Below are positions 1 to 32,800 of a stretch of 32,800 bases of DNA, piece by piece; positions within the stretch are counted from its first letter, which is position 1, and the number at the start of each line of letters is the position of its first letter. The position numbers were made by a program, and so were the translations under genes. Source of the DNA: Nitratiruptor sp. (lineage in GTDB: Bacteria > Campylobacterota > Campylobacteria > Campylobacterales > Nitratiruptoraceae); NCBI GenBank assembly GCA_015494535.1, contig WGBC01000084.1, positions 1 through 32,800 on the forward strand, given 5' to 3'. The notes under the pieces were generated by a model. The model worked only from the letters and a program-made list of their open reading frames with translations, had not been told where the DNA came from and did not search any database.

Positions 1-2
1 AA

Positions 3-947
3 AAGTTTGGTAGAAGCTTTGAGTTCATAGAAGATAGAGCATGGCTGAGCAACCCGTGCGGGGAGATTGCTCTGGAGAGTTTCGAGCTTTGCAACCTTGC
101 AGAGGTCTTTATCTCGAAGTGCCAAAACAAAGAGGAGTTCTTGCAGATGCTCTGCTACGCCACATTCTACGCATCCACCGTTAATCTCTTGCCAACGCAT
201 AGGGAAGAGACCAATGAGATAGTAGCAAGAAACAGGCGCACAGGTGTGAGTGTATCGGGCGTGGCAGATGCAATTGAAAAATTTGGCATCACTACTGTCA
301 TTGAGTGGCTTCGCAACGGATACAAGTTGGTGCGAGAGCTAAACGAAAAGTTAGCAAAAGAGGCTGGCATCCCACTTTCACTCAAAGTAACCGCCGTCAA
401 ACCATCTGGCACCATCAGTATTCTGGCAGGCACAAGTGCCGGTATGCACTACCCTCCATTCACTCATGCAATGAGGCGCATTCGCATAGGCAAACAAACC
501 CCTTTGGCAAAGCTGCTAGTAGATCAGAAAATGGAATTCGAAGAGGATATAAACGATCCCAATACGCTTGTTTTCACATTTCCTATCAAGTATGACAATC
601 CAAGGTCTTTGCAAGAGATCGATGTCTATGAACAGATGAACATATTGGCGATGTTACAGCGAGAGTGGGCGGACAATATGGTATCCAACACTATAGAGTT
701 CAATCCAAAGCGCTACGGCTCAAAAGATATAGCCAGAATTTTGCGCTACTATCTACCTATGCTCAAATCCACCACACTTATACCAAAGAACGAAGAGATT
801 TTTCCTCAAATGCCTTTTGAAGAGATCAGTAAAGAAGAGTATGAAAAAGCTATCAAAAAACTACCTACAATCGATTGGAGAAACCTACGCTACCATTTCG
901 CTTCTTCTACGCAATATTGCGGCGCAAAAAGCTGTACGCTTTTTTAA
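3..947 (+). CDS. nrdJ: Adenosylcobalamin-dependent ribonucleotide reductase, C-terminal part
   Basis: The 5' end lies outside the window; 314 codons are visible, ending in TAA. The enzyme makes deoxyribonucleotides for DNA synthesis. The motif NPCGEI (Cys at visible residue 19) carries the thiyl-radical cysteine with its Asn and Glu partners. A second Cys (ELCNL) lies 11 residues later, the same spacing as C408/C419 in the Lactobacillus leichmannii monomeric class II enzyme. The protein ends with a C-x4-C pair (CGAKSC, residues 306-311), like the C731/C736 redox pair that re-reduces the active site. These features favour the monomeric B12-dependent family over class I NrdA, and no nrdB-like gene follows. 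Class II enzymes need no oxygen, which suits a microaerobic or anaerobic life. The stop overlaps the convergent gene at 944-1240 by 4 bases. A class I alpha subunit is the less likely alternative. Confidence 0.85.
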
Positions 948-1240
948 TCGCCGCCAATACCCTCATCTGCATCGAGTGGCGTTGCACTTTCATCTGGTAT
1001 ATACTCTTTACCGAACTCTTTTTTGGCTAGCTCCAAAGCCTCTATCAAATCATCTATATTTTCATAGGGAATGTGTACCTTCCACTCAGGCTCAATCGCA
1101 TTGCCTTTGAGAGATATACCGATACTGACAACCGGCTCGCTACCCTCACCGTATGGCTCTGTGATGTGCGCTACGCTTACGATCCCATCTTTCGTGCCGT
1201 GCAAGTGAAAAATTTTTATCTCGCTATGTGATTTTGCCAT
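944..1240 (-). CDS. Conserved-looking small protein of unknown function (98 aa)
   Basis: I do not recognise a family. The start at 1240 is chosen because an AGGAGG sits 6 bases upstream of its ATG; the in-frame upstream codon at 1261 would overlap this ribosome site and the -10 box. The protein is soluble and acidic (many Glu and Asp), with no signal peptide, membrane segment or cysteine. It starts [15 protein letters not shown], has a predicted helix rich in Leu, Glu and Lys (about residues 62-80), and ends in an acidic, Gly-rich tail. It lies downstream of lpxD but has its own TATAAT box at 1260-1265. Its 3' end overlaps the nrdJ stop by 4 bases on the other strand. The strong ribosome site and promoter argue that it is a real gene; no role can be assigned. 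Confidence 0.75.
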
Positions 1241-1259
1241 ATTCGCCTCCTTTTTTCTC

Positions 1260-1265
1260 ATTATA
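1260..1265 (-). promoter_or_regulatory. Predicted -10 box (TATAAT) for the gene at 944-1240
   Basis: On the minus strand a perfect TATAAT, preceded by TGT, lies about 20 bases before the AGGAGG ribosome site and ATG at 1240. No strong -35 box is present, as is usual for sigma-70 promoters in Campylobacterota. It suggests the small gene can be transcribed apart from ilvBN-lpxD. Confidence 0.5.
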
Positions 1266-1293
1266 ACATAGTAGGTAAAAAGTGAATGCTACT

Positions 1294-2247
1294 TTAGGAT
1301 CTTTTTAGAAGCCTAGCAAGAATGCCTTGGAGTTTGAGCCACTGTTTGTGCTCCATGAGAGGAAAACCAGAATATACCTTTTTCCCTTCGATCGTTTTCG
1401 TCACGCCGCCCCTTGCGGCAATCACCGCAAAATCGCCAATTTTTAGATGCCCTGCAGTAGCGGCCTGCCCGCCAATCACCACGTTTCTGCCAATCTCGGT
1501 ACTACCAGCGATTCCGGCTTGCCCCGCCATGAGGACGTTTTCTCCAATGATACAGTTGTGGCCGATCTGGATAAGATTGTCCAGTTTTGTGCCCTTTTTA
1601 ATAATGGTTGAGCCAAAAACCGCCCTATCTATTGCGCAGTTCGCCCCAATTTCCACATCATCTTCGATAATTACGTTGCCGTTTTGATATATCTTAATAT
1701 GACGCCCATCTTTAGTAGTGGCGAAGCCATATCCATCGCTGCCAATGACGGTGCCCGCGTGAATGATGCAGTTGCTACCTATAACGCAGTCCCTGTAGAT
1801 TGTCACGTTAGGATAAATCAGCGTATTATCGCCTATTTTTACATTATCCCCAATGACTGCTCCGCTCATGATTGTTACGTTATCGCCAATCACGCTATCA
1901 AACCCAATATATGCGCCTTGAGCAATCTGACAATTAGCTCCAATTACAGGCTTCTTGCCCTCTTTTTGCATCGGCTCTTTGGCAAAAAGTTTGGATATTC
2001 TCGCAAGCACCACATAAGGCTCGTCACTGACTAGCGCGCTCACATCTTCTGGCAGATATTTCACAAACTCCTGTTGTGCGATGACTGCTCCGGCTTTCGT
2101 ATTTTTGAGGGCATTGAGATACTTTCTATTCTGCAAGAAAGAGAGTTCATCACCTTTCGCCTCTTGCAAAGAATTAAGGGCTCGTATCTCTTTATCTTCG
2201 CCTACGAGCTCAAGGCTAAAATTTTCGGCTATTTGACTAAGAAGCAT
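1294..2247 (-). CDS. lpxD: UDP-3-O-(3-hydroxyacyl)glucosamine N-acyltransferase
   Basis: LpxD transfers a 3-hydroxyacyl chain from acyl carrier protein to UDP-3-O-acylglucosamine, the third step of lipid A synthesis, in the cytoplasm. The 317 residues are normal for the family. Residues 1-100 form the uridine-binding N-terminal domain. Residues about 100-290 are a left-handed beta helix built from hexapeptide repeats (such as VIGDNV, IGDNTL, IGSNCI). The motif IQIGHNC puts the likely catalytic His at residue 230, matching H239 of E. coli. A short helical tail follows. ATG at 2247 lies one base after the ilvN stop, so it is probably the last gene of an ilvB-ilvN-lpxD operon. No lpxA, fabZ or bamA neighbour is present, unlike the E. 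coli cluster. Confidence 0.96.
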   Translation of the reverse strand: MLLSQIAENFSLELVGEDKEIRALNSLQEAKGDELSFLQNRKYLNALKNTKAGAVIAQQEFVKYLPEDVSALVSDEPYVVLARISKLFAKEPMQKEGKKPVIGANCQIAQGAYIGFDSVIGDNVTIMSGAVIGDNVKIGDNTLIYPNVTIYRDCVIGSNCIIHAGTVIGSDGYGFATTKDGRHIKIYQNGNVIIEDDVEIGANCAIDRAVFGSTIIKKGTKLDNLIQIGHNCIIGENVLMAGQAGIAGSTEIGRNVVIGGQAATAGHLKIGDFAVIAARGGVTKTIEGKKVYSGFPLMEHKQWLKLQGILARLLKRS

Positions 2248-2248
2248 A

Positions 2249-2719
2249 TTATCTCTCTATCGCAACCACACCGCTTCTAACTATCTCTTTGGGATTGAAA
2301 CGCTTAAGTGCGTTTATAAAATTGGCAATTCTATTTGGCTCATCCGCCGCCATGATAATGGCGCTATCCACCCCGATATTGACGATATTGCCATTGTATG
2401 CCCTACATAGCGCTTCCACATCGGCTAAACGCTCTTCCAAAGGAATTTTAGCCAGTACCATCTCTTTTTCCACCAGCTCGCTATGCTCGATCACTTTATA
2501 AACAGGAATAAGTTTGTGCAGCTGCTTGATAATCTGCTCTATCACTCTTGGCGATCCGTTTGTCACTATTGTAAGGCGCGAATATTTGCTGTTTGGGATG
2601 GGGGCAACGGTGAGACTTTCAATATTGTAGCCTCTTGCGGCAAAAAGCCCAGTAATTCGTGTCAGCACCCCATGCTCATTCAATACTATAACCGATATTA
2701 CTTTTCTCATTTCCATCAT
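2249..2719 (-). CDS. ilvN: Acetolactate synthase small (regulatory) subunit
   Basis: This subunit activates the catalytic subunit IlvB and gives it valine feedback inhibition. It is 156 residues long. An ACT domain (residues about 5-80) begins with the typical VISVIVLNEHGVLTRITGLF pattern, and the C-terminal half matches the usual small-subunit domain (ends VRSGVVAIER). The start at 2719 is preferred because its ATG overlaps the ilvB stop by one base (TGATG) behind an AAGGA ribosome site. ATGs at 2716 and 2710 and a TTG at 2722 are alternatives that would change only a few residues. The symbol ilvH would be equally acceptable. Confidence 0.95.
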   Translation of the reverse strand: MMEMRKVISVIVLNEHGVLTRITGLFAARGYNIESLTVAPIPNSKYSRLTIVTNGSPRVIEQIIKQLHKLIPVYKVIEHSELVEKEMVLAKIPLEERLADVEALCRAYNGNIVNIGVDSAIIMAADEPNRIANFINALKRFNPKEIVRSGVVAIER

Positions 2720-4413
2720 CAATCCTTATACTCTAAGAGCATATTATACAAACTGCCGCCCGCTGGCACCATCGGCAAAACATTCTCATACCTATCGATC
2801 ACCACATCGATGAGAGCTACCACACCCTTACTGATCGCGTCGTCCAAAGCCTTGTCGAACTCCTCTTTGGTCTTGACCCTGTAGCCAACACCTCCAAAAC
2901 TCTCAGCCAATTTCACAAAATCTGGCTGCATGGAGAGATCGGTCTCGGCATAGCGCTTGTCGTAAAAAAATGTCTGCCACTGGCGCACCATGCCAAGATA
3001 GTTATTGTTCAAGATAATATTAATAACAGGCAACCTATACTCCACAGCAGTCATGAGCTCTTGGATGTTCATCAAAATCGATCCATCCCCACTGATATTG
3101 ACGCTTATCTCCTCTGGAACACCCTTTTTCACGCCCATAGCCGCAGGAAAACCAAATCCCATGGTTCCAAGTCCGCCACTCGTGATGAATTCACGAGGTC
3201 GCGTAAACGGATAAAACTGCGCAGCCCACATCTGGTGCTGTCCCACATCTGTAGAGATTCTAGCTTTGCCCATAAGCTTTTGCCCAACTCTTTCAATTAC
3301 CCATTCTGGCTTCAACACTTCATTGCTATCTTCATAGGTAAGCGGATGCAGCTCTTCGTAGCGCTTTAATATCTCTCGCCACGCCTCATACCTGCTTGGA
3401 TCCACCTTCTCTTTGGCTTGTGGTACCAGTTCACTTAGCACATATTTAAGATCCCCAACGATTGGGTAATCCACATGCACCAACTTCCCAATACTGCTTG
3501 GATCGATATCCACATGGATAATTTTTGCATACTTTGCAAATTCAGAGAGTTTCCCCGTCACCCTATCGTCAAACCTAGGTCCAAGTGCAATCAAGAGATC
3601 GGCTTCGCTCATAGCCATATTGGCGGCATAGCTTCCATGCATACCCACCATGCCAAGAAGAAGCGGATCATCATAGCGAAGCACACCTCTTGCCATGAGG
3701 GTCTCCACTGCAGGGATCTGGGTAGCATGCACAAGCTCACGAATTAGATCGCTACTATTTGAGTGAATAATCCCTCCACCTAGATAGAAAACAGGCTTTT
3801 TAGCCTCAGCAATCGCTTCTACAGCCTTTTTGATCTGCCGTGCATTTCCCTTGATGGTTGGCTTATAGGTTTCAAGCTTTATCTCTTTTGGATAGTCAAA
3901 CTCAGCGATCTCAGCCGTCACATCTTTTGGGATATCCACATGCACCGGTCCTGGTCTGCCAGTTCGCGCAAGATAAAAGGCTTCTGCCAAAATTCTTGGA
4001 AGCTCCTTTGCGCTTTTCACCAAAAAATTGTGCTTCGTACAAGGTCTGCTAATACCTACGGCATCAATCTCTTGGAATGCGTCCGTACCTATCATGCTCA
4101 GCGGCACCTGCCCGCTAATAACAACAATAGGAATAGAGTCCATATAAGCAGTCGCTAGCCCTGTAACCGCATTGGTAAAACCAGGCCCACTCGTCACAAA
4201 CGCCACGCCAACTTTGCCCGTGGCTCTCGCATACCCATCAGCAGCATGGACTGCCGCTTGTTCATGGCGGGTTAGGATATGCTCGAAATATCTATGCTTG
4301 TAAATCTCGTCATACACATTCATTATGGCACCGCCGGGATAGCCAAAAACTACCTCAACGCCCTCTTCACGCATCGCTTCTACAACCATCTGCGCGCCGC
4401 TCATCTTCGCCAT
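2719..4413 (-). CDS. ilvB: Acetolactate synthase large (catalytic) subunit
   Basis: IlvB condenses two pyruvates to acetolactate, or pyruvate with 2-ketobutyrate to acetohydroxybutyrate, the first common step to valine, leucine and isoleucine. It uses thiamine diphosphate, Mg and FAD. Visible landmarks in the 564 residues are the catalytic Glu of RHEQ (residue 51), the FAD domain (about 190-330) and the thiamine diphosphate motif running from GDGS (442-445) to NNN near 470. ATG at 4413 is chosen because GGAG lies 5 bases upstream; a TTG at 4431 is open but has no ribosome site. The 2-ketobutyrate made by IlvA, encoded just upstream on the same strand, is one of its substrates. It forms an operon with ilvN and lpxD. 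Confidence 0.97.
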   Translation of the reverse strand: MAKMSGAQMVVEAMREEGVEVVFGYPGGAIMNVYDEIYKHRYFEHILTRHEQAAVHAADGYARATGKVGVAFVTSGPGFTNAVTGLATAYMDSIPIVVISGQVPLSMIGTDAFQEIDAVGISRPCTKHNFLVKSAKELPRILAEAFYLARTGRPGPVHVDIPKDVTAEIAEFDYPKEIKLETYKPTIKGNARQIKKAVEAIAEAKKPVFYLGGGIIHSNSSDLIRELVHATQIPAVETLMARGVLRYDDPLLLGMVGMHGSYAANMAMSEADLLIALGPRFDDRVTGKLSEFAKYAKIIHVDIDPSSIGKLVHVDYPIVGDLKYVLSELVPQAKEKVDPSRYEAWREILKRYEELHPLTYEDSNEVLKPEWVIERVGQKLMGKARISTDVGQHQMWAAQFYPFTRPREFITSGGLGTMGFGFPAAMGVKKGVPEEISVNISGDGSILMNIQELMTAVEYRLPVINIILNNNYLGMVRQWQTFFYDKRYAETDLSMQPDFVKLAESFGGVGYRVKTKEEFDKALDDAISKGVVALIDVVIDRYENVLPMVPAGGSLYNMLLEYKD

Positions 4414-4446
4414 CGCTTCTCCTACCTTCAATTAACTTCTTCTTTT

Positions 4447-4452
4447 ATTGTA
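4447..4452 (-). promoter_or_regulatory. Predicted -10 box (TACAAT) for ilvB-ilvN-lpxD
   Basis: The 73-base gap between the Ppx/GppA gene and ilvB holds a minus-strand TACAAT about 35 bases before the ilvB ATG. A T-rich tract lies upstream where a -35 box would be. I see no leader peptide with runs of Ile, Leu or Val codons and no attenuator-like hairpin. Confidence 0.45.
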
Positions 4453-4486
4453 TCCAAAAGAACAAAAAAATCAAACAAATTTACTC

Positions 4487-5389
4487 CTATTTACCCTCAC
4501 AAAGGCTGAGTGCTACGCCCTCACGCACCCCTTCATCTACTACTACAAACTCCTTAAAGCCGCTACAATAGAGCAGCTCCTCCAAAATCACAATCCCGGC
4601 CATTATGGCATCTTCTCTGCCAACGCCCACAATCTTTGCTCTTGTCTTGCTATCAAGCTTGCTAAGTCTTTGCCAGCTATCTTTTATATCTTTGGCATCG
4701 ATTCGCTGCAAGCTCACTTTTTGTGCACTATAGCTCCTAGCATCGAGCCCCAGCTTGATAGCCGCCACAGTGGTAGGCGTACCTCCGGTAGCCGCCAATA
4801 TTTTTGGCTTGCCAAATATTTCATAGGCATCGTTGAGAAACTCCTTTATTTTTGTAATCTCTTTTTTGATTCCAAAAAGGATATCCTCTTTTGTTTTGTA
4901 TCTCTGGATTATGGTGAGGATGCCTAGAGGAAAACTATGGCACAAAATCCTGCTTTTATGTTTGATCATGACCTCAGTCGAAGCTCCACCGATATCAATA
5001 GCGCCAAACTTTTCCAGGTATCTGAAACCTTTAGCAAGAGCATATTCGACACCTTTAAGGCTATAGTAGCACTCTTGCTCCTCTTCGATTATCTCGACCT
5101 CTATCGCCGTGGACTCTTTTATCGCTTTGACAACCTCTTTGCTGTTTTTGGCCTTGCGAAAGGCTGCGGTAGCAACAGCTTTAAGAGGAAAATCAAAGCC
5201 AATTTGCTCTTTTGCCTCTTGCATAGCTGCAATAATACGCTCAACTGCTGCATTTGAAATTGTGCCTCTACTTTGCAGCTCTTCAGCTGTTCGCACTACC
5301 TTTTCATACTCTGCCAATTTCTCTCTCGTAGTACAATCAATCTTCACTGCGCGCAAGGAGTTGGAGCCTATGTCGATTCCCGTTGCCAT
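4487..5389 (-). CDS. Ppx/GppA family phosphatase (exopolyphosphatase or pppGpp phosphatase)
   Basis: Members of this ASKHA-fold family cut phosphate from polyphosphate or convert pppGpp to ppGpp. The 300 residues cover only the two-lobed catalytic core, as in the short Campylobacterota forms, with no C-terminal HD-like domain. The first phosphate motif is GIDIGSNSLRAV (4-15). The second is AIDIGGASTEV (130-140). A Glu cluster at about 102-105 (IIEEEQE) is where the catalytic Glu is expected, and TGGT near 204 binds nucleotide or phosphate. Its ATG overlaps the ilvA stop by one base (TGATG), so the two are translated together. The link to amino acid synthesis fits a stringent-response role, but substrate preference cannot be read from sequence. 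Confidence 0.88.
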   Translation of the reverse strand: MATGIDIGSNSLRAVKIDCTTREKLAEYEKVVRTAEELQSRGTISNAAVERIIAAMQEAKEQIGFDFPLKAVATAAFRKAKNSKEVVKAIKESTAIEVEIIEEEQECYYSLKGVEYALAKGFRYLEKFGAIDIGGASTEVMIKHKSRILCHSFPLGILTIIQRYKTKEDILFGIKKEITKIKEFLNDAYEIFGKPKILAATGGTPTTVAAIKLGLDARSYSAQKVSLQRIDAKDIKDSWQRLSKLDSKTRAKIVGVGREDAIMAGIVILEELLYCSGFKEFVVVDEGVREGVALSLCEGK

Positions 5390-6594
5390 CAGCGCTCCTC
5401 GTGGAAGCGAAATCCATGCTCATGCAAGAGTTTTCTAATCTCTTGTTGATGCTCTTTACCCTTCGTCTCTAACCCGATAGAGACATTGGCATCACCGTAG
5501 GCTAGGCTAGCAGAAGTTCTATCATAGCCAATTTGCACGATATTCGCCCCAACGCTTGCCAAGACTTCGGTAAGTTTCATAAGGCTTCCTGGCTTGTCCA
5601 CAAGGGTGACGATGAGCTTCATCTTACGATAGGATTTGATAAGACCCTTTTCGATAATGACGCTAAGCATCGTTACATCGATATTGCCACCGCTTAAAAT
5701 CACGGCTACTTTGCTTTGGGGCGCTAGCTCAATCTTATCATAAAGCAGCGCCGCCACACCTACGGCACCCGCACCTTCAACCACAAGTTTTTGATTTTCC
5801 AATAAAAAGAGAATGGCATCGGCTATCTCTTCATCATCTACTTCGACGATATCGTCTACAGTTTCTAAAATAATCTCCAGAGTAATCGGAGAAGTATCAC
5901 GCACCGCAATACCGTCCGCGATGGTGCGCACCTGTGTAGAATCCACAGCACGCCCTAGCTGGTAGGATTCTCGCATAGCTGGAGCCCCTGCAGCGGTGAC
6001 GCCTATAACCTTGATAGCGGGGTTTATCTGCTTGATGGCACTAGCCATCCCAGCAATCAATCCACCCCCGCCAACAGGTACGATAACAGCGTCGAGATCC
6101 TCTCGTTCCTCCAAGATTTCTAGGGCTATGGTGCCCTGTCCGGCCATCACATCCTCATCGGCGAAGGGATGAACGAAATCGAGCCCTTTTTCTTTAGCGT
6201 AAGCTATTGCATAGGCATATGCCTCGTCGTAGTTAGCCCCTTGCAAGATCACTTGTGCACCATAGGCTTTAACCCCATTGACTTTTGTAAGAGGCGTGTT
6301 TTCAGGCATCACGATTGTAGCTGCAATGCCGAAGTAGTTTGCACTGAAAGCCACGCCTTGCGCATGGTTGCCAGCACTCGCAGCCACTACACCTTCACAA
6401 CTATTTGCCAGTTTCGCGATTTTGTTGAAAGCACCGCGCAATTTAAAGGCACCGGTTACTTGGAGGTTCTCTTTTTTGAGATAGACCTGTTTGTCGCACT
6501 TTTTGCTAAGAATAGGCGCATATGCAAAAGGAGTATGGCTCACAACTTTTGCTACGCGTTTTCTGGCTTCTTTGATCTCATTTAGCCCAATCAT
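5389..6594 (-). CDS. ilvA: Threonine dehydratase (threonine ammonia-lyase) with ACT domain
   Basis: IlvA deaminates threonine to 2-ketobutyrate, the entry to isoleucine synthesis, using pyridoxal phosphate. The 401 residues have the fold-type II catalytic domain: the cofactor lysine is K51 in FKLRGAFNK, SAGNHAQG is at 73-80, and the phosphate-binding GGGG is at 175-178. One ACT domain follows (about 325-398), which probably senses an amino acid. This is the short one-ACT form rather than the 514-residue two-ACT E. coli enzyme, so isoleucine inhibition is possible but not certain; a catabolic TdcB-like role is the alternative. Proximity to ilvBN favours biosynthesis. ATG at 6594 is 3 bases after the preceding stop. 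Confidence 0.93.
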   Translation of the reverse strand: MIGLNEIKEARKRVAKVVSHTPFAYAPILSKKCDKQVYLKKENLQVTGAFKLRGAFNKIAKLANSCEGVVAASAGNHAQGVAFSANYFGIAATIVMPENTPLTKVNGVKAYGAQVILQGANYDEAYAYAIAYAKEKGLDFVHPFADEDVMAGQGTIALEILEEREDLDAVIVPVGGGGLIAGMASAIKQINPAIKVIGVTAAGAPAMRESYQLGRAVDSTQVRTIADGIAVRDTSPITLEIILETVDDIVEVDDEEIADAILFLLENQKLVVEGAGAVGVAALLYDKIELAPQSKVAVILSGGNIDVTMLSVIIEKGLIKSYRKMKLIVTLVDKPGSLMKLTEVLASVGANIVQIGYDRTSASLAYGDANVSIGLETKGKEHQQEIRKLLHEHGFRFHEER

Positions 6595-6597
6595 CGC

Positions 6598-7029
6598 TTA
6601 TCCAAAAAGCATTTTATGATCCACCATCGTGCATCTGTTTTGCACCACTTGCATACCCGCCTCTTTGGCTTTTTGGGCGGCTTCATTGTTGACAATACCC
6701 TTTTGCAGCCATACAACCTTAATATCTCCACGATCAATCGCGGCATTCACGATAGGTGGAATGGCAGCAGGCTTTCTAAAAATATCTATCATGTCTATAG
6801 CAAAGGGCACTTCCGCCAAACTCCTATAGACCTTTTCGCCCAAAATCTCGTCTTCTTTTGGGTAGATTGGCACGATTTTGTAACCTACACTTTGCAAATA
6901 GGCAGCAACTTTGTGACTATCTTTAACTGGGTTTGGCGAGAGGCCAACGACCGCTATAGTTTTGACGCTTTCGAAGATCTCTCTGATGGTATCGAGATTT
7001 TCGTTGATAGTAGGAAATTCACACTCCAT
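6598..7029 (-). CDS. CoA-binding domain protein (YccU-like)
   Basis: A 143-residue single-domain protein with a Rossmann-like CoA-binding fold. The nucleotide-binding start is IAVVGLSPNPVKDSHKVAAY (about residues 25-44), typical of the CoA_binding_2 family that includes E. coli YccU. VVWLQKGIVN and the late conserved Cys in QNRCTMVDH also fit. These proteins resemble the CoA-binding part of succinyl-CoA synthetase alpha, but their function is unknown. The ATG follows an AGGAG site 4 bases away, and a -10-like box lies at 7054-7059, so this may be the first gene of the unit with ilvA and the Ppx/GppA gene. Confidence 0.88.
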   Translation of the reverse strand: MECEFPTINENLDTIREIFESVKTIAVVGLSPNPVKDSHKVAAYLQSVGYKIVPIYPKEDEILGEKVYRSLAEVPFAIDMIDIFRKPAAIPPIVNAAIDRGDIKVVWLQKGIVNNEAAQKAKEAGMQVVQNRCTMVDHKMLFG

Positions 7030-7053
7030 GTGGCTCCTTTTTTTGATGGGGCA

Positions 7054-7059
7054 ATTTTA
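7054..7059 (-). promoter_or_regulatory. Possible -10 box (TAAAAT) upstream of the CoA-binding gene
   Basis: In the 38-base gap between the M48 protease gene and the CoA-binding gene, the minus strand reads TAAAAT about 25 bases before the ATG at 7029. It could start a CoA-binding/ilvA/ppx transcript. Read-through from the iron cluster upstream cannot be excluded. Confidence 0.3.
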
Positions 7060-7067
7060 CCAAAAAG

Positions 7068-7850
7068 TTAATTAAATCTTCTTGCGCATCTTCTTGGAAT
7101 GGTTCGTAGTTTTCTGATGTAAGCTTGCAAGGCTTTAATCCTGTGCATATCCGACGGGTGGGTGGAGAGAAACTCGGGGACTTTCGCCCGTGATGCCCTC
7201 ATCATTTTGTACCAAAACTTAATGGCCTCCTTTGGATCGTAGCAGGCTTTATACATCAAGTATAGTCCCAATTGATCAGCCTCATACTCAAATTTTCTAC
7301 TATAAGGGTAGATTACACCATACGTTGTTCCAACTCCATAGGCCAGATCAAAAAGTGGTCCCCATTTCGTGCCGCTTATCTGCAAACCTTTAGCTAAAAG
7401 CTCTTTGCCAAGATTGCCAAGCATCGCCATGGAGACTCGCTCGCTGCCGTGGCGCAAAATCGCATGGGCAACCTCATGCCCTATAACGGCCGCTAGCTGA
7501 TCCTCGTTGTCGATGAGTTTCAAAAGTCCAGTATAGACGAAGATTTTGCCTCCCGGCAAGCAAAAGGCGTTGATTTGAGGAGACTCCAAAACGTAGAAGC
7601 GCCACTGGAAACCCGGATGAAAATCCTTTTCTGCCGCTTGGGCTATTCTCTTGGCGACTCTTTGTACCAATCGATTGTAGTGAGGATTACGAGAGATTTT
7701 GGCTTTTTGTAGGATTTGGCGCTCAGCCTGCAATCCCATCTGCAACTCTTGCTGCGGGGAAATGAGTAGAAGTTGATTGCGATGGGTATAGGGATTTTTG
7801 CTACAGGCGATAAAAAGCAGAGGCAGGAAAAAAAGTAGCAATCTTTTCAT
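7068..7850 (-). CDS. M48 family zinc metalloprotease, predicted lipoprotein
   Basis: A 260-residue periplasmic peptidase like the catalytic half of BepA/LoiP-type proteases, which degrade or assist misassembled outer-membrane proteins. A hydrophobic signal ends in LFIAC (Cys 16), a plausible lipobox. The zinc motif is HEVAH (125-129), and the third ligand is in YEADQLG further on. No TPR repeats follow, so it is the short form. The ATG at 7850 is preferred because AAGGA lies 5-6 bases upstream; another ATG two codons earlier (7856) is too close to a ribosome site. It starts 29 bases after feoB, so it may be transcribed with the iron genes. Confidence 0.9.
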   Translation of the reverse strand: MKRLLLFFLPLLFIACSKNPYTHRNQLLLISPQQELQMGLQAERQILQKAKISRNPHYNRLVQRVAKRIAQAAEKDFHPGFQWRFYVLESPQINAFCLPGGKIFVYTGLLKLIDNEDQLAAVIGHEVAHAILRHGSERVSMAMLGNLGKELLAKGLQISGTKWGPLFDLAYGVGTTYGVIYPYSRKFEYEADQLGLYLMYKACYDPKEAIKFWYKMMRASRAKVPEFLSTHPSDMHRIKALQAYIRKLRTIPRRCARRFN

Positions 7851-7879
7851 CTGCATCCTTTTTTCCCTGCATTATAGCA

Positions 7880-9976
7880 CTAATAGCCTAACAACTCCAA
7901 AAGATGGTATACCCCAAAGGCCGCAAGCCACGCAAGCACGTTGGGGTATATGGTATAAAAGGCTCTCCATGCCCACTGTGGCACTTCCGCATAGAAAGTG
8001 CTCATGGCGGCAACACAAGGACTATAAATCATTATAATAATAATTAAAGCGATAGCCGTTTTGAAATCGATGTTTTCACGCAATTTATTAATGAGCGTAT
8101 CACTCTTTTCATTCGCTTCTCCTACTGCATAGAGCGTCGCGAGTGTCGATACTACAACCTCTTTTGCAGCCAAACCACTGAGAGTAGCCACGCTCAATCG
8201 CCAATCAAATCCTATCGGAGCAAAGATTGGCTCGATAACTTTACCGATTTGCCCAAGGTAGCTATGTTCTAGATTTTTAGCCGCAAACTCGTTCATGAGA
8301 GCCACCTTTTGCGTTTTACTGCTTGCCTGCTCGATTTTTTGCTGATACTGTGCTTGCAACTCTTCATTGACTGGATAGCTACTTAAAAACCAGATAATCA
8401 TTGCGGCCCCTGCAATAAATGTTCCAGCCTTTTTAATAAACAGTTTTGCTTTTATCCATAGCTCCATTGCAAGCACTTTGATCGATGGGAAACGGTATGG
8501 TGGCATCTCCATCACAAATGGCTCAGGCTCTCCTTTAAAAAGGATGGCGCGCAAGATTTTTGCCACAATAAGCCCCAATATCGCTCCACCCACATAGATG
8601 GTAAAGAGCACATTGCCAGCGCTAGTAGTAGGGAAAAAGGCAGCAATGAAGAGTACGTATACTGGCAATCTCGCGCTACAGTTCATAAACCCTAAAATGA
8701 GCATGGTTATAAGCCTGTCTTTTGGGTTTTTGAGGGTGCGAGCCGCCATGTAGGCCGGTACCGTACAACCAAAGCCGCTAACAAGCGGAATGAAAGCTTT
8801 TCCTTGCAAGCCAAACTTCTTCATAAATCCATCAAGCAAAAAGGCAGCCCTTGCCATGTAACCTGTTTGTTCAAGCAAATTTATGCCCAAAAAGAGGATC
8901 AAAATATTTGGCAAGAACATGAGAATAGCGCCAACTGCGGGTATCACGCCATCAGTGATTACGCTATTGAGATCGCCCGCTGGCAATATTGTTCTTAGCC
9001 AACTGGCAAAATTGCTCACCGTCTCGTCGATATAGTCCATAGGGATGGAACCAACTTCGAATGTGATCTGAAACAGCGCCCACATGAAAAAGAGAAAAAT
9101 CGGAAGTCCCAAGATTGGGTGAATCAAGATCTTGTCAATCTTGTCCGTGAGCGTCTCCTTTTGGGGCTGGATCATCACTTGCATCACGATGCTTCTTGCA
9201 ATTGCGTTTCGCTCATCTGCAAAAATATCGCTAACGGAGTCTGCATCAAATTCTAATTTTAGCCTTTTTATGCTCTCTCCCAAAGCCTCGTGCAACTCCA
9301 AAAATATAGGAAGATCATGAACGATCTTGTATATCTCTTCATCGTTTTCAAGTAGGCGAATCACATAAAATCTAGCCAAATTTGGATCATTAAAGTGGGG
9401 GGATTTTAGTAGAATGTGGCTTAGTTTTTCGATCTCATCTTCAATCTTTTCGTTGTAAAAAAGCTTGCATGCACACTCTTTCTGTTTATATACTTCGATA
9501 AGCTTTTCCACCACCTCATCAACACCCCTTTTCTCTTTGGCCGAAGTAAGGATGACAGGGATGCCTAGGAGAGTGGAGAGCATATCAGCATCGATCTTGC
9601 CACCCTTCTCTTCCAGCTCATCCACCATGTTCACCACCAAAACCATAGGGCGACGCATATCTAAGAGCTGCAATGTTAAAATGAGATTGCGCTGCAAAAT
9701 ATTGGCATCCACCACATTGATGATTACGTCATACTGACCCTCAATCAAATAGCGTTTCGCCACATGTTCTTCTGGCGTATAGGCTTTGAGTGAGTAGATA
9801 CCGGGCAGATCCACGATATCGATATCATTCTCACCCCTTTGCAGCGTTACTTCTTTTTTTTCTACCGTCACGCCTGCAAAGTTACCCACGTGTAGTCTTG
9901 CTCCACTTATCGCATTGATTATTGAACTCTTACCCACATTGGGCTGCCCCACCATTACAGCTCTAATCTGCTTCAT
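7880..9976 (-). CDS. feoB: Ferrous iron transport protein B (GTPase-transporter)
   Basis: FeoB carries Fe(II) across the inner membrane. The 698 residues start with a G domain: G1 is GQPNVGKS (10-17), followed by DLPG and NMVD motifs. A helical guanine-dissociation-inhibitor-like region (about 170-270) comes next. The membrane part has two inverted gate repeats, recognisable by the Cys-containing GFGCTVPA in the first half and GLAAKEVVVSTL in the second. About eight membrane segments are expected. The ATG overlaps the feoA stop by 4 bases. No FeoC is visible. An upstream Fur box over the porin promoter should control the whole unit. Confidence 0.97.
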   Translation of the reverse strand: MKQIRAVMVGQPNVGKSSIINAISGARLHVGNFAGVTVEKKEVTLQRGENDIDIVDLPGIYSLKAYTPEEHVAKRYLIEGQYDVIINVVDANILQRNLILTLQLLDMRRPMVLVVNMVDELEEKGGKIDADMLSTLLGIPVILTSAKEKRGVDEVVEKLIEVYKQKECACKLFYNEKIEDEIEKLSHILLKSPHFNDPNLARFYVIRLLENDEEIYKIVHDLPIFLELHEALGESIKRLKLEFDADSVSDIFADERNAIARSIVMQVMIQPQKETLTDKIDKILIHPILGLPIFLFFMWALFQITFEVGSIPMDYIDETVSNFASWLRTILPAGDLNSVITDGVIPAVGAILMFLPNILILFLGINLLEQTGYMARAAFLLDGFMKKFGLQGKAFIPLVSGFGCTVPAYMAARTLKNPKDRLITMLILGFMNCSARLPVYVLFIAAFFPTTSAGNVLFTIYVGGAILGLIVAKILRAILFKGEPEPFVMEMPPYRFPSIKVLAMELWIKAKLFIKKAGTFIAGAAMIIWFLSSYPVNEELQAQYQQKIEQASSKTQKVALMNEFAAKNLEHSYLGQIGKVIEPIFAPIGFDWRLSVATLSGLAAKEVVVSTLATLYAVGEANEKSDTLINKLRENIDFKTAIALIIIIMIYSPCVAAMSTFYAEVPQWAWRAFYTIYPNVLAWLAAFGVYHLLELLGY

Positions 9977-10194
9977 GGCTCCACCTCAATTCCTTCAGCC
10001 TCCTCTTTTCTTAGAGCAATTCTTGTGCCCTCTACCTCTATCTCCCATGTCTGCTTCTTAATGGTATGATCGAGTAGCGTTAATCTATTGTTTTTGGCTA
10101 CACCCATGGCAAAAAGGCGGCTTTTTATCGGCTCTGGCGCTGTGATCTTCTTAATAATGCCACTTTGGCCTATTTTCATTTGTGTCACTTTCAT
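9973..10194 (-). CDS. feoA: Ferrous iron transport protein A
   Basis: A 73-residue SH3-like cytoplasmic protein needed for FeoB activity. Typical features are the start with KIGQSGIIKKI, the central RLFAMGV turn and a C-terminal strand rich in Glu. ATG at 10194 follows AGGAGG by 4 bases and lies 8 bases after the porin stop; a second ATG five codons later is possible. It overlaps feoB by 4 bases (ATGA). Confidence 0.92.
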   Translation of the reverse strand: MKVTQMKIGQSGIIKKITAPEPIKSRLFAMGVAKNNRLTLLDHTIKKQTWEIEVEGTRIALRKEEAEGIEVEP

Positions 10195-10202
10195 CCTTCC
10201 TC

Positions 10203-11303
10203 CTAAAATCCAAATCTAGCAATTACTCTAAAAAGGGTTGTATCTCTACCATACTTATCATCCACTAATGCCAAAACTGCATCCACATTAATATTGCCTT
10301 TTTGCAGTGTTGTATATAGATCAATCTCTCGGGCATCAAAGTTTTTGGCAAAAAATCTCCCACTCAATACACCTGTATGAAAAAAATCATTTTGATAGCT
10401 TATTCCATAAACATAGGCTTCAGCACCCTTGGCAGCAACTGCATCCAATGTCATCTCTTCCATAGAAGTAAAAAAAGGTCCTCCCCCAAAGCTAAACATG
10501 CTTTGCGAATTTCTCAGCTCCCGATTATAGCCTATTGTATATGTAATATTTCCGAAACATTTTTGCATAAAAAAACCGATACTTAAAGAGTCTATGCTAC
10601 TTTCAAAAAGGTTTTGCAAAGATTTTGCCCTATCTATTTGAAAATGTATATTAAAACCCCTTCTCTCCCAATCAAATTGTGCATACATAATATCAGCTAT
10701 AGCATCAATATGATATGCCCAAAATGAAAAATTTTCATGAGTTATTCCTATTATGGCTGCACCATTACTCTGCTCCTTTACTCCCAAAACTTGGTTTAAA
10801 TTTTTGAATCTATCAATATTCTCCCCACTCTCCCAACCTGCCATTTTTCTAATAAAAGCAGCTTCTAAACCTATTTCTCCTTGGTCAAAAGTTGTTACAA
10901 CACCACTAAAATAGTTTGGCACCATACGAATATCGTCACTATCCATATGAGGAGAATCAAACATCAATCTTCCAGCTTTTAACATAAAACTCTTTGATTG
11001 GTACAAAAGATTGGCTTCGCTTAAGAAAATGAATCCATCATTACTATAGTCACTTGCTAGCTTTACATTTTGAACTCCATATACACTTCCTTGAAGACTC
11101 CATCCTCTATACGATTTTGTCCCAAAGTGAATATGGCCTCCCAATCCAAAATTTTTTTTATCTTCTACATCTACTTGATAACCAATATATCCCAACCTTA
11201 ATTCAGCTTTCAGATGCTCTAGCATATTAACTTGACCTAGATCATGCCGCAAGCTTTGAGCGTACAGAGACAAAGATAAAAATAGCAATACAAAAACTCT
11301 CAT
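10203..11303 (-). CDS. OprD-like outer-membrane porin, first gene of the feoAB unit
   Basis: A 366-residue predicted beta-barrel. ATG at 11303 is chosen because AGAGGA lies 4 bases upstream and a signal peptide follows at once (MRVFVLLFLSLSLYA, cut before Q). The mature part alternates polar and aromatic strands and ends in RFGF; a C-terminal Phe is the usual outer-membrane assembly signal. The stretch with LKAGRLMFDSPHMDSDDIRMVP resembles the OprD/Opr family pattern around a conserved DDIRMVPN. The gene lies 8 bases before feoA and its promoter is covered by a Fur box, so it is probably induced by iron limitation and may let Fe(II) or a small ligand into the periplasm. The substrate is inference; OprD members elsewhere carry amino acids, sugars or metal complexes. 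Confidence 0.8.
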   Translation of the reverse strand: MRVFVLLFLSLSLYAQSLRHDLGQVNMLEHLKAELRLGYIGYQVDVEDKKNFGLGGHIHFGTKSYRGWSLQGSVYGVQNVKLASDYSNDGFIFLSEANLLYQSKSFMLKAGRLMFDSPHMDSDDIRMVPNYFSGVVTTFDQGEIGLEAAFIRKMAGWESGENIDRFKNLNQVLGVKEQSNGAAIIGITHENFSFWAYHIDAIADIMYAQFDWERRGFNIHFQIDRAKSLQNLFESSIDSLSIGFFMQKCFGNITYTIGYNRELRNSQSMFSFGGGPFFTSMEEMTLDAVAAKGAEAYVYGISYQNDFFHTGVLSGRFFAKNFDAREIDLYTTLQKGNINVDAVLALVDDKYGRDTTLFRVIARFGF

Positions 11304-11369
11304 ACATTCCTCTTTCCAAAATAAACAGAAGAATAATAATATAAAAATACTGAAACGAAAATTAATCTT

Positions 11370-11388
11370 GATAATCATTATCATTATG
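11370..11388. promoter_or_regulatory. Fur box
   Basis: The plus strand reads GATAATCATTATCATTATG. It contains the exact inverted core GATAAT-C-ATTATC and matches the classic 19-base Fur consensus (reverse orientation) at 17 of 19 positions. It lies 67-85 bases upstream of the porin ATG, inside the predicted promoter, and about 105 bases upstream of the divergent rhodanese gene. Repression by iron-loaded Fur of the porin-feoA-feoB unit is the simplest reading. Confidence 0.85.
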
Positions 11389-11400
11389 ACTAACTGTCAA
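11371..11400 (-). promoter_or_regulatory. Predicted promoter of porin-feoA-feoB
   Basis: On the minus strand a perfect TTGACA (11395-11400) is followed after 18 bases by GATTAT (11371-11376, 4 of 6 to TATAAT). The Fur box covers the spacer and the -10, so Fur binding would block polymerase. The rest of the 190-base gap to the rhodanese gene is very A+T-rich and holds no other feature I can support. Confidence 0.5.
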
Positions 11401-11493
11401 AATCATTATTTATTTTTATAAATATTATTTTTAAGTCTTATATATGGCTTATCTTGATATTTTTTTAAAAAAATTTTTCATAAAGGGGTTGTA

Positions 11494-11997
11494 ATGAAAA
11501 AGGCAGTTTTTTCCCTACTGTGCTTGACACTTTTTATCTTTGCGCAGGAGAAGATCTATTATGAGGAGGATCTTGACGTCAAGGAAGCATATGCCATGAT
11601 GCAAAAAGGAGCGATTCTTATAGATGTGCGCAGTGCTGGAGAGTTTGTCTATGCTGGCCATCCGCTTGGAGCCATTAGCGTTCCGATATTTTTTTATCGT
11701 TATGAGCCAAAAGATATCAAGCTTCGCATCAATTTCGCCAAGAAAGAGCAAACCAAGCCTCTTGACGCACACAAAATCTATACCATTACACCGGTTGAGA
11801 ACAAAAATTTTATAGAGAGCGTCAAAAAGGTAAGAAAAATTCTTGGCAATAAAGCGATTCTCGTCATTTGTAGGAGTGGTGCCAGAAGCAAGTATGCAGC
11901 AAATCTCTTGGCAAAAAATGGCATGAGTGAAGTCTACAATGTAGAAGGCGGCTTTTTGGAGTGGAAAAGAGCGAAGCTACCCTTTGGGGGTGAGTAA
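11494..11997 (+). CDS. Secreted rhodanese-domain sulfurtransferase
   Basis: A 167-residue periplasmic rhodanese. A signal peptide (residues 1-17, ending FIFA before Q) is followed by a single rhodanese domain. IDVRS (43-47) is typical, and the active loop CRSGARS has the persulfide-forming Cys at 126 with the usual phosphate- or sulfur-binding residues. Between them (about 63-108) lies a longer insert rich in Lys, Tyr and Phe. Rhodaneses move sulfane sulfur from thiosulfate or polysulfide to thiol or cyanide acceptors. The start is ATG after AAAGGGG. It is divergent from the Fur-controlled porin and could share that control region. Its stop directly abuts the stop of the next, opposite gene. 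Confidence 0.88.
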   Translation: MKKAVFSLLCLTLFIFAQEKIYYEEDLDVKEAYAMMQKGAILIDVRSAGEFVYAGHPLGAISVPIFFYRYEPKDIKLRINFAKKEQTKPLDAHKIYTITPVENKNFIESVKKVRKILGNKAILVICRSGARSKYAANLLAKNGMSEVYNVEGGFLEWKRAKLPFGGE

Positions 11998-12294
11998 TCA
12001 ACCTCCCTCCATCCCCTCATAGAACTTCATTAGTTTCGCCCTCACGTCTGCTATCATCTGTGGAGTCGCCTTAGGCGAATCAAGCCAGACAGCTTGGAAA
12101 TTATCTTTTTGCGTGGTATAGACTGCTTCATTTAAAAATGCGCTATACTCTTCTATGCTTTCACAGTAGCGCTCCTCATTTGTCTCTTTATTGACGCAGC
12201 GTATCATCCATCCACCTAGGCCATTGGGCACAATTTCTGCCTCTACAATCAAAATATCTTCACTTTGTACCTCTTCATTGCGATCATTTTTCAT
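11998..12294 (-). CDS. Small protein of unknown function coupled to psd (98 aa)
   Basis: I do not recognise a family. The ATG at 12294 lies within the last codons of psd (11-base overlap) behind AGGAG, so its translation is probably coupled to psd. The protein is acidic and soluble, with no signal or membrane segment. Two cysteines (in IRCVNKE and RYCESIEEY) and two tryptophans are visible. A beta-rich first half is followed by predicted helices, ending in EGMEGG. Its stop codon starts at the base after the rhodanese stop on the other strand. It is not visibly similar to the 98-residue protein at 944-1240. Confidence 0.72.
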   Translation of the reverse strand: MKNDRNEEVQSEDILIVEAEIVPNGLGGWMIRCVNKETNEERYCESIEEYSAFLNEAVYTTQKDNFQAVWLDSPKATPQMIADVRAKLMKFYEGMEGG

Positions 12295-13087
12295 TAATCT
12301 CTCCTATCTTTTGTCCAAATTTCACCTTTTGCATAGGTTTTACCAAAAGTTTACAATAATTTTTCTCAAAAAAAAGCAAAACGGTCGATCCCATCTTGAA
12401 ATAACCAAGCAACTCACCTTTCTTCATCCAAAGATCATCATACGTATAGATAGCGAGCTCATTTTTTTTGTTCGTCTCTATCCTCTTTTCAAACGTGAGC
12501 GTCATCTTGCCCACGTTTAGAGCCCCTACAAGCACGATGAATACCCTCTTGTCCTCTTTCGTGGCACACTCTACTATTACTCTTTCGTTTTCTACAAAGA
12601 GATCCTTTTTCCTTTTGAGGTAGAAAAAATTTACTGGATAGAGTTTGCCAGGAATGTGCACCACTTTTTTGATCCGCAGTTCCAGCGGCATATGGTAACG
12701 GTGATAGTCTCTAGGAGAGAGATAGAGATTGACATATTCGCCTTCATATACACTTTTTGCATCACACTCCAATAAAAGCTCATCCACACTATAGCTCATT
12801 CCCTTTATCTGCATCGCTTTGCCCTCTGAAACTTTGCCAGCTTCGGTCACGAGCGAATCGGTTGGAGATACAATCCCATCTTCTATCTCTCTATCAACCT
12901 CCAAAGATCTGGTAAAAAGCTCGTTGAGCGAAGCGTACTCGCTAGCATTTTTGAATTCACGCATATCTAGATGCATCATCTTCACGTAGCTTTTGTTGAT
13001 GAACTTTTGCAAAACTGGGTGAAATCGGTGGCTGGCGAATTTACCGAAAATATTGGAAGCGATATTGCTAATGACACGCCTCTTCAC
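12284..13087 (-). CDS. psd: Phosphatidylserine decarboxylase proenzyme
   Basis: Psd turns phosphatidylserine into phosphatidylethanolamine at the inner membrane. The 267-residue proenzyme cuts itself to form a pyruvoyl cofactor at the Ser of KMGSTV (G233-S234); the usual LGST is MGST here. Other family marks are the Asp of SPTDS (77) and the His residues of SPRDYHRYHMP (129, 132), expected for the self-cleavage triad. GTG at 13087 is the start, with AGGAG 4 bases upstream. The promoter is probably the TACAAT at 13108-13113, back to back with gltX. pssA is not in the window. Confidence 0.95.
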   Translation of the reverse strand: MKRRVISNIASNIFGKFASHRFHPVLQKFINKSYVKMMHLDMREFKNASEYASLNELFTRSLEVDREIEDGIVSPTDSLVTEAGKVSEGKAMQIKGMSYSVDELLLECDAKSVYEGEYVNLYLSPRDYHRYHMPLELRIKKVVHIPGKLYPVNFFYLKRKKDLFVENERVIVECATKEDKRVFIVLVGALNVGKMTLTFEKRIETNKKNELAIYTYDDLWMKKGELLGYFKMGSTVLLFFEKNYCKLLVKPMQKVKFGQKIGEINEK

Positions 13088-13107
13088 ACCACTCCTTTTT
13101 TAGCAAA

Positions 13108-13113
13108 ATTGTA
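13108..13113 (-). promoter_or_regulatory. Predicted -10 box (TACAAT) for psd
   Basis: Minus-strand TACAAT lies about 20 bases before the GTG start of psd, in the 79-base divergent gap shared with gltX. No clear -35 is seen. Confidence 0.4.
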
Positions 13114-13137
13114 GCACATATTTAATCCTAACTACGA

Positions 13138-13143
13138 TATAAT
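13138..13143 (+). promoter_or_regulatory. Predicted -10 box (TATAAT) for gltX-yggT-slt
   Basis: A perfect TATAAT lies 23 bases before the gltX ATG, giving a short leader that contains the AAAGGAG ribosome site. It is back to back with the psd -10 box, with about 24 bases between them. Confidence 0.5.
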
Positions 13144-13166
13144 TGCACAAATTTCAAAGGAGAGAC

Positions 13167-14459
13167 ATGCTGCGGTTTGCACCAAGCCCCACAGGGGATA
13201 TGCACATAGGCAATCTTCGTGTAGCCATATTCAATTATATCGTCGCAAAACAGAGAAATGAGCGTTTCATCATCCGCATAGAAGATACGGACAAAGAGCG
13301 CAACATCGAGGGAAAAGATAGAGAAATTTTGGAGATTTTAGAGAGATTTAGCATCAGCTATGATGATGTGGTCTACCAAAGCGCAAATTTTGCTTTTCAC
13401 CAAAACTTTGCCGCCAAACTATTGCAAGATCACAAAGCTTTTGCTTGCTTTTGCACGCCTGAAGATCTGGAAAAAGAGCGCCAAAAGGCGATTGAGCAAA
13501 AGCGAGCCTACAGGTATAGCGGCAAGTGCGAAGAGATTGGGCTTGAAGATGCCAAAAAAAGAAACGAGCCTTTCGTGGTTCGCATAAAAAAGCCAAACGA
13601 GCCTATCGTTTTCGAAGACATCATCAAAGGAGAACTCCAATTCAACCCTGATGAAATAGATAGCTTCATCATTCTTAGAGCCGACAACACCCCAACTTAT
13701 AACTTCGCTTGCGCTATCGATGATATGCTTTATGATATATCCCTCATCATTCGAGGCGAAGATCATCTCAGCAACACTCCAAAACAGATCCATATCAGAA
13801 AATCCTTAGGGTACGACAAAGAGATCTCCTATGCCCATCTTCCAATCATCCTCAACAAAGATGGCAAAAAGATGAGCAAGCGCGACAATGCTTCAAGCGT
13901 CAAATGGCTGCTGGATGAGGGTTTTTTGCCCCAGGCCATCGCCAACTACCTTATCCTTCTTGGCAACAAAACCCCAAAGGAGATTTTCACGCTTCAAGAA
14001 GCGATTGCGTGGTTTGATCTTAAAAACGTGTCCAAAGCGAGCGCCAAATTCGATCTGGATAAACTACGCTTCATCAATAGAGCCCACCTTCAGCGGCTAA
14101 GCCCGGAAGAGATCGCCAAACTTTTAAACATCCACCCATCCCTTGGTGGACTCGCCAAGCTCTATCTAGAAGAAGCAAGCACTTTGAAAGAACTCAAAAG
14201 CAAAATCGATGCGATGTTTGGCACCAAAGAGTATGGAGAGTTTGGGGAGGAAGCTTTAATATTAAAAAATATCATCCTTGATATGGAGATTCCTGAAAGC
14301 TTTGATGCTTTCAAAAAAGAACTTATGGAGCGAAGCGGCCTCAAAGGCAAGCGCTTTTTCAAGCCATTGCGCCTGCTTCTTACTGGTGCTCAGCATGGGC
14401 CAGAAATCTCTGAAATATATAAATATCTCAAAGATTACATCAAAAAGGTAGTACAATGA
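13167..14459 (+). CDS. gltX: Glutamyl-tRNA synthetase (GluRS2-type by gene order)
   Basis: Charges tRNA with glutamate. ATG at 13167 follows AAAGGAG by 4 bases; an in-frame TTG at 13143 lies in the -10 box and is rejected. The 430 residues have HIGN (13-16) and KMSKR (235-239) of a class I synthetase, with the helical anticodon domain after about 290. Campylobacterota usually carry two GltX proteins, one of which charges tRNA-Gln with Glu for later amidation by GatCAB. In Helicobacter pylori the copy next to the yggT- and slt-like genes is, from memory, HP0643, the tRNA-Gln-specific GluRS2. The same order here suggests the same role. Specificity is inference; the general function is secure. 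Confidence 0.95.
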   Translation: MLRFAPSPTGDMHIGNLRVAIFNYIVAKQRNERFIIRIEDTDKERNIEGKDREILEILERFSISYDDVVYQSANFAFHQNFAAKLLQDHKAFACFCTPEDLEKERQKAIEQKRAYRYSGKCEEIGLEDAKKRNEPFVVRIKKPNEPIVFEDIIKGELQFNPDEIDSFIILRADNTPTYNFACAIDDMLYDISLIIRGEDHLSNTPKQIHIRKSLGYDKEISYAHLPIILNKDGKKMSKRDNASSVKWLLDEGFLPQAIANYLILLGNKTPKEIFTLQEAIAWFDLKNVSKASAKFDLDKLRFINRAHLQRLSPEEIAKLLNIHPSLGGLAKLYLEEASTLKELKSKIDAMFGTKEYGEFGEEALILKNIILDMEIPESFDAFKKELMERSGLKGKRFFKPLRLLLTGAQHGPEISEIYKYLKDYIKKVVQ

Positions 14460-14758
14460 TAGTATTAGCCACATTTTTACAAGCCATAGCGCAAATTTTA
14501 CATATGATCATATCCATCTACATCTGGGTCATCATCATAGCGGCACTCATCAGCTGGGTGCGCCCAGACCCATATAACCCTATAGTCCAAACGCTCTATC
14601 GCCTTACTGAGCCGGCATACGCCCTGGTGCGCCGCTACATTCCTACAGTTATTGGTGGGATTGATTTAGCTCCTTTAATCATCATAATAGCTTTGCAATT
14701 TATCGATATGTTTTTGGTGAGGCTGCTTATGATGTTTGCCATGAGGCTTGGGGCTTGA
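14456..14758 (+). CDS. YggT family integral membrane protein
   Basis: A 100-residue protein with two hydrophobic blocks (about residues 8-33 and 68-95) around a conserved loop with WVRPDPYNPIVQ and LTEPAYALVRRYIP, typical of YggT. Relatives are linked to osmotic tolerance in bacteria and thylakoid membrane biogenesis in plants; the molecular role is not established. The ATG overlaps the gltX stop by 4 bases (ATGA), and its own stop overlaps the slt start. Confidence 0.9.
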   Translation: MIVLATFLQAIAQILHMIISIYIWVIIIAALISWVRPDPYNPIVQTLYRLTEPAYALVRRYIPTVIGGIDLAPLIIIIALQFIDMFLVRLLMMFAMRLGA

Positions 14759-16335
14759 GGCTTCTTTGGCTTCTTTTGCCTTTTTGGCTAGTCGCCAAAG
14801 AGATTAGCCTCGATTTTTTGCTCAATAAACCACGATCGACTGCGAGAGATTACTATATCTGGCGCTTTTTGGATCAAAATATAAGCGCCGATAAAGCCCA
14901 AAAGGCACTAGAGCTTGCAAAAAGAGTCAATGGAAAAATCCTTCGCCGCTACGCCCAAAAAATCGACGACAACGCAACAAAAAGAGCTATCACATGCCTC
15001 TATATGCCAGCAAAAAAACTCATCAATCAAGACGCTTCTTGCATAGCAGCAGGTATTAATATCACCAAATTTACGCAGCTTCCAAGAAAAAAGCGCATTG
15101 AAATTTTTACAAAACTGCGAAAATTTCCCATCAAAGAGGATCTTAAATTCTTGCTTTCTGACAATCCCTTGCCAGCTATCAAACACTTTCCTGCAACGTT
15201 TTTGAAAATCTGGCTGGCAAGCAGCAAAAAATTTAGAAAAGAGCATCTCAATAGTATCTATACGAAGGAGTTTTTAAAAAGCCTAGCCAAAGAGTATAGA
15301 TTCAACAGCTTCGCTAAAAAAGCGGTATTTGAAAACTTGGACAAAACCATCTATTCACTGCTGCGCCTGCCGCCAAGCTTTTTCGACGCCCAAGCCGCCT
15401 TCTACCTTGGTTTGGCCGCTTTGCAAAGAAATCTCAAACATACCTCCAAAAGCTTCTTTTTACAAAGCTTACAAAAAGCATATTACAAAGATCAAAAAGA
15501 CAGATCTCTTTTTTGGCTCTACAAAACCACCAAAGATGCTGCATATTTGCAAAAGCTTCTCTTATCCAAAGATTGCAATATCTACGTTTTGTTAGCCCAC
15601 GAGATGGCAAACAAAGAGTTCACAAACTTTTTTCATCTCACAAAACTGCCAGACAAAAAGCGAGATCTCAACCTTAGCGATCCCTTCGTGTGGTATGCAA
15701 CCTACCAAAAGATAACCTTACAAGATCCCAAAAAACTCTTAAAAGAGTTTAACGCCTCAGCCACCCAAAACCTCTACGCCATCGTATTTGAAAGAGCCAC
15801 CAACTACACCATGCATCCCTTCATCACACCATACGAAAAGCAACTTGAAGATATTGCGTTCAAGCCCCTGCTCTACGCGATTATCAAACAAGAGAGCAGA
15901 TTCATCCCAGGAGCAATATCCAACTCCTATGCCCTTGGTATCGTGCAGTTTCTGCCCTTTCTGGCTACATATACCGCCAAAAAGCTACAGATTGCACATT
16001 TCGATCTCGATATGATGTTCGATGTGGATGTGGCATTGCGTTTTGGCATTGATCATCTAAATTATCTTCAAACATACCTCAAGCATCCGCTCTTGATAGC
16101 CTACGCGTACAACGGAGGCATTGGCTATACGAAAAGAGAGGTTTTACCACTATTTGGCAGATTCGATCCCTTCATGGCAATGGAGATGGTGGGCAGAGAT
16201 GAGACGAGGGAGTATGGCAAAAAGGTGCTTTGCAATTTTGCCATTTACAAAAAGATATTTGGCAAGCCTTTCACTCTTTTGCAAAGTTTCGAAAGGTTAA
16301 AACAGCCTGCCCTACTGCATCGTTTCGGAAAGTAA
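14755..16335 (+). CDS. slt: Soluble lytic murein transglycosylase
   Basis: Cuts glycan strands of peptidoglycan in the periplasm to give anhydromuramic ends. The start is a TTG that overlaps the yggT stop (TTGA). A signal peptide covers residues 1-14 (ends LVA). A long alpha-superhelical region (about 20-360) is followed by the catalytic lysozyme-like domain from about 365. The catalytic Glu is E380 in IIKQESRF. The next motif reads SYALGIVQFLPF, not the common GAxGLMQLMP. YNGG comes later (about residue 450). The length and layout resemble Campylobacter jejuni Cj0843c, known from structure work. The 3' end overlaps the opposite lipoprotein gene by 65 bases. Confidence 0.93.
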   Translation: MRLLWLLLPFWLVAKEISLDFLLNKPRSTARDYYIWRFLDQNISADKAQKALELAKRVNGKILRRYAQKIDDNATKRAITCLYMPAKKLINQDASCIAAGINITKFTQLPRKKRIEIFTKLRKFPIKEDLKFLLSDNPLPAIKHFPATFLKIWLASSKKFRKEHLNSIYTKEFLKSLAKEYRFNSFAKKAVFENLDKTIYSLLRLPPSFFDAQAAFYLGLAALQRNLKHTSKSFFLQSLQKAYYKDQKDRSLFWLYKTTKDAAYLQKLLLSKDCNIYVLLAHEMANKEFTNFFHLTKLPDKKRDLNLSDPFVWYATYQKITLQDPKKLLKEFNASATQNLYAIVFERATNYTMHPFITPYEKQLEDIAFKPLLYAIIKQESRFIPGAISNSYALGIVQFLPFLATYTAKKLQIAHFDLDMMFDVDVALRFGIDHLNYLQTYLKHPLLIAYAYNGGIGYTKREVLPLFGRFDPFMAMEMVGRDETREYGKKVLCNFAIYKKIFGKPFTLLQSFERLKQPALLHRFGK

Positions 16336-16759
16336 GCTCGAGCCTCTCATCCTCGCTTTTTGCAAAAGTCACAAGATAGAGATGGTACCAGGGCTCGATG
16401 AAAGGCATCCTCTTCGCAAGCTCGCTGTCGGTTGAGAGTTTGGTAATTTTGAGGGGCTTTTGGCCATTGAGCGTGAGGGAGTAGCTGGGATTGAAAAGTC
16501 CTGATCTATTCTCATCCTCGAAATCGTTATCGATAAATACTCGAACAAAAAAGTACTCTTTGTCATCTTTGTTGGTCAAAGGATTGAGATAGGTAGCGAT
16601 TATCATCGCTTTGTGCTCCAATGAGAGCAAAATATCGCCTTTTTTCGTGTAACGCATCGCCTCTATATAGGGCTTGTCCTCTGCAAATACTCTAAGTTCT
16701 TTAGAACTACACCCAACAAAAAGCAACGCTGCCAATAGCCCAAAAATAATCTTTCTCAT
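16271..16759 (-). CDS. Predicted lipoprotein of unknown function
   Basis: A 162-residue protein with a clear lipoprotein signal: MRKII, a hydrophobic stretch, then LFVGC with the acylated Cys at 17, followed by SSKE. The rest looks beta-rich, with YFFVRVFID and a final predicted strand QAVLTFRNF. I cannot name a family. Its last 65 bases overlap slt on the other strand, which fixes the codons of both C-termini. A TATAAT at 16784-16789 and a GGACGG near the ATG support expression. From memory, C. jejuni has a lipoprotein gene (Cj0842) in the same place and orientation, so the arrangement appears old. Confidence 0.83.
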   Translation of the reverse strand: MRKIIFGLLAALLFVGCSSKELRVFAEDKPYIEAMRYTKKGDILLSLEHKAMIIATYLNPLTNKDDKEYFFVRVFIDNDFEDENRSGLFNPSYSLTLNGQKPLKITKLSTDSELAKRMPFIEPWYHLYLVTFAKSEDERLELTFRNDAVGQAVLTFRNFAKE

Positions 16760-16783
16760 GAATCCGTCCCAAATTTTTTCTCA

Positions 16784-16789
16784 ATTATA
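16784..16789 (-). promoter_or_regulatory. Predicted -10 box (TATAAT) for the lipoprotein gene
   Basis: Minus-strand TATAAT lies about 25 bases before the lipoprotein ATG, in the 82-base divergent gap with mobB. Confidence 0.45.
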
Positions 16790-16812
16790 TCTTAGCTTAA
16801 CTTTTCATTGGA

Positions 16813-16818
16813 TAAAAT
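16813..16818 (+). promoter_or_regulatory. Possible -10 box (TAAAAT) for the mobB-to-permease run
   Basis: TAAAAT lies 23 bases before the GTG of mobB. It is the only promoter-like site I can point to for the eight tightly packed plus-strand genes from 16842 to 25023, although internal promoters inside coding sequence cannot be excluded. Confidence 0.35.
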
Positions 16819-16841
16819 ATTCCTAAAAAAAGAGGTGGCAG

Positions 16842-17327
16842 GTGAGAAAAGCGGTAGCATTCACAGGACCGTCAAACAGCGGCAAAACCACAATAATTAC
16901 AAAAATAGCCTCTTTGTTGGTACCCCGATACGAAGTGGCCATCGTCAAAAACGATCCAAAAGACAAAGCCAAATTCGACATCGAGGGCAAAGATAGCTAC
17001 AAGTTCTTTCAAACGGGTGCTGAAGTGGTAGTCACCTCCCCTACCCGCACCACCTACTTTTCACACAGACACAAAGATCTCGATGCGATAATCAAAATGA
17101 TAGAAGATTTTGACTACCTGCTGGTAGAGGGGCTCAAAACCTTGCCACTGCCTCGCATAGGCGTCTTTCGAGGCAGAGTCGATGAAAGCTATTTCGCCTA
17201 TGTCGATGCGGTGGCAATCGATGAGAGTGTCGATAAATCATCCATACCGCACAATATTACTATACTCGATCTTAACAATCCAGAAATGATATTAGAGTGG
17301 ATTGAGCAAAACGCAAAAGAGGTGTGA
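16842..17327 (+). CDS. mobB: Molybdopterin-guanine dinucleotide biosynthesis protein B
   Basis: MobB is a GTP-binding partner in attaching GMP to molybdopterin, the cofactor form used by nitrate reductase, formate dehydrogenase and similar enzymes. The 161 residues begin with a P-loop (GPSNSGKTT, 9-17), then [20 protein letters not shown], the conserved region that in MobB usually reads HxHHxFDxDxPGKDS, here with the His residues replaced. [14 protein letters not shown] follows. The start is GTG behind AGAGG. Its stop lies one base before the fbp ATG. The organism therefore probably makes bis-MGD enzymes; mobA is not in the window. Confidence 0.9.
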
Positions 17328-17328
17328 A

Positions 17329-18171
17329 ATGACAGAAATCATAGAAGCTATCAAAAAAAGCGCCAAAAGAATCCAAAAAGCTATCAACGAAGAGGAGCTT
17401 ACCTACGCCCAAAGCTGCAACAGTTCAGGCGAACAGCAGCTCAAGCTTGACGTGCAAAGCGATATGATCATAGAGGAGGAGCTTAGCAAAATAGCTTCTA
17501 TCAAAACAATAGCCAGCGAAGAGAAAAGCGATCCCATCACCATCAATGAAAACGGCACCTACTTGGTAGGCTATGATCCACTTGATGGCAGTTCTCTTGT
17601 GGATGTGAATCTGAGCGTAGGATCGATTTTTGGGATATATGAAAAGAGTTTTGATGGCAAAAACCTCATAGCTTCAGCCTATGTAGTTTATGGCCCAAGA
17701 GTGGAGCTAGTAGTGGCAGGCGTGAAAGTGGAGCGCTTCGTATTGCAAGAGGACAATTTCATATTCATGCAAGAGATCTGTCTCAAAGACAAAGGCAAGC
17801 TCAACGCACCGGGTGCTACCCAAAAGCACTGGTACCCGCACCACAAAGAACTTGTGGAGTCACTCTTTCAAGAGGGTTATAGATTGCGCTACTCCGGAGG
17901 AATGGTGCCGGATTTACATCAGATTCTTTGCAAAGGCGGAGGTCTTTTTAGCTATCCTGGCACCAATGACAAGCCTGAAGGAAAACTAAGAAGAGTCTTT
18001 GAGGTCTTCCCATTTGCCTACATCTTCGAAAAGGCTGGAGGCGAAGCCATCAATGATAAAGGAGTAAGGCTATTGGAGTTGGAGTGCGGCAACATTCACG
18101 CCACCACGCCATGCTTTTTCGGTTCCAAATATGAGATAGAGAAAGTAAGAGAGTTTTATGCAAACGCTTGA
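17329..18171 (+). CDS. fbp: Fructose-1,6-bisphosphatase class I
   Basis: Removes the 1-phosphate of fructose 1,6-bisphosphate, a key step of gluconeogenesis, used to make sugars from products of autotrophic carbon fixation. The 280 residues contain the metal and substrate motif DPLDGSS (83-89), and the [13 protein letters not shown] and [21 protein letters not shown] regions typical of class I. ATG at 17329 is chosen because AAGAGGTG lies just upstream and it immediately follows the mobB stop; the upstream in-frame codon at 17302 lies inside mobB. The protein is shorter than the E. coli Fbp (332 residues) but complete at both ends. Confidence 0.93.
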
Positions 18172-18349
18172 CAGATTCGAAGAGGCTCTTATACAAAAGA
18201 CAAAAGAGCTCAAAGAATGCCAAAAAAACAAAAATATCGATTCTTGTCTCAAATGCAAAGAGATTGTAGGCTGCAAGCTTCGCAACGAATATGTGGATGC
18301 AGTCTACAAGAGCATGAACAAAGGACAAGGCGGGGGATTTGAATTTTAA
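18158..18349 (+). CDS. Small four-cysteine protein of unknown function (63 aa)
   Basis: Starts at ATG 18158 inside the last codons of fbp (14-base overlap) and ends 9 bases before metG. The N-terminal half is a charged helix. Four cysteines follow at 21, 30, 33 and 39, the last three spaced C-x2-C-x5-C, then a conserved-looking tail with [21 protein letters not shown]. The pattern suggests metal binding (Zn or Fe-S), but this is inference. From memory, C. jejuni has a similar-sized gene (Cj0839c) between fbp and metG, so it is probably real and conserved. The same cysteine spacing occurs at the end of the GNAT protein at 32558-32800. Confidence 0.75.
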
Positions 18350-18358
18350 GGAGAATTT

Positions 18359-20260
18359 ATGAAAAAATATATCACAACACCAATTTACTACGTCAACGAC
18401 GTACCTCACATTGGACATGCATACACCACGATAATTGCAGATAGTGCCGCAAGGCATTTTAGGCTCAGAGGTTATGATACGTTTTTTCTCACGGGCACGG
18501 ACGAGCATGGACAAAAGATCGAAGAAGCGGCTAAGAAACGTGGCAAAAGCCCCAAAAAGTATGCAGACGAAATAAGCGCAAAATTCAAAAAACTCTGGGA
18601 TGAATTTGAGATAAGTTACGACAAATTTATCCGCACGACTGATGAAAACCATATCAAAGGCGTGCAAAAGGCCTTTGAAATTATGTACAACAAAGGCGAT
18701 ATCTACAAAGGCACTTATGAGGGGCATTACTGCATAAGCTGTGAATCTTTCTTTCCAGAATCGCAACTCATTGACAACGAATTTTGCCCGGACTGCGGCA
18801 AACCCACCACCATCGTCAAGGAAGAGAGCTACTTCTTCCGCCTCTCCAAATACCAAGACAAACTTCTCGAACTCTATAAAAATGAAGAGAAATTCGTACT
18901 GCCAAAATCGAAGAAAAACGAGGTTATCCGCTTTGTTGAAGGAGGCCTGCAAGATCTCTCCATAACACGCACGAGCTTTAGCTGGGGAGTGCCTTTGCCA
19001 AAATCTATTGACGACCCAAAGCATGTGATGTACGTGTGGCTCGATGCACTGCTCAACTACGTTACAGCATTAGGGTACGGCAGTGACGAGGCACTCATGC
19101 ACTACTGGCCAGCGGACTACCACTTGGTTGGCAAAGATATTTTGCGCTTTCACGCAGTCTATTGGCCGGCATTTTTAATGAGCTTGGATCTTCCCATGCC
19201 AAAACATATCGCCACGCATGGCTGGTGGACGAGAAATGGCGAAAAAATGAGCAAATCCAAAGGCAACGTAGTCGATCCCAAAACCGTGGCGGATGCGTAT
19301 GGATTAGAGAATTTTCGCTACTTTTTGCTTAGGGAAGTGCCCTTCGGGCAAGATGGGGATTTTAGCCAAAAGGCGCTTATTGATAGAATCAACAACGATC
19401 TTGGCAACGATCTAGGCAACCTGCTCAATCGTATCATCGGTATGAGCGGAAAGTATTTCGATTTTTTTATCGATAGCAAAGATGTGCAAAAATTTCATCA
19501 AAAAGAGCTCGATGCGGTAGAAGAGATTATCGCCAAGCTCGATCCACTGGTAGAGGATATGAAGTGGCACAAATTTTTAGAGGAGCTATGGCAAATTCTT
19601 ACCATCGCCAACAAAGCCATCGACACCTATACACCTTGGGCGAAAATGAAAGAGGGTAAAGAAGATGAGGCAATGGCGCTCATTGCTCTTGTAGCCAACA
19701 TATTGGCAAAAACCGCGCTGTTGCTGCATCCCGTCATGCCAAAAACTACCCAAAAGATAGCCTCCGCTTTGGGCTTTGAGATAGATCGCGATAGCTTTAC
19801 CAAGTTTATTGCCCAAAAAGAGCTACTTGCTAGCTTTACCATCAAAAAAATTCCACCTCTCTTTCCTAAAATTGAAGAGCCTTTGATGCAGGAGAAAAAG
19901 CCAAACAAAGAGCAAAAAGAGCAACAAACACAAAATCTCATTAGCATAGACGAATTCTTTAAAACATCCATCAAAATCGGCACTATTACCGAGGCCGAAG
20001 AGGTACCAAAAAGCAAAAAGCTTCTCAAACTCCAAGTAGATCTGGGCGAAGATCGCCCAAGGCAGATAATCGCAGGTATCAAAGAGTACTACTCGCCAGA
20101 GGATCTTCTTGGCAAGCAGGTATGCGTGGTGGCGAACCTCAAGCCCGCCAAACTAATGGGCTACCTCAGTGAAGGAATGATCTTAGCGGCCAAAGATAAA
20201 AATGGACTCAGCCTTGTCAGTCCATTGGAACCAAAAGCTCCAGGCACGCCTGTGAAATGA
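18359..20260 (+). CDS. metG: Methionyl-tRNA synthetase
   Basis: Charges tRNA-Met. The 633 residues have HIGH (17-20) and KMSKS (296-300). A single four-cysteine zinc knuckle lies between them (C125, C128, C143, C146). A helical anticodon domain follows, and a C-terminal tRNA-binding OB-fold (about 530-633, from IDEFFKTSIKIGTI) gives dimerisation. A Lys- and Gln-rich linker (about 505-527) joins the last domain. ATG follows AAGGAG. The stop overlaps the next start by 4 bases (ATGA). Confidence 0.97.
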   Translation: MKKYITTPIYYVNDVPHIGHAYTTIIADSAARHFRLRGYDTFFLTGTDEHGQKIEEAAKKRGKSPKKYADEISAKFKKLWDEFEISYDKFIRTTDENHIKGVQKAFEIMYNKGDIYKGTYEGHYCISCESFFPESQLIDNEFCPDCGKPTTIVKEESYFFRLSKYQDKLLELYKNEEKFVLPKSKKNEVIRFVEGGLQDLSITRTSFSWGVPLPKSIDDPKHVMYVWLDALLNYVTALGYGSDEALMHYWPADYHLVGKDILRFHAVYWPAFLMSLDLPMPKHIATHGWWTRNGEKMSKSKGNVVDPKTVADAYGLENFRYFLLREVPFGQDGDFSQKALIDRINNDLGNDLGNLLNRIIGMSGKYFDFFIDSKDVQKFHQKELDAVEEIIAKLDPLVEDMKWHKFLEELWQILTIANKAIDTYTPWAKMKEGKEDEAMALIALVANILAKTALLLHPVMPKTTQKIASALGFEIDRDSFTKFIAQKELLASFTIKKIPPLFPKIEEPLMQEKKPNKEQKEQQTQNLISIDEFFKTSIKIGTITEAEEVPKSKKLLKLQVDLGEDRPRQIIAGIKEYYSPEDLLGKQVCVVANLKPAKLMGYLSEGMILAAKDKNGLSLVSPLEPKAPGTPVK

Positions 20261-21201
20261 GACTGCAAAACGTAGTCTCGCTTATTGGAGGGGAGATCAA
20301 AAACCAGCCTGCGATCTCACAAATCGCTAGTTTTAGCACCTCTTTGAACGCCGTCAAACGAGGCGATCTCTTCTTTGCCAAAGACAAATCCCTCGTCCCA
20401 CAAGCCATCAAACGAGGTGCATACGCGATCGTTTATGAGGGATGGATACAGATCCAAGATGAAGAGATTGCATGGATTAAAGTAGAAAATCTTGAAAACG
20501 CCGTCATCAAACTGCTTCGCTTTTTACTTATCCAAAACCAAACTAAAATCTTTGTGGTCTCAAAGCTCGCTCTAGAGTATGCATCGCTGATTCTCCATGA
20601 CAAAAGGGCTGCGATTTTGCACGATCCTTTCCATCTTTTGCAATCTTTTAACAACGAAGAGTTCCTCTTTGCCACCAAAGAGCAAGTAAACGCCCTCGCT
20701 CTTGATTTCGAACATCCTCCGGCAATTGAGACCAAAATCGTCCAAGAGTTTCTATTTGCCACCTCTTTTATCATGCGTGGCAGATATTTCGATCGCTTAC
20801 AAGTAGCTCCTCTCTTTTTCGAGCATTTCAAAGAGATACTCGGTTTCATGGAGGAATATGATCTTTTTGTGGATTTCGACAATCTCAAAGAATTTCCCCA
20901 TTTCAAACCCCACTTCATTGACAGCGCTTTTCGACCTGTAGAGTTTGGCAAAAGCGAGCGCGTCATCATCACGGAACCAGATTGCAAACTTTTGCAAAAA
21001 GAGGCGAAATATTTAAACAAAGCCGCTCCTTGGGCGAAGAAGATCTATGTAGCCTTTGATTGTAAGCTTGAAAATTTTGCTATAATCGACTTTGCAAAGC
21101 TACAAGCATACCTGAGTAAGCGTAGCTTTACCCATGCACTTGTTCAATATTTCGATATAACGCTTCTCGAAAAAAAGCGGGAGCAAAAAAGCTTACTATA
21201 A
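20257..21201 (+). CDS. Mur-ligase-like protein lacking the ATP-binding loop
   Basis: A 314-residue protein with no clear enzyme assignment. Residues about 20-62 (SFSTSLNAVKRGDLFFAKDK, then QAIKRGAYAIVYEG) follow the pattern of the MurE/MurF N-terminal UDP-binding domain (a DSR-like turn, PGDLFxA, AI-x-GA-x-A-VV). Where MurF proteins have the P-loop GSxGKTT, after a helix near residue 98, this one reads KIFVVSKLALEYASLIL, with no Gly-x-Gly-Lys-Thr. The rest shows no ligase motifs. It could be a decayed Mur paralogue with a binding or scaffold role, or an unrelated protein with chance similarity. The start overlaps metG by 4 bases, and the frame is intact, so it is probably functional. Confidence 0.75.
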   Translation: MRLQNVVSLIGGEIKNQPAISQIASFSTSLNAVKRGDLFFAKDKSLVPQAIKRGAYAIVYEGWIQIQDEEIAWIKVENLENAVIKLLRFLLIQNQTKIFVVSKLALEYASLILHDKRAAILHDPFHLLQSFNNEEFLFATKEQVNALALDFEHPPAIETKIVQEFLFATSFIMRGRYFDRLQVAPLFFEHFKEILGFMEEYDLFVDFDNLKEFPHFKPHFIDSAFRPVEFGKSERVIITEPDCKLLQKEAKYLNKAAPWAKKIYVAFDCKLENFAIIDFAKLQAYLSKRSFTHALVQYFDITLLEKKREQKSLL

Positions 21202-21212
21202 GGAGTCATTGA

Positions 21213-22370
21213 TTGCAAAGTGATGTTTCGTCGGATTTTAGGGATTTCGTAGAGGATTACTGGGATATAGCCTTTGGTTTTTTGAGCGCACTTATCGCTT
21301 ACTACTTCCACCTACATCATCATGCTTACCTTACTACCATTTTTGCAGCCTCCTGTATCGTGGCACTCTCTGTAACGGTTAGTGAAGTGGCCGAAATATT
21401 GGCTGAACGTTTAGGAGAGCCATACGGTAGCTTCGTACTTACATTCAGCGCGGTAGCGGTGGAGATAATCTTGCTGTATATGATCCTTACTGCCGGTGGA
21501 GGAGAGGCAAGCGAACAGACTCTCCAAACAGTCAAAAGTGGCATCATTTCCGCAGTCATCGTAGATATGAACGTGCTTCTAGGCTTGGCGGTCTTCATCG
21601 GTGGGCTCGCATTCGTGGAACAAGAGCATAATGAAGATACCTCCAGTACTTATACAACAATACTTTTCATTTCGGCAATTGCCCTTTTGGTTCCAAGTCT
21701 TTTGGCTTTTACGCCTGATGGCAAAAACAATCTCTTTAAAGCCAGCATCATAATCTCTTTTATGCTCTTTGCCTACTACATCATCATCTACGTTTTTCAG
21801 ACCAAAACCCATTCGCACTTTTTCAAATCCACTGCCAGAAGCAGGATTTTGCGCCTTCGAAAAAGGAAAAAGCTCGATTCACAAGAAGAGCATGAGGATA
21901 GCTACATTTTTGAAAAGTTTCCAAACTGGGCAAACCTCATAGCCATCTTTGGGCTCATTTTCGTAGTAGGCATCATGGCAGAAATCTTTGCACACGACTC
22001 TTTCGAGGTTTTTGACGCTCTTGGCATCAATGCAGGCCTTGCGGGGCTCATCATAGCAATCATCAGCGTCTCGCCAGAGCTCATCACGGCAGTCAAAGCC
22101 GCCAAAAACGATCAGATCCAAAGGGTAGTTAATATTGCGATGGGAGCTAGCACAGTCTCCATCCTCATTACCGTTCCTGCCCTAATGGCGCTCTCGTACA
22201 TCAATGGCATAGCCTTTACGCTTGATTTCAATGCACTGCAAATCGGAGCACTGCTTCTAACAGTTATTTTGGCTTGGAAAACCACGGACAATGGTGAGAC
22301 CAATTATATCGAAGGGGTTTCGCACTTGATGTTTTTTGCATGTTTTGCGGTCATTGCAGCTCTCTATTAA
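21213..22370 (+). CDS. chaA: ChaA-like Ca2+(Na+)/H+ antiporter
   Basis: An inner-membrane exchanger of the CaCA superfamily that exports calcium or sodium against protons. The 385 residues show about ten to eleven hydrophobic segments. The first alpha repeat contains VSEVAEILAERLGEPYGSFVLT, very like ChaA, and the second contains the acidic ISVSPELITAVKAAKND. Between them is a basic and acidic cytoplasmic loop (RILRLRKRKK, then EEHED). The start is TTG at 21213 with AGGAG 7 bases upstream; no better ATG is near. It is the fifth gene after fbp in an unbroken run and one of two different CaCA exchangers in the window. Confidence 0.87.
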   Translation: MQSDVSSDFRDFVEDYWDIAFGFLSALIAYYFHLHHHAYLTTIFAASCIVALSVTVSEVAEILAERLGEPYGSFVLTFSAVAVEIILLYMILTAGGGEASEQTLQTVKSGIISAVIVDMNVLLGLAVFIGGLAFVEQEHNEDTSSTYTTILFISAIALLVPSLLAFTPDGKNNLFKASIIISFMLFAYYIIIYVFQTKTHSHFFKSTARSRILRLRKRKKLDSQEEHEDSYIFEKFPNWANLIAIFGLIFVVGIMAEIFAHDSFEVFDALGINAGLAGLIIAIISVSPELITAVKAAKNDQIQRVVNIAMGASTVSILITVPALMALSYINGIAFTLDFNALQIGALLLTVILAWKTTDNGETNYIEGVSHLMFFACFAVIAALY

Positions 22371-22379
22371 GGATAGATT

Positions 22380-23468
22380 ATGCAAAGAAGAGCCTTTCTC
22401 GCCTCCTCCGCGGCCCTAGGTGCGTCGCTGTTAGCAGGCTGCAAAAGAGAGGAAAAAAGCACCTTGCACATTAGTCGCGGCAGAAAAATCCATATCAAAC
22501 TAGCCACCAGTTGGCCTGCCAACTTCCCAATTATGGGCGAAGGAGTGGAGGAGTTTGCCAAAAGGGTGGCAGAAGCCACCAATAACGAAGTACAAATCAA
22601 AGTCTTTGCCAAAAACTTGCTCGTACCCGCTCTTGGTGTTTTTGATGCATGTAGCGCGGGACAAATCGATGCGTTTCATTCAGGTCCCTACTACTGGAAA
22701 GGCAAAAATGCGGCTTTCTCTCTCTTTGGAGGATTTCCTTTTGGCTTTACATCTACCGAGATGAATGCGTGGATGATGTATGGCGGGGGTCTGGATATTT
22801 GGCGAAAGCTCTATGCCAAATACAATCTCTACCCTCTTCTTGGCGGCAACACCGGCGTGCAGATGGGCGGATGGTTTCGCAAAGAGATTAAGAGCTTTAG
22901 CGATCTTAAAGGATTAAAGATGCGCATACCTGGACTTGGCGGAGAAGTAATGGCAAAACTTGGCATCAACCCTGTGCTGCTGCCAGCAGGTGAAATCTAT
23001 ACAGCTCTGGATCGCGGCACGATTGATGCGACCGAGTGGGTAGGACCAGCACTTGATATCAAAATGGGATTTTACAAAGTCGCTAAATACTACTACAGCG
23101 GCTTTCATGAGCCTGGCAGCGTATTGGAGCTCACATTCAACAAAAAATTCTGGGATTTTTTGCCGCAAGATATTCAAACGATTATCATCTCTCTTGCTAA
23201 TGAAATGAATGCCAAAATGATCTACAATTTCCAAGACAAAAACGCCAAAGCCTTGCAACAGCTCAAAAAATTTGGCGTAGAACTCAAAGAGTGGCCGCAA
23301 GAAATAGTGGAAGCAGCCAAAAAAGCCCTCATGACAGTCATCCAAGAGCAGAGCAATAAGTCGCAAGATTTCAAAGAAGTATGGCAACAAATTGAGCCAT
23401 ACTGGATGCAAAATAGAGCATGGACATCACTAGGAACCAAAAACTATCTTGAGATGCGAGATGGATAA
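22380..23468 (+). CDS. TRAP transporter solute-binding protein (DctP/TakP type), predicted Tat-exported lipoprotein
   Basis: A 362-residue periplasmic binding protein. The N-terminus QRRAFLASS has twin arginines followed by a hydrophobic stretch ending in LLAGC (Cys 21), so both Tat export and lipid anchoring are possible. The mature part starts IHIKLATSWP and contains FSDLKGLKMRIPGLGG and ALDRGTIDATEW, the typical DctP region holding the Arg that grips the carboxylate. TakP-like members bind 2-oxoacids or related organic acids. No DctQ or DctM membrane subunit is encoded nearby; instead an APC permease follows with an 8-base overlap. The ligand cannot be deduced. Confidence 0.9.
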   Translation: MQRRAFLASSAALGASLLAGCKREEKSTLHISRGRKIHIKLATSWPANFPIMGEGVEEFAKRVAEATNNEVQIKVFAKNLLVPALGVFDACSAGQIDAFHSGPYYWKGKNAAFSLFGGFPFGFTSTEMNAWMMYGGGLDIWRKLYAKYNLYPLLGGNTGVQMGGWFRKEIKSFSDLKGLKMRIPGLGGEVMAKLGINPVLLPAGEIYTALDRGTIDATEWVGPALDIKMGFYKVAKYYYSGFHEPGSVLELTFNKKFWDFLPQDIQTIIISLANEMNAKMIYNFQDKNAKALQQLKKFGVELKEWPQEIVEAAKKALMTVIQEQSNKSQDFKEVWQQIEPYWMQNRAWTSLGTKNYLEMRDG

Positions 23469-25023
23469 GAAAATTGGTTTTTGGGAAGCCTACTCCATAG
23501 GGGTGGGCGGCATGATTGGAGGCGGCATTTTCGCCGTACTTGGGTTAACAATTCTTCTTGCCAAAGGGGCAGCGCCTTTAGCTTTTTTGTTCGCTGGAGT
23601 TATCGCACTGCTTAGTGCCTACTCCTACGCGAAACTGAGCGTAAGATACCCAAGCGAGGGAGGCACGGTCGAATTTTTGGTGCAAGGCCTTGGCAACAAC
23701 CTCTTTAGCGCATACCTCAATACCCTATTGCTTGCAAGCTACATTATCATGCTAGCTCTTTACGCCTATGCCTTTGGCAGTTATGCAAGTGCACTCTTTT
23801 TTGGGAAAGATATTCTTTTTTACAAAAAGCTTTTTATAGCTTTTGTCATAATTCTATTTACATTCATCAACTTTTTGGGAGCTTATGTTAGCGGCAAAAG
23901 CGAAGATGTTATGGTGCTTATCAAAGTGACAATCTTACTACTGTTTGCACTGTTAGGCCTTTTTACGGGAGATTTCTCAAGGCTCAGTCCTGAGCATTAT
24001 GAAAGTATAATAAAGATAATGACTGGCGGGCTTATTATCTTTTTGGCATATGAAGGCTTCGAGCTCATCGCCAATACGGCAGCCGATATTGAAAATCCAA
24101 GCAAGAATCTTCCAAGAGCCTACTTTGCCGCAGTGCTTACCACAATCTTTATTTATGTATTGGTAGCGATTGTAGCAGTGGCGAATTTGAGCTATGAGCA
24201 GGTACAAAAGTATAGCGATTTCGCCTTGGCAGTTGCAGCAAAGCCGTTTTTGGGAAATTTTGGCTTTACGCTCATCGGTATTGCCGCACTGCTCTCTACC
24301 TCCTCTGCCATCAACGCCACGCTCTATGGGGGCGCAAGAGTCAGCTACCTGGTGGCAAAAACAGGAGGATTGCCAAAAGAGTTTACGAGAAAACTTTGGA
24401 AGAAGGGAAGCGAGGGGCTATTGATCTTGGCTGTGGCTGCCATCTTTTTCGCGTTGACGTTCAACCTAGAAAACATCTCCATTGCAGGGAGTTTAGGCTT
24501 TTTGATAATCTTTGCTAGTGTGAACTTCGCCAATTTCAAACTCTACAAAGAGACCCAATCCAATAGATGGATAAGTTTTGTGGGCTTCGTGCTCTGCGTC
24601 CTATCCATCATCGTGCTTGTCGGTTACAACTACCAGCACCATCCAGACAACCTCAAATCATCTTTTATCCTACTTATTGTCACGTTTATTTTCGAGCTAC
24701 TCTACCGAAGCTTCACTTCCATTCGCTTGCAAACCTATGTGGATCCGAAACTAGCTCAAAGAGAGCGCTTTTTGCGAAACTACATGGGATATCTGGCACC
24801 AGTTTTCAAGATCATCAAAAACCGCTTCAAAGATGTGCAAATCTATGAACTCCCTTCCCATAAATCTCAAGTGAGCTTGCTTTTTGTGGCACCAAAAGAG
24901 AATAAAGCTATCAAAAAGGAGTTTTTCGAACATCTCAACAAAGAGCTCAAAACAAAATCAGAAAAATTCGTCAAAATCGAATTTAGCAAGAAGCCAAAAG
25001 AAGAGGCTACGAGGTTGGTTTAG
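23461..25023 (+). CDS. APC superfamily amino acid permease
   Basis: A 520-residue transporter with about twelve membrane segments. The first segment carries the glycine-rich GVGGMIGGGIFAVLG that binds the amino or carboxyl group of substrates in APC permeases. SAYSYAKLSVRYPSEGGTVEFL (end of segment 2) and AYEGFELIANTAADIENPSKNLPRA (segment 6 and loop) are also typical. After about residue 425 a cytoplasmic, Lys-rich tail of roughly 90 residues follows. ATG at 23461 lies inside the end of the binding-protein gene; a TTG at 23449 is less likely. Its last 17 bases overlap queC on the other strand. The substrate is unknown. Confidence 0.9.
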   Translation: MDKKIGFWEAYSIGVGGMIGGGIFAVLGLTILLAKGAAPLAFLFAGVIALLSAYSYAKLSVRYPSEGGTVEFLVQGLGNNLFSAYLNTLLLASYIIMLALYAYAFGSYASALFFGKDILFYKKLFIAFVIILFTFINFLGAYVSGKSEDVMVLIKVTILLLFALLGLFTGDFSRLSPEHYESIIKIMTGGLIIFLAYEGFELIANTAADIENPSKNLPRAYFAAVLTTIFIYVLVAIVAVANLSYEQVQKYSDFALAVAAKPFLGNFGFTLIGIAALLSTSSAINATLYGGARVSYLVAKTGGLPKEFTRKLWKKGSEGLLILAVAAIFFALTFNLENISIAGSLGFLIIFASVNFANFKLYKETQSNRWISFVGFVLCVLSIIVLVGYNYQHHPDNLKSSFILLIVTFIFELLYRSFTSIRLQTYVDPKLAQRERFLRNYMGYLAPVFKIIKNRFKDVQIYELPSHKSQVSLLFVAPKENKAIKKEFFEHLNKELKTKSEKFVKIEFSKKPKEEATRLV

Positions 25024-25681
25024 TCTTATATGGGATCTTATCTTTGAGCCCCGCTTTTTGAAAACCTTTGAGGCGCAATCTACAACTATCGCACACTCCA
25101 CATGCAGCATCTTCGCTCTGATAGCAACTCCATGTACGCTCCAATGGCACGCCAAGCTTCGCTCCAAGCCCTACGATATCCTCTTTTTTAAGATGTATGA
25201 GTGGCGTTTGGATGGTAATGTGCGTCTCATCTTTGGTGCCAAGATTGATGGCCTTTTGCATAGCATCAATAAAACTCTCCCTACAATCGGGATACCCGCT
25301 GCTATCCTCTTCCACTACTCCTATATAGATGGCAGAAGCCCCCTCTTTTTCTGCGATTGCAGCAGCAATGCTTAGAAATATGCCATTGCGAAAAGGCACA
25401 TAAGTTACGGGAATACCCGGCTTAATGCCTTCCTCTGGCACGGGGATATTGGTATCCACGAGCGCGGAAGCTCCAATCTGCTTGAAAAAATTTAGATTTA
25501 TGACATAGGTTTTTGCCCCTAGCACTTTGGCTATCGCTTCAAATGCCTCCAACTCTTTTCGTTCTGTCCTTTGCCCATAATTGAAGTGTACGGCTACTAT
25601 CTCATAGCCATCTCTTTTGGCAATGAAGCTAGCTACCGCGCTATCCATGCCACCACTAATGATACATACCGCTTTTTTCAT
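25007..25681 (-). CDS. queC: 7-cyano-7-deazaguanine synthase
   Basis: QueC makes preQ0 from 7-carboxy-7-deazaguanine, ammonia and ATP on the way to queuosine in tRNA. The 224 residues begin with the PP-loop SGGMDS (9-14). Zinc is held by four cysteines near the end (C186, C194, C197, C200 in CYQSEDAACGVCDSC). ATG at 25681 lies inside cheR, a 26-base overlap; a GTG one codon earlier is possible. The ribosome site is weak, so translation is probably coupled to cheR. Other queuosine genes are not in the window. Confidence 0.95.
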   Translation of the reverse strand: MKKAVCIISGGMDSAVASFIAKRDGYEIVAVHFNYGQRTERKELEAFEAIAKVLGAKTYVINLNFFKQIGASALVDTNIPVPEEGIKPGIPVTYVPFRNGIFLSIAAAIAEKEGASAIYIGVVEEDSSGYPDCRESFIDAMQKAINLGTKDETHITIQTPLIHLKKEDIVGLGAKLGVPLERTWSCYQSEDAACGVCDSCRLRLKGFQKAGLKDKIPYKTKPTS

Positions 25682-26453
25682 CACTCATTCGCTTTTGATA
25701 GATTATTTTGTTATTGATCGTAATTGTATCAAAAGAGCAAGGGTTTTTGAGATAATCCGAAAAACTCAAAAAGAGATATCCTTTGGGCTTGAGCAACCCG
25801 TGAAAGATAGCAAGTGCCTGCTCCTTTTTCTTCTCTTCAAGGTAGATAAAAAGGTTACGGCAAAAAATGAAATCGTAATGCTCTTGCTCAAAATTGTTTT
25901 CGAAGAGGTTTGCTTGCAAAAAGGTGATGGATTCTTTTATGCGATCTATTATTCTATATCCTTCTTCTAGCCGAATGAAGTATCGCTCCTTAATATAGGA
26001 TGGAACATATTTAAGCTCTCTATCCAGATAGTAGCCTTCTCTCGCCTTCTGAATGGCTTGTGGATTGATATCTACTGCGTCTATATGAAAATCGCAGCAA
26101 TTATGTTCCAAAAGGTATATGGCGATACTATAGGGCTCCTCACCACTTGCACATGGGATAGAGAGGATATGAGGATGGATCAGAAAGTTTTTCTCTATCA
26201 AATCCTTGACAATGGCAAAGTGTGCATCTTCACGAAAAAAGTAGCTCTGTGAGACCACTAGCTCTTGGAGCAGCATCGAGAAAATCTTCTCATCATCTTG
26301 TAGTTTTTCATAAAACTCATTGCACTCATGAATTTGCAACCTATTCATTACATCGCTCACTTTCATAAAAAAGAGTGCCAATTTCTCTTGAAACGTGATG
26401 CCGGTTTTGGTTCTAAAATACTCCTCTATCTTCTCGTAGCAGGCAAAACTCAT
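25656..26453 (-). CDS. cheR: Chemotaxis protein methyltransferase
   Basis: CheR adds methyl groups from S-adenosylmethionine to glutamates of chemoreceptors. The 265 residues have an N-terminal helical domain (to about 75), with SQSYFFRE marking the junction. The SAM-binding motif is LSIPCASGEEPYSIAIYLLE (about 96-115), and the late motif DFIFCRNLFIYL is typical. The ATG overlaps the cheB stop by 4 bases. The receptor encoded two genes upstream lacks a C-terminal NWETF-type tether, so docking would rely on the N-terminal domain. Confidence 0.95.
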   Translation of the reverse strand: MSFACYEKIEEYFRTKTGITFQEKLALFFMKVSDVMNRLQIHECNEFYEKLQDDEKIFSMLLQELVVSQSYFFREDAHFAIVKDLIEKNFLIHPHILSIPCASGEEPYSIAIYLLEHNCCDFHIDAVDINPQAIQKAREGYYLDRELKYVPSYIKERYFIRLEEGYRIIDRIKESITFLQANLFENNFEQEHYDFIFCRNLFIYLEEKKKEQALAIFHGLLKPKGYLFLSFSDYLKNPCSFDTITINNKIIYQKRMSDEKSGMYH

Positions 26454-27016
26454 TGCAAGAAATCTTTTATCTTCTCTATGATTTCATCCAATCCCAGCAC
26501 CTCTTTTGAGGCTCTTTGCTGCACCGCCATTTTCGGAATGCCATAGATTACCGAATGTTCTTTGGAGGTAGTCATGGTAGTCGCTCCATTTTGCAACAGT
26601 CTTTTCATACCCTCTACCCCATCACTGCCAATGCCCGATAGCAAAATCGCCAATACCTCTTGAAGGTTTTTCTTTTTCTTGGCGACTGAGATAAAAAACT
26701 CATCAATACTTGGCGTATAGATGCTCTCGTGCATTCTCATTCCAAAGAGCATCTCGCTGCCATCAATGTTCTCATATACAATGTTTGTCTTTGTATCGCA
26801 AATATAGATAGAACCCTCTTGCAAAATAGTTCCATCCATTCCTTTGTGTATAGGCACTTTGGCATGTTCTTGTAAAATCTCAATAAAAGCGTCCACAAGC
26901 GAAAAATTGAGATGAACACAAAAGATAACGGCTCCTTTGATATTTTCAAGACTTCTTACTATCTTCTCCAGCGCACACACACTCCCTGCCGAAGCTCCTA
27001 TTAGGACAAGTTTCAT
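26450..27016 (-). CDS. cheB: CheB methylesterase domain protein without receiver domain
   Basis: CheB removes methyl groups from chemoreceptors. The 188 residues hold only the catalytic domain: no phosphoacceptor receiver domain precedes it, as known for Campylobacter CheB. The likely triad is Ser 9 (GASAGS), His 35 (CVHLN) and Asp 132 (GIGSDG). The spacings (26 and 123) nearly match E. coli CheB (S164, H190, D286). Without a receiver, activity cannot be set by CheA phosphorylation in the usual way. It overlaps the receptor gene and cheR by 4 bases each (ATGA). Confidence 0.94.
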
Positions 27017-28998
27017 GTCCTATACTCTTGCAGTTTGGATCGCAACCTGTCAATCTGTTTATACAAAAGCTCCGTAGAGGTCGCGATCTCCTCCACATTG
27101 CGCGCATTGAGAGAGGAGAGTTCGTTGATTTTGCCAACGTCGTTGATAATCGCTTCGATATCTCTCAAGATAGCTTTTATTTTATTTGACGCTTCCAAAG
27201 AACCCTCTACCGTGTCGTTCATCACACTTGAAATAGAGTCCACATCCGCTTCAATATTATCAACGGATTCTGACAAATTTGTGATATTTTCTGCATTCGC
27301 AGAGATTTTGGCGCTAATATCGCCAATCTTGCCAAGCAGTTGCGTTATGGTGAAATTGATTTTTTCCACATGGTTTCTCGATTTTTCTGCCAATCCCCGC
27401 ACCTCTTCGGCCACCACTGCAAAGCCTTTACCGTGTTCTCCGGCGCGCGCAGCTTCGATAGCAGCATTGAGAGCCAAAAGATTGGTCTGATTGGCGATCT
27501 CTTCGATGAGCATCAAAACGTCTTTTGTCTCGTCGGTGGTTTTTATAAGCACGTCGAGCTCTTTTACGATGCTTTTTTCCTTGTGGGCACTCTTTTTGAC
27601 TTCATTGACTAGCTTGACGATATTCTCTTTTGCAAGCTGCAAGAGATTGTTGGCTTGCTCGATCTCTGTTTGTGCGGTATCGAGTTTATTCACCGAATCC
27701 ACGAGAGGGCTACGAATCTTCGTGGCGTTGCTTGCCGTTTGCGATACGAAATAGGCCTCCTCTTCCATATTTTTGCCTATCTCCATTGCTGTTTGGGAGA
27801 GCTCTTTGGCCACTTTCGAGTTTTTCTCTACAGATGCTTTTGCTTCATCTATTGTATCTTTTGCAAACTTGATCAAGCTATTGGTATTTTCGACCACGGT
27901 GCCCAGTTCATCTTGGGATCGCAGATCGATTCTGTTACTAAAATCTTTGTTTTTGACGATTCTTGAGAGATTTGCACTCAATACCTTGATAGTGGCGTTG
28001 ATACTCTTCTCGACGATGAGATATCCTAGAAACAGCACAAAAATCAATCCAACTAGCGTAATGGAGAGCGTCACATAAAAAGATGTCCTATTTTTATCGA
28101 TTATCCTCTCGATATCAAACAGGATTTGTTTTGCGATACCATTTTCTATAGCTTTTAAAAGATTTATCTTTTTGGTAATAGTATCAAACCAGTATCCTGG
28201 CTCGATACCGAAATTGCCCTCACTTGCTTTTTTGAGCGCTAAATCCTCCATTCTTTTCACCTCTTTGAATACTGGCTGCTTGGCAACTTTCTCGTATAGT
28301 GCTACGAATTTCTGGGGTGCTGCCATTTTAAAGGCATCCAAAAAGGCTTTTTGTTCACTGATGAGTCGGATAAATTTGACGAAAAATCCAGGCAAAAACG
28401 CATCATTGGCAAACGTGGCGGAGAGCACCGCTCTCTCTATCCCAGCTCTCTCTTTGGAGAGCAGAAAGTCGTCATAGGCAATAAGCTCTCTCGTAATCGT
28501 CGCTTCATTGCTCTTTTTCGAAAGTGAACCGATTGTCTCCAAAAATTTCGTATTAATATTGGTATAAAAAGTGATTGCATCCTTCGGGCTTATCTGCAAG
28601 GCTAGCACTTTCTTGCGAACTTGCGGGATCATACGAAGCATGTGCAATTCGTTTTGGATCTCGTTTTTGATATCTTGGTGAATGTCGCTATAGTTTTTGG
28701 ATGCGATAAAAGATTTGAGATCGGCAATTTTCGTATCCGTAAGCGTGTATTGTTTTCTAATCTCTTGCACGAACTTCTTCCCACCACTTCCCAAATAGCC
28801 AGCGGTTCGTCCGCGCTCCTTTTGCAACTCATGCACCACATTGGATATCTTGACACTCAACGCTACGGCACTTCTGAGTTTACAAGCATCCTGGTAAGTT
28901 GTATATTCTTGGACTAAAAGTTTGTAGGATATCACCAACGCATAGAACACGAATATGCCGATAAGCAAAAGAAGTTTTGCTTTGATGGTTTTAAACAT
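27013..28998 (-). CDS. Methyl-accepting chemotaxis protein with NIT (nitrate/nitrite-type) sensor domain
   Basis: A 661-residue transmembrane chemoreceptor. ATG at 28998 is chosen because AAGGA lies 5 bases upstream; a longer frame would run through ybeY on the other strand. TM1 is about 8-28. The periplasmic part (about 30-300) has the NIT-domain marks: [16 protein letters not shown] (near 55-70) and [20 protein letters not shown] (near 178-197). TM2 is about 307-329 and a HAMP domain follows (about 330-385). The signalling tip is [20 protein letters not shown] (501-520) plus [23 protein letters not shown] domains are named for nitrate or nitrite sensing, but the ligand here is inferred. It heads an overlapping unit with cheB, cheR and queC. 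Confidence 0.92.
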
Positions 28999-29013
28999 GA
29001 GCTTCCTTTTTGG

Positions 29014-29019
29014 TACAAT
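29014..29019 (+). promoter_or_regulatory. Possible -10 box (TACAAT) for ybeY
   Basis: TACAAT lies 23 bases before the ybeY ATG in the 43-base divergent gap with the chemoreceptor gene. Any transcript from it would have a very short leader. Confidence 0.3.
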
Positions 29020-29040
29020 ATCACCAAAAAACGGGTGATA
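29019..29040. repeat. Short inverted repeat between mcp and ybeY
   Basis: TATCACC and GGTGATA form 7-base inverted arms separated by 8 bases. The repeat sits between the two divergent start codons and includes the ribosome site of ybeY (GGGTGA) and sequence just after its possible -10 box. It could be an operator or an RNA hairpin in the ybeY leader; with 7-base arms chance is also possible. Confidence 0.45.
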
Positions 29041-29041
29041 A

Positions 29042-29461
29042 ATGATCGAAATTGAAAATAGAACCAATACATCAATAGATACTACTATTATCGAAAAGAT
29101 AGCGGATTTTTTAACAGATAAAGATATCGAGCTTATTCTCACAACCAACGACGAGATACAAGCACTCAACAAAACCTACCGTGGCGTCGACAAGCCTACC
29201 GATGTACTCAGTTTTCCTCTCAACGAAGCACCTCATGCACCACTTGGCAGCATAGTTATATCCGTAGAAAAAGCCCAAGAGGAAGCCAAAGAGCATGACC
29301 ACTCTGTAGAAGAAGAGGTTGCCTTGCTATTTTTGCACGGGCTTTTGCATCTGCTTGGCTACGATCACGAAACGGATAGCGGAGAGATGCGAGCGAAAGA
29401 GAAAGAGATAATCGAGCATTTCAACCTTCCCCAAAGTCTTATAATCAGGAACGAAGGATGA
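29042..29461 (+). CDS. ybeY: Endoribonuclease YbeY (rRNA maturation factor)
   Basis: YbeY is a zinc-dependent endoribonuclease acting in 16S rRNA 3'-end maturation and ribosome quality control. The 139 residues contain [15 protein letters not shown] (46-60) and the zinc motif [11 protein letters not shown], with His 99, 103 and 109. ATG at 29042 lies just after GGGTGATA. The stop overlaps the next gene by 4 bases (ATGA). The length is normal for the family. Confidence 0.95.
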
Positions 29462-30387
29462 TAGACTACATCATATTTATCGTAGCGATGGCGGCTCTCA
29501 TAAAGGGAGCCGATTTGATCATCAAAGAGGCTGAAAAGATAGCTTTGCACTTTGGTATAAGCGAGTTTGTCATAGGAGCTACGCTCATAGCCCTGGGCAC
29601 CAGCCTACCAGAAATGGCAGCGAGTATAGTGGCAAGCTATCACCACAAAAGCGAACTGGCGGTCTCCAACGTCATAGGCAGCGTCACGCTCAATATCACG
29701 CTCGTGCTTGGCATCGTCTTTTTCATCAGCAAAAATATGAACCCAACGCGAGATATATTCTCCAAAGATAGCGCATGGGCACTCTTTCCTATATTTTTGT
29801 TTTTGCTAGTTGGTTTCGATGGCACCATCACAAGAGCCGAAGGGGCAATATATTTGACCCTCATGGCAGGGTATCTTCTCTTTTTGTCCAAAGAGCCCTC
29901 ACTAGTAGCGGAAGAGGTGGATGAAGAGCTTTTAAAAGAGCCATTCAAATGGCCTGCTACCTTGGCACTGTTAGTGGTTGGATTCGTATTGGTCATCTAT
30001 GGTGCGGACTATGCAGTACAGAGTGCTAGCAATATCGCAAGAAGCTTGGGAGTGAGCGAGTGGATCATAGGGCTCTTTCTCGTTGCATTCGGCACAAGCC
30101 TGCCAGAGCTGATTGTAAGCATCGTAGCGGCTCTCAACAAAAAAGCTGATATGAGTATTGGCAATATTATTGGCTCAAACGTAGCAAACTTCAGCGTCGT
30201 ATTGGGAACGGCAGCGATGGTCAATCCATTGACTATCGATTTGCAAGCCTATAGCTTCGATATTTTGACAGCCTTTATCGCATCGCTGATGCTAGTTTTC
30301 ATCACAGCCAACAAACTCTACAACAGATCCGCTGGTATCGCCCTTTTAGCAACCTTGGCTATTTTCTCTTTAAACCATATCCCTTAA
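29458..30387 (+). CDS. YrbG-like CaCA Ca2+/Na+ exchanger
   Basis: A 309-residue inner-membrane exchanger with about ten membrane segments in two inverted halves. The alpha repeats are about residues 33-85 (GISEFVIGATLIALGTSLPE and on) and 198-250 (GVSEWIIGLFLVAFGTSLPE and on), each with the transport Glu in GTSLPE. The second repeat has the full GNIIGSN; the first reads SNVIGSV, lacking the usual Asn after GS. ATG overlaps ybeY by 4 bases. The last 29 bases overlap mrdA on the other strand. The exchanged ions (Ca2+ against Na+ or H+) are inferred from the family. Confidence 0.9.
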   Translation: MIDYIIFIVAMAALIKGADLIIKEAEKIALHFGISEFVIGATLIALGTSLPEMAASIVASYHHKSELAVSNVIGSVTLNITLVLGIVFFISKNMNPTRDIFSKDSAWALFPIFLFLLVGFDGTITRAEGAIYLTLMAGYLLFLSKEPSLVAEEVDEELLKEPFKWPATLALLVVGFVLVIYGADYAVQSASNIARSLGVSEWIIGLFLVAFGTSLPELIVSIVAALNKKADMSIGNIIGSNVANFSVVLGTAAMVNPLTIDLQAYSFDILTAFIASLMLVFITANKLYNRSAGIALLATLAIFSLNHIP

Positions 30388-32155
30388 AATAGCCAAGCTC
30401 TATCATTTTGTTATATATTGCACTCACAATTGGTCCTGCAGCCGTACCCCCGTGCCCTCCATGCTCCACCAAAACAGTCACGACGTAGCGTGGATTGCGA
30501 TAGGGAGCATAGGTGGTAAGCCATGCGTGGGATCTGGTAAAATAGGCTAAATCCTCCTCTTTCATCCTCTTTTTCTCATCCTGCGGTATCCCGATAATCT
30601 GCGCCGTTCCCGTTTTGCCAGCAATGGTAATTGGAGTCTTTATATGCCTAGATGCAGTGCCTTTGGGGTGATTGCACACCTCATACATACCTCGACGAAT
30701 AAATTTCATATACTTTTTTTGCAAAGGCGTCAAAACATCTTCAAATCGGCTTTTGTACTCTTCATAAATGAAGCTTTTGGCAAAATGCGGGGTTGGCAGT
30801 TTGTCCGTGGCCAATAGGGCTGTATAGCGAGCCACTTGCATAGGCGTGGCGAGATCGTACCCCTGCCCAATGGAGGATACTACAGTCTCGCCTTTATACC
30901 ATGACATGCCATACTTTCTAGCTTTCCACTCTTTATCTGGAATGACGCCGATAAATTCATTTGGCAGATCTACGCCAGTCTTTTTTGCAAAGCCAAGCTT
31001 TCGCAGCGTCTTGGCGATCTTGTCTATGCCTACTCGCAAACTCCCCTCATAAAAATAGACGTCGCAGCTTTCCCTAATGGCATCTATAAGCCGCACATCC
31101 CCATGCCCGCTACTTTTCCAACAGCGAAATTTCCTTTTGCCAAGCTCAATGGCACCATTGCAGTAAAATGGGGTATATGGCGAAATCTTTCTGGAATCTA
31201 TGAAACTAAGCGCCACGCCCATCTTGATGGTGGAGGCTGGCGGATAGAGTCCATTGATGAGTTTGTTGGTGAAAGGGTGGTTGAGATCGGTTATGAGCTC
31301 TTGCCACTTCTTGCGGCTAATGCCAGCCACGAAGAGATTGGGATCATACTCTGGAAAGCTGCCAGCAGCCAAGATCTCCCCATTGGTTTTCATCACGATC
31401 GCCACACCGGCTCTGTTTTTGAAAAGATTATGGATAAAGCGCTGCAACCTTAGATCGATCGTCAAGAATAGATGCCTGTTTTGTACGCATGGCTTTTGCT
31501 CGATGAGATCAATCACTTCGTTGAAGGCTGTCACTTTGAGCTTTTTGTATCCAAGCTCTCCTTCCAGGTAGTCGTTGTAGTACTTTTCAATACCTGTTTT
31601 GCCGATTATCCCCGTGATTTTGGCAACGTTGTCCCTTTTTGCATCTTTGATGCCCGTTTTGGATACGTAGCCAATCACATGCGAAGCTATATTGCGCTGG
31701 GGATAGTATCTTTTGAAAGCTGGCTCGATGGATATATCTGGATTGAGCTGCAGCTTCGAAAAAAATGGCAGCATCCTGTGGTAAGGAATGAAGGGCACCA
31801 CCTCTATAAACTCATGATTATAGGCCGAATCCTTTTTCCTGTAGCGGCGCAGCAGCTTTTGGGGCTCTAAATCCCTAAATCTTTGGATTATCTCTTGGAT
31901 CAATCTATGAAGCTTTTTGGTTCCACGCAGATGGGGAGCTATTTTGATCTTGAAGCCTATTTTGTTGACAGCCAAAGGCTCGCCGTTTCTATCGAAAATC
32001 TCCCCACGAATTGGAACGATCCACTCCTTTTTTATCATATTCTGCTTGGCAAGCGCTTCATAGTAGCTATTTGATTTGATGGAGAGAAAATAGATTCTTG
32101 ATAGCAATACGATCCAAACGGCGAAAAATATGAAAATTACTATCTTACTTCTCAT
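30359..32155 (-). CDS. mrdA: Penicillin-binding protein 2 (peptidoglycan D,D-transpeptidase)
   Basis: PBP2 cross-links peptidoglycan during side-wall growth, working with RodA and the Mre proteins. The 598 residues have one N-terminal membrane anchor (about 4-25), the RGEIFDRNG motif (50-58) opening the pedestal domain, and the transpeptidase domain with the active serine in SxxK (STIK, 308-311), SCD (363-365) and KTGT (514-517). ATG at 32155 is taken; a TTG two codons earlier is possible. The start overlaps the membrane-protein gene upstream by 11 bases and the ribosome site is weak, so coupling is likely. The 3' end overlaps the exchanger gene by 29 bases. rodA is not visible. Confidence 0.95.
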   Translation of the reverse strand: MRSKIVIFIFFAVWIVLLSRIYFLSIKSNSYYEALAKQNMIKKEWIVPIRGEIFDRNGEPLAVNKIGFKIKIAPHLRGTKKLHRLIQEIIQRFRDLEPQKLLRRYRKKDSAYNHEFIEVVPFIPYHRMLPFFSKLQLNPDISIEPAFKRYYPQRNIASHVIGYVSKTGIKDAKRDNVAKITGIIGKTGIEKYYNDYLEGELGYKKLKVTAFNEVIDLIEQKPCVQNRHLFLTIDLRLQRFIHNLFKNRAGVAIVMKTNGEILAAGSFPEYDPNLFVAGISRKKWQELITDLNHPFTNKLINGLYPPASTIKMGVALSFIDSRKISPYTPFYCNGAIELGKRKFRCWKSSGHGDVRLIDAIRESCDVYFYEGSLRVGIDKIAKTLRKLGFAKKTGVDLPNEFIGVIPDKEWKARKYGMSWYKGETVVSSIGQGYDLATPMQVARYTALLATDKLPTPHFAKSFIYEEYKSRFEDVLTPLQKKYMKFIRRGMYEVCNHPKGTASRHIKTPITIAGKTGTAQIIGIPQDEKKRMKEEDLAYFTRSHAWLTTYAPYRNPRYVVTVLVEHGGHGGTAAGPIVSAIYNKMIELGYFKGYGLKRK

Positions 32156-32594
32156 ACGCAACCACTACAAAAAGATCCATCGACGCATACAAAAGCATCA
32201 ACGAAGCCTCAAAGTATACGCTCTCTTTCATTATGAAACCATACACAAGCATTACTCCCACAAGCACCCCATAAAATATTGCGACACCTAAAACTTGCAA
32301 CAAAATCTTAGAAGAGATAATATAGCGAAGATGGCGCAGGAAATAGATACTCAAAAAAAGGGTAACGAACAAAGAAAAGCGCTGCATGCCGTGATCTATC
32401 TCGTACAAATAAAGGTACGAAAGTGCGAAAATTTTCTCTTCGATGGCTCCGTTTGCAAAGATTAGCCATAGCATCAAGCCAAAAAGCGGCGGCAAAAAAA
32501 GATAAATCGTACTCAAAGGCTCGTATATAAAGAGCAAAAAGATGAAAAAGAGATATTTTAGGAGATTTTTTTCATCATAGCCACTTCGTTGCAT
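32145..32594 (-). CDS. Small integral membrane protein at the mreD position
   Basis: About 149 residues with roughly four to five hydrophobic segments (LLKYLFFIFLLFIYEPL at the start, a long hydrophobic block with VLGVAIFYGVLVGVMLVYGF later). I see no family motif. It lies directly before the PBP2 gene, overlapping its start, where many bacteria carry mreD, so it may be a divergent MreD-like shape protein. The start is uncertain: ATG at 32594, ATG at 32612 and TTG at 32630 are all in frame, none has a clear ribosome site, and all lie within the end of the GNAT gene. Confidence 0.7.
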   Translation of the reverse strand: MQRSGYDEKNLLKYLFFIFLLFIYEPLSTIYLFLPPLFGLMLWLIFANGAIEEKIFALSYLYLYEIDHGMQRFSLFVTLFLSIYFLRHLRYIISSKILLQVLGVAIFYGVLVGVMLVYGFIMKESVYFEASLMLLYASMDLFVVVAYEK

Positions 32595-32800
32595 ATAGGA
32601 AAATGCTTGCATTTTATACAGTCTTGCCAAATTTTGTGCTCTGGTATCTGCTCTTTGGATATCTCTTGGAATCCGAGCTTCTCGAAAAACTCTTTGCTAT
32701 ATGTAAGGGCCAAAATCTCTTTGACGGCAAGCTCTTTTCCCTCCTTTACGGCCTGTTGGACAAGATTCGTGCCTATTCCTCTACCCTGTAGGCTCTTATG
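32558..32800 (-). CDS. GNAT family acetyltransferase, C-terminal part (ArgA-like?)
   Basis: The 5' end lies beyond the window; 80 codons and a TAA stop are visible on the minus strand. The first residues, HKSLQGRGIGTNLVQQAV, contain the acetyl-CoA-binding Q/RxxGxG/A motif of GNAT enzymes. LTYSKEFFEKLGFQEISKEQ is the usual end of the fold. A tail follows with WQDCIKCKHFPICNEVAM, a C-x2-C-x5-C motif. The short stand-alone GNAT with this type of ending is thought, from memory of Campylobacterota annotations, to be an N-acetylglutamate synthase of arginine synthesis; that is inference. The 3' end overlaps the membrane-protein gene. Confidence 0.75.
   Translation of the reverse strand, partial: HKSLQGRGIGTNLVQQAVKEGKELAVKEILALTYSKEFFEKLGFQEISKEQIPEHKIWQDCIKCKHFPICNEVAMMKKIS

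Follow-up and report, generated by a model that had tools for sequence, protein, structure and literature searches.

Introduction

The crossing of the outer membrane by Fe(II), before its import by FeoB, is usually ascribed to general porins. Genetic work in E. coli is reported to place a porin, OmpC or OmpF, and FeoB in one Fe(II) path; these general porins belong to a different family from the one described below and are encoded outside the feo operon. The preliminary description of the locus analyzed here stated that FeoAB units are usually described as lacking a dedicated outer-membrane channel. This holds in general, with known exceptions in Geobacter, Acidithiobacillus and Francisella. 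In the feoPABC operon of Acidithiobacillus, the porin gene is reported to come first, followed by feoABC, a Fur box is present, and it was proposed that the OprB-family porin FeoP lets Fe(II) into the periplasm. In Geobacter sulfurreducens, an OprB-family porin gene is reported to precede feoAAB (X-feoA-feoA-feoB2), psp porins are described as Fur-controlled, and the authors speculate on iron transport. In Francisella, 55Fe uptake assays were reported to define FupA as a dedicated outer-membrane Fe(II) route and FeoB as the inner-membrane route; FupA is, however, a non-porin of another family, a barrel with a predicted plug.

Porin-feo operons are, by these accounts, already in print with OprB-type porins (Geobacter, Acidithiobacillus), and the OprD-like pairing presented here involves a different pore family. 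We found no description of porin-feoAB pairing in Campylobacterales in the open-licence literature, and a paper on how feo operons evolved in Campylobacterota does not contain the word "porin" in its main text.

Results

The window is a stretch of 32,800 nucleotides from Nitratiruptor sp., a vent-type relative of Campylobacter. On its minus strand, a gene for an outer-membrane porin (10203-11303) is followed by feoA (9973-10194) and feoB (7880-9976). The feoA start lies 8 bases past the porin stop codon and feoB overlaps feoA by 4 bases, and these coordinates confirmed the earlier observation that the first gene of the unit is the porin rather than feoA. The identities of FeoA (PF04023, 7.5e-18) and FeoB (TIGR00437, 2.2e-184) were clear, and FeoA together with a FeoB that carries GTPase, Gate and FeoB_C domains constitutes a Feo ferrous-iron system. 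No feoC was annotated between feoB and the next gene at this locus, and Rfam gave 0 matches in the window. The unit is not of the FeoP type, an OprB-family porin before feoABC: the window porin is OprD-like, no OprB model matched it, and feoC is absent, the Campylobacterales units being arranged as porin-feoA-feoB or feoB-feoA-porin. It likewise differs from the Geobacter arrangement, for which the published account gives an OprB-family (or phosphate-porin-like psp) protein and a different Fur-box sequence in one species.

The first gene of the unit encodes a protein of 366 amino acids, which belongs by sequence to the OprD/Occ porin family (PF03573). The window porin alone scored 24.0 bits against this model, just below the cut-off of 25, while 20 of the 22 members of the porin alignment matched it at E<=0.01 (best 3.7e-33), and the porin profile matched 20 distinct solved OprD/Occ-type chains at E<=1e-5. 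The structural model is a barrel of 18 strands (mean pLDDT 86.7), and Occ structures topped both lists in structure comparison, with a VIA Z of 32.6 to OccK1 and a Foldseek TM of 0.73 to OpdK. We know of no tie of the Occ (OprD) channels of Pseudomonas and Acinetobacter to feo. These channels share the 18-strand fold and are reported to be constricted by L3 and L7; they differ from the window porin in sequence (~15% identity) and in having carboxylates as substrates. The Campylobacter MOMP (PF05538) is also described as an 18-strand barrel, with an acidic, Ca2+-binding constriction, but it is a trimeric major porin. Profile-profile comparison of the window's clade with Campylobacter MOMPs gave a probability of 97.6, which represents distant homology; PF05538 did not match the window porin and matched 2 of 22 relatives (best 7.1e-10), and we do not assign the porin to that family. 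Equating MOMP Ca2+ ligands with porin residues was considered and rejected: the acidic stretch of L3 falls near that of MOMP, but there is no such agreement for the L7 stretch in the profile alignment, which is too uncertain in the loops for such a claim.

Near-invariant motifs characterize L3 (TPHADSDDIR) and L7 (FGGGPFFTSMED) in the window's clade, and these two loops, i.e. 49 of 366 residues, hold 10 of its 26 invariant columns. With the loops placed from the model, the L3 motif of the window porin is SPHMDSDDIRMVP (residues 117-129, including H119, D121, D123 and D124; 10917-10955, minus strand) and the L7 motif is FGGGPFFTSMEEMTLDA (residues 272-288, including E282; 10440-10490, minus strand). 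The clade also has a GGHxH motif, represented here by H57-I58-H59 (codons at 11127-11135, minus strand). In alignment, the L3 site reads H-A-D-S-D-D in the clade versus L-L-R-Y-D-D in OccK1, i.e. more acid and less base, and most members of the clade retain R126 in this motif. H119 is restricted to the window's clade, with F, L or Y at this position in feo-linked porins of other groups, whereas H57 alone is not clade-specific, as some paralogues carry GGHLK. A residue signature for metal common to all feo-linked porins was looked for and not found. Net charge averaged about -20 to -29 in the clade and the feo-linked groups versus -12 in low-scoring unlinked paralogues, ranges that overlap widely, and was therefore kept out of the evidence.

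Upstream of the porin lies a predicted Fur box (11364-11388, minus strand), which consists of a 17/19 match at 11370-11388 (minus strand) and an overlapping 16/19 match at 11364-11382 (plus strand). The former, with 2 mismatches in 19, agrees with what had been claimed for this site. The window contains 3 Fur-box matches, 2 of which are a single palindromic place read on both strands, versus a mean of 0.04 expected from 100 dinucleotide shuffles. Such shuffles ruled out an AT-rich accident as the origin of the box, both in the window and at most of the porin-first loci. The box at 11370-11388 covers the -10 element of a promoter-like site, TTGACA-18-GATTAT (11371-11400, minus strand; 10/12), whose second hexamer lies within it. 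The overlap of box and promoter had been proposed previously and held; the promoter itself, although the best of 12 promoter-like matches in 7600-11700, is weak evidence when taken alone because shuffles yield about as many (10.5). The longest open reading frame of the porin begins at 11384, inside the Fur box. We set this start aside because the box would then fall within the gene, and the likelier start is at 11303, which is preceded by a putative ribosome site (GAGGA) and opens a signal-peptide-like sequence, MRVFVLLFLSLSLYAQ. A Fur gene was found in the genome of the window; with the box at the promoter and kept in relatives, the unit has the features of a Fur regulon member, to which Fur is predicted to bind.

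A lack of conserved linkage of this porin family to feoA had been set beforehand as an outcome that would refute the proposed association, and the result pointed strongly in the opposite direction. In a porin search of 248 genomes of the order, feoB was adjoined (within 1.5 kb, same strand) by 58 of the best 100 profile matches (>=150 bits). These 58 comprised 42 porin-first and 16 feoB-first loci, so that the pairing occurs in two gene orders and nine families, and the porin-feoA gap was -4 to 16 bases in 25 of 26 loci measured. Among the strongest 37 porin matches, 10 did not adjoin feoB, one of these being at a contig end. A tree of 114 rows (ORFs <330 residues or <100 bits excluded, identical C-termini merged, so that a few species are represented once) showed feo linkage for 57 of 89 rows outside one paralogue clade and 0 of 25 inside it (Fisher p 2e-9, with rows treated as independent of kinship); 3 pairs among the 57 are one protein from two overlapping loci, leaving 54 of 86 distinct. 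These counts ruled out a chance layout. Of 150 genomes drawn from the phylum, the 12 that reached E<=1e-60 were all of the same order, as were all 32 genomes among the matches listed. A related-locus search in named genomes returned one locus; it came from a Sulfurovum MAG, and its 5.6 kb contained the porin but gave no feo match.

We also scored Fur boxes in the relatives, counting loci with at least 120 bases upstream and merging identical C-termini. A box of at least 15/19, a score reached by 0-0.8% of dinucleotide shuffles in each group of more than one locus, preceded 32 of 38 porins upstream of feoAB, 23 of 37 unlinked porins (a tally that includes three fragments, L125, L133 and L135, which lie behind feoB) and 0 of 25 non-feo paralogues. 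Nine unlinked porins belong to the window's clade and have their feoAB at another place (8 are from family f4, the ninth is G013); all of them had a Fur box. Of the 22 porin-first loci of this clade, 2 lacked one (13 and 9 of 19). The 14 feoAB units without this porin had Fur-box scores of 14-16. For the order feoB-feoA-porin (families f6 and f7), 12 of 13 loci reached no more than 10-13 within 300 bases ahead of feoA, the remaining locus having been scored over the wrong stretch, and a box before the porin itself was present in 2 of 17 rows, both of which are one locus.

Discussion

Our results are best explained, with good though incomplete confidence, by a channel in the outer membrane, under Fur control, that supplies FeoAB with Fe(II). 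At low cellular iron, Fur would leave the box that covers the promoter, and a single message would be made for the porin, FeoA and FeoB. More Fe(II), either free or weakly bound, would then cross the outer membrane through the 18-strand porin of the OprD/Occ fold and reach the periplasm, and FeoB with FeoA would carry it on into the cell. The proposal that the channel works with FeoB is well supported by comparative sequence evidence, because the linkage is conserved and relatives repeatedly carry a Fur box at the porin, including where it is unlinked. The accompanying proposal that it is specific for Fe(II) gained no support from our analyses. Because the porin-feoAB pairing recurs across many related bacteria, the porin is probably an outer-membrane entrance dedicated to iron. 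Feo would not be the sole iron route, since all 8 genomes searched in the family have TonB-dependent receptors, which counts against this reading. Further points against it are that feoB-first units are mostly boxless, that some of the strongest porin matches stand apart from feoB, and that characterized Occ channels, according to published accounts, carry carboxylates and not metals.

The last point bears on an unlikely alternative, in which the porin admits an iron-ligand complex, e.g. with a small carboxylate, and FeoB takes up Fe(II) after reduction or ligand release in the periplasm. The nearest structures are OccK1 and other Occ channels, which are reported to require a carboxyl group on the substrate; R126 is retained as noted above, and ferric quinate was reported to enter via the MOMP channel of C. 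jejuni. However, in the loci read, the unit contained no gene for a reductase, for making a ligand or for periplasmic binding, and the L3 site is richer in acid and poorer in base than that of OccK1. OmpC or OmpF is reported to suffice for Fe(II) in E. coli, and the fact that porin groups with different loop residues have been paired with feoAB in the order suggests that the exact filter matters little. On such grounds the porin could be general and unselective, so that iron limitation would simply produce more holes through which any small cation or neutral solute passes; we regard this as quite improbable, given the concentration of invariant columns of the window's clade in L3 and L7. A role in sulfur or nutrient uptake, as has been proposed for Sulfurovum OprD-like porins, with the position beside feoAB due to chance or history, could be drawn from the reported increase of such porins in Sulfurovum indicum when it grows on elemental sulfur. 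The occurrence of the linkage across nine families and in either gene order, its absence from the paralogue clade, and the Fur boxes at unlinked members make it very improbable.

To return to the dedicated iron channel, it is more speculative that His and Asp residues peculiar to the clade, in its constriction loops, favor Fe(II) over other solutes. A tentative and, taken as a whole, rather doubtful reading is that the window's clade is a dedicated Occ-fold Fe(II) channel with a clade-specific metal filter (H119, D121, D123 and D124 in L3, E282 in L7 and H57/H59 on strand 2) and that, through repeated recruitment, FeoAB has come to be paired as a rule with an OprD-like porin in much of Campylobacterales.

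Altogether, this porin group travels with feoAB over nine families and keeps its own Fur box when apart, while a paralogue clade does neither; whether there is a dedicated Fe(II) porin can thereby be tested directly, with controls already at hand. These findings also offer a clue to the function of some of the numerous OprD-like porins in vent Campylobacterota, which the published accounts have so far discussed for sulfur uptake.

Results

In the window, an OprD-like porin gene (10203-11303, minus strand) is the first gene of a unit that continues with feoA (9973-10194, minus) and feoB (7880-9976, minus), the latter two being clear by both Pfam and NCBIfam. The preliminary description had placed the porin 8 bases upstream of feoA, and this layout was borne out, with 8 bases separating the porin stop from the start of feoA, which in turn shares 4 bases with feoB. 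We placed the porin start at 11303, on account of the GAGGA site and the signal-peptide-like sequence there, and set aside the start at 11384 from the ORF list, which would fall within the Fur box. This box (11370-11388) agrees with the Fur consensus in 17 of 19 positions, with a second, overlapping match at 16 of 19, and covers the second hexamer of the putative TTGACA-18-GATTAT promoter, in agreement with the near-consensus site described earlier. Allowing up to 3 mismatches, 3 matches to the consensus were observed in the window vs 0.04 expected. A Fur-family gene was found in the window's genome (1.4 Mb, 79% complete; the window lies on contig C84). The window porin alone scored 24.0 bits against Pfam OprD, just below the cut-off of 25, and 20 of the 22 members of its alignment matched this model (best E 3.7e-33).

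Several neighboring genes were also observed. An M48 peptidase gene (7068-7856, minus), whose closest NCBIfam model is the barrel-assembly protease BepA at a score far below cut-off, begins 23 bases after feoB. In many loci from the window's family this gene comes after feoB, and it may share a transcript with the porin. On the other side of the Fur box, a gene divergent from the porin (11494-11997, plus) encodes a rhodanese-domain protein whose start is signal-like; this gene often occupies the same place in relatives, including beside porin-less feoAB units (loci L061, L074 and L075). Elsewhere, a 314-aa ORF (20257-21201, plus) flanked by the genes for methionyl-tRNA synthetase and a Na/Ca exchanger had no Pfam match at 1e-5.

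Among 60 relatives, a porin match was found in 39 and feoB in 55, and most loci from the window's own family have feoA and feoB immediately after the porin. Across 248 genomes of the order Campylobacterales, the porin profile matched in 95 (E<=1e-30) and feoB in 226 (E<=1e-60). We compared the 100 porin-profile places scoring at least 150 bits with the feoB places. The results showed the conserved linkage in related genomes for which the preliminary description had suggested a search: 27 of the 37 places that reached 300 bits adjoin feoB (23 porin-first, 4 feoB-first; 10 do not), as do 31 of 63 places with 151.6-284.7 bits (19 porin-first, 12 feoB-first; 32 do not), and the linked places are spread over nine families within the order (f1, f4, f5, f6, f7, f17, f18, f21 and f22). 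Of 26 porin-first loci, 25 had a porin-feoA gap of between -4 and 16 bases; the remaining gap was 393 bases. Closer reading of three feoB-first loci (L158, L194 and L200) showed the order feoB, feoA, porin, with small gaps or none.

In two feoB-first units of family f6 (L155 and L156), feoB is immediately preceded by an ORF that resembles the porin very distantly (44-47 bits against the profile); these units may thus hold two barrels. In L037 (G004:C1:1520000-1529000), a second OprD-like porin has a TonB-dependent receptor gene ~4 kb away and a second feoB, 40% identical, ~8 kb away in the same genome. At G180:C1:1367065-1369137, a second feoB with one in-frame stop lies directly behind a porin, and an intact feoB is found elsewhere in that genome.

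A first tree of 42 proteins contained one clade of 23, feo-linked in 20. A second tree, with SH-aLRT as its only support measure and several forks open, had 114 rows, among which three pairs are one protein each, read from two overlapping loci. Linkage to feo was found in 28 of 38 rows of the window's clade, 14 of 26 in the clade with the other feoB-first porins, 13 of 21 in a clade of porin-first porins, 1 of a group of 3, and one single row, vs none of the 25 rows of a paralogue (non-feo) clade (57/89 vs 0/25; Fisher p 2e-9, relatedness ignored). The tree requires 18 linkage changes vs 38.3 in shuffles, indicating that linkage tracks descent, yet was gained or lost many times.

To score Fur boxes, ~325 bases around every porin start were scanned for the 19-mer closest to the E. 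coli consensus, and its score was compared with those of dinucleotide shuffles, which reached 15 in 0 to 0.8% of cases for all groups larger than one locus. Where the porin lies upstream of feoAB, scores of at least 15/19 were found in 20/22 loci of the window's clade and in 11/15 and 1/1 of other groups. Unlinked porins reached this score in 11/11 cases in the window's clade (including two at contig ends, which may in fact be linked) and in 9/26 and 3/25 in other groups. It was reached by 0/25 rows of the non-feo clade vs 23/37 other unlinked rows (Fisher p 1e-7, or 2e-8 minus three fragments that truly lie behind feoB). Porin-less feoAB units scored 14 to 16 in their own upstream region in 14/14 loci examined. 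Of 13 feoB-first loci, 12 lacked a convincing Fur box ahead of feoA or feoB, and the remaining one had been scored over the wrong stretch; in this order, a box was found before the porin in 2 of 17 rows, both representing one locus. These counts indicate that the Fur box belongs to porin-first units and free-standing porins of the group, not to the feoB-first order.

An AlphaFold2 model of the porin (22-row alignment; mean pLDDT 86.7) has 18 strands, counted from the listed elements. The top Foldseek match was P. aeruginosa OpdK (TM 0.73), and VIA-align 2 superimposed the model on OccK1 with Z 32.6 over 323 residues (rmsd 3.0, 15% identity). Occ channels are narrowed by loops L3 and L7 (PMC3260308), which by hairpin count correspond to residues 114-130 and 263-294 of the model. 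These 49 residues hold 10 of the 26 invariant columns of the window's clade, with the motifs TPHADSDDIRMVPN in L3 and FGGGPFFTSMED in L7. In the 42-protein comparison, 21 of the 23 clade proteins carry H119 and two have Y at this position, whereas all 19 proteins outside the clade have L or F; a larger table agrees, with one more clade member having L. GGHxH (H57 and H59 together) is typical of the clade, and each His also occurs singly elsewhere. The OccK1 L3 site reads L-L-R-Y-D-D, whereas the clade has H-A-D-S-D-D at the aligned site. These residues could form a candidate Fe(II) site, a hypothetical filter; they are not common to the other feo-linked porin groups. In a single profile comparison, the clade matched Campylobacter MOMPs, collected with the MOMP family model, at probability 97.6, in an alignment that does not allow residues to be equated. 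MOMP is an 18-strand barrel holding a Ca2+ ion in an acidic constriction (PMC5090048), which shows that the constriction of a distant relative of the clade can accommodate a divalent metal.

Discussion

Porins have been associated with feo before. In G. sulfurreducens, Rodionov et al. described an OprB-family porin preceding feoAAB, together with a Fur box, and proposed that it contributes to the transport of ferrous iron (PMC545781), and the feoPABC operon of Acidithiobacillus encodes the OprB-like FeoP (PMC2631029, PMC2621215). The layout here resembles these units, but the porin family differs, being OprD-like. Outer-membrane Fe(II) transport by FupA with FeoB as partner was described in Francisella (PMC4905997), and OmpC and FeoB constitute one path in E. 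coli (PMC7315122). The main text of a study of feo evolution in Campylobacterota does not contain the word 'porin' (PMC10353542), FeGenie, as described, includes FeoAB(C) among its iron genes and names no feo porin (PMC7005843), and OprD was reported to be induced by sulfur (PMC10045233). In searches of open-licence papers, we found no description of an OprD-like porin with feoAB. What is new is therefore not the layout, which was already known, but a porin family other than OprB, its broad, countable distribution, and a paralogue clade that serves as a control.

TonB-dependent receptors were found in all 8 genomes of the window's family that were searched, and so iron routes besides Feo exist. 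Altogether, there is a strong genetic case that the porin and FeoAB act jointly. We infer that Fe(II) is the substrate, for which the channel may be selective, that Fur binds the predicted box, and that the porin and feoAB are co-transcribed; most likely, the Fur-controlled porin would then raise the entry of Fe(II) into the periplasm, supplying FeoAB.
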